NCBI RefSeq assembly: GCF_022690685.1 | Contig: NZ_JALCYY010000008.1 | Span: 1-64,000, forward strand | DNA from: Anaeromyxobacter terrae | Lineage (GTDB): Bacteria > Myxococcota > Myxococcia > Myxococcales > Anaeromyxobacteraceae | DNA: 64,000 nt | Direction: 5' to 3' | Shown: piece by piece, positions 1 to 64,000 of the stretch | Layout: each line of letters begins with the position of its first letter | How positions within the stretch are numbered: position 1 is the first letter of the stretch | Program-made: the position numbers and the translations under genes | The notes under the pieces: model-generated | What the model was told of the DNA's origin: nothing | What the model saw: only the letters and a program-made list of their open reading frames with translations | The model's database searches: none

Positions 1-586
1 CTCGCGCTCGCGGCGCCGGCTCCGCGGCGCCTGCGCTCGCCGCGCCGCCCGCGACGAGCCCGAGGCCGGAGAGGTCCCCCGTCGCGACCGCCGGCTCGCG
101 GGGGAGCGTCCCGGCGCGGAGGGCCTCCCGGGCGCCGCCCGGCGCGGTCGCCGCCACCCGAAGGAGCAGCTCCACCCGCGCGAGCACGCCAGGGCTCGCC
201 GGGCGCCCCTCTTCGGAGAGCACCTCGCCGGCCCGCCCCCGCAGCGCGCGCGCCGCCGCCCGGAGCTCCTGCTCGGCCTCGCGCAGCGCCTCCGCGCCCT
301 GACCCGCGAGCGCGCGACGCTGGCCCGCGCGGAGCCGGTCGCCCGCGCCGAGCAGCGCCGCGATCTCCTCCCGCCGCTCGCGGGCGACCCGGTTCAGGAC
401 CCAGGCGAGCCCGACCGGACGGCGGAGCTTGCGGAGCGCGGCCGCACCCGCGGCGTCGCCGCGCCCCGCGAGCGCGCGCGAGAGGGCGTCGCGCTCGGCG
501 GTGAAGCGCGACGGCGAGGTCGCGAGGAGCTTGCCCACCTCGTCGCCGGCCGGGAGGGCGCCCTCGCCTGCGCGGCGGCGGGCCAC
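1..586 (-). CDS. Uncharacterised helical protein, runs off left edge (third gene of encapsulin operon)
   Basis: The minus strand stays open from a GTG at 586 to the window edge, giving at least 195 residues; the stop codon is outside. The GTG lies only three bases after the encapsulin stop, so co-transcription with the encapsulin pair is likely. The product is soluble, rich in Ala, Arg, Leu and Glu, and looks almost entirely helical, with no signal peptide or membrane segment. Residues 51-68 (LRKLRRPVGLAWVLNRVA) recall a motif I remember from unnamed actinobacterial proteins, but I cannot give it a function. Its place suggests an accessory or cargo role, which is inference only. The coding call rests on the open frame and the G/C-rich third positions. 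Confidence 0.7.
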   Translation of the reverse strand, partial: MARRRAGEGALPAGDEVGKLLATSPSRFTAERDALSRALAGRGDAAGAAALRKLRRPVGLAWVLNRVARERREEIAALLGAGDRLRAGQRRALAGQGAEALREAEQELRAAARALRGRAGEVLSEEGRPASPGVLARVELLLRVAATAPGGAREALRAGTLPREPAVATGDLSGLGLVAGGAASAGAAEPAPRAR

Positions 587-589
587 GGG

Positions 590-1405
590 CTAGCGGCCGC
601 GCAGGACCGCGACCGACCCGGGGACTCCGGGCATGAGGGTCACCGACTCGACGAGCGAGATCTGGTGGAAGATCCCCTCCCGGCCGTCGTAAGCCGCGGC
701 GAGATCCTGGCCGACGATGATGCGCGGTCCGGACGCGGTCCGCATCACGACGACCGCCCCGTCCTCGAGCACGGGCGCCTTCACGATCCCGCCCGCGAAC
801 GCCGGCTGGAGCTGCTGGTACGGCGTGAGGGCGGTGCCCGGGTAGGGGCGGAGGAGCTGGTAGAATCGGCCCGGCGAGACCGCCACCGCGTACGGCCCGT
901 GCCGGCCCGCCCCGTCGAGCCGGGTGAGGGCGCCCAGCAGATCGTCCGCCGTGCGGACGGGATCGCTCCAATCGCCTGCGGGCAGCTCGACGGCGCCCTC
1001 GTGGCCGAGGAGCCCACGCACGCCCGCGCGCGGCAGCCCCTCGAAGACGATCCGATCCTCGACGCGGGCGATCTGCCGCGCCGCCTCGGACGCCTCGGAG
1101 AGGACGAGCGGCTCGCCGCAGGCGCTGTCCGCCTCGATCGCCCGCGCGCCCAGGGTGAACGTGCGGTGGATGACCGGCAGCGGGCGCACCTTCGGCACGT
1201 GGACGTGGGCGCCCTCCGGCTCCTCCCCGAGCGGCAGGTCCTCCGCGACGCCGGCGCGCGCGCCGAACCCGATCGGCCCCACCACCTCGAGCAGCCGCCG
1301 CCCCGCCCTCACCTCGTCGGCGGCCCCCCGCGCGATCGCGTCGATGCGATCCCAGACCTCCTGCTCGAACGGGGCGCTCTCTCGATCCAGCCAGGTCGTC
1401 ATCAC
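590..1405 (-). CDS. Family 1 encapsulin nanocompartment shell protein (linocin/CFP29-type)
   Basis: Shell protomer of a protein nanocompartment with the HK97 phage-capsid fold, expected to self-assemble around cargo in the cytoplasm. At 270-271 residues it has normal family length. The N-terminal part (WLDRESAPFEQEVWDRID) is the characteristic cargo-binding start of the family, and the C-terminal segment around IFHQISLVESVTLMPG matches the usual end of the E-loop/A-domain region. The start is either GTG 1405 or ATG 1402; both overlap the stop of the upstream ferritin-like gene, so shell and cargo are translationally coupled. The adjacent EncFtn gene makes this an iron-storage encapsulin. Function is inferred from homology; the coupling is seen directly. 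Confidence 0.93.
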   Translation of the reverse strand: MMTTWLDRESAPFEQEVWDRIDAIARGAADEVRAGRRLLEVVGPIGFGARAGVAEDLPLGEEPEGAHVHVPKVRPLPVIHRTFTLGARAIEADSACGEPLVLSEASEAARQIARVEDRIVFEGLPRAGVRGLLGHEGAVELPAGDWSDPVRTADDLLGALTRLDGAGRHGPYAVAVSPGRFYQLLRPYPGTALTPYQQLQPAFAGGIVKAPVLEDGAVVVMRTASGPRIIVGQDLAAAYDGREGIFHQISLVESVTLMPGVPGSVAVLRGR

Positions 1406-1755
1406 TTCCCCTTCTCCCGCTGCGCGTCGCCGCCCGCCTCGCCGGAGGCCTTCGCCGCTTCCTCCTCGGTCACGATCGGACCCGCGTGGCCGGTGTGCTC
1501 CTTCAGCATCCGGGCGAACGCGACGTCATGGCGGCGGATCCACTCGAGGATCATCGACGCGTGCTCCTTCTCCTCGTCGCGGTTGTGCGCGAGGATCTCC
1601 CGGAGCTCGGGATCCTCGGTCGCGTCGACCCGCTGCTGGTACCAGTCGATCGCCTCGAGCTCCTCCTGGAGCGAGACGAGCGCCCGGTGAAGGTTCTTCG
1701 TGCGAGCGGACAGGAGCTCCTCCCGCTCGTGCCATCCCTGCGATGCGCCGGCCAT
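1402..1755 (-). CDS. Encapsulated ferritin-like protein (EncFtn), encapsulin cargo
   Basis: Ferroxidase cargo that oxidises Fe(II) at a dimer interface and delivers mineral iron to the encapsulin lumen. The 117-residue protein keeps the EncFtn core at the numbering I recall for the Rhodospirillum protein: EELEAIDWY at 31-39 (E32, E34, W38) and EEKEH at 61-65 (E62, H65), i.e. the di-iron ligands. The ATG at 1755 gives an N-terminus that aligns with known EncFtn; the frame stays open further upstream but without protein-like sequence. The stop overlaps the encapsulin start. Odd point: the C-terminal tail (residues about 96-117, acidic then GDAQREKGK) lacks the usual LTVGSLR-like targeting peptide, so how it docks in the shell is unclear. 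Confidence 0.9.
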   Translation of the reverse strand: MAGASQGWHEREELLSARTKNLHRALVSLQEELEAIDWYQQRVDATEDPELREILAHNRDEEKEHASMILEWIRRHDVAFARMLKEHTGHAGPIVTEEEAAKASGEAGGDAQREKGK

Positions 1756-1938
1756 CCTGCACGAGTGCGCAGCCGGGACGTCGCCGCCAAGCCCCGGGAC
1801 GTCCGGCGCCGCGTCCGGGGGGCACACGTTCAGTCGATGTCGCCCGCAGGCCGCGGCGCCCGCGGCGCGCCGCCCGAGCATCCGACCCGCCGCGGGAAGC
1901 GAGTTCCTTGCCGAGCGGTTCCATGGCATGAGTCCTCC

Positions 1939-2550
1939 GTGGAGAGCCCCGCCGACTTCCTCGCCCGCTGGCAGTACACCGGCCTCTTCGCGGTGATCTT
2001 CGTCGAGGAGGCCGGGGTCCCGCTGCCGCTTCCGGGAGATCTGTTCATCGCGGCGATGGGGTTCCTCGCGCACCGCGGCCGCGCCGCCTTCGCGCCCACC
2101 GCCGCGGTCGTCACGACGGCGACCGTCCTCGGCGCGGCCCTCCTCTACCTCGTGTCGCGTCACGCAGGCCGGCCGCTCCTCGTCCGCGTCGCGCGCCGCC
2201 TCGGCTACACCGCGGAGCGCGAGGCTCGGCTCGAGGCGTGGCTCGCCCGGCGCGGCGCGACGGCAATCGTGCTCGGCCGTCTCGTCCCCGGGCTCCGCAT
2301 CGTGATGACGGTCATCGCCGGGGCGCTGCGGCTCAGGCAGTCCACCTTCGCGCTCGGGACGCTCGTCGCGGGGCTCGTGTGGGCGACGCTCTACTTCTGG
2401 ATCGGGTGGGCCCTCGGGGCGGGCTACGAGCGCGTCGGCGGCGCAGGCGCGCTGGCCGCCGCCTGGCCCGCCGCCCTGGCGATCGTGATCGCGGCCGCCC
2501 TCCTCGCCTGGCGCGCCCGCGCCCGGCGCGCGCGACGCGCGCAGCCCTGA
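1939..2550 (+). CDS. DedA/VTT-family inner membrane protein
   Basis: Polytopic membrane protein of the DedA (SNARE-associated, VTT) family; members act in membrane lipid homeostasis, undecaprenyl-phosphate or phospholipid flipping, and envelope fitness. The signature acidic/Gly-Pro loop EEAGVPLPLPGDLF lies at about residues 18-31, and the second re-entrant motif (LGRLVPGLRIVMTVIAG) at about 112-128. Membrane segments flank both, and the C-terminus is a hydrophobic helix followed by a basic tail. Length of 203 residues is typical. The GTG at 1939 was chosen because upstream sequence in frame is not protein-like; no strong ribosome site is visible. It is divergent from the encapsulin operon. 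The exact substrate cannot be told from sequence. Confidence 0.85.
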   Translation: MESPADFLARWQYTGLFAVIFVEEAGVPLPLPGDLFIAAMGFLAHRGRAAFAPTAAVVTTATVLGAALLYLVSRHAGRPLLVRVARRLGYTAEREARLEAWLARRGATAIVLGRLVPGLRIVMTVIAGALRLRQSTFALGTLVAGLVWATLYFWIGWALGAGYERVGGAGALAAAWPAALAIVIAAALLAWRARARRARRAQP

Positions 2551-2673
2551 GGCCCGCGCTCGTCGCTCGCGCCGCTGCCGCCGGGGGCGCGCCAGGCGCG
2601 TCCGCCGGAGCGGTCGCCGTCCCCGTCGGTGCCTGGCCTCGCCGCAGGTGTGCGGGGTCCCTAGGTTTCCGGC

Positions 2674-3051
2674 GTGGAAGCCACCATCATCCGACGGATC
2701 CTGCTCGTCGAGGACGACCCGGGCATGCGTGAAGCCATCCGCGCTCTGCTCGAGCGAGCGGGCTTCTCGGTGGCCGTGGCGCACGACGGCGCCGAGGCCT
2801 GGGAGCTGCTCTCGCGCGGGCCGAGGCCCGTCGCGATCCTCGCCGATCTCTACACGCCCCGCATGACCGGGCACGACCTCGTCGCCCGCGTGCGCCGCAC
2901 CCCGCGCCTCGCGCGCGTCCCGATCATCGCCATGACCGGCGAGCGGGCCACGAAGTCGCGGCCCGCGGCCGAGGCGTTCCTCGAGAAGCCGTTCTCGCGC
3001 GAGCAGCTCGAGTGGGCGCTGCAGCGCGTCGGCGCGGCGCAGCTCGCCTGA
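2674..3051 (+). CDS. Single-domain response regulator (CheY-like receiver)
   Basis: Stand-alone phosphoacceptor of a two-component system; no output domain is present. Acidic pocket residues are in VEDD (residues 12-15), the phosphorylation site is D58 in LADLYTPRMTG, the switch Thr is T88 in AMTGE, and the conserved Lys is K105 in LEKPF. The 125-residue length fits one receiver domain. GTG 2674 is the start closest to the first beta strand. No kinase gene is nearby, so it is an orphan whose partner must be elsewhere. Its stop codon is the first three bases of a palindrome shared with other gene ends in the window. Confidence 0.88.
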   Translation: MEATIIRRILLVEDDPGMREAIRALLERAGFSVAVAHDGAEAWELLSRGPRPVAILADLYTPRMTGHDLVARVRRTPRLARVPIIAMTGERATKSRPAAEAFLEKPFSREQLEWALQRVGAAQLA

Positions 3052-3099
3052 ACGAGAGCTCGTGATTTCGCGGTGTCGCGAATCACGGTCGGCCGTTCA
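3049..3099. terminator. Bidirectional hairpin between convergent genes (repeat family member)
   Basis: Nested inverted repeat: outer arms TGAACG / CGTTCA and inner arms CGTGATTTCGCG / CGCGAATCACG around a three-base loop. It lies between the ends of the convergent response regulator and MMPL exporter genes and could terminate or stabilise both transcripts. No T-run follows, so intrinsic termination is inferred from position and fold. Its left edge is the response regulator stop codon. Closely related palindromes occur at 38366 and 50762. Confidence 0.6.
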
Positions 3100-3129
3100 G
3101 GCCAGTTCGCTCGTGCAGCGGGCGAGCGC

Positions 3130-5667
3130 TCAGCGAGCCGCCCGCAGATCGACGCCGCTCTCGCCCGGCTCCGCGCCCCGGCCGGCGTCCGCGCCAGGGC
3201 GCTCGAAGCTCCGCTCGCGCCAGCGCAGCACGGCGGGGAGCGCGACGAGCGCGGCCGCGAGGCAGGCGAGCTCTCCCAGGACGGCGAGCAGGCCGAACGA
3301 GAACAGCGCCTGGTTCCGCGCCACGAGCAGCGAGGCGTAGCCGATGATGGTGGTGAGCGAGCAGAGCGCCACCGCGCCGCCGGTGGTCCGCACGATGTCC
3401 GAGATCGAGCGGGCGTGGTCGACCCGGCGGCGCTGGAAGATGTTGGTGGCGTAGTCGACGCCGATGCCGAAGGTGATCGGCAGGGCGATGAAGTTCAGCA
3501 TGTTGAGGCGCAGGTGCAGCGCGCCGGCGAGGCCGACGAACCACAGCACCCCGACCGCGAGCGCGGCGAGCACCCAGCCCGCGTCGGCGAGCGACCGTAC
3601 CGACCGCTTGCCGATCCCGAACGCGACGACCACGAGCAGGACGACTCCCACGAGCGAGAGCAACGTCGCGCGAGGGCCGTCCGCCTGGATGGCGTACAGC
3701 ACGTCCGCGAAGACGAGCAGCGAGCTCGCCACCGGCGCGTCGGCGGGCAGGCCGAGCGCGCGGAGCTCCTCGGTGAAGCGGAGCACGTCGCGGCCGTTCC
3801 AGACGTCGATCTTGCCGGAGGGGTAGACGAGCACGGGCGTGCCGACGCGCCCGTCCATCTCGGTGAGCTGGCGCCGGAGGACGTCGGGCAGGTCGGTCGC
3901 GCCGAACGGCCGGAGGTCGGCGGGAGGGAGCACCGCCTCGACCGCCATCCGCCGGTCCGGCGCGAGGAAGGACAGGTTCTCGCGCGTCGCGAGCGCGCGG
4001 ATCTCGCGCACGACCGGGAGCTTCTCCTCCTGGCCGGGCGGGACGAACGCCTCGATCGAGACGACCGAGCCGATCGTGGTCGCGGGGGTCGCGCGGCGGT
4101 GGGCCTCGATGCGGCGCGCGATCTCGCGCGCCTGGGCCTCGTCCTTCGCGAGGAGCGCGGTCGGGGTGAGGTGCTCGCCGAACAGGTCGTCCACGCGCGC
4201 GTCCCACCAGCCCGGGCCGCCCTTCTCCATCGCCGAGGCGTCGCGCAGGTTGCGGAAGTCGTACTCGAGCGCGTCCTTCGCGAAGTGCGCGACGAAGAAG
4301 ACCGAGACCGCCGAGAGCAGGACCGCCGCGAGGGTGGTCACGCGCGGTGCCCGCTCGACGAGGTGCGAGAGCGCGAGCGTGAAGATCGGGCGCGAGGGGC
4401 GCTGGCCGTCGCGCGTGATGGGCGAGCGCCGCTCCCAGGCGAGGACGAGCGGCGGCGTCATCACGTAGGAGAACAGCCACGACAGGGCCATCCCCACGCC
4501 GCCGATGAGCCCGAACTGGTTGAAGCCGCGGAAGTCGGTGGAGAGGAGCGAGGCGTAGGAGACGCCGGCGGCGAGCGCGGCGGTGAGCGTCGCGAGCCAG
4601 GTCGTCGCGACCGCGGTCTGCATGGCCGGGATCGGGCCCACCCCGTGGCGCCGCTCCTCGAGGTAACGCGCGAAGAGGATGAGCCCGACGTTGATCCCGT
4701 TCCCGACCACGATCGAGCCGAGGAACGCGGTGTTCGAGTTGAGGTGCCCCACCGCGAGCTCGGCGACGCCGAAGGTCGCGAGCACACCGGCGAGGAGCGG
4801 GATCCCCACCGCCGGCACCGCCTTCCAGGTGCGGTTGTAGATCGCCACCGCCGCCGCGACCGCGAGGACGACGAGGAGCGTCGCCCACACGAGGTCCTCG
4901 GCCAGCGCGTCGTGCTCCATCACCGTGGAGGTCACGTACCCGCCGTAGGTCACCTCGAGCGCGGGCGCGTACTTCTTCGGATCGAGCTCCTTCACGGTCT
5001 TGCGGACGAGGTCGTTCAGCGCGGCGACCTTGCCGTAGTCCCCCGGGGCCGAGCCGAGCCGGACGATCATGGCGAGGATCGTCATCTTCTCGCCGGGCTT
5101 CCCCGGGACGGGAACTTGCCCCATGGTGTAGCCGTCGCGGAAGCGGCCCAGCAGCTCCTTGCGGTCGCCGCCGAGCTTCGCGATGAGCCCCTCGACGTCC
5201 GGGGCGGCCCCCTCCGCCTTCCCCTCGCGGCTCGCCTGCTCCCAGGCGATGCGCCGGGCGAGCACGTCGCGAAGCTGCTCGAGCTCGGCCTTCTCCGGGA
5301 AGAGCAGCAGGCGCGGCCGGTAGAAGTCTGCGATCTCGTCCACCCGGTACTCCACCCAGCGGACGAGGTCCTTCGGGGCGGCGTCGAGCTTCTCGGCGAG
5401 GTCGTCGGCGAAGAGCTGCAGCGTCACCGCGTCGGCGCCGGAGAGGATCACCGTCTGCTCGGCGAACCCGCCGACGCGCGAGGTGACGTTCTCCAGATCG
5501 ACCGCGCTCTTGCTCGTCGCCGGGAGCAGCTCCGACAGGTCCGGGCGCAGGTCGCTGTAGAGCCGCACCGCTCCGACGCCTCCCGCCAGCGCCAGGACGG
5601 CGCAGACGGCGAGGATGACGGTGCGGTGGCGGTCCGCGAAGCGGACCCAGCGCTCGGACGGTCGCAT
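3130..5667 (-). CDS. RND superfamily MMPL-type exporter
   Basis: Large inner-membrane transporter of 845 residues. The architecture is the RND/MMPL one: an N-terminal helix at about residues 14-32, a periplasmic domain, a first bundle of about five helices, a second periplasmic domain, and a second bundle with GIGVDYATNIFQRRR. Members move lipids, hopanoids or other hydrophobic compounds using the proton gradient; the substrate here is unknown. The start at 5667 (MRPSERWVRF) follows an AGAAGGA ribosome site about 12 bases upstream; an in-frame ATG further upstream gives no hydrophobic or conserved sequence. There is no adaptor or TolC gene beside it and no linked hopanoid gene, so an HpnN role is only one option. 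Confidence 0.85.
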   Translation of the reverse strand: MRPSERWVRFADRHRTVILAVCAVLALAGGVGAVRLYSDLRPDLSELLPATSKSAVDLENVTSRVGGFAEQTVILSGADAVTLQLFADDLAEKLDAAPKDLVRWVEYRVDEIADFYRPRLLLFPEKAELEQLRDVLARRIAWEQASREGKAEGAAPDVEGLIAKLGGDRKELLGRFRDGYTMGQVPVPGKPGEKMTILAMIVRLGSAPGDYGKVAALNDLVRKTVKELDPKKYAPALEVTYGGYVTSTVMEHDALAEDLVWATLLVVLAVAAAVAIYNRTWKAVPAVGIPLLAGVLATFGVAELAVGHLNSNTAFLGSIVVGNGINVGLILFARYLEERRHGVGPIPAMQTAVATTWLATLTAALAAGVSYASLLSTDFRGFNQFGLIGGVGMALSWLFSYVMTPPLVLAWERRSPITRDGQRPSRPIFTLALSHLVERAPRVTTLAAVLLSAVSVFFVAHFAKDALEYDFRNLRDASAMEKGGPGWWDARVDDLFGEHLTPTALLAKDEAQAREIARRIEAHRRATPATTIGSVVSIEAFVPPGQEEKLPVVREIRALATRENLSFLAPDRRMAVEAVLPPADLRPFGATDLPDVLRRQLTEMDGRVGTPVLVYPSGKIDVWNGRDVLRFTEELRALGLPADAPVASSLLVFADVLYAIQADGPRATLLSLVGVVLLVVVAFGIGKRSVRSLADAGWVLAALAVGVLWFVGLAGALHLRLNMLNFIALPITFGIGVDYATNIFQRRRVDHARSISDIVRTTGGAVALCSLTTIIGYASLLVARNQALFSFGLLAVLGELACLAAALVALPAVLRWRERSFERPGADAGRGAEPGESGVDLRAAR

Positions 5668-5788
5668 GGTCGGGTACGTATCCTTCTCCCGGGCGTCCGG
5701 TGGACACACGCGCCAGGGGCAGGTGTTCTACCGCATTTCACCCCGGTTTGATTCCAGGCGAGGCCCCGGGGTTCGGGGGTTCGTTCGG

Positions 5789-6466
5789 TCACCCGGAGAG
5801 GAGGCGGGCCGCCTCGCTCGGACCCAGCGTCTCGAGCCGGGCGCCGCGCTCTCCGAGCACGAGGTACGACAGCGCGGCCGGGGTGAGACCGCCCGCGTTG
5901 GCGTAGGCGTCGCCGGGAGACAGGTGGGGAACGTGCACGTGGCCGAACACCCCGAGCGCGCACTCCTCGCGCAGGACGAGGTCGAGGCAGCGACGCCGGA
6001 ACAGGGCGAGCATCTGCTCCTCGGCGACCGCCCGCGCGGCCACCTCCACCGCGCGTGCGAAACCGCGGACGAGCGCGAGCCGGCCGAAGCGGCGGGAGAT
6101 GCCGTCTCCGAGCCGCCCGATGGGCGAGCGGCTGACGGGATCGGCGGAGTGGCCGTGCGCGACGAGCACCCGCCCGATCCCCGGCACGTGGAGCACGAGC
6201 CGCTCTGGACCGGCGGCCGGGTCGTGGTTGCCCGCAGTGCGATCGAGCCTCCCTTCGGCCGACAGCGCGGCGATCGCGCGGGCCACCTCGGGGTGCGCCG
6301 CCTCGGCTCTTCCCTCGCCGGAGAAGAGGACGTCGAACACGTCGCCGTTGAGGACGACGCGTACGCCCGCCTCCTGCGCCCGGGCGAGGAACGCGCGCGC
6401 GAGCCGGACCGCCGCGGCCGGGCTCTCCGGCGCGAGGTGCCAGTCGCTCGCGATCCAGATCGTCAC
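5789..6466 (-). CDS. LpxH-like calcineurin-fold metallophosphoesterase
   Basis: 225-residue metallophosphoesterase with all family metal-binding motifs in order: ASDWH (about residue 6-10), NGDVFD (about 40-45), GNHD (about 79-82), the HGHS block (about 104) and GHVH near the C-terminal third. It resembles UDP-2,3-diacylglucosamine diphosphatase (LpxH) of lipid A synthesis, but substrate cannot be assigned because LpxH-like proteins vary and other lipid A genes are not adjacent. The GTG start at 6466 overlaps the stop of the upstream acyltransferase by four bases, so it is the last gene of a three-gene lipid operon. A role in processing an acylated phospho-intermediate is inference. Confidence 0.8.
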   Translation of the reverse strand: MTIWIASDWHLAPESPAAAVRLARAFLARAQEAGVRVVLNGDVFDVLFSGEGRAEAAHPEVARAIAALSAEGRLDRTAGNHDPAAGPERLVLHVPGIGRVLVAHGHSADPVSRSPIGRLGDGISRRFGRLALVRGFARAVEVAARAVAEEQMLALFRRRCLDLVLREECALGVFGHVHVPHLSPGDAYANAGGLTPAALSYLVLGERGARLETLGPSEAARLLSG

Positions 6467-7203
6467 CGCGCGCGCGCCTCCCGGTGCGCGAGGAGCGCGT
6501 CGTAGAGCGCCTGCGTCCGCTCCCGCGCCAGCGCGTGGAGGGGTTGCACGAGCTCCATGTCCCGCCCGCGCCCCGGCGCGTGCGGGACCGGAATCGGCTC
6601 GCCGAGCGCGGCGTCGAGCCGCGCCGGGAGCGGGAGCGGCGACCAGAACGAGAGCCGCTTCACCCGGAAGCCGGGGTACGCCTCCGCGCCCCCCACCACC
6701 GCGAGCGGCACGATGGGCGCGCCGGTCTCGAGGGCGAGCCGCACGAAGCCGTAGCGGCCGTCCCAGCGGAGCCGGTAGAAGTCGCGCGCGGGCCGCGCCT
6801 CGCGCATCCCACCGGGAGTCACGAGCAGCTGCTCGCCGCGCCGCAGCACCGCGAGGCAGCTCTCCTCGCTCGGATCGATGAGGCCGAAGTGGCGCTTCAG
6901 CACGGGCAGGCCCGGTAGCGCCTTCTCGATGCGCGACTCGGCCGCCACGATGCGGAGCGGCGTGCGCGGGCCGCTCCGCTCGTGCCAGCGCTTCCAGCCG
7001 AGGTGGTAGCCCGCGAGGACGAGGTCGAGCACCAGGTAGCCGGCGCCGTGCAGCGCCACGTAGATGCACGGCCCCTCGGGCGGCGGCGCGCCCTCGAGCC
7101 GCATCCGGTGATATCCGGAGAGCGCCCGCGCCCAGGGGAGGTAGGCGCGCCGGTAGTACCAGCGGTCGGCGTCGATGGGCGGCGGGCCGGCGGGATGCGT
7201 CAC
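6463..7203 (-). CDS. Lysophospholipid acyltransferase family protein (copy 2)
   Basis: 246-residue protein of the PlsC/MGAT-like acyltransferase superfamily. Visible signatures are ALHGAGYLVLD (the region of the usual HxxxxD box), the TPGGMREARPARDFY block matching the family glycine-rich substrate site, and GAPIVPLAVVGGAEAYP, a conserved strand near the C-terminus. The canonical HxxxxD spacing is altered, so catalytic competence needs care. The GTG at 7203 overlaps the TGA of the upstream paralogue and its own stop overlaps the next gene. Two tandem acyltransferases plus a phosphoesterase suggest stepwise acylation of one lipid. The substrate is unknown. Confidence 0.8.
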   Translation of the reverse strand: MTHPAGPPPIDADRWYYRRAYLPWARALSGYHRMRLEGAPPPEGPCIYVALHGAGYLVLDLVLAGYHLGWKRWHERSGPRTPLRIVAAESRIEKALPGLPVLKRHFGLIDPSEESCLAVLRRGEQLLVTPGGMREARPARDFYRLRWDGRYGFVRLALETGAPIVPLAVVGGAEAYPGFRVKRLSFWSPLPLPARLDAALGEPIPVPHAPGRGRDMELVQPLHALARERTQALYDALLAHREARAR

Positions 7204-7910
7204 GTGAGGCTCCAGGGCTTGCGGCGGGCGGCCGACGCGCGGGCGACGAGCGCCTCGACCGCCGCGGCGACGGCGTCGGCGAAGGCACCGACCTCCGCGG
7301 CGTCTTTCGTCGCGGGCGGCTCGAGCGGCGCGCCGAACCAGTAGTCGAGGGGCACCGGCAGCGGCACGGGCGGGAGCCACGCGCTGTGCCCGCGCCCGAG
7401 TGGGAGACGCAGCGGGTGCTGCTGGTCCGCGCCCGCGATCGCGATCGGCACGACGGGCACGCCGGCGCGCGCCGCGATCCGCGCGTAGCCGCGCCGCCCC
7501 TTCCAGTCGAGGGCATCGGGAGGCCCGTACAGCTCGCGCGCGCCGCCGGGGAAGACGAGCACCGACTCGCCGCCCTCGAGCGCCGCGACCGCGGCCTCCT
7601 CGGTCGCCTCGATCGTGCCGACGTGCCGGCGCACCCAGCCGAGCGCCGGCAGCCGGTGGAGCGAGGTGCCCCGCTTCTCCATCGGCCGGAACGGCACGCG
7701 CCCGGAGTCCCAGAACGACACGAGGCCGAGCAGGATCGTCTCGAGGTAGAGCCAGGTGCGGGGGTGCTTCGCCACGTAGATCACCGGCCGATCGGCGGGG
7801 ACCGCCTCGAGGCCGTGCACGCGCGGGCGGTAGTAGAGACGGAGCGCGCGCGCGAGCGGCACGAGCACCGCCGTCTGGCGCCAGGTCCGGGGGAAGCGCG
7901 CAGTGGTCAT
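7200..7910 (-). CDS. Lysophospholipid acyltransferase family protein (copy 1)
   Basis: 236-residue paralogue of the gene downstream and first gene of the operon. It has VAKHPRTWLYLET at the position of the catalytic His box, FPGGARELYG as the glycine-rich motif, and GVPVVPIAIAGADQQHP as the conserved late strand. ATG 7910 was chosen because the protein becomes family-like only from MTTARFPRTW onward; sequence further upstream belongs to a repeat-filled spacer. The stop overlaps the GTG of the second acyltransferase. It resembles the diacylglycerol/monoacylglycerol acyltransferase-like branch more than PlsC of glycerophosphate synthesis. Acyl donor and acceptor are not deducible. Confidence 0.82.
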   Translation of the reverse strand: MTTARFPRTWRQTAVLVPLARALRLYYRPRVHGLEAVPADRPVIYVAKHPRTWLYLETILLGLVSFWDSGRVPFRPMEKRGTSLHRLPALGWVRRHVGTIEATEEAAVAALEGGESVLVFPGGARELYGPPDALDWKGRRGYARIAARAGVPVVPIAIAGADQQHPLRLPLGRGHSAWLPPVPLPVPLDYWFGAPLEPPATKDAAEVGAFADAVAAAVEALVARASAARRKPWSLT

Positions 7911-8185
7911 GATCGCAATGTTCTGACGGGGGCTGCGCCCCCCCGCCGAGCAGAGCTCCGCGCGCCCGTGCGCGCACTCGGATGATGCCCCACCCCGCCG
8001 GCCGGGTCCCGTGCGCCACCGAAAGCGAGCGCAGGCGCAGCCGGACAAGGCTGCGCCGGAGCGAGTGGGGGTCCGGGGGGCGCGGCGTGTGCGCCCCCCG
8101 GCAAGAAGCCGGCTTCGCCGCTATCGGGGTGGCGCCCCGGCGGGCTCGCTTCGCTCGTTGACTGTTTCCGAATCATGCTCAGTCG
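7911..8185. repeat. Intergenic mosaic of palindromic repeats
   Basis: No gene is seen. The spacer begins with the hairpin block GGGGGCTGCGCCCCC (about 7928-7942) and ends with CGCTTCGCTCGTTGACTG and CGAATCATG (about 8152-8176). The same blocks, in a similar order, appear at 45003-45139, and related ones at 24410, 37985 and 47583. It separates the acyltransferase operon from the PimA-like gene, both on the minus strand. Confidence 0.75.
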
Positions 8186-9352
8186 TTACACCGGCCGCGC
8201 CGCTGCCCGCGGGAGGGCCTCCTCGCGCGCGAGCGCCGCGGCCGGGAGCGCCGCCCGCCCCGCCGCCTGCGCGTAGACGTGCAGCACCCGCGCGGCGACG
8301 CGGCTCCAGCAGAGCGCCGCGGCGCGCGCCTGCCCGCGCAGCGCGAGCTTCGCGCGGAGGTCGCGGTCCACCGCGGCGCGCCAGAGGGCCACCGCCAGCG
8401 CGCCCGGATCTCCGGGCGGGGTGAGCAGCGCGGCGCCACGCGCCGCCTCGGCGTAGCCCGGCAGATCGCTCGCGACCACCGGGCAGCCCGCGGCCATCGC
8501 CTCGACGAGCACCATCCCGAAGCTCTCGCCCCCGAGCGACGGCGCGCAGAACACGTCCGCCCGCGCGTAGGCCTCCGCGAGCGCGGCGTCCCCGAGCCGC
8601 CCGCGGAACCTCACGCCGAGGTGGGCGGCGCGCGCGAGGAACCGCTCCGCCGAGCCCGCGCCCACGACGTCCACCTCGACGGCGCGCCGCTGCGCGCGGA
8701 GCAGCGCCACCGCGTCGAGCAGGACGGAGAAGCCCTTCCGCGGCTCGCCGAAGCGCCCCACGAACAGCACGCGGGCGGCCGCGCGCCCGGGCGCGCCCTG
8801 CGGCGGCGGGGAGCTCGGGGCGCCTGCGGCCGCGAAGCGCGAGAGGTCGACGCCGTTCGGGATCACCGCGGTGCGGCCGCGGTAGATGGTGCGCGAGAAC
8901 GCCTTCGCCGCGCGCGACACGGCGATCCCCGCGTCGATGCGCGAGAGTCCGGCCGAGGCGACGGCGCGGAGCGCGCGCTGCAGCGGCAGCTCGCGATCGG
9001 CGTTCGCGTGGAACGTCGCCACCACCGGGACGCGCGCGAGGCGGAGGGCGTGACGGCCCGGCCCGGGGACGATGGGCTCGTGCACGTGGAGGAGATCGAA
9101 GTGGCCGGCCTCGAGGTAGGCGCGGGTCGCGCTCGCCGACTGGAGCAGGCCGATCCGCGCGACCGAGCCGTTCGCCGGCACGGGGACCACGCCGGGCACG
9201 CCGTCGCAGCCGTCCGGCACCGCCCCGCTCGCCGGGCCGAGGACGCGCACCTCGTGCCCCGCGTCGCCGAGCGCGCGGGCGAGGTCCTGCGCGTGCCGGT
9301 TCACGCCGCCTTCGTGCGAGAGGTCGTACGGCGTGACGATGCAGATGCGCAC
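8186..9352 (-). CDS. GT4 glycosyltransferase, PimA-like phosphatidylinositol mannosyltransferase
   Basis: 388-residue GT-B fold enzyme. It follows mycobacterial PimA along its length: GGVNRHAQ after the first strand (residues 15-22), VPVPANGSVAR (57-66), FDLLHVHEP (85-93), the presumed catalytic H115 in VATFH, donor-binding R200 and K206 in GRFGEPRKGF, and E276 in GGESFGMVLVEAMAAG. PimA transfers mannose from GDP-mannose to phosphatidylinositol at the inner membrane. GTG 9352 starts directly at the first beta strand. The gene 109 bases upstream makes myo-inositol-1-phosphate, which supports an inositol acceptor. The alternative MshA-type activity on free inositol phosphate is less likely by motif but not excluded. 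Confidence 0.8.
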   Translation of the reverse strand: MRICIVTPYDLSHEGGVNRHAQDLARALGDAGHEVRVLGPASGAVPDGCDGVPGVVPVPANGSVARIGLLQSASATRAYLEAGHFDLLHVHEPIVPGPGRHALRLARVPVVATFHANADRELPLQRALRAVASAGLSRIDAGIAVSRAAKAFSRTIYRGRTAVIPNGVDLSRFAAAGAPSSPPPQGAPGRAAARVLFVGRFGEPRKGFSVLLDAVALLRAQRRAVEVDVVGAGSAERFLARAAHLGVRFRGRLGDAALAEAYARADVFCAPSLGGESFGMVLVEAMAAGCPVVASDLPGYAEAARGAALLTPPGDPGALAVALWRAAVDRDLRAKLALRGQARAAALCWSRVAARVLHVYAQAAGRAALPAAALAREEALPRAAARPV

Positions 9353-9460
9353 GAGAGGACCACCCGGAGCCGGACCGCGGAGCGGCCGCCGCGCCGAGGT
9401 GGCCCCGCCGCCCGCGAAGGCGGGCGGGGCCACTCTAGCAGGAGGGGCAGCCGCGCGCGG

Positions 9461-10765
<1,305 letters not shown>

Positions 10766-11003
10766 GTGTGGTTCCTCGTGGGCTGACCGCCTGCTCCTGC
10801 GCCTTGAAGGGGCACGGCCGACGGTTGAGCGCGGTTTCTATCGCATGGCGGGTCGCGGCGGAAGGGGCCGAGTGTTCGTGCACCCGCACTCCTGAAGGGC
10901 GAGGATACGCCCGCCCGCCTGCGCTCGAGGGAGCCTCGACGATCGCGATTGGGTTCGCGGGCTCCCGGAATCGGTCCGACACCGCGCAGGTTCGCCGGCG
11001 CGA

Positions 11004-12107
11004 CTACCCGTCCGCCGCCGGCGCGCGCGGCACGATCCGCACCGAGGGCGCCTTCACGCGCGCCACGATCGCGCGCCCGGGGACGAGCGCGAGGGCGTCG
11101 GCCGAGCGGCGCGTGACGAGCGCGACGAGCCGCGCCCCGCAGTCGACGGCGACGCGCACGAGCGGACCCTCCTCGACGCGCGCGACGACGACGCCGGGCA
11201 GCCGGTTCTGCGCGGACGAGCCGTGCGGGGCGGCGTCCTCGAGCACGACGTCCTCCGCTCGCACGCAGGCGTAGGCCTCGCCCGCGACGCCGCCGGGATC
11301 GACGCCGACGAGCACCACCGCGCCGGCGAGCACCGTCGCGAGCCCGCCCTCGCGCCCCGCGATGCGGACGGGGAGGACGTTCTCCGTCCCGACGATGCGC
11401 GCGACCTCCACGTCGGCGGGCGCGCTGAACACCTCGTGCACCGGGCCGATCTGTCGCACGCCGCCCTGCGCCAGCACCACCATCCGATCCCCGAGCGCGA
11501 GCGCCTCGGTCCGGTCGTGCGTGACCACGATCGAGGGCACGCCGGAGGACTCGAGGAGCCCGCGCAGCTCGCCGCGCAGGAGCTCGCGGGTGGGCGCGTC
11601 GAGGGCGGAGAGCGGCTCGTCGAGGAGGAGGAGTCGCGGCCGCGGCGCGAGGGCGCGCGCGAGCGCGGCGCGCTGGCGCTGCCCGCCGGAGAGCGCGGCG
11701 GGCCGCCGATCGAGGAGCTCCTCGATCCGCATGCGCACGGCGAGCTCCCGCACGCGGGCGTCGCGCTCGGCGCGCGGCAGCGCCGAGAGCCCGAAGGCCA
11801 CGTTCCCCGCCACGGTGAGGTGCGGGAAGAGCGCGTGATCCTGGAAGAGGAGCCCGACGCCGCGGCGCTGCGGCGGCACGAACGCGCCGGTCGTCGCGTC
11901 GGCCCAGGTCTCCCCGTCCAGGCGGATCGCGCCCGCGTCCGGCCGCTCGAGTCCGGCGAGCAGCCGGAGCACGGTCGTCTTCCCCGAGCCCGACGGGCCG
12001 AAGAGCACGGTGACGAGCCCGCCCGCGAGCGGGAGCTCCGCGCGAGCCCGGACGACCGGGCCGGAGTCGAAGCGACGCTCGACGTCGAGGCTCAGCGCGC
12101 GTCCCAC
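11004..12107 (-). CDS. modC: Molybdate ABC transporter ATP-binding protein ModC
   Basis: 367-residue ATPase that powers molybdate (or tungstate) import through ModB. Walker A GPSGSGKTT, signature LSGGQRQR and Walker B LLLLDEPLSALD are intact, followed by the switch His in VVTHDRTEAL. The C-terminal third is a molybdate-binding TOBE-type region, usual for ModC. The GTG at 12107 was chosen because it lies just before LSLDVERRF, the usual ModC start; it overlaps the end of modB by 16 bases. It is the last gene of modABC. Confidence 0.92.
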   Translation of the reverse strand: MGRALSLDVERRFDSGPVVRARAELPLAGGLVTVLFGPSGSGKTTVLRLLAGLERPDAGAIRLDGETWADATTGAFVPPQRRGVGLLFQDHALFPHLTVAGNVAFGLSALPRAERDARVRELAVRMRIEELLDRRPAALSGGQRQRAALARALAPRPRLLLLDEPLSALDAPTRELLRGELRGLLESSGVPSIVVTHDRTEALALGDRMVVLAQGGVRQIGPVHEVFSAPADVEVARIVGTENVLPVRIAGREGGLATVLAGAVVLVGVDPGGVAGEAYACVRAEDVVLEDAAPHGSSAQNRLPGVVVARVEEGPLVRVAVDCGARLVALVTRRSADALALVPGRAIVARVKAPSVRIVPRAPAADG

Positions 12108-12766
12108 CGCGGGAACCTCCGCTGCTGCAGGCCGTGGACTGCGACGAGGACGAGGAACGAGGCGGCGAGGAGGAACGCCGCGGTGCGGTTCGCGGCGGCG
12201 TAGTCGAGCGACTCGACCTGCTCGAACAGCGCGATGGAGAGCGTCCGCGTCTCGCCCGGCACGTTCCCGCCCACCATCAGCACGACGCCGAACTCGCCGA
12301 GGGTGTGGGCGAAGGCGAGCACGGCGCCGGCGAGCACGCCGTGCCAGGCGAGCGGGAGCGTCACGCGGAAGAAGGTCGCGAGCGGCGAGGCCCCGAGCGT
12401 GTAGGAGGCCTCGACGAGGCGCCGGTCCACGCCCGACAGCGCGGCCGCGAACGGCTGGACCGCGAAGGGCAGGCTGTAGAGGACGGAGGCGACGACGAGG
12501 CCCGCGAACGAGAACGGGAACGGGTGCCCGAGGAGCGCCTCGAACGCGCGGCCGGCGGCGGTTCGCGGCCCGAGCCCGACGAGGAGGTAGAAGCCGAGCA
12601 CCGTGGGCGGCAGCACGATCGGCAGCGCGACCACCGCCTCGAGCGCGAAGCGCAGGCGCGAGCGCGTGGTCGCGAGCCAGTGCGCGAGCGGCAGCCCGAG
12701 CGCGACGAGCACGACCGTCGTGAGCGTCGCGAGCCACAGGGACAGCCTGAGCGCCTCGAGATCCAT
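12092..12766 (-). CDS. modB: Molybdate ABC transporter permease ModB
   Basis: 224-residue inner-membrane permease with five or more hydrophobic helices and the ABC coupling loop EASYTLGASPLATFFRVTLP (EAA motif). The ATG at 12766 is two bases after the modA stop, so the genes are tightly coupled. The C-terminus is short and basic (QQRRFPRWDAR) and overlaps modC. The permease exchanges energy with ModC and receives molybdate from ModA. Function is family knowledge; order and spacing are seen directly. Confidence 0.93.
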   Translation of the reverse strand: MDLEALRLSLWLATLTTVVLVALGLPLAHWLATTRSRLRFALEAVVALPIVLPPTVLGFYLLVGLGPRTAAGRAFEALLGHPFPFSFAGLVVASVLYSLPFAVQPFAAALSGVDRRLVEASYTLGASPLATFFRVTLPLAWHGVLAGAVLAFAHTLGEFGVVLMVGGNVPGETRTLSIALFEQVESLDYAAANRTAAFLLAASFLVLVAVHGLQQRRFPRWDAR

Positions 12767-12768
12767 GC

Positions 12769-13527
12769 TCAGGGGAGCGCGTAGCCGTGGCGGGCGAGGA
12801 TGCGCCGGCCGTCGGCGCCGCGCGCGAAGGCGAGGAGGTCCCGGGCGAGCCCGGGGGAGCGCGCGCCGGAGAGCACCACGGCGGACTGCTCGATGGGCGG
12901 GGCGAGCCCGTCCGGCAAGGGGACGCTCCGCCCGGCGACGGCGAGCTCGGGCGAGCTCGCGAGGGAGCGCGGCACGAGGGCGGCGTCCGCGGCGCCGGTC
13001 ACGGCGAACTGGGCGGCCTGCGCGACGCTCGTCCCGAGCACGAGCTTCGGCCTCACCGCGTCGAGCACGCCCGCTGCCCGGAGCGCCCCCTCCGCCGCGC
13101 GGCCGTAGGGCGCGAGCGCCGGGTTCGCGATCGCGACCTTGCGGACGGCGGGATCGGCGAGCGCGGCGAGACCGCGCCGCTCGACGTCGAGGCTCGAGCC
13201 CGCCGGCACCCACAGGGCGAGCCTCCCGATCGCGTAGACGACCTCGTCCGCCGCGAGGCCGGCGGCGACGAGCCTCTGCGGATAGTCGCGGTCCGCCGAG
13301 AAGAAGAGGTCGAGCGGCGCGCCGCTCTGGATCTGGGCGAAGAACGCGCCCGAGGCGCCGTAGGTCACGCGCACCTTCACCTCCGGCCGGCGCGCCTCGA
13401 ACGCGCGCACGAGCTCATCGAGCGCGGGCTTCAGGTTCGCGGCGGCGGCGACGGAGAGCTGGCGCTCGGCGGCGACGGCTCGGGCGGGACCGCCCAGCAC
13501 CGCCAGGAGTAGCAACAGGTAACGCAT
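12769..13527 (-). CDS. modA: Molybdate-binding periplasmic protein ModA
   Basis: 252-residue periplasmic binding protein. A short signal peptide (MRYLLLLLAVLGGPARAVAA) is followed by LSVAAAANLKPAL, the ModA oxyanion-binding start, then YGASGAFFAQIQSGAPLD, another oxyanion loop, and FAVTGAADAALVP, all family landmarks. It captures molybdate or tungstate for ModBC. The start codon faces that of a divergent regulator with only 17 bases between them, and both lie inside one inverted repeat, so expression is probably controlled there. The leader is extremely short, suggesting leaderless or nearly leaderless transcription. Confidence 0.93.
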   Translation of the reverse strand: MRYLLLLLAVLGGPARAVAAERQLSVAAAANLKPALDELVRAFEARRPEVKVRVTYGASGAFFAQIQSGAPLDLFFSADRDYPQRLVAAGLAADEVVYAIGRLALWVPAGSSLDVERRGLAALADPAVRKVAIANPALAPYGRAAEGALRAAGVLDAVRPKLVLGTSVAQAAQFAVTGAADAALVPRSLASSPELAVAGRSVPLPDGLAPPIEQSAVVLSGARSPGLARDLLAFARGADGRRILARHGYALP

Positions 13528-13555
13528 GTGGAGAACATGGTAGCATGTCGTTACC
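13518..13555. promoter_or_regulatory. Inverted repeat spanning the divergent modA/regulator start codons (candidate operator)
   Basis: The arms are GGTAACGCATG (13518-13528) and CATGTCGTTACC (13544-13555). They are reverse complements except for one extra base in the right arm, with a third CATG between them at 13536-13539. The repeat covers the first codons of both divergent genes. A helix-turn-helix protein with a binding-protein-like domain is encoded on one side and the molybdate transporter on the other, so an autoregulatory operator is the simplest reading. This is inference; the repeat itself is seen directly. It is not a canonical ModE box. Confidence 0.5.
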
Positions 13556-14438
13556 CGTGGCGGACTCGCTCCTCACCACCGAAGAGATCGCGCGGCTCCT
13601 CCGCGTCCACCCGAAGCACGTCTACCGCCTCCTCAAGCGGGGCCTGCCGGCCCGGCGGGTCGGCGCGGAGTGGAGGTTCGAGCGGGACGACGTCCTCGGC
13701 TGGGCGGCCCGCAAAGGCGCCGCGGGGGTGAATCCCGGGGGCGCCGGCCCGCGAGAGGCGTTCGGCGCCGCCGGCGCGCCACCGCTCGTCGCCGCGAACG
13801 GCGACGTGGCGGTGGAGCTCCTCTTGCGCCTCGCGCGCGAGCGCGGCGAGCCGCTGCTCGGCCTCGTCCCCGCCGACATGGGCGAGGGGCTCGGGCTCCT
13901 GCGCCGCCGGACCGTGCTCGCCTGCGGCGCCCACGCCGGCGCCTTCCCCCCGGACCTCGACGGCGAGCGGCTCGCGCGCGTGCACCTCGTCGTGCGAGAG
14001 GTCGGGCTCGTCGCGCGCGCCGGCGGCGAGGTGCCCCCGCTCGAAGCGCTGGCCGGGCTCCGGCTCGCCTCGCGCCCACCCACCGCCGGCGTCCGCGCCC
14101 ACCTCGACGCGGCGCTCGCGGCGGCCGGGATCGATCCCGCGGCGGCGCAGGCGCGGGCGGCCCTCCTCTCCTCCCACGCCGAGGTCGCCGCGGCGGTCGC
14201 CGCCGGCAGGGCGGACGCCGGCCTCGCCTCGGCGGCCTGGGCCGCGCGGCTCGGGCTCGCGTTCCGCGCGCTCGCCCGCGAGCCGTACGGCCTGCTCGTC
14301 CGCGCGAGCGATCTCGGCGATCCGCGCGTCGTGCGCCTCTGCGAGGTGGCGCAGTCGGCGGCGTTCGCGCGCGCCGCGGGCGAGGTCGCGGGCTACGACG
14401 CGGCGGGGGCGGGCGGCATCCGCTACGACGCAGCGTGA
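13545..14438 (+). CDS. One-component regulator: HTH (excisionase/MerR-like) plus periplasmic-binding-protein-like domain
   Basis: 297-residue protein with an N-terminal helix-turn-helix (LLTTEEIARLLRVHPKHVYR, about residues 9-28), followed by RRVGAEWRFERDDVLGWAA, the typical excisionase-fold end. Residues about 80-285 form a PBP-like domain (PEPLAGLRLASR-type segment, a GRADAGLASAAWA loop) like the effector domain of molybdate-sensing regulators. It has no signal peptide, so the binding domain is cytoplasmic. Divergent placement from modABC suggests it senses molybdate or a cofactor and controls the transporter. ATG 13545 is the first start; GTG 13557 (VADSLLTTEE) is an alternative that would leave more room for a promoter. 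Confidence 0.82.
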   Translation: MSLPVADSLLTTEEIARLLRVHPKHVYRLLKRGLPARRVGAEWRFERDDVLGWAARKGAAGVNPGGAGPREAFGAAGAPPLVAANGDVAVELLLRLARERGEPLLGLVPADMGEGLGLLRRRTVLACGAHAGAFPPDLDGERLARVHLVVREVGLVARAGGEVPPLEALAGLRLASRPPTAGVRAHLDAALAAAGIDPAAAQARAALLSSHAEVAAAVAAGRADAGLASAAWAARLGLAFRALAREPYGLLVRASDLGDPRVVRLCEVAQSAAFARAAGEVAGYDAAGAGGIRYDAA

Positions 14439-14622
14439 CGCGGGCGCGCGCCCCGGACCGGATCAACCGCTATCACCCGGGGTGAGCGCCGGCGCTCGCC
14501 ACCTCGGGGACCTGCCGCTCGCCCGCCCGTCGCGCCGCCCGGGCACGAGGAGGGGGCCCCCGAAGTCCGCGGCGCACCGCCGCAACGGCGGGCATCGGCC
14601 TCTCGGACTGGGAGGAAACGCC

Positions 14623-15948
14623 ATGGCGACCCCTGCCCGAGCGATGGAACGCCACCGCACCCCGGCGGCGCCGGACACGCGGAGCACCCTCCGCGCCCTG
14701 GAGGTGCTGCTCGCGCCGCTCGCGCCGCGGGACTTCGCGGTGCGGCTCTGGAACGGCGAGACGCTCGCGCCCGCCGCCGGGCGCGAGGCGCGCTTCGTCC
14801 TCGTGCTCACGCACCCCGCCTCGCTCCTGCGGATGTTCTGGCCGCCGGGCGAGCTCATCGTGGCCGAGGCGTTCGTCCGCGGCGACTGGGACGTGGAGGG
14901 TGATCTCGTCCACGCGGTCTCGCTGCGCGAGCGGCTGCGCGTCGGCCCGCGCGAGCTCCTCGCGCTCGCGCCGCTCGCGCCCGCCCTCCTCCGCGGCGCC
15001 CGCTCGCCCACGCCGCTCTCGCGCGCGGCGCACCTCCGTGGAGCGAAGCACACGCCCGGTCGCGACGCGGAGGCGGTGCGCCACCACTACGAGGCGGGGA
15101 ACGACTTCTACGCGCTGTGGCTCGACGAGCGGATGGTCTACTCGTGCGCCTACTTCGAGGACCCGACCCGCTCGCTCGACGAGGCGCAGGAGGCCAAGCT
15201 CGAGCTCGTCTGCAGCAAGCTCCGGCTCGCGCCCGGAGACCGCCTCCTCGACATCGGCTGCGGATGGGGCGGGCTCGTCACCTGGGCGGCGGAGCACCAC
15301 GGCGTCTCGGCGCTGGGGATCACGCTGAGCCCGGCGCAGGCGACGCTCGCGCGCGAGCGGATCGCCGCGCGCGGCCTCGGCTCGCGCTGCCGCGTGGAGG
15401 TGGCCGACTACCGCACGCTCTCCGCCGAGCCGTTCGACAAGGTGGTGAGCGTCGGGATGGTCGAGCACGTCGGCCTCGCGCGGCTCGGGACGTACTTCCG
15501 CCGGGCGTACGAGCTCCTCCGCCCGGGCGGCCTGTTTCTGAACCACGGGATCTCGCCCGCCACGCCGCGCGATCGCAGCCTGCGCGCGAGGCTCCTCCGC
15601 GAGGGCGGGTTCGTGCAGCGGTACGTGTTCCCCGACGGAGAGCTGCCGCTCCTGGACGAGACCGCGCGCGCCGCGGTGGAGGCGGGGCTGGAGCTCCGCG
15701 ACGTGGAGTCCCTGCGCGAGCACTACGCGCTCACGCTGCGTCACTGGATCTCGCGCCTGGAGCGCCGCCGCGCCGAGGCCGAGCGCCTGGTGGGCGTCAC
15801 GGGGTACCGGATCTGGCGGCTCTACATGGCCGGCGCGGCGGACGACTTCGATCGCGCCCGGAACACGGTGTTCCAGGCGCTGTACGTGAGGCCAGATGGC
15901 GGGAGGAGCGGGCTGCCGCTCACGCGAGCGTACGCGGCGCCGCCGTAG
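14623..15948 (+). CDS. cfa: Cyclopropane-fatty-acyl-phospholipid synthase
   Basis: 441-residue SAM-dependent enzyme that adds a methylene bridge to unsaturated acyl chains of membrane phospholipids. A strong ribosome site GGAGGAAACGCC directly precedes ATG 14623, which fixes the start. The N-terminal region is the lipid-binding domain; then HHYEAGNDFYALWLDERMVYS (approx. residues 149-169, quoted in part) leads into SAM motif I LLDIGCGWGG (about 208-217) and VGMVEHVG. The C-terminal RNTVFQALYVRP matches the family end. The length is slightly more than the E. coli enzyme. It is monocistronic by spacing. Confidence 0.9.
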   Translation: MATPARAMERHRTPAAPDTRSTLRALEVLLAPLAPRDFAVRLWNGETLAPAAGREARFVLVLTHPASLLRMFWPPGELIVAEAFVRGDWDVEGDLVHAVSLRERLRVGPRELLALAPLAPALLRGARSPTPLSRAAHLRGAKHTPGRDAEAVRHHYEAGNDFYALWLDERMVYSCAYFEDPTRSLDEAQEAKLELVCSKLRLAPGDRLLDIGCGWGGLVTWAAEHHGVSALGITLSPAQATLARERIAARGLGSRCRVEVADYRTLSAEPFDKVVSVGMVEHVGLARLGTYFRRAYELLRPGGLFLNHGISPATPRDRSLRARLLREGGFVQRYVFPDGELPLLDETARAAVEAGLELRDVESLREHYALTLRHWISRLERRRAEAERLVGVTGYRIWRLYMAGAADDFDRARNTVFQALYVRPDGGRSGLPLTRAYAAPP

Positions 15949-16061
15949 CCGCACTCCGTGGCGCGCAGGCGGGCGCCTCGAAGGCAGCCCGGGCGGTGGC
16001 CGGGCGGGCGGGCGCCACGGGCTGCCGCTCACGGCGCGCGTCGCTACCTGTCTAGGAGGCC

Positions 16062-16541
16062 ATGGCGGAGCGCGTCTTCCACCTCCTCGTCGTGTCGGCG
16101 GTCGTGATGGGCATCGCCCAGACGATCGCGAAGGAGAAGGCGTTCGAGCCGCTCCGCAGCGCGCTCGGCGGCAAGGAGACGTGGCTCGGCTATCTCGTGT
16201 CGTGCCCGTACTGCCTGTCCCACTGGATCGCCTTCGTGCTCGTGCCGCTCACCGGCGCGATCTACGTCCGCGTCGCGCCGCGCTGGGGCGTCGTCTCCAC
16301 GATCCTCGACGTGTTCCTCTCGTCGATCCTCGTCGTGGTCATCGCCGCGTTCATGCGCGTCGCCTTCTGGTTCGTGGACGAGAGCCAGGGCCTCGTGCGT
16401 CGCCAGCAGCGGACGGAGGAGGCGGCGACGCGGCTCGTGCGCGAGCGGGCCGAGGCCCTTCGCGTAGGCGGCGCGGGCGCGGCGCGCGAGGCGGCGAAAG
16501 AGGAGGCGGACGAGCGGGCGGCAGCCTCGAGGCATCACTGA
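16062..16541 (+). CDS. DUF1360 membrane protein
   Basis: 159-residue protein with two or three hydrophobic helices (about residues 8-20, 58-70 and 78-100) and the family signature SCPYCLSHW at about 47-55. It ends in a long charged, Ala/Glu/Arg-rich tail that looks helical. A ribosome site AGGAGG lies immediately upstream of ATG 16062, which supports the start. DUF1360 has no established function; the CPYC motif could bind metal or take part in thiol chemistry, but that is a guess. It stands alone between two spacers and ends before a clear intrinsic terminator region. Confidence 0.82.
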   Translation: MAERVFHLLVVSAVVMGIAQTIAKEKAFEPLRSALGGKETWLGYLVSCPYCLSHWIAFVLVPLTGAIYVRVAPRWGVVSTILDVFLSSILVVVIAAFMRVAFWFVDESQGLVRRQQRTEEAATRLVRERAEALRVGGAGAAREAAKEEADERAAASRHH

Positions 16542-16710
16542 GGAGCCCGCTCCCGGCAGGCCGCTCCATCGGCCCACGGCAGCGCGCCCGCAGCCGCAAC
16601 TGTAGGCGGTTGCCCGACGCCCTCCCGGTGCCGATCATTCGCTGCGAGGGGAAACGGGGGGGACCAGTGAGGCAGGCGGGCGCGGTGACGCACCCGCCGC
16701 CCTCGCGGGT

Positions 16711-16751
16711 TGAAGGGCGGTGAGCCGCGAGGCCCACCGCCCTTCACTTTT
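16711..16751 (+). terminator. Intrinsic terminator (12-bp stem, T-rich tail)
   Basis: TGAAGGGCGGTG (16711-16722) pairs perfectly with CACCGCCCTTCA (16735-16746) across a 12-base loop, and CTTTTCTTC follows. This is a good rho-independent terminator on the plus strand, about 170 bases after the DUF1360 stop. Confidence 0.75.
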
Positions 16752-16937
16752 CTTCACGTCGAGGACGTGCGTTCGCAACCGCGACGGGGCAAGCTCCCCG
16801 CCTCATGGTCGCGCCCTCGCCCGCTTCACGCCGCGTCCAGGGACGCACCGTCGCCGCAGGCGAGCCCTCTCGCCACGCCCGCCTGCGCGGGTCCGGTCCC
16901 GCCGTCACGGCGAGAGGCGTCCCGTCTCCCTGTTCTT

Positions 16938-16965
16938 TTGACAGCCGGACGGGGCGGCGTGAAAT
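16938..16965 (+). promoter_or_regulatory. Candidate sigma70-type promoter for the TolC/MacAB-like operon
   Basis: TTGACA at 16938-16943 is a perfect -35 box; TGAAAT at 16960-16965 with a 16-base spacer is a fair -10 (four of six). It lies 44 bases before the ATG of the first gene of the efflux operon. AT-rich hexamers are rare here, so the match is notable. No transcription data are available. Confidence 0.5.
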
Positions 16966-17009
16966 ACGCCCTGCGCCGGCTACGTAAGGGCCCGCACGCA
17001 CCCCTCGCC

Positions 17010-17738
17010 ATGACCACGACCGAGCTCCTCCAGGACGGAACCATCGTCGCTCGCGCGCTCACCTCCCCGGCGAGCGGCATCGCCGAGGCGGCCGCGCGGC
17101 GCCGCTCCCTCACCGCCCTCGGCGTCGCCACCGCGGCGTCGCTCTTCCTCGCCGCGGTGCTGCTCCCGCGGCTCGACTACGCGGCCGCCGCGGAGCGCAG
17201 GAATCGCGGCCCCGAGGCGCAGGAGATGACGCAGTTCCAGCGCGAGGAGGCGGTCGCGACCGCGCGCAAGCTCGGCCACATCGCAGGCTGGGCGGGCGCG
17301 GCGCTCTCGCCGGCCCTCCTCGCCCTGGGCGCCGCGGCGGCCCTGTTCGCGGGCTTCCGCGTCGCGGGGACGGGGCCGGGCTTCAAGGAGACCTTCGCGG
17401 TCACCTCGCACGGGATGCTGCCGGTGTGGCTCGGAGGCCTGCTCGCGATCCCGGCCGCGGTGGCACGGGCGCCCATCTCGCCGGACGAGGTGCCGCGGCT
17501 CTTGCCCTCGAGCCTGGCGGCCCTCGCGCCGCGCGCCGCGCCGCCGCTCGCTGCCGCGCTCTCCGCCGTCGACCTCTTCGCGCTCTGGGCGGTCGTGCTC
17601 GTCGCGACCGGCATGGCGCGCGCCGCCGGCGCCACCCGCGCGCGCGCCTTCACCGTCACGATCGTCCTCTACGCCGCTTACGTCGCCCTGCTGAAGATCG
17701 TCCCGGCCGCCGCCCTCGGCGGCCCGAGAGGAGGCTAG
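17010..17738 (+). CDS. Yip1-like integral membrane protein, first gene of efflux operon
   Basis: 242-residue protein with about five hydrophobic helices (near residues 35-53, 88-118, 135-155, 185-205 and 212-232). After the N-terminal [13 protein letters not shown] segment its pattern is that of Yip1-family bacterial proteins, though the match is by shape more than by a strict motif. ATG 17010 is the first start after the promoter candidate. It is followed after six bases by a TolC-like gene, so it belongs to the efflux operon; a supporting or assembly role is inference. An unrelated polytopic protein remains possible. Confidence 0.65.
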
Positions 17739-17744
17739 GTCGCC

Positions 17745-19088
17745 TTGGCCCGCTCCATCGCCGCCGCGCTCGCGCTCGCGCTCGCCGCCCCCGCGGGCGC
17801 CGAGACCGCGCTCACGCTCGACGACGCGCTCGCGCTCGCGGCGCGGAACAACCCCGATCTCGCCATGGCGCGCGCGGACACGGACGCCGCCCGCGCCGAC
17901 CGGACCGCCAGCGTCGCCGGCGCGCTGCCGCGCCTCGACCTCTCCTCCTCGTTCGGCCACAGCTTCATCGGCCGCTCATCGGAGGCGGGCTTCATCTACG
18001 ACCCGCGCACGAACCAGGTGGTCGAGACTGGCCGCGCCTCCGACACGGAGGCCTACTCGCTCGGGCTGCAGCTCACGCAGCCCGTGTTCGACTGGGCGAC
18101 CGTGAACGACGTGCGCCGCTCCGGCTTCGCCCGGCGCGCCGCCGAGCGGCAGTACGACGAGGCCGCCCTCGCGACCGCCTTCGACGTCACGCGCCGGTTC
18201 TACGAGGTGGTCCGCGCGGAGCGGACCCTCGCCGTGCTCGAGAACACCGCCGCCCGCTCGAAGGACCTCGTGGACCGCGCCGACGCGCTGTTCGCCGCCG
18301 GGCGCGCGCCGAAGAGCGACACGTACAGCGCGCGCGTGAACCTCGGGAACGACCTCATCAACGTGGAGGGCCAGCGCGCCGTGGTCGCGCAGGCGCGCTC
18401 CGCTCTCGCGCAGGTGCTCGGCGCCGAGGCGCTCGACGCGCGCGTCGTGCCGCCCGCGACGCTCGAGCCCGCCGCCGGCGCCCCCGGCGCGCCGCCCCCC
18501 GCCGACGTGGTCCTCGCCGCCGCCCGGGAGCGCCGCCCCGCGCTCGCCGCCGAGCGAGCGCGCGTCGAGGCTGCCGACGCCGCGATCCGCATCGCCCAGG
18601 CCGGTTACCTGCCGCGGCTCGGCGTGCAGGCGGGCTACGATCGCAGCGGCGTGGAGTTCGCGGGCAAGGGCGGCGTCTACGCCTCCCCGTCCCGCGACTA
18701 CACGGCGAGCGTGCAGCTCGTCGCGACGTGGAACCTGTTCGAGGGCCGCCGCACCTTCGCCGAGGTGCAGCGCGCCGAGAGCGGCGCGCGGCGCGCCCGC
18801 GCCTCGGAGGAGCGGACCCTCGACGCGGTCGCGAAGGAGATCGCAGACTCCCGCGCGCTCGCGGAGGCGCGCGCGCGGCAGGTCTCGCTCGCGACGGACA
18901 ACCTCCGGATGGCGGAGCAGGGGCTCGCCCTCGCGCGGGAGCGGCTCGATGCCGGCCTCGCGACGCAGCTCGAGCTGCGCGACGCCTCCTTGAAGCTGAC
19001 CCAGGCCGAGCTCGCGCTGGTCGAGGCGAGGATCGATCACGCGGTCGCGCTCGCGGATCTCGCGCGCGCCGCGGGAGGACCCATCTAG
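17745..19088 (+). CDS. TolC-family outer membrane efflux protein
   Basis: 447 residues: a signal peptide (about 1-20, ending PAGAETA), then two repeated helical halves typical of outer membrane channel-tunnels. The family landmark [17 protein letters not shown] starts the first half, and [20 protein letters not shown] the second. It would provide the outer membrane duct for the MacAB-like pump encoded next. TTG 17745 was chosen because it begins the signal peptide and a GAGGAGG site lies about ten bases upstream. The stop codon abuts the next ATG. Confidence 0.9.
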
Positions 19089-20489
19089 ATGGCGACGCAC
19101 AACCCCGCACCGATGCATGCCCCCGAGCCCGCCGAGCGCCCCGCGCCCGAGGGTCCCGTCCTCGCCCGCCCGCCGCCGCCGGTCCGCATGAGCTGGACGA
19201 AGCGGATCGTCGCGACCCTCTTCGTCGTCGCGGTCGCCGCGATCACGATCGGCTCGCTCCGGCCGCGCCCGGAGCCGCCGGTGGCGATCCAGGCGACCAC
19301 CGCGCGCAAGGGCAGCATCACCCGCATCGTCACCGCCGCCGGGAAGCTCCAGGCCGCGACCGAGGTGAAGCTGTCGTCCAACATCTCGGGCGACCTCCTC
19401 GAGCTCAACGTGAAGGAGGGCGATCGGGTGAAGCGGGGGCAGGTGCTCGGCCGCATCGACGCGCGCCGCTACTCCGCCCAGGTCTCCCAGCAGGACGCGG
19501 CGCGCTCCTCGGCGGCGGCGGATCTCCAGTCGCAGAACGTGAACGTGACGCAGCTCGAGCAGGAGCTCGCGCGCGTCGAGCGCCTAGCGCAGACCGGCAA
19601 CGCGAGCGCGGCCGAGGTGGAGCAGGCTCGCGCGAAGGTCGCCGGCGAGCGCGCTCGCGCGGACGCGGCGCGCGGGCGGATCGATCAGGCGGACGCGTCC
19701 CTGCGCGAGGCGCGCCACCTCCTGTCGCTCACCACGCTCACCGCGCCCATCGACGGCGTCGTGACGAAGCGCCAGAAGCAGGTCGGGGAGCGGGTGCGCG
19801 GCTCCGACTTCTCCGAGGACGTCATCGTCGTCATCTCCACCCTCTCGCAGATGGAGGTGAACGTGGAGGTCGGCGAGCACGAGGTCGTGTTCGTGAAGGA
19901 GGGCGACACCGCCGACATCGAGATCGACGCGATCCCGGAGCGGAAGTTCCCCGCCCAGGTCGTCGAGGTCGCGCGCAACGCGACGGTGAAGAACGCGGGC
20001 ACCGAGGGCGAGGTGACGACGTTCGTCGTGCGGCTCGCGCTCACGGAGGTGGTGCCCGGCGCGCTGCCCGGCATGAGCGCGCAGGCGTCGATCGCCACCG
20101 ACACGCGCGACGGCGCGGTGGTGGTGCCCATCCAGGCGGTGACCGTGCGCACGGAGAAGGAGCTGCGCGGCGGCGCCTCGGGGAAGGACGCCGCGCCGGA
20201 CGGCGCGGCGCAGGGGAGCGGCGGCGGCGCGCCCGCGCAGCCGGGGAAGAAGCCGCGGCGCGAGGCGCTCCGCAAGGTGGTCTTCGTCGTCGACGGCGGC
20301 GTCGCGAAGGTGCGCGAGGTCGAGACCGGCCTCGCGAGCGACACCGAGATCGAGATCGTGAAGGGGCTCGCCGAGGGCGACAAGGTCGTGGAGGGGCCGT
20401 ATCGCGTCCTCTCGCGCGAGCTCGCCGACGGCAAGCCCGTCACCGAGGAGGCGCCCGGGGCGAAGGGGCCGAAGGCGGGGAAGGGCTAG
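19089..20489 (+). CDS. Periplasmic adaptor (membrane fusion protein), MacA-like
   Basis: 466 residues with a proline-rich cytoplasmic start, one membrane anchor (about 38-54), a lipoyl/barrel-sandwich segment ([20 protein letters not shown], residues about 92-111), a coiled-coil hairpin (about 125-210), a returning half-motif [13 protein letters not shown], and beta-barrel and membrane-proximal domains. It links the inner-membrane ABC complex to TolC. A Gly/Ala/Lys-rich insert (about residues 357-395) interrupts the last domain and is unusual. Start and stop are tightly packed with neighbours. Substrates of such pumps range from macrolides to lipoproteins and peptides. Confidence 0.9.
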
Positions 20490-20491
20490 CC

Positions 20492-21216
20492 GTGGACGAC
20501 GCGCTGATCCTCGTCGAGGACCTCTGCCGGCACTACGTGGTGGGCGGCGAGACCGTGCGCGCGCTCGACGGCGTCTCGTTCGCGATCGAGCGGGGCGAGT
20601 GGGTGGCGATCATCGGCCAGTCCGGGTCGGGGAAGTCGACGCTCATGAACCTCATCGGCTGCCTCGACACGCCCACCTCCGGCAGCTACCGGCTGAACGG
20701 CGCCGACGTGCAGGGGCTCGCCGACGACGCCCTCGCCGATCTGCGCAACAAGGAGATCGGCTTCGTCTTCCAGACCTTCCAGCTCCTCCCGCGCGCCACC
20801 GCGCTCGCGAACGTCGAGCTCCCGCTCGTCTACCGCGGCATGTCGCGCCGCGAGCGCCGCGCCCGCGCCGAGGCGGCGCTCGCCGCCGTCGGCCTCACGA
20901 ACCGCATGCACCACCGGCCGAACGAGCTCTCCGGCGGCCAGCGCCAGCGCGTCGCCATCGCGCGCGCGCTCGTCGGCGAGCCGTCGCTCCTCCTCGCGGA
21001 CGAGCCGACCGGCAACCTCGACACCGCCACCGGCGAGGAGATCATCCGGCTCTTCGACGACCTCCACCGCCGCGGCCACACCATCGTGCTCGTCACCCAC
21101 GAGCCGCGGCTCGCTGCGCGCTGCCCGCGCGCGATCCGGCTCACCGACGGGCGGGTGGTGGGCGACGGCCCCGGCGCGGAGGTCGCCACGCTGGGTGCGG
21201 CGCGGGCGGTGCACGG

Positions 21217-21220
<4 letters not shown>
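20492..21220 (+). CDS. MacB/LolD-type ABC transporter ATP-binding protein
   Basis: 242-residue ATPase. Walker [11 protein letters not shown]-loop [11 protein letters not shown], signature LSGGQRQR, Walker [13 protein letters not shown] and switch His in LVTHEP are all intact, and the [14 protein letters not shown] stretch is typical of the LolD/MacB-N subfamily. The GTG at 20492 follows the adaptor stop by two bases, and the ATGA at its end starts the first permease. It is a separate polypeptide, unlike E. coli MacB where ATPase and permease are fused. It probably serves both downstream permeases. Confidence 0.92.
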
Positions 21221-23705
<2,485 letters not shown>

Positions 23706-23719
23706 GAGACGCAGGGCGC

Positions 23720-24409
23720 GTGGACCGGTCGAAGCTCGTCAAAGAGGTGCGAGGCTGGACGTTCACCATCCTCGCCGTCCTCGCGTTCCGGACGTTCCTC
23801 TACGAGGCCGTCTACATCCCGTCGGGATCGATGATCCCCACGCTGCAGATCGGCGACTACGTCATCGTCGAGAAGTGGGCCTACGGGGCGCGCCTGCCGT
23901 TCACCGAGACGGCGCAGGCCACCTGGCGGAGCCCGGCGCGCGGCGACATCGTCGTGCTCCTCGCGCCGCCCGGGAACCCGCGCGACGACGACCTCATCAA
24001 GCGGGTGGTCGCCGTGGGCGGCGACACCGTCGAGATCCGGGACGGCCACCTCGTCGTGAACGGCGATCCGGTGCCGCGCGAGCGCGTCCCCGGCCGCTGC
24101 ACGTACTGGAACAAGAACGAGGGCGGTCCCTGGCGCGAGGAGCCGTGCGTCGACTTCGTCGAGACGCTCGTCGACCACCGCTACCACACCTTCTGCACGC
24201 CCTACCTGCCGTGCGGGGACGTGCCGGTCGCGAAGGTGCCGGACGGGACGGTGTGGCTCGCGGGCGATCACCGCGACCACTCCGCCGACAGCCGCGTGTT
24301 CGGCCCGGTGCCGGTCGGCCGCATCAAGGGCCGCGCCTGGCTCGCGCTCGTGTCGTGGGGTCCGGGCGGGCCGCGCTGGGACCGGCTCTTCCACTTCGTG
24401 AATCATTAA
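23720..24409 (+). CDS. lepB: Signal peptidase I
   Basis: 229-residue membrane-anchored serine protease that removes signal peptides from Sec/Tat substrates. One N-terminal helix (about 12-30) is followed by the catalytic Ser S37 in PSGSMIPTL, the catalytic Lys K94 in DLIKRVVAVGGD, and box E AGDHRDHSADSR (usual GDNRxxSxDSR with His for Asn). GTG 23720 follows an AGGAG site in the end of the permease gene. Its position behind an efflux operon suggests co-transcription. The stop is followed at once by a repeat block. Confidence 0.92.
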   Translation: MDRSKLVKEVRGWTFTILAVLAFRTFLYEAVYIPSGSMIPTLQIGDYVIVEKWAYGARLPFTETAQATWRSPARGDIVVLLAPPGNPRDDDLIKRVVAVGGDTVEIRDGHLVVNGDPVPRERVPGRCTYWNKNEGGPWREEPCVDFVETLVDHRYHTFCTPYLPCGDVPVAKVPDGTVWLAGDHRDHSADSRVFGPVPVGRIKGRAWLALVSWGPGGPRWDRLFHFVNH

Positions 24410-24634
24410 TAACGGGGGCTGCGCCCCCGCCCCGCCGAGCGAAGCTCGTCGGGGCCCCACCCCTGCTCGGCGGGGGCCGTGAACGGTCGCGCCCGCTTCG
24501 CGGGTTCGCGACCGTTCCCCGCCGGAGGGGCTTCGCCCCTCCCGCAGTAATCGTCCGTGAATGACCGGCCTGCGTCCCCCGCCCCACCGACGGCTGACCG
24601 CCGTCGTCGGGGCGGGGGAGCAGCCCCCGTGAGA
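24410..24634. repeat. Intergenic mosaic of palindromic repeats
   Basis: No gene. Blocks in order: AACGGGGGCTGCGCCCCC, a CGAGCGAAGCTCG hairpin, the pair GAACGGTCGCG / CGCGACCGTTC around a short loop, then GGAGGGGCTTCGCCCCTCC and an inverted GGGGGCTGC-type end (about 24612-24630). The same order, with different hairpin letters, recurs at 47583-47823. It lies between two converging genes (lepB and the AhpD-like gene). Confidence 0.75.
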
Positions 24635-25075
24635 TCAGTGCTGCATCGGCGGCTGCTGCTGCGTGGCGGTCGCCGGCGCCGTCGCGGCGGGCTGGTGGGC
24701 GCGGACGTACTCGAGCATCTCGCGCAGCTCGCGGGCGAACGTGTGGTAGTCGGTCTGCTGCGCGTTCAGGAAGGTGCTGCCCGCCATCGTCGCGGCGCTC
24801 ATCATGCTCGCCTCGGCGATCTCGTCGTCGGTGGCGCCGAACATTCGCGCCGCCTCGGTGTGAAAGAGCGCGCAGTAACGGCAGCGCGTCGCGCCCGCCA
24901 CCGCGAGCCCCATGAGCTCCTTGTACTTGTTCGGTATGCGCGTCTCCGCGAGCTGGAAGTCGCGCATCAGCGTCCAGAAGCCCGTCACCGCCGACTCGGG
25001 CATCTCCTTCACCCAGGTCGGCACGATTCCGAACAGCTGCTTCACCTCGTCGTGGATCGCCTTCACGTCCGCCAT
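24635..25075 (-). CDS. Carboxymuconolactone decarboxylase / AhpD-like protein
   Basis: 146-residue protein of the AhpD/CMD fold. The redox motif CRYCALFHTEAARMFG carries the CxxC and downstream His of AhpD-like peroxidase partners, so a thiol-disulfide or peroxidase role is more likely than a decarboxylase. ATG 25075 has a strong AGGAGGAG ribosome site upstream. The last 20 residues are a low-complexity Ala/Thr/Gln tail. It is single-gene on the minus strand, convergent with lepB. Confidence 0.87.
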   Translation of the reverse strand: MADVKAIHDEVKQLFGIVPTWVKEMPESAVTGFWTLMRDFQLAETRIPNKYKELMGLAVAGATRCRYCALFHTEAARMFGATDDEIAEASMMSAATMAGSTFLNAQQTDYHTFARELREMLEYVRAHQPAATAPATATQQQPPMQH

Positions 25076-25214
25076 GTCCGTCTCCTCCTGGCGCTGGTCG
25101 ATCGCGAGCCGCGGCGACCGGGGTCGCCGCCGGCCGCGCGGCCCCGGTCGGCGCGGCGTCGGGGGGGGATCTAGCGCTGCGGCAGATCGCCGCAATCGGC
25201 GGACGCTCGCGCGA

Positions 25215-25847
25215 TCAGCGGGTCCCCATGCGGCGCGCGCGCAGGATGCGGACGGGTGGATCGAGCGCCTGGTCCTTGGCCGGAGCTGCGTGGATGCGGC
25301 GCACGACATCCATCCCCGAGACGACGCGCCCGAAGGCGGCGAAGCCCTGACCGTCCGGGTTCCGGCGTCCACCGGAGTCGAGCTCGGGCTCGTCCCCGAT
25401 GCAGATGAAGAAGTCGCTCGTGGCGGTGTCCGGCCCGGCCCGGGCCATGGAGAGCGTGCCCTCGCGGTGGTGGAGCCCCGTGTCGCGCGTCCGCTCGAGC
25501 GGGATCGGCGGGAAGTCCTCGGACTCCTTCGCGGGAGCGACGCCCGCCTGCACGACCGCGATCCGCACGCGATCGGCGGGCTGGTTGTCGGCGCGCACGG
25601 TGCGGTGGAAGCGGCCGCCGTCGTAGCGGCCCGCCTCGACGTATCGCAGGAAGTTCGCCGTGGTGAGCGGCGCGCGCACCCTGTCGAGCTCGAGCTCGAT
25701 CGCGCCGCGCTCGGTCTCGAGGCGGACGCGTGGGTGCTCGGGCGGGCCCGGCGCGCGGGCCGGGCGTGCGAGGGCCTCGGGGGCGAGGAGCAGGCACGCG
25801 GCGAGGGCGGCGGCGAGCGCGGAGCGCATGGACCTCCAGTGAATCAT
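25215..25847 (-). CDS. Cyclophilin-type peptidyl-prolyl cis-trans isomerase, exported
   Basis: About 204-210 residues: an N-terminal signal peptide ([18 protein letters not shown]) and a cyclophilin domain with [40 protein letters not shown] and [15 protein letters not shown]. It should assist proline isomerisation in periplasmic proteins. ATG 25847 overlaps the ligase stop as ATGA; ATG 25829 is an alternative with a GGAGG only three bases away. The extra length at the front is short and does not change the signal peptide call. Coupling to a DNA ligase is probably only transcriptional. Confidence 0.88.
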
Positions 25848-27403
25848 GCGGAATGCTCCGCCGCCAGCTGCCGCGCGTGGAGCGCGCGCACGGTCTCGAT
25901 CGTGTCGGCGTCCTCCGGACGCTTGTCCGTGCGGTAGCGCTTCACGCGGGCGAACCGCAGCGCGAGGCCCGACGGATAGCGCGGGCTCTCCTGCAGGCCG
26001 TCGAACGCGATCTCCACCACCACCTCCGGGCGCAGGTGGACCACGTACCCGTCGGTCGTGCCGAGCGCGAGCGCGCGGAAGCGCTCGGTCTGCCAGGCGA
26101 GCATCTCGTCGGTCATGCCCTTGAACGTCTTCCCCAGCATGGCGAACCCGCCGGCGGCGGGATCGCGGGCGCCGAGGTGCAGGTTGGACAGGAAGCCCCT
26201 CCGCCGGCCGCTGCCCCACTCCGCCGCGAGCACCACGAGATCGAGCGTGTGCGCTCGCTTCACCTTGAGCCAGCTCGCGCCGCGGCGGCCCGCCTCGTAC
26301 GGCGCGGCGAGCGACTTCGCGACGAGCCCCTCGTGGCCCCGCCCGAGCGCGTCGGCGAGGAAGGCCCCCGCGGCCGCCCGGTCCGCCGTGACGAGGCGCG
26401 GCACCCGCAGCGGCTGCGGGAGCGCGTCCGCCAGCGCGGCGTGCCGCTCGCGGAAGGGCAGGAGGATGAGGTCCGCCCCCTGCGCGTGGAGCGCGTCGAA
26501 GAACAGCACCGAGAGCGGCAGCGCCTCGCGCAGGCGCGCCGCGTCGAGCTTCCGCCCGAAGCGGCGCATGGTGACCTGGAACGGCTCGGGCGAGCCGTCG
26601 GGCCTGAGCGCGATCGCCTCGCCGTCGAGCACGAGCGACGAGGCCGGGAGCCGGCGCACCGCCTCGGCGACCTCCGGAACGGCGGAGGTCACGTCGCGCA
26701 GCGTGCGGGAGAAGACGCGAACGCGCTCCCCGTCCTTGTGGACCTGCACCCGCGCGCCATCGAGCTTCCACTCGAGCGCGGCCTCGCCGAGCGCGTCGAG
26801 CGCCTCCTCCACCCCGGCCGCCGGCTGCGCGAGCATCGGTTGCACCGGCTCGAGGAGCCGCAGCCGGAAGCGCGCGAGCCCCGCCGCGCCCTCCGCGAGC
26901 GCGGCCTCCGCCACCGGCGCGAGCGCGCCGCCGACCATCACCGCGCGCCGCACGTCACTCGCGGGCAGCCCGGCGGCGCGCGCGACCGCCTCCGCGAGCA
27001 CGCCCTCGAGCGCGCCCTGGCGCAGCTCGCCGAGGAGGAGCCGCCCGAGGAAGTCGCGCTCCTCGGCGGTGCCGCGCGCGAGGAGCGCCGCGAGGAGCCG
27101 CGCGCGCTCGCCGCCCGAGCCGCCGCCGCGCGCCGCGGCGATGCGGTCGAGGGCGGCCTCCACCTCCGCGACGGAGAGCGTCGCCGCCCCGGCCGGCTCG
27201 CTCCCCTCGAGCGCGCGCCGCACCGCCGCGGGGCCGAGCCCGATCCTCCCCTGGGAGAGCTCCCCCGAGAGCCAGCTCGCTCCGGCGCGCCGCTCCTCCG
27301 GCGCGAGCGCCCGCAGCGCCTCCGCGAGCCGGGCGATCTTCTCCAGCCGGGCGGCGGCCCGGGCGACGGCGTTCGAGGCGAGGGCGAGGTCGGCGACCTG
27401 CAT
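25844..27403 (-). CDS. ATP-dependent DNA ligase
   Basis: 519-residue ligase of the ATP-dependent type, alternative to the NAD-dependent LigA. The N-terminal ~190 residues are an all-helical DNA-binding domain. The nucleotidyltransferase core starts with [10 protein letters not shown], where K213 is the adenylated lysine, followed by [10 protein letters not shown] (motif III), [19 protein letters not shown] (motif IV) and SWLKVKR (motif V). An OB-fold ends the protein, with [15 protein letters not shown] as motif VI. Such enzymes act in DNA repair; there is no LigD polymerase or Ku gene beside it. The stop overlaps the cyclophilin start. Confidence 0.93.
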
Positions 27404-27589
27404 CCCGTTTCCCTAACCGGCACCCGTCCAGTCCACCCGCTCCGGGAACGGCGAGGGCGTCCTTCCACGCGGCGAGCACGGTCACGTTCCGGTCATCGAC
27501 CTGTCACGCATCGCGGCTGCCGAAAGGAGGCGCCGGCGGCGTGAACACTGCTAGATCCTTCACTTTGCGTTCGTTTTCGCCGTGCGTGC

Positions 27590-27619
27590 TTGACGGGCTA
27601 GTTTTCCTATGGGTATGAC
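27590..27619 (+). promoter_or_regulatory. Weak promoter candidate upstream of the Rhs remnant
   Basis: TTGACG at 27590-27595 and TATGAC at 27614-27619 with an 18-base spacer, in an unusually AT-rich stretch for this window. The Rhs leader ATG follows at 27657. The match is modest and could be chance in lower-GC DNA. Confidence 0.3.
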
Positions 27620-27656
27620 ATGCTCTCCCCGCCGCACCACCCTCGGAGGGCCGGGC

Positions 27657-28944
27657 ATGCCAGCACGCCTTCTCCTTTTTGCAGGAGCGATCCTGTGGTT
27701 GCAGCTCGGATGTTCCGGAGGCGTGCCGGATCCTGCCAACGGCCCAGCGATCGAGGTGGCCAAGGCAGCTGCTTCCGGGACTTGCGGCCCAGAGCCAACC
27801 GACCCGTGCGTCACGCGTTGGCAGTGCTCGAAGGGCGTCTGGCGGCCGTTCGCATACGCGACCATCGAGACCCAGTGCGACGACGCGAACGGGTGCACGT
27901 ATGGCGACCATTGCGACGGTACGGGGACCTGCATCGGGACGCCGGTCATCTGCACGTCGGACGCGTGCACGACGCGAACCTGCAACGGCACGTCGTCGTG
28001 CGACGTGTCCTTCTGGGGACGTGACGCAGCCGCTGGCGCGCTTCAAGTACGACGCGCGGAACCGACGGATCGCGCGGCAGGACGCGGGCGGAGAGTGGAC
28101 GTACGTGATCTCCGATCCGGCCGGCAATCCGCTATCCGAGGTCGCCGTCGTGAACGGAAGCTGGTCGAGCGTGCGGGATTATGTGTGGCTCGACAGCCAA
28201 CCGCTCGCGCAGGTCGAGCAGGCCGCTGGGGTGAAGAACACCTACTACCTGCACGCGGACGCGCTCCAGACGCCTCGGGCGATGACGAATCAGGCCGGCG
28301 CGCTCGTCTGGAACACGATGGCGCGACCGTACGGCGACATCTCGGAGAAGACGTCGGTTGATCCGATCTCCGGGCGGACAGTGGTGACGAACTTGCGGCT
28401 CCCAGGCCAGTACGACGAGCGGCTGCTCGGGAGCGTGGGGCTCCAGGGGCCGTACTACAACTGGAACAGGTGGTATCTGCCTTCGGTTGGACGGTATCTG
28501 GAGTTGGACCCCATTGCGTTGATGGGAACCATCAATGGAACGTACGCGCCAGATTGGTATGGATACGCAAACCAGAATCCGCTGAGGTTCACGGATGCTG
28601 ACGGCACGAGTGCACTTGCCGATGCGTGCGCCAAGGCAATGGAGGAGGCGCGTGCGCGGGCAGCCCAAATCCGAGCACAGAAGGACTTCGCGGAAGCCTG
28701 GGGCTTCCTCGACGCGGGCCACAAGAAGAAGGCGCGGAACGCCCAGCACGGGCTGAGATATTGGCTCGACCGGGTGAAGAAGTACTGTCCATGTCCAGAC
28801 ACTCCCGAGGTGCGAGAGTGGGAGGGCTTGGTGAACTGGAACCCGGACAGCGTGCCAACGTCGAGGATGAACATTCGCGATAACCCGTGGCATCTCCCAA
28901 TCCCGGACTCTCCGCTCGGCCCGATGTTCCCGGGGTTGGGTTAG
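27657..28944 (+). pseudogene. Rhs-repeat protein remnant: lipoprotein leader joined out of frame to the Rhs core and C-terminal tip
   Basis: The 5' part (27657 to about 28016) encodes a lipoprotein signal (LLLFAGAILWLQLGCS) and a Cys-rich segment with CTYGDHCDGTGTCIGTPV, as at the front of myxobacterial Rhs proteins. GGAGG seven bases before ATG 27657 fixes the start. From about 28017 a different frame encodes Rhs sequence: YDARNRRIARQD, then PSVGRYLELDPIALMG and YGYANQNPLRFTDADG of the Rhs-associated core, and a ~100-residue variable tip ending at TAG 28942. The thousands of bases of YD repeats expected between them are missing, and the join is out of frame. So this is a deletion relic or displaced C-terminal cassette. 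Base composition is clearly lower in GC than neighbouring genes. Confidence 0.75.
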
Positions 28945-28957
28945 ATCCGGACCTGAG

Positions 28958-29536
28958 ATGCAACGACGAGCTGGAGTCCCGATGAAGTCGCGGCGTTCTC
29001 GAAATCAGTCTCCAAGAGGAAGAGGCTCAACGACCCTGGCGCATTCGATGCTGCGCGCCAGAAATCAGGGAGTTCGGTTGTCGCGCATGGTGTCAGCCTG
29101 GGCGGGGTTGAACCGGGATGGAACGCTTTTCTTGGCGCATTCCGTCGCGGCCATACTTGAACTGTCCGACACACTTCGCAGCAGGTTCGTGCAGCGAGGG
29201 GGCGCAGACGCAGAGGGAACCATCCTTCTCCAGGATTGTCTCTTTGTGGTTGACGACTCCGGATTCGCGGATACCTCGACGTGGCTGGTCTTGGACCAGC
29301 TTCGAGTCGCCCTGCGGCAGAGCACCCAGGGAGCGGCGGGCCTGCCAAAGCGAATGCGGGACCCGTTCGCTGATTGCGTTCAGGTGGCCATGATGCTCCG
29401 CAAGGCTCGGGACCCAAAGAGGGCGGCCCTCCTCATTCTTCGGGCCGTCGCTGACGTGTCCTTCTGCATTGGGCGCCTCGTAGCCTCGTGGCAGGGGGGT
29501 CCACGCGCCAAGGGTCGGAAGGTGGGCGGCCGTTGA
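28958..29536 (+). CDS. Hypothetical protein downstream of the Rhs tip (possible immunity-type gene)
   Basis: 192 residues from ATG 28958, or 149 from ATG 29089. I do not recognise the family. From MVSAWAGLNRDGTLFLAHS onward the protein looks real: amphipathic helices, an acidic LLQDCLFVVDDSGFADTS segment and a basic C-terminus. The first 43 residues look poor, and the base pattern there favours another frame (28957-29160), so 29089 may be the true start. No signal peptide or membrane helix is visible. Position directly after an Rhs C-terminus suggests an immunity protein, by analogy only. Its stop overlaps the start of the next gene. Confidence 0.5.
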   Translation: MQRRAGVPMKSRRSRNQSPRGRGSTTLAHSMLRARNQGVRLSRMVSAWAGLNRDGTLFLAHSVAAILELSDTLRSRFVQRGGADAEGTILLQDCLFVVDDSGFADTSTWLVLDQLRVALRQSTQGAAGLPKRMRDPFADCVQVAMMLRKARDPKRAALLILRAVADVSFCIGRLVASWQGGPRAKGRKVGGR

Positions 29537-30048
29537 TGTCCATGCGCACGTTCGTCGGGATGCTGGGGCCTCGCGTGCGCCTGCACCTCCGCCACCGCCC
29601 GCGCTTCTGTTGTTGGCGCCCAATCGCCTTGCTTTCCGCCCTCACCATCACAGCGGGACTCTCAGGCTGCGCCGCGAAGGGGTATCGCTTCGTTGTTCCT
29701 GATGGATTCGCGGGGTCGGTGAGAATCGATTTCGGTGTTCCGACCTCACCACGGCTCCCAGTGCAGGACGGGTTGCTCGTGGTTCGGGTGCCGCGGGATG
29801 GGGTCGTTCAGACTCCCAACTCGATTCGAGCCCCAAGCGCGACGAGTTCTACGAGGAGATCGCCGGAGGCGCCCTCGTCAAGGCACCCGCAAACCTGACG
29901 TCTCTCACCGTTCAATCGCTACAATCGGTTCGCGGCGAGGGATGAGCGGGTGACGCTGTACGTGCTCTTCGGAACGCAGGACGACCTGCGACGAGCTGAG
30001 CAGAAGCGCGACGACAAGGGCCATCCCGTCCCGGGTCAGCTGCACTAG
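29536..30048 (+). pseudogene. Frameshifted lipoprotein, DUF6843-like
   Basis: ATG 29536 (overlapping the upstream TGA) encodes a long basic start, a hydrophobic signal and lipobox ITAGLSGC, then YRFVVPDGFAGSVRIDFGVP and VVRVPRDGVV, which resemble the DUF6843 pattern. Near 29808 the sensible frame shifts by one: DEFYEEIAGGALVKAPANL is only read in the second frame, and near 29895 the original frame resumes with FNRYNRFAARDERVTLYVLF and runs to TAG 30046. Third-position G/C follows these switches. Two indels thus break one gene, either true decay or sequence errors. Function of the family is unknown. Confidence 0.6.
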
Positions 30049-30221
30049 CACTCCACCCGACGAACAGGGCGGCTCGGTGCCGTCCCGAAATCCTCCTCGT
30101 CCGGCGACGCCCAGAGGCCCAGCAACGTCGTGCGGCAGCAGGGGACGGTCCGGTAGCTGGCTAACAGGACGCCGACGAGCGGTCTTGACCGCCGACACTG
30201 TCAATCGGCAGCCTGTACGCC

Positions 30222-30713
30222 ATGACCCGCAAGTTGAGGCACCTTTTCATCGGAGTGGCCCTGGTCGCGCTCGGATTTGTCGTGGGTGCGGCGAGCCTCT
30301 CAGCCTTATCGGTCAGCTCCAGCCGGCTGTTCGTCGCGATGCTGCGGTTCAGGTTCGAGTACGAACTGGGAAGGCTTTCCAGTGAAGCGCTGGCTTCTGG
30401 AAACGCCGAGGCCGCCGTGTTCCACGCCGCCTGCGCGCTCGAAGGGGAGCAACCCGCGTTCGATCCGCGCAGGTCGTTCTGGACCCCAGTCTTTCCCGTG
30501 ATGGGCTTCTTCTCCTCCGAGAACCCACAGTACGGGGCAAGCGATCAGGCGCACTACCGCGCGCTCTTGCGGGCGCGCTATGCGGTGACACTGGAGGAAC
30601 ACGGGGAAAGCGGCTCAGCCGCCCAGCAGCTTGCGGAGGCGGTGAAGATCGGCGGAGCAGACGCGACGACATGGCGGCGTAGGGGACGCGCCGCCTTGGG
30701 GCTGAAGCCCTGA
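30222..30713 (+). CDS. Hypothetical membrane-anchored protein, helical-repeat-like
   Basis: 163 residues: a basic start MTRKLRHL, one membrane helix (about 8-31), then a soluble part outside with paired helices (AMLRFRFEYELGRLSSEALA, HYRALLRARYAVTLEEHGES, AAQQLAEAVKIGG) spaced like TPR units, though too few for a firm call. I do not recognise a named family. It is the last gene of the lower-GC patch, with no partner in the same direction. Codon use is intermediate between the Rhs patch and the core genome. Confidence 0.6.
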   Translation: MTRKLRHLFIGVALVALGFVVGAASLSALSVSSSRLFVAMLRFRFEYELGRLSSEALASGNAEAAVFHAACALEGEQPAFDPRRSFWTPVFPVMGFFSSENPQYGASDQAHYRALLRARYAVTLEEHGESGSAAQQLAEAVKIGGADATTWRRRGRAALGLKP

Positions 30714-30835
30714 CCCTGTGTACCGCCTCCTGGACCTGGGTTGCCAAGCTCGCAGGTCCCGCAGGCAACTCTGGGCCGCAAGGGTAAGGCGGCTCACACC
30801 CGCATCTCGCCCAGTCGCGCTTTCACGCACCGGAA

Positions 30836-31168
30836 CTACAGCGTGATGACCTGATCCACCTTCGCGCCCGCGAGCGCCTTGTACAGGTCCGGGAAGCAGC
30901 CGATCGGAATCCCCTCGATGAGCTTGTCGGCGATCGCGCGCTGGTAACAGCACTGGTCGCAGCCCATGAGGAGCATGCCGCTCTTCCGCGCCACCGCGGC
31001 GAGCCGCTCGCCGGTGGGGTTGCCGCGCACGAGCAGGTAGTTGTTGTCGACGAAGAAGAACATCCCCACCACGTTCGCCCCGTGCCGACCCTCCTCGAGC
31101 TGCGGGACGATCATCTTCTCGAGGATGAAGGAGGCATTCGGCGTCGAGAACACGTACGCGACGTTCAT
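30836..31168 (-). CDS. DsrE-like sulfur-relay protein
   Basis: 110-residue protein with the DsrE/DsrF/TusD-type fold pattern: MNVAYVFSTPNASFILE as first strand-helix, VVGMFFFVDNNYLLVRGN as the next strand and loop, and a cysteine cluster GCDQCCYQR (C70, C73, C74) plus C91 in GIPIGCFPDLY. DsrE-family proteins carry sulfane sulfur on such a Cys. Its ATG overlaps the stop of the NifU-like gene, and it ends the hydrogenase operon that begins with a TusA-like gene. A sulfur hand-over role with TusA is inferred from family and context. Confidence 0.8.
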   Translation of the reverse strand: MNVAYVFSTPNASFILEKMIVPQLEEGRHGANVVGMFFFVDNNYLLVRGNPTGERLAAVARKSGMLLMGCDQCCYQRAIADKLIEGIPIGCFPDLYKALAGAKVDQVITL

Positions 31169-31512
31169 TCGGGATCCTCTCGGGTGAGCGCGGCGGCGTG
31201 GATCGCCGCGGCGACGAGCTCCGCGCGGACGAGGTGGCCGGGGTGGACGCCCGCGAGCGAGGCGCGCAGGCGCGGCGCGTCGAGCGCCGCCGGGGAGAGC
31301 CCTGCCTCGAGCGCGGCGCAGGCCACCTCGGCGTAGGCGATGAGCGAGGCGCAGCTCGTCGCGCGGAAGCGCGCGCGGACGACCCGTCCCCCGTCAGTCC
31401 ATAGCCCGACCGCCACCCTCCGATCGCCGTCCGCCGCCCGCCCCACGCGCGTCGCGCCGTCGAGCGGGCCGGCGTGCGCGGGATCGGAGAGGCAGTCGGC
31501 GACGGTTCGCAT
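31165..31512 (-). CDS. NifU/IscU-like scaffold-fold protein lacking the usual cysteines
   Basis: 115 residues resembling the NifU N-terminal (IscU) fold: VADCLSDPAHAGPL aligns with the family opening HFxNPRNxG, and VVRARFRATSCASLIAYAEV with the GCxxxIA block, keeping one Cys (C54). The first Cys motif (usually NPxCGD) is replaced by AADGDRR and the last Cys pair is absent, so classic Fe-S assembly is doubtful. ATG 31512 is used; GTG 31554 (VARQPEIGHL) is an alternative start. Its stop overlaps the DsrE-like start. A hydrogenase-specific or sulfur-carrier accessory role is inference. Confidence 0.65.
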   Translation of the reverse strand: MRTVADCLSDPAHAGPLDGATRVGRAADGDRRVAVGLWTDGGRVVRARFRATSCASLIAYAEVACAALEAGLSPAALDAPRLRASLAGVHPGHLVRAELVAAAIHAAALTREDPE

Positions 31513-31595
31513 CGGCCCGCTGAGATGCCCGATTTCCGGCTGCCGCGCCACGGACAGCGCAGAACCCGGTCGGGCCCCGCCCGCGAAACGACCTT

Positions 31596-32063
31596 TCACG
31601 GAATGGCGAGCGCGGCCACCGCCCGCCGCACGGCGAGGACAGCGGCGGGGATCGCCGCGGCGACGGCGGACGTGAGCCCCTCGCCCACCTCGTCGAGCTC
31701 CAGCGCCTCCACGGCCACCACCTCGATGCGCGACGGGACGGGCGCGCCGGCCGCCGCGGCGCGTGCGAGCGCAGAGGGAAGGCCGATCGCGTGGGGCGAC
31801 GGGCCCTCGGGCGCGTGGAGCGCGTCGAGCGGGAAGGCGAGGACCGTCCCGGGCGGATGCGCGCCGGTCCGCACCGCGTCCACCACCACGACGCGGTCGA
31901 AGCCCTCCATGTCGTCGAGGAGGTAGAGCCCGGCGGCGGCGCTCCGGCGGATCGTCATCCCCTCCGCGCCCTCGCGCACGAGCGCGTCGGCGATGTGGAG
32001 CGCGACCGCGTCGTCCTTGCGCAGCGCGTTCCCGAGGCAGAGGACGAGGACCTCCAAGGTCAC
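31596..32063 (-). CDS. [NiFe]-hydrogenase maturation endopeptidase (HyaD/HycI family)
   Basis: 155-residue protease that clips the C-terminus of the large subunit after nickel insertion. Family landmarks are LCLGNALRKDDAVALHIADAL (opening GNxLxxDDG-like motif, with Ala for the usual Gly), the nickel-sensing Asp in VVVDAVRTGA, and HAIGLPSAL. The GTG at 32063 overlaps the stop of mvhA, so it is translated with its substrate. It suggests the hydrogenase is matured and functional. Other maturation genes (hypA-F) are not in the window. Confidence 0.9.
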   Translation of the reverse strand: MTLEVLVLCLGNALRKDDAVALHIADALVREGAEGMTIRRSAAAGLYLLDDMEGFDRVVVVDAVRTGAHPPGTVLAFPLDALHAPEGPSPHAIGLPSALARAAAAGAPVPSRIEVVAVEALELDEVGEGLTSAVAAAIPAAVLAVRRAVAALAIP

Positions 32064-33577
32064 TCCCCCACCGCGGCGCCGGCGTCGGCATCCTCCGGGG
32101 TCACCCGGCGCCGGATCACCTCGCGCACCGCGCCATCCGCCCCGCGCACGGTGACGACGAGCGGCAGCTCGCCGGGGAGCGCGTGCGACGCGCAGGCGTT
32201 GCAGGGGTCGTAGGCGCGGAACGCCATCTCGAGCTGGTTCAGGAGCGCGGGATCGACCTTCCCGTTGCGGATGAGCCCCCGCGCCGCCTTGCGCACGGAG
32301 ATCTGCACCGGCGCGGCGTTGTGCTGCGAGGCGACGACGAGGTTCGCGGCGGTGAGGAGGCCGGCCGCGTCGGTGGCGTAGTGGTGGATGAGCGTGCCGC
32401 GCGGCGCCTCGACGACGCCGACCCCCTCGGACGGCCCCGCGAGCGGCGCGGGCACGGTCCGGACCTCGTCCGCCTCGCGCGCCTCGAGGGCCGGATCGGC
32501 CGCGAGCGCCTCGATCGCCTCCGCCGCCTGCAGCGCCTCCACGAGCCGCGCCCAGTGAAACGCGAGCGTCTGGTGGGCCGGCCAGCCGAGCGCGTCGAAG
32601 AGCCGCTGCCGCTCCGCCTCGGCGAGCGGCGTCGCCATCGTCCGCGCGACGTTGAGCCGGGCGAGCGGGCCGACGCGGTAGAGCCCGCTGTCGTCGCCCT
32701 CGGTGAACCCGGTCCAGCCCTTCGCCTTGAGGAAGGTGAGCTTCGCGTAGGTCCAGGGCTCGACCCGCTCGGCGAGGTGGAGGAGCCAGTCCTTCGGCTC
32801 GAACCGCGCGAGCTCGCCGCCCTGTGGGTCCACGATCCGCAGCACCCCGTCGAGGAAGGTGAGCCGCCCCGCCTCGTCCACCATGCCCATCGAGTGGCAG
32901 CGGACGCGGTACACCTCGCTCGAGAGCGCCTCGCCGTACTCGCCGCTCCCGAGCACCGCTGCGCGAAACGACTCGAGCGTGTCGGCCGCGAACCTGACGA
33001 GCCCGGGCGCGAGCTCGCGGGCGCGGCGGACCGTCCCGGGGTCGAGCGGGCGGGAGACGCCGCCGGGCAGCGCGAACACGGGGTGGATGGTGCGCCCCGC
33101 GATGGCGGCCATGAGCTCGCGCGCCTCCTTGCGGGCGCCGAGGATGCGCCGCCCGAGGTCCGCGCCGACCTTCGCGAGGACGCCGACGATGCTTCGCATC
33201 GGCGCGGGCGCCGAGGAGCCGGCGTAGAAGTCCGGCCCGCCCATGTACCAGTAGTGGAGGAGGTGATCCTCGAAGATGAACAGGTTGTAGTAGAGCGCCT
33301 GGATCTTGCGAGCCGCGGCGGGCGGGACGACGCCGTACAGCGCGTCGAGCGCGCGGGCGGCCGCGATGTGGTGCGCCGCCGGGCAGACGCCGCACACGTG
33401 GGCGGTGAGCTGCGGCATCTCCTCCGCCGGCCGGCCCACGCAGAAGCGCTCGAAGCCGCGCAGCTCCGGCACCTGCAGGAACGCGCTCTCGGCGTTCCCC
33501 TCTGCGTCGAGGAAGACCTCGATCTTGCCGTGGCCCTCGAGGCGTGTGATCGGGTCGATGGTGATCCGGCGCGTCAT
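32060..33577 (-). CDS. mvhA: [NiFe]-hydrogenase large subunit, group 3c type (MvhA-like)
   Basis: 505-residue catalytic subunit that splits or makes H2 at a NiFe(CN)2CO centre. The N-terminal nickel ligands are C62 and C65 in AHVCGVCPAAHH and the C-terminal pair is C459 and C462 in DPCNACASH. RLEGHGKIEV near the start is the usual opening signature. A tail of about 40 residues follows the C-terminal motif and would be removed by the protease encoded next. The ATG overlaps the stop of the fused small-subunit gene (ATGA). The MvhD-MvhG fusion and HdrA upstream place it with methanogen-type Mvh (group 3c) enzymes. Confidence 0.93.
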   Translation of the reverse strand: MTRRITIDPITRLEGHGKIEVFLDAEGNAESAFLQVPELRGFERFCVGRPAEEMPQLTAHVCGVCPAAHHIAAARALDALYGVVPPAAARKIQALYYNLFIFEDHLLHYWYMGGPDFYAGSSAPAPMRSIVGVLAKVGADLGRRILGARKEARELMAAIAGRTIHPVFALPGGVSRPLDPGTVRRARELAPGLVRFAADTLESFRAAVLGSGEYGEALSSEVYRVRCHSMGMVDEAGRLTFLDGVLRIVDPQGGELARFEPKDWLLHLAERVEPWTYAKLTFLKAKGWTGFTEGDDSGLYRVGPLARLNVARTMATPLAEAERQRLFDALGWPAHQTLAFHWARLVEALQAAEAIEALAADPALEAREADEVRTVPAPLAGPSEGVGVVEAPRGTLIHHYATDAAGLLTAANLVVASQHNAAPVQISVRKAARGLIRNGKVDPALLNQLEMAFRAYDPCNACASHALPGELPLVVTVRGADGAVREVIRRRVTPEDADAGAAVGE

Positions 33578-35052
33578 CCCTCGTCCTCCTCGGAGGCGGG
33601 CCGCACGCGCGCGGGCACGAGCCCGGCCGCGTACGAGTAGCGCCAGAACGTGCCCGCCGGATCGGGCAGCGCGTCCGCGAGCGCGAGCACCTCCGCCTCG
33701 CCGCCCGCGAAGAGCGACGCGAACGCGGACAGCATCGCCGCGCCCGGGTCGCGCACGCCGTCGAGCGGGCCGAAGCAGCCGCGGCACGGCATGCCCGCCT
33801 CGACGCAGCCCGGCTGGCAGCCCGCCCGCGTCCCCGGCCCGAGGCAGACGAGCCCCTGGGCGAGGAAGCAGCGCTCCGGGTCGACGGCGGAGGTGGCGAT
33901 GCGGCGGAGGGACTCGACCTCGAGCCGCTCCGGGCGCGAGCCCTTGCGCGGGCAGCCGTCGCAGAGGGCGACGTTCGGCGCGAGCACCGCGCCCCGGGGC
34001 GGCGGGGAGTCGCCGAGCAGCGCGTCGAGCGCGGCCTCGACGATGGCCGGCGAGGGCGGGCAGCCCGGGACGGTGTAGTCCACCGGGACGACGTCGGCGA
34101 GCGGGAGCGCGCGGGCAAGGAGCACGGGCAGCGAGAGGCCGGCTCCCCCGGCGACCGGGCCGCCCGGGAGCGGCGCGTCCGGGTTCGAGACAGACGCCGG
34201 CCGCCGGTAGGCGGCGTCGAGGAGCTCCGCGGGCGAGGACAGGTTGCCGAGCCCGACCACGCCGCCCATGTGCGCGCACGCGCCGAACGAGACGAGCATG
34301 CGCGCCTTGCGCCGCAGGAGCCGCGACCACTCGTCCTGCTCGGTGAGGCGCACCGCGCCGTTCACGAACGCGACGTCGATCCCCCCGTCGGGCAGCGCCT
34401 CGACGTCGGCCCGCTTGTGATCGAACGCCACCGGCCAGAGCACCACCTCGACGCGCTCGAGCAGGGACGCGAGCCCCTCGCCGAGATCCATCACCGCCTC
34501 CTCGCAGCCGCCGCAGGAGGCGTTCCAGTAGAAGGCGACGCGCGGCTTGCCGGGCGCGCGCGGCGGGTATTCCGCGCGGCGGGCGAGCGACGCGTCGAGC
34601 GGCACCGGAGCGTCCTCGAGCGCCTCGCCCACGCCCTCGAGCGCGCGGGCGGAGTAGGCGAGCGGCCCGAGCGCGCGGAGCGCCTCGGTCATCTCGCGCA
34701 CGGTCGCGGCGAAGCGCTCGCCCTCCGCCGCGCTCGCCCAGGCGATCCGGAAGCGCGCGGGCTCGATGCCCGCCTGCTCGAGGGCGCGCACGAGCACCGC
34801 GTGGCGCGCGGCGGCCCTGAGGTTGCCGTCCAGGTAGTGGCAGTCGCCGGGGTGGCACCCCGCGACGAGCACGCCGTCCGCGCCCTCGCGGAATGCCTGG
34901 AGCACGAAGGCCGGCTCGACCCGCCCGGTGCACATGACGCGTACGGTGAGGAGACTCTGCGGGTACTCGATCCGCGCCTGTCCGGCGCGGTCGGCGGCGG
35001 AGTACGCGCACCAGCTGCAGAGGAACGCGACGATGCGGGGCTCGTGCGGCAC
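33574..35052 (-). CDS. MvhD-MvhG fusion: hydrogenase delta subunit joined to small subunit
   Basis: 492 residues. Residues 1-~130 match MvhD (FlpD), the [2Fe-2S] link between hydrogenase and HdrA: FLCSWCAYSAADRAG (C12, C15), VRVMCTGRVEP (C41) and GCHPGDCHYLDGN (C66, C71). After a ~35-residue linker, residues ~169-492 are the hydrogenase small subunit: WNASCGGCEE (C180, C183), FGACAHMGG, VPGCPPSPA and a Cys-rich end with CDGCPRKG and PCRGCFGP, giving ligands for three clusters. These are separate proteins in methanogens. GTG 35052 is five bases after the hdrA stop; the end overlaps mvhA. I checked that no stop or frame change lies between the two parts. Confidence 0.9.
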   Translation of the reverse strand: MPHEPRIVAFLCSWCAYSAADRAGQARIEYPQSLLTVRVMCTGRVEPAFVLQAFREGADGVLVAGCHPGDCHYLDGNLRAAARHAVLVRALEQAGIEPARFRIAWASAAEGERFAATVREMTEALRALGPLAYSARALEGVGEALEDAPVPLDASLARRAEYPPRAPGKPRVAFYWNASCGGCEEAVMDLGEGLASLLERVEVVLWPVAFDHKRADVEALPDGGIDVAFVNGAVRLTEQDEWSRLLRRKARMLVSFGACAHMGGVVGLGNLSSPAELLDAAYRRPASVSNPDAPLPGGPVAGGAGLSLPVLLARALPLADVVPVDYTVPGCPPSPAIVEAALDALLGDSPPPRGAVLAPNVALCDGCPRKGSRPERLEVESLRRIATSAVDPERCFLAQGLVCLGPGTRAGCQPGCVEAGMPCRGCFGPLDGVRDPGAAMLSAFASLFAGGEAEVLALADALPDPAGTFWRYSYAAGLVPARVRPASEEDEG

Positions 35053-35057
35053 TCCGG

Positions 35058-37004
35058 CTATCCCCCGCTCTCCGGCGCGCCGCGGAGGAGCGCCGAGATC
35101 TCCGCCGCGATCTGCGCACCGGTGAAGTGCCGCGCGGTCGCCGCGCCGGCAGGGCACGCGGCGACGCAGGTGCCGCAGCCGCGGCAGTGCACCGCCGCCA
35201 CGAGGGCCCGCCCGGTCGCGGGGTCGAGCGCGACGGCGCCGAAGGGGCAGGCCGCGACGCACACCGCGCAGCCGCCGCAGCGGGCCTGGTCGATCTCGGC
35301 GGCGAGCGGCTCGAGCGGCAGGAGATCGCCGGGGGCGAGCGAGGCGAGCACGAGCCCGGCCGCGGCGGCGCCGTCGCGGATCGCCTCGTGGATGGGACGC
35401 GGGCCGGCGGCCGCGCCGGCGACGTAGATGCCAGCGAAGCGCGTGGCGGTCGGCTCGAACGGGCTCGCGCCGCGGTCCGCGAGGAATCCGCGCGCGTCGG
35501 CGTCGATCCGGAGGAGCCGCGCGAGCGCCGCGGCCCCGTCGGCGGCGCGCGCGGGCGCGTGGACCGCGACGAGATCGGCCGTCCAGATGGCCCCGTCGGA
35601 GAGCCGCGCGCGCACGCCGTCCGCGGACGCCTCGAGCGCGCCGGGAACGAGCGCGCCGGGCAGGAGCTCCACCCCGCCTGCCGCGAGGGCCGCCGCCCGC
35701 CGCGCCCCTCCGGGCGCGCGCTCGATCCCGCCCGCCACCGCGACCCGCGCGGATGGCAGGCGCGCGCGGAGCCGGCCCGCGAGCTTCAGGAGCTCCTCCG
35801 CGGGGAGGGTCCCGTCCTCGTCGGCCGTCGCGGCGAGCAGCACCGCGCGCGGTGGCCGCCCGCCCACGCCGCGCAGCTCGCCTCCCGTCGGGCCGTCCGG
35901 GTGCAGCATCCGCTCGAGCGCATACGTCGAGACGACGCCGTCCGGCCCGGCCACCTCACCCGGCCGCATCCCGGTCGCGACCACGATCGCGCCGACGGTG
36001 AGCTCGCGGGTGCGGCCCGGCTCGTCCAGCCGGACCGCGCCGAACGGGCAGGCGCGGGCGCAGGCGTCGCAGGCCTCGCCCCGGGTGCGCAGGCACGCCA
36101 CGCGGTCGATCGCGGAGGCGTGCGGGAGCGCGCCCGGGTACGGGACGCCGATTGCCTTCCGCGCCGGACCGCCGTCGGGGTCGGCGCGCAGGGCCGGGCA
36201 GGCCGCGCTGCACGCTCCGCAGCCGAGGCAGACCGCGGGATCGACGCCGCGCGGGGAGATCGCGAGCTCCACCGCGAACCGGCCGTGGGCGCCGCGCACG
36301 CGGCGGAGCTCGGCGCCGGTCAGCACCTCGATCCGCTCGGAGTGGAGCACCTCGTCGAGCACCGGCTCCATGAAGCAGCTCGCGCACTCCCCCGCGGGGA
36401 AGATCTCGTCCAGCCGGTTCGCGAGCCCGCCGAGCGCGAACGCGCGCTCGACGAGGAAGACCCGGCGATCGCGCCGCGCGATCGCCCGCGCGGCCGCGAC
36501 CCCCGCGGCGCCGCCACCGACGACGAGGACGTCGGGCGAGGCCGCCACCTCCTCGCGGGGGATCGGCCGGTGCAGCCGGACCCGCGCGAGCCCCGCCGAG
36601 AGGAGCCGGCGCGCCCGCTCGGTGGCGACGCCGGGATCCCCGCCCACCCACTCGACCTGCTCGCGCAGGTTCACGAGCTGCAGGTGCTCCGGCGAGCGGC
36701 CCGCCTCCGCGAGCACCGCCCGGAACGTCGCCTCGTGCTCCCGCGGCGAGCAGGCGCCGACGACGACGCGCTCGAGACCCCGCTCCCGGATCCGGGCGGC
36801 GAGCCAGGCCTTCCCCTCCTCGGAGCACAGCACGTCGTGGATGGCGACGTCGCCCGCGCCGGGCCACGCCGCCGGATCAGCGAGCGGACCGAGGCGGACC
36901 ACCTCCCCCAGGTTCGGGCCGCAGCGGCAGAGGTACACGCCGGTCGCCCGCTGCTCCGTCTCCGGAGTGGCCTCGGTCGGGCCCGGCTTCCGCGCTCCGC
37001 TCAC
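35058..37004 (-). CDS. hdrA: HdrA-like FAD/iron-sulfur subunit of heterodisulfide-reductase type complex
   Basis: 648-residue flavoprotein. Order: an N-terminal HdrA domain with YLCRCGPNLG (C26, C28), C60, and VVGACSPREHE (C85); a Rossmann FAD site LVVGGGAAG (about 161-169); AGECASC; a [4Fe-4S] block CLGCGACSAACP; CDACARACPFGAV; and a C-terminal two-cluster ferredoxin with CGGCAVCVAACPFG and CRGCGTCVAACPAG. In methanogens HdrA bifurcates electrons from Mvh to ferredoxin and HdrB. No HdrB or HdrC gene is present here, so the final acceptor is unknown. GTG 37004 is preceded by the TusA-like stop five bases away. Confidence 0.9.
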   Translation of the reverse strand: MSGARKPGPTEATPETEQRATGVYLCRCGPNLGEVVRLGPLADPAAWPGAGDVAIHDVLCSEEGKAWLAARIRERGLERVVVGACSPREHEATFRAVLAEAGRSPEHLQLVNLREQVEWVGGDPGVATERARRLLSAGLARVRLHRPIPREEVAASPDVLVVGGGAAGVAAARAIARRDRRVFLVERAFALGGLANRLDEIFPAGECASCFMEPVLDEVLHSERIEVLTGAELRRVRGAHGRFAVELAISPRGVDPAVCLGCGACSAACPALRADPDGGPARKAIGVPYPGALPHASAIDRVACLRTRGEACDACARACPFGAVRLDEPGRTRELTVGAIVVATGMRPGEVAGPDGVVSTYALERMLHPDGPTGGELRGVGGRPPRAVLLAATADEDGTLPAEELLKLAGRLRARLPSARVAVAGGIERAPGGARRAAALAAGGVELLPGALVPGALEASADGVRARLSDGAIWTADLVAVHAPARAADGAAALARLLRIDADARGFLADRGASPFEPTATRFAGIYVAGAAAGPRPIHEAIRDGAAAAGLVLASLAPGDLLPLEPLAAEIDQARCGGCAVCVAACPFGAVALDPATGRALVAAVHCRGCGTCVAACPAGAATARHFTGAQIAAEISALLRGAPESGG

Positions 37005-37008
37005 TCTC

Positions 37009-37236
37009 TCAGTACTGGATCTGGATGACGACCCTCTGCGCGTCGGGACGGACGGACAGCAGCGTCTTCTTGCGCCGCTCGCAGAAGGTCCGGATGTCCT
37101 TCTCGAACGTCGGGCAGTCGCCAACGATTTCCACGACCGTCCCGGCGGGCGTCTCCGCGGTCTCGACGGCGAGCTTCAGCACCGGCTGAGGGCAGCGCAT
37201 CCCGGAGCAGTCGATCCGCATGAAATTCGAGGCCAC
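37009..37236 (-). CDS. TusA/SirA-like sulfur carrier protein
   Basis: 75 residues with the TusA signature RCPQPVLKLA; C15 of the CPxP motif is the persulfide-carrying Cys, and a second Cys (C10) precedes it. GTG 37236 has an AAGGAG ribosome site ten bases upstream and is preferred over ATG 37221. The protein continues with VVEIVGDCPTFEKDIRTFC, the usual beta-alpha fold end, with two additional Cys. It is the first gene of the HdrA-hydrogenase operon. TusA-type proteins also accompany sulfur-oxidising Hdr-like complexes, which supports a shared sulfur role. Confidence 0.87.
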   Translation of the reverse strand: MASNFMRIDCSGMRCPQPVLKLAVETAETPAGTVVEIVGDCPTFEKDIRTFCERRKKTLLSVRPDAQRVVIQIQY

Positions 37237-37406
37237 TGGAGACGTTCTCCTTGCGAGGACGCGAGACGCTCGGCCGGTGGTGATCGCCGCGGCGGCGCTT
37301 CGAGCGGGCCTTACGCGGCCCGACATTACCATCAAACGATCGCCGACACGGACCGTGAGCGGGGATGCGCCGCGGCGCCGCACCAGGCACCCGCCCGGTC
37401 GTCCGC

Positions 37407-37865
37407 TCAGTACTTGGCGTCCTCCGCCTCGATGAGCCGGAAGATCTCATCGGCGGAGCCTGCGCGCAGCAGGGCCTCGCGGAACGTCGCGTTCTTGAAG
37501 ATCCTGCTGATGCGCGCGAGCGCCTTGAGGTGCGCGCCGGCGGAGTTCTCCGGCGCGAAGAGCGTGAAGAACAGGTGGGTGGGCCGCCCGTCGATCGCGC
37601 GGAAGTCGATGCCCGCCGTCGAGCGGCCGAACGCGGCGATGAGGCCGGGGAGCCCGGGGACCTTCCCGTGAGGGATCGCGACGCCCTCCCCGATGCCTGT
37701 CGAGCCCAGCTTCTCGCGCTCGAGCAGCGTCTCGAGGAGGCGCTGCCCGTCGACCTTGTAGGCGGCCGCGAGCGGCCGGCAGAGCTCCGCGAGCGTCGCC
37801 TGTCCGGTCTGGCCGGAGAGGTTCGCGATCACCGCGTCGGGCCGCAGGAACTCGACGATCTTCAT
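37407..37865 (-). CDS. ptsN: PTS IIA-like nitrogen-regulatory protein
   Basis: 152-residue EIIA(Ntr)-type protein. The phosphorylated His is H66 in GEGVAIPHGKVPG, and FFTLFAPENSAGAHLKALARI is the usual following block. It has no sugar transporter role and normally tunes potassium, nitrogen and envelope stress responses. It sits downstream of hpf and rpoN, the classic order, though separated from hpf by a 554-base repeat-filled spacer. ATG 37865 begins the conserved fold at once (MKIVEFLRPD). Confidence 0.92.
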   Translation of the reverse strand: MKIVEFLRPDAVIANLSGQTGQATLAELCRPLAAAYKVDGQRLLETLLEREKLGSTGIGEGVAIPHGKVPGLPGLIAAFGRSTAGIDFRAIDGRPTHLFFTLFAPENSAGAHLKALARISRIFKNATFREALLRAGSADEIFRLIEAEDAKY

Positions 37866-38419
37866 GGGAACCGGCGTCAGCTAACACAGGTGGCAACGCG
37901 TCGGCAAGACGGCAAGCGGAGCCGTCGAACGGCCGCTCGCGATGGATCGCCGGTGAGCGATGCCGAGCCCGCCGGGCGGGGCCCTGCGACGGAGTTCGGG
38001 CGCCGCTAGGTTCCCGAGCCGCGAGCGAAGCGAGCCCGCCGGGGCGAGCCGGAGGTCCGGGGGACGCGCCTCGTGCGTCCGCTCGGCACGAGTACCGGGC
38101 CCCGACGACACCATGCGGGCCGGGCCGTAGGCCGTGCGGGCGCGGCTAGGTTCCCGACCCGCGAGCGAAGCGAGCGCGCCGGGGCGGGGGCGGGGGGGGG
38201 GGGGCCCCCCCCCCCCCCCGGGGGGGGGGGCCCCCCGGGCGGGGGGGGGCCGTCGCGTTCGCGGCGAAGCCGCCACGCGGCGGCGCACGGGACCCGGCGA
38301 GCAGGGGTGGGGCCCCGGCGAGCTTGCTCGACGGGGCGGGGGCGGCAGCCCCCGTTAGATCTGGCTGAACGACAGCGTGATTCGGGACACCGAAGGTGCC
38401 CCGAATCACGCACTGTCGT
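37866..38419. repeat. 554-base spacer of palindromic repeats and homopolymer runs
   Basis: No gene. Two copies of CTAGGTTCCCGA-CGCGAGCGAAGCGAGC (starting about 38008 and 38148; similar but not identical) frame a block with GAGCCGGAGGTCCGGGGG. Then come long G and C runs (38191-38250) and an inverted AGCCCCCGTTAGATCTGGC end (about 38347-38365) joined to a 57-base palindrome. Related blocks occur in at least five other spacers. The G/C runs may be sequence artefact. Confidence 0.7.
38191..38250. other. Poly-G/poly-C tract, suspect sequence
   Basis: 13 G (38192-38204) are followed by 15 C (38205-38219), 11 G (38220-38230), 6 C and further G runs. It could form an extreme hairpin or be an unresolved assembly error inside a repeat. 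Nothing else in the window looks like it except the tract in tctB (52769-52828). Confidence 0.6.
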
Positions 38420-38422
38420 TCA
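38366..38422. terminator. 57-base palindrome at the end of hpf (repeat family member)
   Basis: Arms TGAACGACAG (38366-38375) and CTGTCGTTCA (38413-38422), with inner arms CGTGATTCGGG and CCCGAATCACG around CACCGAAGGTG. The last three bases, read on the minus strand, are the hpf stop codon. It should fold into a strong hairpin at the 3' end of the hpf message. It resembles the palindromes at 3049 and 50762. Confidence 0.7.
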
Positions 38423-38977
38423 GCTCGGGCGCGCCTCGATGAGGCCGAAGCCTCCGTCGTCGCGCCGGTAGACCACGTTGACCGCGCGGTCCGCCGAGTT
38501 CTGGAAGACGTAGAACTTCGCGTCGAGCAGCTCGAGCTGGAGGATCGCCTCGTCGATCGTCATCGGCCTCGCCTGGAACTGGGTGCTCTTCACGACGCGG
38601 TGGCTCGGGCGCTCCGGGTGCTCGAGGATGTCGAGCACGTCGTGGCGGACCTCGACCGGCGCCCAGGGCGGAGGCGTGCCGTTCGACTTGTAGTGGCTCG
38701 AGAGCTTCGCCTTGTGCTTCTTGAGCTGCCGCTCGATCTTGTCCGCGGCCTGATCGATGGACGCGTACATGTCGGCCGAGCGGGCGGTACCGCGCAGCAG
38801 GAAGCGTCCCGCCTTCACGGTCAGCTCGGCGTGGTGATCGAGGTTCTCGACGTGCAGCACCGCGTGGGCCTCGCTCGGCCGGTCGATGTAGCGCTGGACG
38901 TGCTCGACGCGGCCTTTGACGTGGGACTTCAGCGCTTCGGTGGGCTCGAGATGCCGGAAGGTGATGTTCACCTGCAT
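38420..38977 (-). CDS. hpf: Long-form ribosome hibernation promoting factor
   Basis: 185-residue protein. Residues 1-~100 are the S30AE/RaiA-type domain (MQVNITFRHLEPTEALKSHV), which binds the 30S decoding site. Residues ~130-185 are the C-terminal dimerisation domain (ARPMTIDEAILQLELLDAKF), so it is the long form that makes 100S dimers. AGGAGG lies seven bases before ATG 38977, fixing the start. It follows rpoN, its usual neighbour. The stop codon is part of a palindromic repeat. Confidence 0.93.
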   Translation of the reverse strand: MQVNITFRHLEPTEALKSHVKGRVEHVQRYIDRPSEAHAVLHVENLDHHAELTVKAGRFLLRGTARSADMYASIDQAADKIERQLKKHKAKLSSHYKSNGTPPPWAPVEVRHDVLDILEHPERPSHRVVKSTQFQARPMTIDEAILQLELLDAKFYVFQNSADRAVNVVYRRDDGGFGLIEARPS

Positions 38978-39186
38978 TGACCGCCTCCTCTGCGGGATCG
39001 CTGAAAATACTTCGGCCGCGGACCGGTGGGACCTGGAGTCCCCCGGAGCCGCGGCCGCCGCCGATGCTGCCCACGCTGGCAACATGCTCACGTGGAATCA
39101 TAACAGAGCGCCGCCCGCAGGCACTCCCCCAGGCCCCGATTCCGGGCTCATTCGGGGGCGTCGGCGCGCGGCGGCGCCCGGACCCG

Positions 39187-40692
39187 TCAGAAGTATTTCT
39201 TGCGCTTCGAGCTCGGGAGGATCCCGAGCACCTCGCGGTACTTGGCGACCGTCCGGCGCGCGATCTCGATGCCCTGGTCCTTCAGGATCTCGACGATGCG
39301 CTGATCCGAGTGAGGGTGCTTCGGGTCCTCGGCGGCGACGATGCGCTTGATGTGGTTCTTGACCGCCTCGCTCGCGATCTCGTCGCCCCCGGTCCTGTTG
39401 ATGGCCGAGTTGAAGAAGAACTTGAGCTCGTAGATCCCCTGCGGCGTGTGGACGTACTTGTTCGTCGTGACGCGCGAGACCGTGGACTCGTGCATCCCGA
39501 TGTCCTCCGCGACGTCGCGCAGGATGAGGGGCCGGAGGTAGGCGATGCCCTTGTCGAGGAAGTCGCGCTGGAACTTCACGATCGAGTCGGTGACCTTGTA
39601 GATCGTCCGCTGCCGCTGGTGGATGGAGCGGATGAGCCAGACCGCGCTGCGCAGCTTCTCCTGGATGTACTCCTTCGCCTCGCCCGCCTGACCGTTCTTC
39701 AGGGCGGCGCGGTACATCCCGCTGATGCGCAGCTTGGAGAGCCCGTCGTCGTTGAGGACGGTGACGTACTTGTCCCCCATCTTGTGCACGTAGACGTCGG
39801 GCGTGATGTACTGCGCCTCCTCCCCCGAGTAGGCCCGGCCCGGCTTCGGCTCGAGGCGGCTGATCACCTTCACCGCCTTCACCACCTCGTCGATCGAGAT
39901 CTTGAGGTCCTTCGCGATCGCCGCGTAGTTCTTCGACTCGAGGTGCTTGAGGTGGCGCTCGATGATCGCCACGATCTCCGGCGTGTCGGCGTTGAGCTGG
40001 CGGACCTGGATGAGGAGGCACTCGCGCAGGTCGCGCGCGGCGACCCCGAGCGGATCGAGCGACTGGACCTTCTTGAGGACCCGCTCCGCGAACTCGACCC
40101 CGGCCCCCGCCTCGAACGCCACTCGCACGAGCGGATCGCGGGTCATCGACTCCTCGCTCTCGCCCTCCACCGCCGGCATCTTGAAGTAGCCGTCGTCGTC
40201 CAGGTTCCCGATGACGAGCATCGCGACGCGCTCCTCCTCGGGCGTGAGGTTCGAGAGGCGGAGCTGCCAGACGAGGTGATCGACGAGATCGGTCTTCTTG
40301 GTGAGGGTCGCCTCGTAGCCGGGCAGCTCCTCGTCGGTGAGGCCGCGGTTCGACGGCGCGGTGTGGCCCTGGAGCTGGTAGTGGTCGAGGTACTGGTCCC
40401 AGTCGATCTCGTTCGCGCCCTCCTCGCCCTTCACCTCCTCGGACTTCTCCGCGTCCTTGTGCTGCGGCTCCGCGTCGAGCTGCGCCTGCTCCGCCGGGCT
40501 CGCTCCCTCGGCGCGCGACTCCTCCTCGCCCTCCGCGGGGTCCTCGAGGAGCGGGTTCTCCGTCATCTCGGTGCGGATGAGGTCCACGAGCTCCATGCGC
40601 GAGAGCTGGAGGAGCTTGATGGCCTGCTGCAGCTGGGGCGTCATCACCAGCTGCTGCGTCATCTTGAGGTGCTGCTTCAGCTCGAGGCTCAT
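39187..40692 (-). CDS. rpoN: RNA polymerase sigma-54 factor
   Basis: 501-residue sigma-54. Region I is Gln/Leu-rich ([20 protein letters not shown]), region II acidic, the core-binding and HTH parts follow, and the RpoN box [14 protein letters not shown] lies 11 residues from the end. It directs transcription from -24/-12 promoters with enhancer-binding proteins. The ATG overlaps the lptB stop by four bases. It lies in the conserved lptC-lptA-lptB-rpoN-hpf-ptsN cluster of Proteobacteria and relatives. Confidence 0.96.
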
Positions 40693-41444
40693 CGCCGCTC
40701 CATGGCCGGAGCGTCGTCCAGCCTGAACTTCTCTCCCAGATAGACCGCCCGCGCCCGCGGGCTCGCGGCGATCTCGGCGGGTGTGCCCGCCTCGAGGATC
40801 GTCCCCGAGGACAGGATGTATGCGCGGCCGCAGATGCCGAGCGCCTCGCGGACGGCGTGATCGGTGATGAGGACGCCGATGCCGCGGTCGCGGAGCGAGC
40901 CGATGAGGCGCTGCAGCTCGCCGACGGCGATCGGATCGACTCCGGCGAACGGCTCGTCGAAGAGGATGTACTTCGGGTTCGAGAGGAGGCTGCGCGCCAC
41001 CTCGGCGCGGCGGCGCTCGCCGCCGGACAGCTGCTCGCCGAGGCTCTCCGCCACCTTCTCGAGGCGGAACTCCGCGAGGAGCGCCTCCGCCCGCCGCTCT
41101 CGCTCGGCGTGGCCGACCCCGAGCGCCTCGAGCACCCCGGTGAAGTTCTGGCGGACCGTGAGCCGCCGGAAGATCGACGCCTCCTGCGGCAGGTAGCCGA
41201 CCCCGAGCCGCGCGCGCCGGTGCATCGGTTCGCGGGTGAGCTCGGTGTCGCCGAGCGTGACCGTGCCCCCATCGGGCGTCACGAGCCCGACCACCATGTT
41301 GAAGGAGGTGGTCTTGCCGGCGCCGTTCGGCCCGAGCAGCCCCACCACCTCGCCGGGCGCGACGTGGAACGACACGCCGTCGACCACGCGGCGGCGGCGG
41401 TAGCTCTTCACGAGCCCCTCGGCGCGGAGGACGTCCGCCGTCAA
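40689..41444 (-). CDS. lptB: Lipopolysaccharide export ABC transporter ATP-binding protein LptB
   Basis: 251-residue ATPase that drives LPS extraction from the inner membrane with LptFG (not in this window). Walker [10 protein letters not shown], signature LSGGERRR and Walker [13 protein letters not shown] are intact. The start is TTG 41444: GGAGG lies six bases upstream and TTGA overlaps the lptA stop; longer in-frame extensions look non-coding. The family-typical [16 protein letters not shown] confirms LptB. Confidence 0.95.
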
Positions 41445-41995
41445 GGCGTGCCTCCCTTGCGCCGCGCCTCGAGCTCGCGCCGGCGGGCGTCGACCTGTTC
41501 GCCGGGCAGCACCATCTTCGCGCCCTCCAGCTTGGCCTCGTCGCGCTTCAGGTCGTAGACGAGCCGCGTGCCGCGCGCCTCGCTCGGCCCGTCCTTCAGC
41601 ACCGGGCTCCCCTCGCACACGAGCCGCGCCGCCGCAGCCTCGTAGGTCGCCTTCTCGCAGGTGACGACCCGCTCGCCGCGCTCGAAGCGCACGTCGCCCG
41701 AGCAGACCGCCTGCGCTACCTCGCCCCGCGCGTCGTTCGTGGAGACGAGCCGCGCGCAGGTGAGCTTCGCGTCGCCGCGCGTGAGGACGACGGGCTTTCC
41801 GGTGAAGATCACCTGGCGCTGCTTGAAGACGTACTGAAGCTCGTCCGCGTCGATGTGGACCTTCCCCTCGCCCGCCACCGCGGCGGCGGCGCCTCGCGGC
41901 GCTGCGCTCGCGGCGGGGCGCTTCGGCTTCGCCCCGGCGGGCGCCTGCGGCGCGCCGGCGAGCGCGGCCAGGGCGAGCAAGGCGGCGAGCGTCAT
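41441..41995 (-). CDS. lptA: LptA-like periplasmic LPS transport protein
   Basis: 184 residues: a signal peptide (about 1-20), an Ala/Pro-rich linker, then an OstA/LptA beta-jellyroll beginning [19 protein letters not shown], with [19 protein letters not shown] later. It forms the periplasmic bridge for LPS between LptC and LptD. The ATG overlaps the lptC stop (ATGA) and its TGA overlaps the lptB TTG. The protein is Cys-containing, which is not usual but harmless. Confidence 0.9.
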
Positions 41996-42546
41996 CGAGC
42001 GACCCCGCGGCCGGCGTCGAGGTGGGCGCCCCCCTCGATCACGATCTGGCCTACGTCTGGATCGAGCGTGAAGCGCGGCCCCTCGAGCCGGTAGCCGGTC
42101 CCCTCGACGACGACGGGCTCGTCCCCGCGCACGAGGCCCCCACCGCCCTCCGAGGGCTCGTAGCGGGCACTGGCGGTCCGGGCGACGTCCTCGCGCTGGC
42201 TCACCACCACCCCGCCGGACGCCGAGAAGACGCTCTTCGAGAGAACCCCCTCACCGTGGGGGGCGCTGATCCGGACCGGCGCACCCTTCTCGGGCAGGAC
42301 GGCAACGAGGTCACGAGCGGTGACGCGGGTCGAGTCGCGCCGCAGGGTGGCCGACGCAGCCTCGCCAAAGGCGCGCAGCTCCTCGCCCCGGTACATGCGG
42401 AATCGTACCCCTTCGAGCTTCAGCTCCGGCGCCACCTGCTCTGCCTCCCGTGATCGGTTCGAACCGCATCCTGGCGTCGCCAGGAGGGCGGCGGCGAGCG
42501 TGATCGCCCGCACTGCCCATGTCGAAAACCGCGGAAACGGTAGCAT
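41992..42546 (-). CDS. lptC: LptC-like LPS export protein
   Basis: 184 residues, N-terminal hydrophobic anchor (about 8-25, followed by PGCGSN) and an OstA-like beta-rich domain ([20 protein letters not shown], then ALRGDEPV-type strands). LptC normally stays in the inner membrane and passes LPS to LptA. ATG 42546 was chosen because it starts the anchor. The Cys after the anchor is not in a canonical lipobox. Order and overlaps with lptA support the call better than sequence alone. Confidence 0.82.
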
Positions 42547-42596
42547 TCTTTCCAACCCCGATCGACGGGCACACACCTTGCTATGCGGGTTACGCC

Positions 42597-43571
42597 CTAG
42601 GCGCCGGAAAGCTCAGAGCTTTTCGGCATCGTGCTTGCTTGCCGCGGCGCGCTGGCTTCGACGGGTGGCCGGGTCTTCCAGCGTTCGTGCATCCAGACCC
42701 ACTCCTCGGGGCTACGCCGGATGGCTGTCTCGAGCGCGAGCGAGCAGGCGGCGGTCAGCCGGACAGCCTCGGCCTCGCGATCCGCCGCGGACGGGTCGTA
42801 CGGGATCTCCACCACCTCGAGGAGGTGGCCGTCTCCCGCCCGGGGCCCCTTGCGCCGGATGGTGCCGACCACGACCGGCGCGCCGAAGCGCAGCGCGAGG
42901 TCCGCCGCCGCGCGGGGCGTGTAGGCCAGGCGACCGAAGAACGGCACGTGGACGCCCTGCACGTCGGTGTCCTGGTCGATGAGGAGCCCGAGGGCGCGCC
43001 CCTGGCGGAAGGTGCGGATGATCGCCCGGCCGGTCTCGGCGTTCTCGCGCCAGAGCGTCGTCACGCCGCCAGACGCGCGGAACTCCTCGGCGAGCGCGTT
43101 CAGCCTCGGATCGTGGCCGGCCTTGGCGATGACCGCGTTCGGCACCCCGGCGCGGGCGATGCGCCGGGCGAGGAGCTCCCAGTTCCCCACGTGGCCGGTG
43201 ACGAACATCATCCCCTTGCCGCGCGCCATCACCTCCCGGAGCACCTCGCCGTTCGCGAGCTCCACGTAGGACTCGAGCCTCGCGTCGTAGGAGCGGATGG
43301 TCACCACCTCCAGCGCGGCGCGCCCCAGGTGCACGAACATCCGGCGCGCGATCGCCTCGCGCTCCGCCTCGGACTTCTCGGGGAAGGCGAGCGCGAGGTG
43401 CCGGAGCGCGAGCCTCCGCGTGTTGCCGGCGAGGAGGTAGCCGAGCCTCCCGATGGCGCCGCCGAGCGCGAGCGCGACGGAGAGGGGGAGGAGCGAGAGG
43501 ACCCGGATGGCGGCGCGAACGATCGCCGACCGCATGCTCCGCTTGATCCGCTTGCGCAGCGGGACCGTCAT
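42597..43571 (-). CDS. LpxL/HtrB-family lipid A acyltransferase
   Basis: 324-residue inner-membrane acyltransferase: one N-terminal helix (about 20-50), catalytic HxxxxE in VTGHVGNWELLARR, and LLIDQDTDVQGVHVPFFGR, the substrate-binding landmark. It adds a secondary acyl chain to Kdo2-lipid IVA or similar. The C-terminal 25 residues are low-complexity. It is upstream of lptC in the same direction and downstream of kdsCA, so the LPS genes are clustered. The acyl length and position are not predictable from sequence. Confidence 0.88.
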   Translation of the reverse strand: MTVPLRKRIKRSMRSAIVRAAIRVLSLLPLSVALALGGAIGRLGYLLAGNTRRLALRHLALAFPEKSEAEREAIARRMFVHLGRAALEVVTIRSYDARLESYVELANGEVLREVMARGKGMMFVTGHVGNWELLARRIARAGVPNAVIAKAGHDPRLNALAEEFRASGGVTTLWRENAETGRAIIRTFRQGRALGLLIDQDTDVQGVHVPFFGRLAYTPRAAADLALRFGAPVVVGTIRRKGPRAGDGHLLEVVEIPYDPSAADREAEAVRLTAACSLALETAIRRSPEEWVWMHERWKTRPPVEASAPRQASTMPKSSELSGA

Positions 43572-43671
43572 GGCGGCGCGAAACTAGCACGGGATCCGGG
43601 GGGATCGGCAGGGGCGAGGGCCCTTGACTGGAGCGCTTTTGCCGCGGGAAGTGGGCGCTCCCTCGTGCGGG

Positions 43672-44175
43672 CTAGACGGTGATGCCCTTCGCGGCGAGGA
43701 GCAGGTCGCACAGCTCCCGGACGGCGCCGCGTCCGCCGGGGGCGGAGGTGACGAGGTGCGCGGCAGCCCTCGCCTCGGGGCGCGCGTCGGCGGGCGCGGC
43801 GGCGAGCCCCACCCGACGCAGGAGCGGCACGTCGTTCACGTCGTCCCCCATGTACGCGACCGCCTCGTCCGGAAGGCCCAGGTGCGCGAGGCGGGCGTAG
43901 CCTTCGAGCTTGTCGCGCTCGCCGAAGACGAGGTGCTTGAAGCGGAGCTCCTCGAGCCGGACCTGGGTCGCCTTGCCCGGCCGGCCGGAGATGACGCCGA
44001 AGTCCACGTGATCGCGGAGGAGCACGACGCCGTGCCCGTCGCGCACGTCGAACGCCTTCAGCGCCTCGCCCTCGGGCCCGTACCAGATCCGACCGTCGGT
44101 GAGGACGCCGTCCACGTCGAGGAGGACGAGCCGCACGCGCGCGGCCCGCGCGAGGAGGTCGTCCTGCGGGCTCAC
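43672..44175 (-). CDS. kdsC: 3-deoxy-D-manno-octulosonate 8-phosphate phosphatase (KdsC)
   Basis: 167-residue HAD phosphatase without a cap domain. Nucleophile motif LLDVDGVLTDG (first Asp), GVISGRPG (motif II Ser), and YMGDDVNDVPLL (motif IV) are all present. It removes phosphate from Kdo-8-phosphate made by KdsA, encoded just upstream. GTG 44175 overlaps the kdsA stop (GTGA). The tetrameric KdsC form is typical for this length. Confidence 0.93.
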   Translation of the reverse strand: MSPQDDLLARAARVRLVLLDVDGVLTDGRIWYGPEGEALKAFDVRDGHGVVLLRDHVDFGVISGRPGKATQVRLEELRFKHLVFGERDKLEGYARLAHLGLPDEAVAYMGDDVNDVPLLRRVGLAAAPADARPEARAAAHLVTSAPGGRGAVRELCDLLLAAKGITV

Positions 44176-45002
44176 GGCTGCCCCAGGGCGCGCCGGACCG
44201 CGAGCACCTCGGCGAGGAGCCGATCCGCCATGTCGAAGTCGAGCGAGTTCGGGCCGTCCGACTTCGCCTGCGCAGGGTCCTCGTGGATCTCGATGAACAG
44301 CGCGTCGATGCCGACCGCCGCGGCGGCGCGCGCCAGCGGCGCCACGTACTGCCGCTCGCCGCCGGTGGTGTCCCCGCCGCCGCCCGGGAGCTGCACCGAG
44401 TGCGTCGCGTCGAGGCACACCGGCACGCCGAGCTCGCGCATGATCACGAGGCCACGCATGTCGACGACCAGGTTCCCGTAGCCGAAGGTCGCGCCGCGCT
44501 CGACGAGGAGCACGTTCTCCTGGCCGACCTCGCGGCACTTCGCCACCGCGTGGCGCATCTCCTTCGGCGCGAGGAACTGCCCCTTCTTCACCGAGACGCT
44601 CTTGCCGTGGCGCGCGCAGGCGAGGACGAGATCGGTCTGGCGGCAGAGGAACGCCGGGACCTGCAGCACGTCCACCACGCGGCCGGCCGGCTCCGCCTGC
44701 CAGGTCTCGTGCACGTCGGTCGTGCAGGGGAGGCCGGTCTCGCGCTTCACCGCCTCGAACGCGGCGAGCCCCTTCTCGAGCCCGATGCCGCGGTAGCTCT
44801 TGCCGGAGGAGCGGTTCGCCTTGTCGAAGCTCGCCTTGAACACCGCCGGGAGGCCGTGCTTCTCGGCGAGCGCCTTCACCCTTCGTGCGTGGGCGAGCGC
44901 GTGCGCCTCGGACTCCATCACGCACGGCCCCGCGATGAGGAGCAGCCGCCTCCCGTCCCCGACCTCGTGCCCGCCGATGCGGGCGAGAACCCGCTCGCTC
45001 AT
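44172..45002 (-). CDS. kdsA: 3-deoxy-8-phosphooctulonate synthase (KdsA)
   Basis: 276 residues; condenses arabinose-5-phosphate with phosphoenolpyruvate to Kdo-8-phosphate. Landmarks are LLLIAGPCVMESE, FKASFDKANRSS, TTDVHETWQ, VKKGQFLAPKEM and LDATHSVQLPGG. The Cys in AGPCVMES is in the position used by metal-dependent KdsA. ATG 45002 lies right next to a repeat block. It is separated from pyrG by 137 bases but overlaps kdsC. Confidence 0.96.
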   Translation of the reverse strand: MSERVLARIGGHEVGDGRRLLLIAGPCVMESEAHALAHARRVKALAEKHGLPAVFKASFDKANRSSGKSYRGIGLEKGLAAFEAVKRETGLPCTTDVHETWQAEPAGRVVDVLQVPAFLCRQTDLVLACARHGKSVSVKKGQFLAPKEMRHAVAKCREVGQENVLLVERGATFGYGNLVVDMRGLVIMRELGVPVCLDATHSVQLPGGGGDTTGGERQYVAPLARAAAAVGIDALFIEIHEDPAQAKSDGPNSLDFDMADRLLAEVLAVRRALGQP

Positions 45003-45139
45003 GATTCGACGGGGGCTGCGCCCCCGCCCCGGCTCGCCCGGTCCCGTGCGCCACCGCGCGCGGCTTCGCCGCCATCGCGGTGGCGCCCCGGCGGACTCGC
45101 TTCGCTCGTTGTCTGTTCGCGAATCATTTGGATGGTCGC
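45003..45139. repeat. Intergenic palindromic repeat mosaic
   Basis: Between pyrG and kdsA. It has TGATTCGACGGGGGCTGCG and CCCCCGCCCC at one end, then CCCGTGCGCCACCG, the hairpin CGGCTTCGCCG, TCGCTTCGCTCGTTGTCTGT and CGCGAATCAT at the other. The terminal ATGATTCG / CGAATCAT bases form an inverted pair. The same blocks fill 7911-8185. No coding frame is seen. Confidence 0.75.
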
Positions 45140-48517
<3,378 letters not shown>

Positions 48518-48640
48518 TCACGGGGCACGGTTCGGGGCCAGGTCGCGCCTGGGCGGCTGTGCGACATCGTCGCCGGCTCACGCGGCGAGGCGACGGGGTC
48601 CGCGGCGACCGCGTCGGGGCTCCGGTGGTATGGTCCGCGC

Positions 48641-49606
48641 GTGCCCGAGGTCGTCCGCGTCCGCTTCACCGTCGAGCCGAACTACGCGGGCTGGCGCCTC
48701 GATCGCTACCTGCAGGAGAAGATCCGGCGGCTCTCCCGCGAGCGCGTGCAGAAGCTCATCGAGAGCCGGCTCGAGACCGAGGACGGCCGCCGGCTGAAGC
48801 CCTCCACGCGCGTCACGCCGGGCCTCTCGTTCGCGCTCCTCAAGGACCTCGAGCCAGAGCCGGAGACGCCGCAGGCCTTCGAAGTCGTCCACGACGACGG
48901 CGCGCTCCTCGTGGTGGACAAGCCCGCCGGGCTGCCCGTGCACCCCACCGCGCGCTACTCGGCGAACACCTTCACCACCCTCGCGCGGGCGCGCTTCCCG
49001 GACCGGAAGGTCGACCCCGCCCACCGGCTCGACCGCGAGACCTCCGGCCTGCTCGCCTGCGGGAGCGCGCCCGAGTGGACCTCGCGCATGAAGCGCGACT
49101 TCGCGAACGGGCGCGTCGCGAAGACCTACCTCGCCATCGCCGAGGGCGCGCCGCGCGAGGACGCCTTCACGGTGGACGCGCCGCTCGCCCTCACCGGCGC
49201 GTCGGCCGTGCGCGTCCGCATGCACGTCGCGGCGGGCGGGCTCCCCTCGGCGACCGACTTCGAGGTGCTCGCGCGGCGCGTCCTCGCGGGCGGAACCCCG
49301 GTCGCGCTCCTCGCCTGCCGGCCGCGCACCGGCCGCCAGCACCAGATCCGCGCCCACCTCGCGCACGCCGGCCTGCCCATGGTGGGCGACAAGATCTACG
49401 GGCCCGACGAGAACATCTTCGATCGCTTCACCCGCCACGCCCTGACCGACGAGGACCACGCGCGCCTCAGGCTGCCGCGCCACGCGCTCCACGCCTTCAG
49501 GCTCGAGCTCCCGCACCCGCGCACGCGGGAGCCGGTCCGGCTCGAATCGCCGCTCCCGCCCGACCTGGCGGCGTTCTGGGACGGGTGCGTGGAGGAGGCC
49601 GCGTGA
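48641..49606 (+). CDS. RluA-family pseudouridine synthase with S4 domain
   Basis: 321 residues. N-terminal S4-like RNA-binding domain (about 15-70, LSRERVQKLIESRLE), then the catalytic domain with D131 in AHRLDRETSGLLA, the hallmark RluA-family motif, preceded by VVDKPAGLPVHPT and followed by RPRTGRQHQIRAHLAHAG. It converts uridine to pseudouridine in rRNA or tRNA; the exact site is not predictable. GTG 48641 begins the S4 domain. Its stop overlaps the next gene by four bases. Confidence 0.93.
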   Translation: MPEVVRVRFTVEPNYAGWRLDRYLQEKIRRLSRERVQKLIESRLETEDGRRLKPSTRVTPGLSFALLKDLEPEPETPQAFEVVHDDGALLVVDKPAGLPVHPTARYSANTFTTLARARFPDRKVDPAHRLDRETSGLLACGSAPEWTSRMKRDFANGRVAKTYLAIAEGAPREDAFTVDAPLALTGASAVRVRMHVAAGGLPSATDFEVLARRVLAGGTPVALLACRPRTGRQHQIRAHLAHAGLPMVGDKIYGPDENIFDRFTRHALTDEDHARLRLPRHALHAFRLELPHPRTREPVRLESPLPPDLAAFWDGCVEEAA

Positions 49607-49950
49607 CCGCGTACGACTTTCCGGGCCTCGTCGGCGGCATGGCCGGCGTCTGGCTCTTCCTGTTCGGGGTGGTGCTCGCCGCCGGCGCCGGGCTGCGCAT
49701 CGCCTGGGTCAGGCGTCGTCCCGGGAAGGGCCGCGTCGCGCGCGGCCTCCTCTCCGCGGGCGTGTCCTTCGTCCTCTCCGGGATCGCGCTCTTCTGGGCG
49801 GCGGAGCGGAGCGCGCTGCGGCGGGAGCTCGACCGCGGCGCGCCGTGGCTCGCGGTCTTCATCGTCGGCGTCGCGGTCCTCGCGGCGGTGCGGAGCGCGC
49901 GGCGCCGGGCCCGCGACGAGGCCGCGGCGCCGGGCGAGCCGGAGCTCTGA
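49603..49950 (+). CDS. Small membrane protein of unknown function
   Basis: 115 residues with three hydrophobic helices (about 7-32, 48-65, 79-95) and a basic loop RRRPGKGRVAR between the first two, ending in a charged tail. GTG 49603 overlaps the pseudouridine synthase stop, so the pair is co-translated. I do not recognise the family. A role in envelope structure or as a partner of the enzyme is unknown. Clear G/C third positions support coding. Confidence 0.72.
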   Translation: MTAYDFPGLVGGMAGVWLFLFGVVLAAGAGLRIAWVRRRPGKGRVARGLLSAGVSFVLSGIALFWAAERSALRRELDRGAPWLAVFIVGVAVLAAVRSARRRARDEAAAPGEPEL

Positions 49951-50011
49951 CTCGGGCTCCGACGGCGGTCCCGGGCAAGCCGTTCATGTTAACGAATGGC
50001 AGGACCCCGCC

Positions 50012-50764
50012 ATGGCCCGACCGAGCCTCTCGCCTCAGCTGACCCAGCGCATTCTCGATCACGTCCGCGCGCGCGGGCTCTCCCGCGGCACGCACCTGCC
50101 GGCACAGCTCCTGGCCGACACCTTCCAGGTCTCCCGCGGGCCGGTGGTCGCTGCCCTCGAGGCGCTCGCGCGAGAGGGGTTCGTCCGGTCCGAGCCGCAC
50201 CGGGGCTTCTTCCTCGCGCGGGGCGCGAGGCAGCTCGGGCGCCGCCGCGCCCCGCCGCCCGCGCCGCCGGACGAGGAGGCCTACCTCGCCCTCGCCCGGG
50301 ATCGCCTGGACGGCGCGCTGCCGGACCGGCTGAGCGAGAGCGCGCTGATGCGCAGGTACGGCCTGCCCCGGAGCCGCCTCCTCCGGATCCTCCACCGCGC
50401 CGCCGACGAGGGCTGGATCGACCGCCTGCCTGGCAACGGCTGGGCCTTCAGCCCGGTCCTCACCTCCCAGGCCGGCTACGAGCAGGGGTACCGGTTCCGC
50501 GCCGCCGTGGAGTCCCAGGCGCTGCTGCAGCCCGGCTTCCGGGTGGACCCGCAGGCCCTCGCGGCCTCGCGCGCCGAGCAGCAGGCGCTCCTCGACGGCG
50601 GCTACCGGCGGGCCCCGGTGCCCGAGCTCTTCCGCGCGAATGCCGGGTTCCACGAGCTGCTCGTGGGGTGGTCCGGGAACGACTTCTTCGTGGATGCGCT
50701 CCGACGCGTGAACCGCCTCCAGGTCCTCGAGCAGCCCCGCGCGGCGGCCCGGGCCCTCGCCTGA
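50012..50764 (+). CDS. GntR-family transcription regulator (FCD-like), C-terminus possibly shortened
   Basis: 250 residues. An N-terminal winged helix is visible (LPAQLLADTFQVSRGPVVAA, then LAREGFVRSEPHRGFFLARG at ~56-75). The rest is an all-helical FCD-like effector domain (FRANAGFHELLVGWSGNDFF). A second HTH-like segment (ESALMRRYGLPRSRLLRILH) sits at ~109-128, which is unusual. Typical FCD proteins continue for 30-40 residues beyond RRVNRL; here the frame ends within a few residues at a TGA that belongs to a palindromic repeat. It is near the tct locus, so it may control it, but it is separated by a spacer and faces the end of tctA. Confidence 0.75.
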   Translation: MARPSLSPQLTQRILDHVRARGLSRGTHLPAQLLADTFQVSRGPVVAALEALAREGFVRSEPHRGFFLARGARQLGRRRAPPPAPPDEEAYLALARDRLDGALPDRLSESALMRRYGLPRSRLLRILHRAADEGWIDRLPGNGWAFSPVLTSQAGYEQGYRFRAAVESQALLQPGFRVDPQALAASRAEQQALLDGGYRRAPVPELFRANAGFHELLVGWSGNDFFVDALRRVNRLQVLEQPRAAARALA

Positions 50765-50892
50765 ACGACAGTTCGTGATCCGCGATCACCTTCGCGGCCG
50801 GCGTCGCTACCGCTGCGTCGCGCTGACCGCTCCTCGCTGCGAGGAGCGGCGGGGAGGCATGGGGGGCCCGCCCCGCCGCGGAGGAGCGGCGG
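50762..50892. repeat. Repeat-derived spacer after the GntR gene
   Basis: It starts with TGAACGACAGTTCGTGATC, which supplies the GntR stop codon, followed by a GTGATC-CGC-GATCAC palindrome (50775-50789). A GAGGAGCGGCGG-rich stretch follows and it ends CGTGAACGGGGGCTGC at the tctA C-terminus. It lies between convergent genes. No other gene is seen. Confidence 0.6.
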
Positions 50893-52398
50893 CTATGCGT
50901 GAACGGGGGCTGCGATCGCGCGCGTCCGCTTGAGTCGCGCGAGGATCGGCGGGGCGACGAGGAACGCCACGGCGGCGAGGAGCAGCCCGAAGGAGATCGG
51001 CTTCTCGAGGAAGATCCCGTGGCTGCCCTTCGAGATGATGAGCGCCTGGCGGTACGACGACTCCATGCGCCCGCCGAGGATGAGCCCGAGGACCAGCGGC
51101 TCCACAGGCCAGCCGTGACGGCGCATGTAGTAGCCGACCAGGCCCGCGAAGGCGGTGCAGACGAGATCGACGCTCGACTGCGAGATCGACCAGACGCCGA
51201 CCGTGCAGATGACGAGCACGATGGGCATCAGGTACCGCGCCGGGACCGCCATGATCCGCGCGAAGACGTTCACGAGGGGCCAGTTCAGGACGACGAGGAT
51301 CGCGTTGCCCACGTACATCGAGGCGATGAGGGCCCAGAGGAGCGCGCCGTGCTTCTCGAACATCAACGGGCCAGGGGTGATGTCGAGCATCATCAGGGCG
51401 CCGAGCATCACCGCGGTGGCGCCGCCGCCGGGGATGCCGAGGGAGAGGAGCGGGATGAGGGACGCTCCGCTCGCCGCGTTGTTCGCCGACTCGGGGTTCG
51501 CGACGCCGCGGATGTCGCCAGTGCCGTAGCGTTCGGGGTTCGTCGCGAGCCGCTTCTCGACGTTGTAGGCGATGAAGGTCGAGAGGGTGGCGCCGGCGCC
51601 GGGGAGCATGCCGACGAGGAAGCCGAAGAAGGAGCCGCGGAGGATCGCCGGGAGGCTGTAGGTGAACTCCTTCCAGGACAGCCAGACCTTGTCGGCCTTC
51701 ACCACCCCGGACTGGGTGCCCGCCCAGATCTCCCGTGCCGTCGTGACGACCTCGGCGAGAGCGAAGACGCCCATGGCGACGACGATGAAGTCGATCCCGT
51801 CGGAGAGGAATGGGTTCCCGAAGGTGAACCGTGGCGCCCCGGAGACGAGGTCGATGCCCACCGTGGCGATCATGAGTCCGACGACCGTCGTGACGATGGC
51901 CTTGGAGATCCTCCCGCCGGCGAGGCTCGCCACGGTGGCGAGGCCGAAGAGCATCAGGGAGAAGAACTCGGCGGGGCCGAAACGGAGGGCGAGGCCCGCC
52001 ACGGGCTTCCCCACGATCGTGAGCACCATCACCGCCAGGGTGCCGGCGATGAAGGAGCCGATGGCCGCGATGGCGAGGGCTGCGCCGGCGCGTCCCTGCT
52101 TCGCCATCTTGTGGCCGTCGATGGTGGTGATGACGGAGGCCGACTCGCCCGGGATGTTCACCAGGATCGAGGTGGTGGAGCCGCCGTACATCGCCCCGTA
52201 GTAGATGGACGTCAGCATGATCATCGCCGCGACCGGCGACATCGTGAAGACGAGGGGGAGGAGCATCGCGATGGTCGCCGTGGGCCCGAGGCCCGGGAGG
52301 ACGCCGATCACGGTGCCGATGATGGAGCCGAGGAACGCGATCGCGAGGTTCATCGGCTGCAGCGCGGTCGCGAAGCCGTTCAGGAGGTGGTCGAGCAT
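50893..52398 (-). CDS. tctA: Tripartite tricarboxylate transporter large permease TctA
   Basis: 501-residue inner-membrane protein with about 11-12 helices. The family signature GVLPGLGPTATIAMLLP near residue 33-49 and its second copy GMLPGAGATLSTFIAYN near 256-272 mark the two inverted halves. It moves citrate or similar carboxylates with sodium or protons, fed by TctC. The last codons lie in a GGGGGCTGC repeat end. The ATG is seven bases after the frameshifted tctB gene. Confidence 0.94.
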   Translation of the reverse strand: MLDHLLNGFATALQPMNLAIAFLGSIIGTVIGVLPGLGPTATIAMLLPLVFTMSPVAAMIMLTSIYYGAMYGGSTTSILVNIPGESASVITTIDGHKMAKQGRAGAALAIAAIGSFIAGTLAVMVLTIVGKPVAGLALRFGPAEFFSLMLFGLATVASLAGGRISKAIVTTVVGLMIATVGIDLVSGAPRFTFGNPFLSDGIDFIVVAMGVFALAEVVTTAREIWAGTQSGVVKADKVWLSWKEFTYSLPAILRGSFFGFLVGMLPGAGATLSTFIAYNVEKRLATNPERYGTGDIRGVANPESANNAASGASLIPLLSLGIPGGGATAVMLGALMMLDITPGPLMFEKHGALLWALIASMYVGNAILVVLNWPLVNVFARIMAVPARYLMPIVLVICTVGVWSISQSSVDLVCTAFAGLVGYYMRRHGWPVEPLVLGLILGGRMESSYRQALIISKGSHGIFLEKPISFGLLLAAVAFLVAPPILARLKRTRAIAAPVHA

Positions 52399-52405
52399 GG
52401 GAGGC

Positions 52406-53016
52406 TCACTTCCCCAGGAAGGAGAGGACGCCGAGCGGGAGCCTGACGCCGAGCCCCTTCGCGAAGGTCAGGTGGAGGACGGCGGTCACGACCAGGGCGC
52501 CGCCGACGACGACGTGCCAGCGCCTCTCGCCGAGGAGCCGACCCATCGCCGCGAGGGCGAGGGCCGAGCCGAGGGGGAAGCCCAGCTCCGGCATGAAGAC
52601 GAAGTACCCGAGGACCACGATCCACAGGCCGCAGAACCTGCCGTGGGCGGCGAGCCACCCGCGGGCGCGGGCGCGGGCGCCGACGCCGCCGGCGCCCTCC
52701 TCCCGCCGCGCCTCCACGACGTCCTCGTCGTCCGGCGCCCGGGCCAACGCCCGCCCGCCCCCGAGGAGCCCCCCCCCCCCCGGGCCCCGCCGCCGGGCGG
52801 GGGGCCCGCGGGGCGCGCCCGGGGGCGCCCCCGCCACACCCCCGCGACGCCCAGGGCGAACCCGAGGAGGGTCGGGAACGCCGCAGGCCCGGGAACGCCG
52901 GGCATCTGGAAGAGCGCGGGGATGTTCCGCGCCTGCCAGATGTACCCGAGGGCCACGAGCGTGAACACGAGCCCCTCGAGGCGGGCGCGCGTCACGAGCT
53001 TCTTCGCAGTCACCAT
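52406..53016 (-). pseudogene. tctB: Tripartite tricarboxylate transporter small subunit TctB, frameshifted
   Basis: The N-terminal half is read from ATG 53016 (TRARLEGLVFTLVALGYIWQ, then PGPAAFPTLLGFALGVAGV, the TctB opening). The C-terminal half is read in a different frame (RFCGLWIVVLGYFVFMPELG, then LLGERRWHVVVGGALVVTAV) to the stop at 52406. The switch falls in a G/C-homopolymer patch (13 C at 52769-52781 followed by alternating C and G blocks), exactly where length errors occur. Either the gene is intact and the sequence wrong, or tctB is broken. TctB is needed for function in known systems. The surrounding genes look intact, favouring an error. Confidence 0.75.
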
Positions 53017-53044
53017 GTCGTCCTCCGGGCCGTCCTGGCGGCGC

Positions 53045-54043
53045 CTACTTCACGAACCCGAGCTCCTTGAGGAGCGCCTGGTACCGCTGCAGCTCGTCCC
53101 TGGCGTAGGTCGCGAACTCGACGCCGAACCGGTTCACGCCCTCCCACCCGAGCCGCTCGCGCTCCGCGACCCACTCCGGCGATGCGACCATCGCCTTCAC
53201 GGTCTCGGTCCAGAACTTCACCGCCTCGGGGGACGCGCCGGGGGCCATGTAGAACCCGCGCCACACCGGGAAGGAGACCTTCACGCCCTGCTCGTAGGTG
53301 GTCGGCAGGTCCTTGTGCTTGGAGGAGCGCTTGTCGCTGACGATTCCGAGGCACCGGATCTTGCCGGCCTCGAGCTGCGCGCTCGCCTCGGCGAGGTCGA
53401 TGCTCGCGACGTCGGTGTGGCCGCCGAGCAGCGCGGTGATCGCCTCGCCGCCGCCCTGGAACGGCACGTAGACGAGCTTGGTCGCGTCCACGCCGATCGC
53501 CTTCGCGAACACCGCCGTCTTCACGTGGTCGAAGCTGCCGGGCGCCGAGCCGCCCGCGAAGGACACGGAGGCGGGGTTCGACTTGAGCGTCGCCACGAGG
53601 TCGGCGAGGGTCTTGAGCTTCGAGTCGGCGCGGACGAAGAAGCCGCCGTACTCCGCGGCGATCTGGGCGATCGGGATGACGTCGGCGTAGGTGTGCGGCG
53701 TCCGGCCGGCCGCCATCGTGAACGAGAGGGAGTTCGACGCGGCGACGATCACGTCCCCGTCTCCCTTCCGCTTCGCGACGACGTTCGCGATGGCGACGGC
53801 GCCGCTGCCGCCCGGCATGTTCGTGACGTACATCGTGCTCTTGAGCGTGCTCCGCTTCTGCAGCACGGCGGCGGTGGTCCTGCAGATCGTGTCCCAGCCG
53901 CCGCCGGGGTTCGCGGGGGCGATGCACTCCGGCCGCTCCGGCGAGAAGCCGGCCGCCGAGGCGGTCGTGGCGGCGGTGACGACGGCGAGCGCGGCGGCGC
54001 CGAGCGCGGCGCGGCGGGCGAGGTTCGAAGGGAGGGGGATCAT
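53045..54043 (-). CDS. tctC: Tripartite tricarboxylate transporter binding protein TctC
   Basis: 332 residues: a signal peptide (about 1-30, ending TTASAAG), then ECIAPANPGGGWDTICRTTA, the usual TctC/BugT opening, followed by YVTNMPGGSGAVAIANVV and PFQGGGEAITALLGGHTDVA. It binds a carboxylate in the periplasm and docks on TctAB. ATG 54043 follows GGAGACCGC. It is the first gene of tctCBA. The substrate is not certain; the family covers citrate, glutamate, terephthalate and others. Confidence 0.93.
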   Translation of the reverse strand: MIPLPSNLARRAALGAAALAVVTAATTASAAGFSPERPECIAPANPGGGWDTICRTTAAVLQKRSTLKSTMYVTNMPGGSGAVAIANVVAKRKGDGDVIVAASNSLSFTMAAGRTPHTYADVIPIAQIAAEYGGFFVRADSKLKTLADLVATLKSNPASVSFAGGSAPGSFDHVKTAVFAKAIGVDATKLVYVPFQGGGEAITALLGGHTDVASIDLAEASAQLEAGKIRCLGIVSDKRSSKHKDLPTTYEQGVKVSFPVWRGFYMAPGASPEAVKFWTETVKAMVASPEWVAERERLGWEGVNRFGVEFATYARDELQRYQALLKELGFVK

Positions 54044-54204
54044 GCGGTCTCCGGTGGTGGTTTGCAGCTCCACCCGGAGCCTACGGACGGCAAGCTGTCG
54101 GGATGCTGTCGCGACTCCCCACCCGCGGCGTCCCGTCCGTCCGGGTGGCCGCCGACGGCGTCAGCCGGGCCGGGAGGTGGCGCCCGAGCGCGGCGCGCGC
54201 CGCG

Positions 54205-55299
54205 TCAGCGCTCGGGCGGAACGCCGCGCCAGCGCCGGAGGAAGTCGGCGCGCTTCGACCCGTCCAGGAACACGAGCAGGCTCGGCCCCACGTGGATCGG
54301 CTTGAGCCGCGCGCCGAGCTTCGCGGAGAGCGCGGCGACCGTGTCCTCGCCCTGGACGTCCGTCCGGATCGAGAAGAGCGCGCAGCGCGAGGCCAGCACC
54401 TCCTGGCCGCGCCGGGAGAGGATGTAGTCGAGGAACACCTTCGCGGCGTTGGGGTGCGGCGCGGTCCGCGAGATGAGCGCGATCCGCGAGGTGGCGAGGA
54501 CGTAGTCCTTCGGGAAGATCACGGCGAGCTCGGGGTGCTGCCGTGCGGCGTGGAGCGCGTAGGAGCCGTTCACGTTGAAGGCGAGGAGCTCGCGGCCGGC
54601 GTGGACCGCCTCGATCATGCTGGAGCTCGTCGCATGGAGCGCGAGTCCCGCGCGCGCGTACGCGTGGAGCGTCTCGGGGAAGGCCGGGTCGATGCGGCTG
54701 TCCTGGGTGAGGATGAGATAGCCGATGGCGCTGCGCTCGGGGTCGCCGGTGCCCACGCGGTCGCGCACCCGCTCCCCCTGCGCCTCGAGCCAGCGGGCGA
54801 GCTCCGCGTGCGAACGCGGCGCCTGCGCCTCGGAGAGGCGGCGCCGGTCGTGGATGAACACGAAGGGCTCGAGGGTGGTCCCGAAGGCCTCGTTCCGCCA
54901 GACCGCCCAGGGCGCGAGCCGGGCCACCTCCGGGCTCTCGTAGGCCTGGGCGTAGCCGTCGTTGGCGAGCTTCATCTGGAGATCCATCGCAGGACTCCAC
55001 AGGACGTCCGCGACCGGGGCGTTCGAGGCCACCTCGTCGAGGAACCGCTCGTTCATCGTCCGGGTGTTGAGGTCGTGGTACTCGACGGAGATCCGCGGGT
55101 ACAGCGCCGAGAAGTCCTCGAGGAGCGGCGCGATGATGTCCGCGTCGGTGGCTGCGTAGACGACCACCTTCCCCTCCCGGATCCCGCCGGCGATCACCCC
55201 GGCGGCGGTGGAGGGCGAGTCATCCGCGCGGGCGGCCGCGGCGCCTGCGACGAGCGCCGCGGCGGCGAGGGCGGGGAGCTGACGCAGGCGGCGGCGCAC
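54205..55299 (-). CDS. Periplasmic binding protein (FbpA/PgtC-like), probably a sensor partner
   Basis: 364 residues: a signal peptide (LPALAAAALVAGAAAARA), then GKVVVYAATDADIIAPLLED, the usual FbpA-like opening, and ADVLWSPAMDLQMKLANDG and YALHAARQHPELAVIFPKDY. It resembles ABC-type Fe3+/phosphonate binding proteins, but no ABC permease or ATPase is nearby. It lies divergent from a TctD/TctE two-component pair, a setup known for PgtC-type regulatory binding proteins, so it likely presents a ligand to the sensor kinase. GTG 55299 is taken; GTG 55317 is also possible. Confidence 0.85.
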   Translation of the reverse strand: MRRRLRQLPALAAAALVAGAAAARADDSPSTAAGVIAGGIREGKVVVYAATDADIIAPLLEDFSALYPRISVEYHDLNTRTMNERFLDEVASNAPVADVLWSPAMDLQMKLANDGYAQAYESPEVARLAPWAVWRNEAFGTTLEPFVFIHDRRRLSEAQAPRSHAELARWLEAQGERVRDRVGTGDPERSAIGYLILTQDSRIDPAFPETLHAYARAGLALHATSSSMIEAVHAGRELLAFNVNGSYALHAARQHPELAVIFPKDYVLATSRIALISRTAPHPNAAKVFLDYILSRRGQEVLASRCALFSIRTDVQGEDTVAALSAKLGARLKPIHVGPSLLVFLDGSKRADFLRRWRGVPPER

Positions 55300-55405
55300 G
55301 CACGGGCATGATGGCACGCGGGAGCGCCGCCGGTCACGCCACGCGCCCCGCCGACTCACGGCGACGCTGGTTCGGCGCCGGTCGAGGGGTGATAGTACTC
55401 GTCCC

Positions 55406-56071
55406 ATGCGGCTCCTCGTCGTCGAGGACAACCTCGAGCTCGGGCGCAGCGTCGAGAGCGCCTTCCGCGCGAAGGGCCACGCCGTGGACCGCGTCGAGAG
55501 CGGCGACGACGCGGACAGCGTGCTGCGCACCCACCAGTACGACCTCGTGATCCTCGACCTCGGCCTCCCGGACCTCGACGGCCTCGAGGTCCTGCGCCGG
55601 CTCCGCAGGCGGGGCTCGCGGGTGCCGGTGCTCGTCCTCACCGCGCGCGACGCGCTCCAGGACCGCGTCCAGGGCCTGAACCTCGGCGCCGACGACTACC
55701 TCTGCAAGCCTTTCGCGGTGGCCGAGCTGGAGGCCCGGGCGGGCGCCCTCATCCGCCGCGGCGTCGGCGGGGCAGCGGCGGTGCTCACTCACGGCCGGCT
55801 CACCCTCGACACCGGCGCCCGCATCGTCCAGGTGGACGGGAAGCCGGTCGATCTGCCGCGGCGCGAGCTGAACGTCCTCGAGGTCCTGCTCGTCCACCGC
55901 GGCCAGGTCGTCGCGAAGCAGGCCCTCCACGAGAAGCTCTTCGGCTTCGACGAGGAGGCCGGGGTGAACGCCGTGGAGATCTACGTCCACCGCCTGCGCA
56001 AGAAGCTCGAGCCGGCCGGCCTCCGCATCCGGACCGTGCGCGGGCTCGGCTACCTGCTGGAGGGCCCGTGA
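55406..56071 (+). CDS. OmpR/PhoB-type response regulator, TctD-like
   Basis: 221 residues: a receiver domain with phosphorylation site D51 in VILDLGLPDLDGL and Lys in LCKPFAVAELEARAGA, then an OmpR-type winged helix (LPRRELNVLEVLLVHRGQVV, with VEIYVHRLRKKLEPAG). It should bind direct repeats near tct, porin or kinase promoters. The stop overlaps the kinase start by four bases. Its gene is 106 bases from the divergent binding-protein gene, leaving room for a shared control region. Confidence 0.93.
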   Translation: MRLLVVEDNLELGRSVESAFRAKGHAVDRVESGDDADSVLRTHQYDLVILDLGLPDLDGLEVLRRLRRRGSRVPVLVLTARDALQDRVQGLNLGADDYLCKPFAVAELEARAGALIRRGVGGAAAVLTHGRLTLDTGARIVQVDGKPVDLPRRELNVLEVLLVHRGQVVAKQALHEKLFGFDEEAGVNAVEIYVHRLRKKLEPAGLRIRTVRGLGYLLEGP

Positions 56072-57456
56072 CGGCGGGGCCGGGGCGAACGCTCCGGGCG
56101 CAGCTCCTCGTGTACCTCCTCGTCCCCCTCGGCCTCCTCTGGACCGTGGACGCCCTCCACACCTTCCTCACCGTGCGCGCGGCCATCAACGCCGCGTACG
56201 ACCGGGCCCTCTACGCCTCCGCCCTCGCCATCTCGGAGCGCGTCACGCTCTCGGGGACCACGCCGGTGGTGGACATCCCCCCGGTCGCCCTGGAGGTGCT
56301 CGACACCGCCACCCACGAGCGCCTCTTCTACCGGGTGGGCTACCGCGTCGGCGAGGGAGCGGACGTCTTCGTCACGGGCTACCCCGATCTTCCCGAGCCA
56401 ACCGCCGGGCCCTCGGGCGCGCCGGTGTTCTACGACCAGCGCTACCGCGGGGACGAGGTGCGCGTCTCGGCGCTCCGCACCGACTTCCCGAGCGAGCCCC
56501 GGGTGACGGTGCTCGTCCAGGTCGCCGAGACCGTGGGCGGGCGCGGGGGGCGTACCCAGGCGCTCGTCGCGCGCGAGCTCGTGTCGCAGCTCCTCCTCAT
56601 CGCCCTCGCCGCGGGCACCGTGTGGCTCGGGATCGCTCGCGGCCTCCGGCCGCTCACGCGGGTGAGCCGCGACGTCGCCCATCGTTCCGCGGTGGACCTC
56701 ACCGCCATCGCGCCGCAAGACGTGCCGCAGGAGGTGGCGCCCCTCGTCTTCGCGGTGAACGACCTCATGGCGCGCCTGCGAACGACGATCGCCGCGCAGC
56801 GCCGGTTCATCGCCGATGCGTCGCACCAGCTTCGCACGCCCCTCGCGGTCGTGCAGGCCAAGGCGGAGCTCGCGCTGCGCGAGGAGGACCCCGAGGCCGT
56901 CATGCTCGCCCTCGCCGACGTCCACGAGCACTCGAAGGCGACCACGCACCTCGCCACGCAGCTCCTCAGCCTCGCGCGCGCGGACCCCGAGCAGGCGGGG
57001 GAGACCTGCGTCCTCGACCTCGTCGCGCTGGCGCGGCAGGCCTGCGCGTCGCTCGTCCCCTACGCGTTCGCCCGCGACGTGGACCTCGGGTTCGAGGGCC
57101 AGGGCGAGCTCCGCGTCGTGGGCCGGGAGCACCTCCTCCGCGAGGCGCTCGCGAACCTCATACAGAACGCCGTGCACTACGGCATGACCCCGGGCACCGT
57201 GACGGTGAGCGTCTCTCGCAGGGACGGGCGGGCGGTGCTCGCCGTGGAGGACGACGGCCCCGGCATCCCCGAGGCGGAGCGCAGCCGCGTGGTCGAGCGG
57301 TTCTACCGACGCCCCGGCACGCGCCGCCCGGGCGCGGGGCTCGGCCTCGCCATCGTGAAGCAGATCGCCGACGGGCACGACGCGACCCTGCACCTGCTCG
57401 ACGGCGCGGGCGGCCGGGGGCTGCGCGTCGAGCTGCGCTTCACCGAAGCCACCTGA
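56068..57456 (+). CDS. Sensor histidine kinase, TctE-like
   Basis: 462 residues. Two membrane helices (about 10-38 and 172-192) enclose a periplasmic sensor domain. A HAMP-like region follows, then the H-box with H253 in DASHQLRTPLAV, N-box NLIQNAVHYG, and ATP-binding glycine boxes VEDDGPGIPEAE and GAGLGLAIVKQIAD. It phosphorylates the regulator encoded before it. Sensing is likely of a carboxylate, possibly through the neighbouring periplasmic binding protein. Overlap with the regulator gene shows they are made together. Confidence 0.94.
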   Translation: MTAGPGRTLRAQLLVYLLVPLGLLWTVDALHTFLTVRAAINAAYDRALYASALAISERVTLSGTTPVVDIPPVALEVLDTATHERLFYRVGYRVGEGADVFVTGYPDLPEPTAGPSGAPVFYDQRYRGDEVRVSALRTDFPSEPRVTVLVQVAETVGGRGGRTQALVARELVSQLLLIALAAGTVWLGIARGLRPLTRVSRDVAHRSAVDLTAIAPQDVPQEVAPLVFAVNDLMARLRTTIAAQRRFIADASHQLRTPLAVVQAKAELALREEDPEAVMLALADVHEHSKATTHLATQLLSLARADPEQAGETCVLDLVALARQACASLVPYAFARDVDLGFEGQGELRVVGREHLLREALANLIQNAVHYGMTPGTVTVSVSRRDGRAVLAVEDDGPGIPEAERSRVVERFYRRPGTRRPGAGLGLAIVKQIADGHDATLHLLDGAGGRGLRVELRFTEAT

Positions 57457-57598
57457 CGCCGCCGCCCTCGCGCCGGCTGCGCGCGCGGCGCGAGGCATCC
57501 GCGCCGCGCGGAGCGCGACAGCTTTGTGAAAGTTTCGACCCGCTAACGTGTGCCTCGCATTCCCCGCTGCCCAGCCAGACCTGGGAAGGAGAGCACGC

Positions 57599-58816
57599 AT
57601 GAACCCGAGGTGTCTCGCCGTCATGCTTCTTGTCGCAGTGGCAATGCCAGCGACCGCCCGCGCAGGAGCCAAGGTGAAGATCGACGACGAGACGTCGCTC
57701 GAGCTCGGGCTCAGGCTGCAGTCCCAGTTCGTCTCGACCGAGGCGGACCGTGACGGCGACGGGTCGTTCGAGAGCCAGAACGACTTCAACATCCGGCGCG
57801 CGCGCGTCAAGTTCCGCGGGAACTACGGCGCGTGGGCGACCGCGTACGTTCAGGGCGACTTCGAGGAGCTGGGCGGGACGTCCGCGGACATGCGCATCAT
57901 CGACGCCTACGTCCTGCTCAAGCCCCACAAGCTCGCGTGGCTCTACTTCGGCCTCAACATGGCGCCGGCGATCCGTCAGAACGTCACGAGCTCCGGCGCC
58001 TTCATGGCCCTCGACCGCCCCGCCATCGCCTACAAGGCCCTGACCTGGGGCGGCCGCGCCAAGTACGCGTTCACGAACACGACGTTCGGAGACTCGAACG
58101 CCAAGCTGAACTCGGCGGCCCGGGCCCCGGTCCGCGACCTGGGCGCGACGCTGTTCGGCAACTACTCCGTCACGCCGAAGGTCCACCTCAAGTACTACCT
58201 CGGCGTCTACGATGGCGTGCAGGCCGCCGGCGCCGACGCCCTGCGGCTCACCGGGCGCGCGCAGGTGAACTTCTTCGATCCCGAGACCGGCTACTACAAC
58301 GACGGCACGTATCTCGGCGAGAAGAGGACGATCGGCGTCGGCGGCTCCTACGACCGGCAGAACATGGTCGCCCTCGACCAGGCCACGGGGAGCAAGGTGG
58401 ACTACGAGCTCTTCTCGGTGGACGCGTTCGGCGAGGTCCCGCTTCCCGTCGGCGTGGTGACCGCCGAGGCCGGGTACGTGAACCTCGACCTGGGCGGCGG
58501 CGAGACGCTGGCCCGGGCGGCCGCGACGCCCGTCGCCCTCGGCAACGCCTCCCGCGCGCAGGGCGACGGGTTCTTCGCGCAGGCCGGCTACCTCCTGAAG
58601 AACTTCCAGCCTTGGGTCAACTACGAGCAGTGGAGCAGCGACGCGACCGACGACCGGGGGAGCTTCAAGGCCTACCGCGCGGGCGTGAACTACTTCCTCA
58701 AGGGGCACGGGGCCAAGGTCGTCGCGGGCTTCGAGCGCTTCGATCCCGACGTCCCGCTCTCGGCGTCGCAGGACAAGATCGACTCGTTCGTCGTCGGCGT
58801 CTACCTGGACTACTGA
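57599..58816 (+). CDS. OprP/OprO-type outer membrane porin
   Basis: 405 residues: a signal peptide (about 1-22), then beta strands starting LELGLRLQSQFVSTEAD with FNIRRARVKFRGNYG, the phosphate-selective porin opening. It ends in FVVGVYLDY, an aromatic-terminated barrel. AAGGAGA lies seven bases before ATG 57599. It may carry anions such as carboxylates across the outer membrane for the tct system; the position right behind the two-component pair suggests control by it. The family name does not fix substrate. Confidence 0.88.
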   Translation: MNPRCLAVMLLVAVAMPATARAGAKVKIDDETSLELGLRLQSQFVSTEADRDGDGSFESQNDFNIRRARVKFRGNYGAWATAYVQGDFEELGGTSADMRIIDAYVLLKPHKLAWLYFGLNMAPAIRQNVTSSGAFMALDRPAIAYKALTWGGRAKYAFTNTTFGDSNAKLNSAARAPVRDLGATLFGNYSVTPKVHLKYYLGVYDGVQAAGADALRLTGRAQVNFFDPETGYYNDGTYLGEKRTIGVGGSYDRQNMVALDQATGSKVDYELFSVDAFGEVPLPVGVVTAEAGYVNLDLGGGETLARAAATPVALGNASRAQGDGFFAQAGYLLKNFQPWVNYEQWSSDATDDRGSFKAYRAGVNYFLKGHGAKVVAGFERFDPDVPLSASQDKIDSFVVGVYLDY

Positions 58817-58954
58817 GACCGGCCGCCCTCGACGACCCCGCGGTCGAGGCGCGGGCGCTCGCGAGAGCTCGACGTGGTTGCGCGCGGGGACCGAGACCCC
58901 GGGGCGGCGCCAGCCGGCCGCCCCGGGGCCCCGGATTCCATCGACGAGGTGTTC

Positions 58955-60049
58955 ATGCGCCGCACGCTCGGGTACTTCAAGGGCTCCTTCCTCTTCACCG
59001 CTGCCGGCCTCGCCCTCGGCGCGCTCGTCGGCTGGCGCAACCACGGCACGGCCGCCGGCGTGGCGGCCACGCTCTTCGTCATCGCGGTGCTCGGGGTCCT
59101 CGAGACCTCCATCTCCTTCGACAACGCCGTGGTGAACGCGACGGTGCTCCGGGACATGACGCCGGTCTGGCGCCGGCGCTTCCTCACCTGGGGCATCGCC
59201 ATTGCCGTCTTCGGCATGCGGATCGCCTTCCCCCTCGTCGTCGTGAGCGTGGTCGCCTGGGTCGGCCCGCTGGAGGCGCTCCGGCTCGCCGTCCTCGAGC
59301 CCGCCGAGTACGCGCGGATCCTCGGCAGCGCGCACGTGCTCCTCGGCGCCTTCGGCGGCGCGTTCCTCGGCATGGTCTGCCTGAGGTTCTTCTTCGACGC
59401 GGAGAAGGACGTTCACTGGGTCGCCTGGATCGAGCGGCGGCTCGCGCGCCTCGGCCAGGTCGAGGCGATCGCGCTCGCCGTCGTGATGGTCGTCCTCTGG
59501 CTCTTCTCGAGGATCGTTCCGGCCCCCGAAGCCCACGGGTTCCTCGCGGCCGGCGTCCTCGGCCTCGTCACCTTCATCGCCGTGGACGGGATCGGGGCGG
59601 CCATGAAGGCGGGGCCGGAGCGCATGCGCGACGTGCACCGGGCGAGCGCGGCGAGCTTCCTCTACCTCGAGGTGCTCGACGCGAGCTTCAGCTTCGACGG
59701 CGTGATCGGTGCCTTCGCCCTCACGAACGACCTGTTCGTCATCGCCATCGGCCTCGGCATCGGCGCGATGTTCGTCCGGAGCCTCACGGTCCTCCTCGTG
59801 GACCGCGGGACGCTCGGGTCGTACCGGTACCTCGAGCACGGCGCCTTCTGGGCCATCGGCGCCCTCGCGATCCTCATGCTGGTGGGGACCGTGGTGCACG
59901 TGCCAGAGGCCGCGACGGGGCTCCTGGGCGCGATCCTCATCGGGCTCTCCCTCTGGTCGTCCGTGCGGCACCGCGCCAAGGAGGCGGCCGCGGTGGCGGG
60001 CGGGGAGCACGGACCCTCGCCGAGCACCGGGCCCGCGGTCGCGGAATGA
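58955..60049 (+). CDS. DUF475 / TerC-like integral membrane protein
   Basis: 364 residues and about nine helices. The family pattern LGVLETSISFDNAVVNATVL and, in the second half, YLEVLDASFSFDGVIGAFAL repeats an acidic SFDN/SFDG motif inside the membrane, as in TerC-type proteins, which are thought to bind metal ions. ATG 58955 has GAGG eight bases upstream; a longer start at 58874 would add a non-family Pro/Gly-rich segment. Its stop overlaps the AbrB-like start. Members are linked to tellurite, manganese or metal homeostasis; why it is here is unknown. Confidence 0.88.
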   Translation: MRRTLGYFKGSFLFTAAGLALGALVGWRNHGTAAGVAATLFVIAVLGVLETSISFDNAVVNATVLRDMTPVWRRRFLTWGIAIAVFGMRIAFPLVVVSVVAWVGPLEALRLAVLEPAEYARILGSAHVLLGAFGGAFLGMVCLRFFFDAEKDVHWVAWIERRLARLGQVEAIALAVVMVVLWLFSRIVPAPEAHGFLAAGVLGLVTFIAVDGIGAAMKAGPERMRDVHRASAASFLYLEVLDASFSFDGVIGAFALTNDLFVIAIGLGIGAMFVRSLTVLLVDRGTLGSYRYLEHGAFWAIGALAILMLVGTVVHVPEAATGLLGAILIGLSLWSSVRHRAKEAAAVAGGEHGPSPSTGPAVAE

Positions 60050-61143
60050 CGCGGGCGCTCTCGGCCTCGGCCCCCGCGCCCGCGCGCCGCGTCGCGGGAC
60101 TCCTCGCCACCTACGCGCTCGGCGCGGTGGGCGGGGCCGCCGCGCGGGCGCTCCACGTGCCGCTGCCGTGGCTCCTCGGTCCGCTCTTCGCCACCGGCGC
60201 CGCGAGCCTCGCCGGGGCGCCGCGCTCCATCCTCCCGGCCTCGCGGCAGCTCGGGCAGGCCGTCATCGGCGCGGCCCTCGGGCTGTACTTCACGCGCGAG
60301 GTGCTCGCCGTCGTGGCGGGCGCCCTGCCCTGGATGCTCGCGGGCTGCGCGGCCGCGGTGGGGGCCGGGGTCGCGGGCGCGCGTCTCCTGTCCCGGCGCG
60401 CGGGCCTCTCCGACGCCACCGCGTTCTTCGCGAGCATGCCCGGTGGTGCCGCGGAGATGGCGGTCCTCGGCGAGCGGGCGGGCGGGGACCCCTCGGTCAT
60501 CGCGGTCGCCCAGGCGCTGCGCGTGCTCGTCGTCGTCACCGTCGTCCCCCTCGCCCTCACCCTGGCCGGCGCCCGCGGCGCCGACCCCTGGGCCCCGGCG
60601 GCCCTCGCCACGAACGCGGCCGGGCTCGCGCGCCTCGCCGCAGGCTGCGGCGCGGCGGGTCTCCTCGCCCACCTCCTCCGCCTCCCGAACGCGTGGCTGC
60701 TCGGCTCGCTCGCGGCGAGCGCGGCCGTGACGGCGGGCGGCCTCGGCGCGAGCTCAGTCCCGCGCCCCCTCGTCGACGCCGCCCAGGTGCTCATGGGCTG
60801 CGCGCTGGGGAGCCGCTTCGGGCGCGAGAGCTTCCGGGGCGCGGGCGCGCTCGTGACCGCGATCGTCCTCGCCATCGGGCAGGGCGTGGCCCTCCTCGCC
60901 CTCTTCGCCGTCGTCCTCTCCCCGGCGTCGGGGCTCTCGCCCTGGACCCTCATCCTCGCCACCGCGCCGGGAGGGATCGCCGAGATGTGCCTCACCGCCC
61001 GCACCCTGCAGCTCGGCGTGCCGCTCGTCACCGCCTTCCACGTGCTGCGGCTCGTCGTCCTGCTCACCGCCGCGCCCCTCGCGTTCAGGGCGTGGCAGCG
61101 AACGCGGGCGGTGGACCCTCACCCGAAGACCTCGAGGCGGTGA
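60046..61143 (+). CDS. AbrB-family integral membrane protein
   Basis: 365 residues, about ten helices in two homologous halves. The repeats LHVPLPWLLGPLFATGA and LRLPNAWLLGSLAASAA, and FFASMPGGAAEMAVLGERAG and ILATAPGGIAEMCLTARTL, are the two copies of the family (AbrB duplication, formerly named ammonia monooxygenase-like). It is a putative transporter or regulator with no proven substrate. ATGA overlap with the DUF475 gene ties the two together. It is unrelated to the DNA-binding AbrB of Bacillus. Confidence 0.88.
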   Translation: MTRALSASAPAPARRVAGLLATYALGAVGGAAARALHVPLPWLLGPLFATGAASLAGAPRSILPASRQLGQAVIGAALGLYFTREVLAVVAGALPWMLAGCAAAVGAGVAGARLLSRRAGLSDATAFFASMPGGAAEMAVLGERAGGDPSVIAVAQALRVLVVVTVVPLALTLAGARGADPWAPAALATNAAGLARLAAGCGAAGLLAHLLRLPNAWLLGSLAASAAVTAGGLGASSVPRPLVDAAQVLMGCALGSRFGRESFRGAGALVTAIVLAIGQGVALLALFAVVLSPASGLSPWTLILATAPGGIAEMCLTARTLQLGVPLVTAFHVLRLVVLLTAAPLAFRAWQRTRAVDPHPKTSRR

Positions 61144-61174
61144 TCGCCCGAGGCGGGCCTGGCGAGGCCCGAGG

Positions 61175-62365
61175 CTAGCGACCCCACCGCCCGAACGCGC
61201 GCCCGAGCCGCGCGACGCCCTCGGCGATCCGCGCGGGCGAGCTGTGGGTGAAGTTGAGCCGGAGCGTGGCCTCGCCCTCGCCCTCCGGGTGGAACTCGCC
61301 GCCGGGCACGAACGCGAGCCCCTCCGCCAGCGCGTGCGTGAGGAGCTCCGCCGCGTCGCCGCCGTCGGCGATGCGCGCCCACAGAAACATGCCGCCCCCG
61401 GGGCGGTTCCAGGTGAGCCGCTCCTCGAGCGTCGCCAGGCCGCGGTCGAGCGCGTCGCGGCGCGCGCGGTACTCGCGCCGGAGACCCTCGACGTGGCGCG
61501 CGAACCCCTCCTGGCCGAGCAGGTCGAAGAGCAGGTGCTGGCCGAGCGAGTTGGTCTGGAGATCCGTCGCCTGCTTCGCGAGGACGCAGCGGCGGACGAT
61601 GGCGGGCGGCCCGAGCAGGAAGCCGACGCGCAGGCCTGGGGCAGCGATCTTCGAGAAGCTGCCGAGGTACACGGCGCGCGAGGGGTCGTGTCCGAGCACG
61701 ACGGGCGGGGGCGGTGCCTCGTCGAACCAGATGTCGCGGTACGGATCGTCCTCGAGCACGATCACGTCGGAGCTGCGGAGGACCTCGCGGACCTCGCGCC
61801 GGCGCGCCTCCGGGTAGCAGACGCCGCTCGGGTTCTGGAACGTGGGCGTGAGGTAGAGGAGCTTCGGGCGGCGCCGGAGCGCGTCCGCGAGCGCTTCGGG
61901 CCGGAGCCCGTCGGCGTCGCAGGGCAGGAAGGTCACGCGCGCCCCGAAGAAGCGGAACACCTGGAGCGCGCCGAGATAGGCGGGGGTCTCGACGAGGACC
62001 TCGTCGCCCGGATCGAGGAACAGCTTCGCGAGGAGATCGAGCCCCTGCTGCGAGCCCTGCGTGACGAGGACCCCGTCGTCGCCGAACGCGCTCGCGGGGA
62101 ACGGCACCCGCCCGAGGATGCGCGCGCGCAGCCCCGCGTGCCCCTCGGTCTCCGAGTACTGGAGCGCCGCCGGCCCGCGCGGCGACGCGAGCAGCTCCCG
62201 CGCGAGCGAGGCGAGGGCCTCGGTCGGGAAGAGCTCGGGCGCCGGCAGACCCCCGGCGAACGAGATGACGTCGGGGCGGGCGACGACGCGCAGGATCTCC
62301 CGGATGGCGGAGCTCTTGAGCGACGCGACGCGCGCGGAGAACGGGTACCCGGGGGCGTCCGGCAT
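61175..62365 (-). CDS. PLP-dependent aminotransferase, class I (2-aminoadipate/multi-substrate type)
   Basis: 396 residues, fold type I. The Schiff-base Lys is K239 in LGSFSKIAAPGLRVGF; other landmarks are ISFAGGLPAPELFP, LQYSETEGHAGLR, TPTFQNPSGVCYP and LEDDPYRDIWF. This pattern matches the LysN / MocR-like stand-alone subgroup that accepts aminoadipate, aromatic or branched-chain amino acids. ATG 62365 fits the family opening (YPFSARVASLKSSAIREIL). It is separate from flanking genes by small gaps. Confidence 0.92.
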   Translation of the reverse strand: MPDAPGYPFSARVASLKSSAIREILRVVARPDVISFAGGLPAPELFPTEALASLARELLASPRGPAALQYSETEGHAGLRARILGRVPFPASAFGDDGVLVTQGSQQGLDLLAKLFLDPGDEVLVETPAYLGALQVFRFFGARVTFLPCDADGLRPEALADALRRRPKLLYLTPTFQNPSGVCYPEARRREVREVLRSSDVIVLEDDPYRDIWFDEAPPPPVVLGHDPSRAVYLGSFSKIAAPGLRVGFLLGPPAIVRRCVLAKQATDLQTNSLGQHLLFDLLGQEGFARHVEGLRREYRARRDALDRGLATLEERLTWNRPGGGMFLWARIADGGDAAELLTHALAEGLAFVPGGEFHPEGEGEATLRLNFTHSSPARIAEGVARLGRAFGRWGR

Positions 62366-62417
62366 CCCCCGAGTCTAGGCCATCCGGCCCGCGATCGCGC
62401 GCCTGGCGTCCGCTCGC

Positions 62418-63140
62418 TCAGCGCCGGTGCGCTGCGCGCCGCGCCTCGGCCCGCTCGGCCTTGGCGATCCGGGCGCGCTGCTTCACGGCGATCACGTAGA
62501 ACCGCTCGCGCAGCGCCGCCGCCTCGAGCTCGGAGAGATCGCCGTGGCGGCCGCGCTCCGCCTCGCGCCGCTCGACCGCCTTCGCGAGCGAGATGGCCGC
62601 CGCGACCGAGACGTTGAGCGACTGCACGAACCCGCGCATCGGGATGGCGTACGAGGCGTCGGCGAGGGCGAGCGCGTCGTCCGACACGCCGCGGTGCTCG
62701 TTGCCGAAGACGAGCGCGACCTTGCCCGCGAACGGCAGCGCGTCGAGCGAGCGCGTCCCCTCGCCGAGGTGGGTGACGTAGATCGAGAAGCCCTCCTCCT
62801 TGAGGTGCGCGAGGCACTCGCGGGTGGAGGTCCAGCGCCGGACGTCGAGCCACTTGTCGGCGTTCTGGCTGATCTTCTTGTTGCGGTCGTAGGGCTTCAT
62901 CGGCCCCTCGATCGCGTGCAGCTCCTGGATCCCGAACGCCTCGCAGGTGCGGAGGACGGCGTTCACGTTCTGCGGATCGCAGAACGCCTCCATCACCACC
63001 GTGAGGGTCCGGGTGCGGCTCGCCACCACCGCGTCGATGCGGGCGCGTCGCTCCGGGACGAGGAAGCCCGGCCCGCCGGGCTCCGTCGCCTCCGTGGCCT
63101 CCGGCGCCCGCTCGGCGCCGGCGTCGCCCCGCCGGCTCAC
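62418..63140 (-). CDS. trmH: SpoU/TrmH-family RNA 2'-O-methyltransferase
   Basis: 240 residues with the SPOUT trefoil-knot motifs: DPQNVNAVLRTCEAFGIQ, LVFGNEHRGVSDDAL and PMRGFVQSLNVSVAAAI, as in TrmH that methylates G18 of tRNA. A basic C-terminal extension (RARIAKAERAEARRAAHRR) may bind RNA. GTG 63140 overlaps the obg stop, and the first 30 residues are a low-complexity Glu/Ala/Gly stretch. An rRNA target is less likely but possible. Confidence 0.9.
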   Translation of the reverse strand: MSRRGDAGAERAPEATEATEPGGPGFLVPERRARIDAVVASRTRTLTVVMEAFCDPQNVNAVLRTCEAFGIQELHAIEGPMKPYDRNKKISQNADKWLDVRRWTSTRECLAHLKEEGFSIYVTHLGEGTRSLDALPFAGKVALVFGNEHRGVSDDALALADASYAIPMRGFVQSLNVSVAAAISLAKAVERREAERGRHGDLSELEAAALRERFYVIAVKQRARIAKAERAEARRAAHRR

Positions 63141-64000
63141 TTCTCGGCCCTCGGCTTCCCGAGCCGGCGCCCGCGCCCGCCCCGCCGCGGCCTCGCCTCC
63201 TCGAAGAGCGCGCGGCCCACGGCGTCGAGCAGCTCCGGCAGCCCCTCGCCCGTGACCGCCGACACGAGGTGCACGTCGATCGGCTGCTTTCGGCGCGCGA
63301 ACGCCTTCTTGAGCTTCTCCCCGGCGGCGCGCGCCTCGGGGATGTCGATCTTCGTCACCGCCAGGATCTGCGGCTTCTCCGCGAGCGCCGGCGAGTAGGC
63401 TTCGAGCTCGCGGTTGATCGCGTCGTGGTCCGCCTTGGGCGAGCGGCCCTCCTCCGGGTTCGCGCCCTCGACGAGGTGCACGAGCACGCGGCAGCGCTCC
63501 ACGTGGCGGAGGAACTGGTGGCCGAGCCCGGCGCCCTCGTGCGCCCCCTCGATGAGGCCGGGGATGTCGGCGACGACGAAGCTCTTCTCCCCGCGCCAGG
63601 AGACGACGCCGAGGTTCGGGACGAGCGTCGTGAACGGGTAGTCCGCGATCTTCGGCCGGGCGCGGGAGATGCGGCTGATGAGGGTCGACTTGCCGGCGTT
63701 CGGGTAGCCGACGATGCCCACGTCGGCGAGGAGCTTCAGCTCGAGGACGAGCTCGCGCTCCTCGCCCGGCGTGCCATCCTGGGCGTAGCGCGGCGCCTGG
63801 TTCGTGGACGACGCGAAGTTCATGTTGCCGAGGCCGCCGCGCCCGCCCTTGGCGATCACGATCCGCTCGCCCTCGGCGCCGAGATCCGCGACGAGCTCCC
63901 CGGTGCCGGCGTCCTTCACGACCGTGCCCGGCGGCACGCGCAGGACGAGCGGCTCGCCGTCGCGGCCGTTCATGTCCGAGCCCTGGCCGTGCTCGCCGCT
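63137..64000 (-). CDS. obg: Obg/CgtA GTPase, 5' end beyond right edge
   Basis: The frame is open from the right edge (GEHGQGSDMNGRDGEPL) to TGA at 63137, giving the last 287 residues. The end of the Obg fold (RVPPGTVVKDAGTGELVADL) and the G domain are visible: G1 GYPNAGKSTLIS, G3 VADIPGLIEGAHEGAGLGHQ, G4 AVTKIDIPEA. It assists 50S subunit assembly and stringent control. There is no C-terminal OCT domain; the protein ends after a basic Arg/Gly tail. Its stop overlaps the trmH start. The true start lies outside the window. Confidence 0.95.
   Translation of the reverse strand, partial: SGEHGQGSDMNGRDGEPLVLRVPPGTVVKDAGTGELVADLGAEGERIVIAKGGRGGLGNMNFASSTNQAPRYAQDGTPGEERELVLELKLLADVGIVGYPNAGKSTLISRISRARPKIADYPFTTLVPNLGVVSWRGEKSFVVADIPGLIEGAHEGAGLGHQFLRHVERCRVLVHLVEGANPEEGRSPKADHDAINRELEAYSPALAEKPQILAVTKIDIPEARAAGEKLKKAFARRKQPIDVHLVSAVTGEGLPELLDAVGRALFEEARPRRGGRGRRLGKPRAEK

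What the first reader, a model, noticed from the sequence alone, without database searches (positions are those of the whole stretch)
33574..35052. MvhD and MvhG fused in one polypeptide
Residues 1-130 hold the delta-subunit cysteines and residues 169-492 the small-subunit cluster ligands in one uninterrupted frame. In methanogens these are separate chains. The fusion fixes the [2Fe-2S] delta domain on the small subunit and so hard-wires the path from NiFe site to HdrA.
Basis: seen in the sequence. Interest (0 to 1): 0.5.

Follow-up and report, generated by a model that had tools for sequence, protein, structure and literature searches.

The report
Fused hydrogenase subunit feeding stripped HdrA
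A bacterium joins two normally separate electron-carrying hydrogenase subunits into one protein, beside a partner enzyme that seems to have lost the iron-sulfur wire to its usual acceptor, which suggests that electrons from hydrogen go somewhere new.

Summary
The fusion is real. The gene lies on the minus strand, 35052->33574 (GTG start, 492 aa): an MvhD domain (5 of 5 cluster cysteines), a 34-residue, partly disordered linker, and a full MvhG domain (12 of 12 ligands). One uninterrupted frame is kept in 12 genomes of the phylum (Myxococcota), with eight linker lengths; a thirteenth is partial. The fused MvhG rows form one clade (100/100). Elsewhere, 0 of 80 loci and 0 of 45 genomes of another phylum showed it. 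I saw no report of this fusion in the open-access papers searched; HdrA-MvhD fusions are known. The adjacent HdrA lacks all four cysteines of what I infer to be its flavin-domain cluster (11 of 11 fused-lineage sequences; 0 of 56 others lack them all). No HdrC scores over cut-off in the genome, none of its three best CCG-domain loci looks like HdrB, and tusA accompanies the operon in 11 of 11 fused loci with flank. Best reading: a dedicated, HdrBC-free hydrogenase-HdrA complex, probably not bifurcating in the methanogen way, exchanging electrons with ferredoxin and/or TusA-bound sulfur. The acceptor is inferred, not shown.

The parts
33574..35052 (-). mvhDG fusion: MvhD (FlpD) domain residues 1-133, linker 134-167, MvhG (small subunit) domain 168-492
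34552..34653 (-). linker of the fusion (residues 134-167), middle predicted disordered, length variable among relatives
35058..37004 (-). HdrA-like flavoprotein (GTG start at 37004, about 648 aa, start chosen by hand); keeps N-terminal, inserted and C-terminal Fe-S cysteines, lacks the four cysteines of the CxGSRD..CSxxCC motif
32060..33577 (-). MvhA-like [NiFe] large subunit; L1 motif HVCGVC (Arg/Lys replaced by His), L2 motif DPCNAC; overlaps mvhDG by 4 bases (ATGA)
31596..32063 (-). hydrogenase maturation protease (HycI/HyaD type)
37009..37383 (-). TusA-like sulfur carrier (ORF; conserved part from about 37221), directly upstream of hdrA
31165..31512 (-). NifU N-domain-like protein (just under Pfam cut-off); also found beside the operon in one relative (G007)
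30836..31168 (-). SaoD/DsrE family protein (NF040913 over cut-off); also found beside the operon in one relative (G007)

Best explanation
The gene encodes a single-chain electron arm of a cytoplasmic MvhADG-type [NiFe] hydrogenase (group 3c-like, a label I recall): electrons pass between the NiFe site of MvhA, three [4Fe-4S] clusters of the MvhG domain, the [2Fe-2S] cluster of the tethered MvhD domain, and the ferredoxin domain/FAD of the adjacent HdrA. The tether makes MvhD a dedicated part of the hydrogenase instead of an exchangeable connector. The HdrA of this lineage has lost what I infer to be the flavin-domain [4Fe-4S] cluster that leads to HdrC/HdrB, and HdrBC were not found, so the complex is an HdrBC-free hydrogenase-HdrA module that probably does not bifurcate in the methanogen way and exchanges electrons with ferredoxin through the inserted ferredoxin domain and/or with a TusA-bound sulfur substrate. 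Shown from sequence: fusion, ligand conservation, single origin, motif loss, no HdrC over cut-off, TusA linkage. Inferred: complex formation, electron path, which cluster was lost, loss of bifurcation, acceptor, direction.
For: Fusion in 12 complete copies plus one partial; all 17 Fe-S cysteines kept; confident model, pLDDT 84.0, pTM 0.83, whose two parts match 5odc_E (TM 0.90 by target) and 5odh_D/5odc_D (0.92/0.91). Conserved order tusA-hdrA-mvhDG-mvhA-protease in the genus where contigs allow. One FlpD match in the whole genome. HdrA (best-scoring per locus): 0 of 4 motif cysteines in 11 of 11 fused-lineage sequences; 55 of 56 others have all four and one (L008) has three; the other cluster cysteines are invariant or nearly so over 41 rows; the fold is confident without the motif (pLDDT 90.9, pTM 0.86) and matches methanogen HdrA best. 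No HdrC over cut-off in the genome (best 22.4 against 160 bits); no CCG-domain match on the window's contig; the three best CCG loci are closest to GlcF, LdhH and TfrB models, none over cut-off, with HdrB models far below. In methanogens the high-potential electron goes to HdrBC via the flavin-domain cluster (passages of PMC9012536; HA4 in PMC12350162).
Against: No biochemical or expression data. That the lost CxGSRD..CSxxCC motif ligates HA4 is my inference from published domain descriptions and from the other conserved cysteines being accounted for; no coordinates were inspected, nor was the relative placement of the two domains in the model. An HdrBC partner too diverged for these models, or a different acceptor protein, cannot be excluded; further CCG places (contigs C83, C94, C2, C77) were not annotated. 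Without bifurcation, H2-driven ferredoxin reduction is unfavourable at low H2, so the direction may be H2 formation.
Confidence: 0.72

Rival explanations
1. H2-dependent sulfur module (one of the two acceptor readings left open above): TusA docks on HdrA in place of HdrBC and its persulfide (or disulfide) is reduced with electrons from H2.
For: tusA beside hdrA/mvhDG in 11 of 11 fused loci with flank (window plus 10); between hdrA and mvhDG in G010 and G070, so it follows the hydrogenase rather than ptsN; at ptsN in 10 relatives without this operon tusA was not found in 9 and is a 33-residue remnant in one (G017), while G008 has ptsN-tusA-hdrA. Three cysteines (CPxP, DC, [FW]C) in 15 of 15 linked TusAs (sequences printed). 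tusA and an HdrB-type gene were not seen together in 53 loci with enough flank (11 tusA only, 27 HdrB-type only, 15 neither; Fisher p 1e-4).
Against: 8 of those 11 belong to the fused clade; without them 3 of 45 have tusA and p is 0.058. The tusA-linked unfused loci (5 of the 80) keep the flavin-domain cysteines in the 4 with a complete HdrA, so tusA linkage does not need the cluster loss. Several HdrB-type calls are weak profile hits. TusA could instead serve cofactor assembly. No activity known.
Confidence: 0.3
2. Non-bifurcating H2:ferredoxin oxidoreductase, working in either direction (for example H2 release from reduced ferredoxin), TusA being incidental (the other acceptor reading).
For: Inserted and C-terminal ferredoxin cysteines kept while the motif of the HdrBC branch is lost; no HdrC over cut-off.
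Against: Does not explain the conserved tusA linkage. In G010 and G070 one cysteine of the first inserted cluster is replaced (alignments).
Confidence: 0.38
3. Ordinary bifurcating MvhADG-HdrABC complex with HdrBC encoded elsewhere; the fusion is a neutral change.
For: HdrA and Mvh parts are clear homologues of the methanogen complex. Not all CCG-domain places of the genome were annotated.
Against: Motif cysteines lost in 11 of 11, GPK to GPR in 11 of 11; no HdrC over cut-off; the three CCG loci examined are closest to other families.
Confidence: 0.07
4. Artefact: two genes joined by a sequencing or assembly error or by a missed stop.
For: Stops are rare in this DNA, so an open linker is weak evidence in one genome.
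Against: 12 genomes, five of them single-contig assemblies (G002, G004, G006, G007, G010), with eight linker lengths all in frame.
Confidence: 0.02

Closest known systems
MvhAGD-HdrABC of methanogens (PDB 5ODC, Methanothermococcus thermolithotrophicus)
   Same: Homologous MvhG, MvhD and HdrA by sequence and fold and a VhuA-like MvhA; all ligand cysteines of MvhD and MvhG; N-terminal, inserted and C-terminal cluster cysteines of HdrA
   Different: MvhD and MvhG are one chain here; HdrA lacks the CxGSRD..CSxxCC cysteines; HdrBC not found; TusA and a maturation protease in the operon; MvhA L1 Arg/Lys is His
HdrA-MvhD fusions (HdrA2 / type Ia; Methanosarcina, Archaeoglobus, Desulfotomaculum ruminis and others)
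   Same: MvhD fixed by fusion to a neighbour in the electron chain
   Different: There MvhD is joined to HdrA (at its C-terminus in type Ia), here to the N-terminus of the hydrogenase small subunit (PMC2702500, PMC12054007, PMC3569383, PMC6397845, passages)
Unfused bacterial mvhD-mvhG-mvhA loci near hdrA with tusA (loci L005, L034, L050, L053, L080)
   Same: Same parts, tusA near, no HdrB-type gene found in the stretch held
   Different: Separate mvhD and mvhG; motif cysteines of HdrA kept in the 4 with complete HdrA
sHdr (Hdr-like) sulfur oxidation system
   Same: HdrA-like flavoprotein genetically linked to TusA/DsrE sulfur carriers (PMC6067878 passages); PDB 6tjr, an HdrA-like subunit, is a weaker structural match
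   Different: It has HdrB/C-like subunits and a lipoate-binding protein and, as I recall, no hydrogenase; no CCG-domain (HdrB-type) match on the window's contig; the lipoate-binding protein was not searched for

Membership tests
Group 3c-type MvhADG [NiFe] hydrogenase | MvhA with CxxC pairs L1 and L2 | tested here: met
   H[VI]CGVC and DPCNAC in 13 of 13 fused-lineage MvhA; note His where unfused rows have Arg or Lys
Group 3c-type MvhADG [NiFe] hydrogenase | MvhG small subunit with three [4Fe-4S] sites (12 Cys) | tested here: met
Group 3c-type MvhADG [NiFe] hydrogenase | MvhD with [2Fe-2S] site (5 conserved Cys) | tested here: met
Group 3c-type MvhADG [NiFe] hydrogenase | MvhD and MvhG as separate subunits | tested here: not met
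   fused in one frame in 12 of 12 complete copies
Group 3c-type MvhADG [NiFe] hydrogenase | HydDB subgroup assignment | not tested
   HydDB not available; 'group 3c' is recalled
Electron-bifurcating MvhADG-HdrABC complex | HdrA with the flavin-domain (HA4) cluster leading to HdrC | tested here: not met
   0 of 4 motif cysteines in 11 of 11; assignment of the motif to HA4 is inferred
Electron-bifurcating MvhADG-HdrABC complex | HdrC present | tested here: not met
   no match over cut-off in the whole genome (control over cut-off in 2 of 14 genomes)
Electron-bifurcating MvhADG-HdrABC complex | HdrB present | tested here: inconclusive
   no CCG match on the window's contig; three best CCG loci closest to GlcF/LdhH/TfrB; places on four further contigs not annotated
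Electron-bifurcating MvhADG-HdrABC complex | H2-driven bifurcation to disulfide and ferredoxin | not testable with these tools
   needs purified complex
sHdr sulfur-oxidation system | hdrC1B1A-hyp-C2B2 gene set | tested here: not met
   no CCG-domain match on the window's contig
sHdr sulfur-oxidation system | lbpA (lipoate-binding protein) | not tested
   not searched

The most novel reading that the evidence does not exclude
A rewired hydrogenase-HdrA machine in which HdrBC and the high-potential branch were discarded and the small carrier protein TusA took the place of HdrBC, so that H2 drives reduction of a TusA-bound persulfide or disulfide (or, in reverse, sulfur oxidation yields H2); the MvhD-MvhG fusion locks the connector to this one use.
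Probability: 0.22. Interest if true: 0.75.

Novelty: new variant of a known kind. Interest (0 to 1): 0.52.

Why it matters
HdrA complexes are models of flavin-based electron bifurcation, where two output branches are needed. A natural lineage that keeps the input arm (with its connector fused on), FAD and the ferredoxin branch but has lost the cysteines of the other branch is a ready-made test of what that branch does, and of whether HdrA can work as a plain H2-linked oxidoreductase. It also points to TusA as a possible HdrA partner beside a hydrogenase.

Tried and rejected
Considered and rejected: sequencing or assembly artefact; missed stop or separate start inside the linker (two in-frame GTG codons exist in the window's own linker, but 5 of 12 rows have no start codon there); read-through making fusions elsewhere (in L183 and L193 a joined frame appears only if the TGA between the genes is read as a residue). 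tusA as a mere ptsN neighbour: argued against by gene order in G010 and G070 and by its absence at ptsN in relatives without this operon. A sigma-54 promoter near this rpoN-linked operon: 10 matches in the window against 10.65 expected, none between hdrA and ptsN. TusA-HdrB exclusion is not significant once the fused clade is removed. Papers: ten searches; for most hits I saw the listing only. Passages were seen of PMC2702500, PMC9012536, PMC12142623, PMC6397845, PMC6019823, PMC12350162, PMC12054007, PMC6067878, PMC4153887, PMC4320612, PMC3569383, PMC6478937 and PMC8528874; no paper was read whole. None of these passages describes an MvhD-MvhG fusion; subscription papers were not covered. Script slips: one search missed 4 of 13 fused rows through a narrow pattern and one search stopped on L134; both were redone. 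One search printed only the commonest L1 variants and one search used a narrow pattern; one search counted all rows. Rows dropped before counts: loci L156, L157, L159 (duplicates of L061, L059, L076); G rows under 200 aa; HdrA rows outside 500-900 aa; MvhA rows under 380 aa; for structure alignment A1 68 of the 88 references listed were given, for A2 41 of the 60 listed (the window's own reference with corrected ends).
Full report
WHAT IS THERE. The interval 33574-35052 holds one gene on the minus strand, GTG at 35052, stop ending at 33574, 492 aa. Pfam finds FlpD (MvhD) at 7-129 and Oxidored_q6 (MvhG) at 180-344. The best solved relatives are the separate chains MvhG (5odc_E, residues 171-483, E 1.9e-62) and MvhD (9sw2_D, 5odc_D; within residues 4-133). 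All 17 cysteines expected as ligands are conserved. An AlphaFold2 model from a 68-row alignment has pLDDT 84.0 and pTM 0.83, with residues 138-153 and 475-492 under pLDDT 50; its two parts match 5odc_E (TM 0.90 by target length) and 5odh_D (0.92). The relative placement of the two parts was not compared with the methanogen complex.

IS IT REAL. In 60 relatives and 195 genomes of the phylum, a single open frame with no stop covers both domains in 12 genomes: the window's own G000 and G001-G007 (same genus), G010, G012, G022 (same family) and G070 (another family). G020 is cut by its contig end but runs from the MvhD C-terminus into MvhG; G015 is cut inside MvhG and undecided; G008 (same genus, 66% complete) has ptsN-tusA-hdrA but gave no mvhDG match. 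Nine other genomes of the phylum (G061, G062, G064, G065, G165, G166, G167, G188, G193) have mvhG and mvhD as separate frames, and G016, same family, has a more distant separate pair. The phylum is Myxococcota: contig G065:C25, same phylum as the window, has the same length (404517) as the named Myxococcota record behind L076. A genus such as Anaeromyxobacter is my guess from memory. Linkers differ in length (eight values, 21-47 aa as cut) yet always keep frame; their GC by codon position is of coding type (0.93/0.69/0.96 against 0.78/0.55/0.97 in the domains); and 5 of 12 have no in-frame ATG/GTG/TTG that could start a separate MvhG. Lack of stops alone would not convince: by composition it has a chance of about 0.20, and the other frames are also free of stops.

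HOW RARE. In 345 genomes drawn from the phylum of the genome behind L005, 45 have a match at E 1e-60 and no fused frame was seen: the 7 matches that span both domains all contain stops; of the shorter matches, 5 with long frames were opened and are separate, or without a detected MvhD (L188); second copies in G265 and G228 were not opened, and the rest have frames too short for both domains. In the MvhG tree of 99 rows the 13 fused-lineage rows form one clade, support 100/100, stem 0.64, next to unfused loci in an unresolved fork. The simplest reading is one fusion, early in this branch of Myxococcota.

THE OPERON. Order on the minus strand: rpoN - hpf - ptsN - tusA - hdrA - mvhDG - mvhA - protease, found also in the same-genus loci L125-L131 and, up to mvhA where the contig ends, in G012. 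In G010 and G070 tusA lies between hdrA and mvhDG. In the window and, of the loci examined, in G007 only, a NifU-like and a SaoD/DsrE-family gene follow (some contigs end soon after the protease). MvhA keeps both CxxC pairs, but the residue before L1 is His in 13 of 13 fused-lineage rows and in G015, against 58 Arg and 14 Lys in the other 72 unfused rows that cover it (4 have a gap). The genome has a single FlpD match, so MvhD is probably not shared.

WHAT HAPPENED TO HdrA. Taking the best-scoring HdrA of each locus, 56 unfused rows (52 + 4 tusA-linked) keep the motif CxGSRD..CSxxCC (55 with four cysteines, L008 with three), while the 11 fused-lineage rows have none of the four. The Lys of GPKDIP is Arg in 11 of 11 (Lys in 51 of 52 others; Gly, Met or Val in the 4 tusA-linked unfused rows). 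The other cluster cysteines are invariant or nearly so over 41 rows; in G010 and G070 one cysteine of the first inserted cluster is replaced. The model is confident (pLDDT 90.9, pTM 0.86) and its best matches are methanogen HdrA chains. Published descriptions place one Fe-S cluster in the thioredoxin-reductase (flavin) domain and send high-potential electrons through it (HA4) to HdrBC (passages of PMC12054007, PMC9012536, PMC12350162). I infer that the lost motif is this cluster. Consistently, HdrC is absent over cut-off, the window's contig has no CCG-domain match, and the three best CCG loci are closest to GlcF, LdhH and TfrB models; CCG places on four further contigs were not annotated.

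TusA. It is next to hdrA/mvhDG in the window and in 10 of 10 fused loci with sufficient flank; two fused loci (L132, L135) are too short to tell. At ptsN in ten relatives without this operon (G016 among them, which has a distant unfused pair elsewhere) it was not found in nine, and G017 keeps a 33-residue remnant, as if tusA went with the operon. In 53 loci with at least 4.5 kb and 2.5 kb of flank: 11 tusA only, 27 HdrB-type only, 15 neither, 0 both; p 1e-4, but 0.058 without the fused clade. The linked TusAs share three cysteines in 15 of 15; of two paralogues in the same genome, read by eye, one lacks the DC cysteine and the other has neither the DC nor the [FW]C one.

MECHANISM. H2 <-> NiFe (MvhA) <-> three cubanes (MvhG domain) <-> [2Fe-2S] (MvhD domain) <-> HdrA ferredoxin domain/FAD <-> inserted ferredoxin domain <-> ferredoxin, with TusA a candidate partner. 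The arm that carries the MvhD homologue moves during catalysis in a methanogen complex (PMC12350162 passage), so tethering MvhD to MvhG would keep the arm as one body; it would also remove the sharing of MvhD with formate dehydrogenase or Elp described for methanogens. The fusion is shown; assembly, path and acceptor are inferred.

NOVELTY. HdrA-MvhD fusions are in print (PMC2702500, PMC12054007, PMC6397845, PMC3569383 passages). I saw no description of an MvhD-MvhG fusion (searches; listings, and passages of 13 papers), in an open-access library only. It is a new variant of a known kind; the HdrA change makes it more interesting than the fusion alone.

Noticed in passing
window 32060-33577 (minus): The L1 motif of MvhA reads HVCGVC: His in 13 of 13 fused-lineage rows plus G015; the other 72 unfused rows covering it have Arg (58) or Lys (14).
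   Followed up: partly
window 30836-31512 (minus): SaoD/DsrE-family and NifU-like genes follow the operon; of the relatives examined only G007 also has them there.
   Followed up: partly
L167 (G017), around 1931-2116: A 33-residue tusA remnant after ptsN in a genome without this operon, suggesting that tusA decayed with it.
   Followed up: yes
L005, L034, L050, L053, L080: Unfused mvh/hdrA loci from three phyla also have a tusA gene near and no HdrB-type gene in the stretch held; their HdrA keeps the motif cysteines in the 4 complete cases, but the Lys of GPKDIP is replaced.
   Followed up: partly
L193 (G477), mvhD: A TGA codon inside mvhD at a conserved cysteine (GUHLGECHY), probably selenocysteine.
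   Followed up: no
window 27679-28944 (plus): An open frame with an RHS-repeat-like core (recognised by eye, no search run) that looks truncated at its N-terminus.
   Followed up: no
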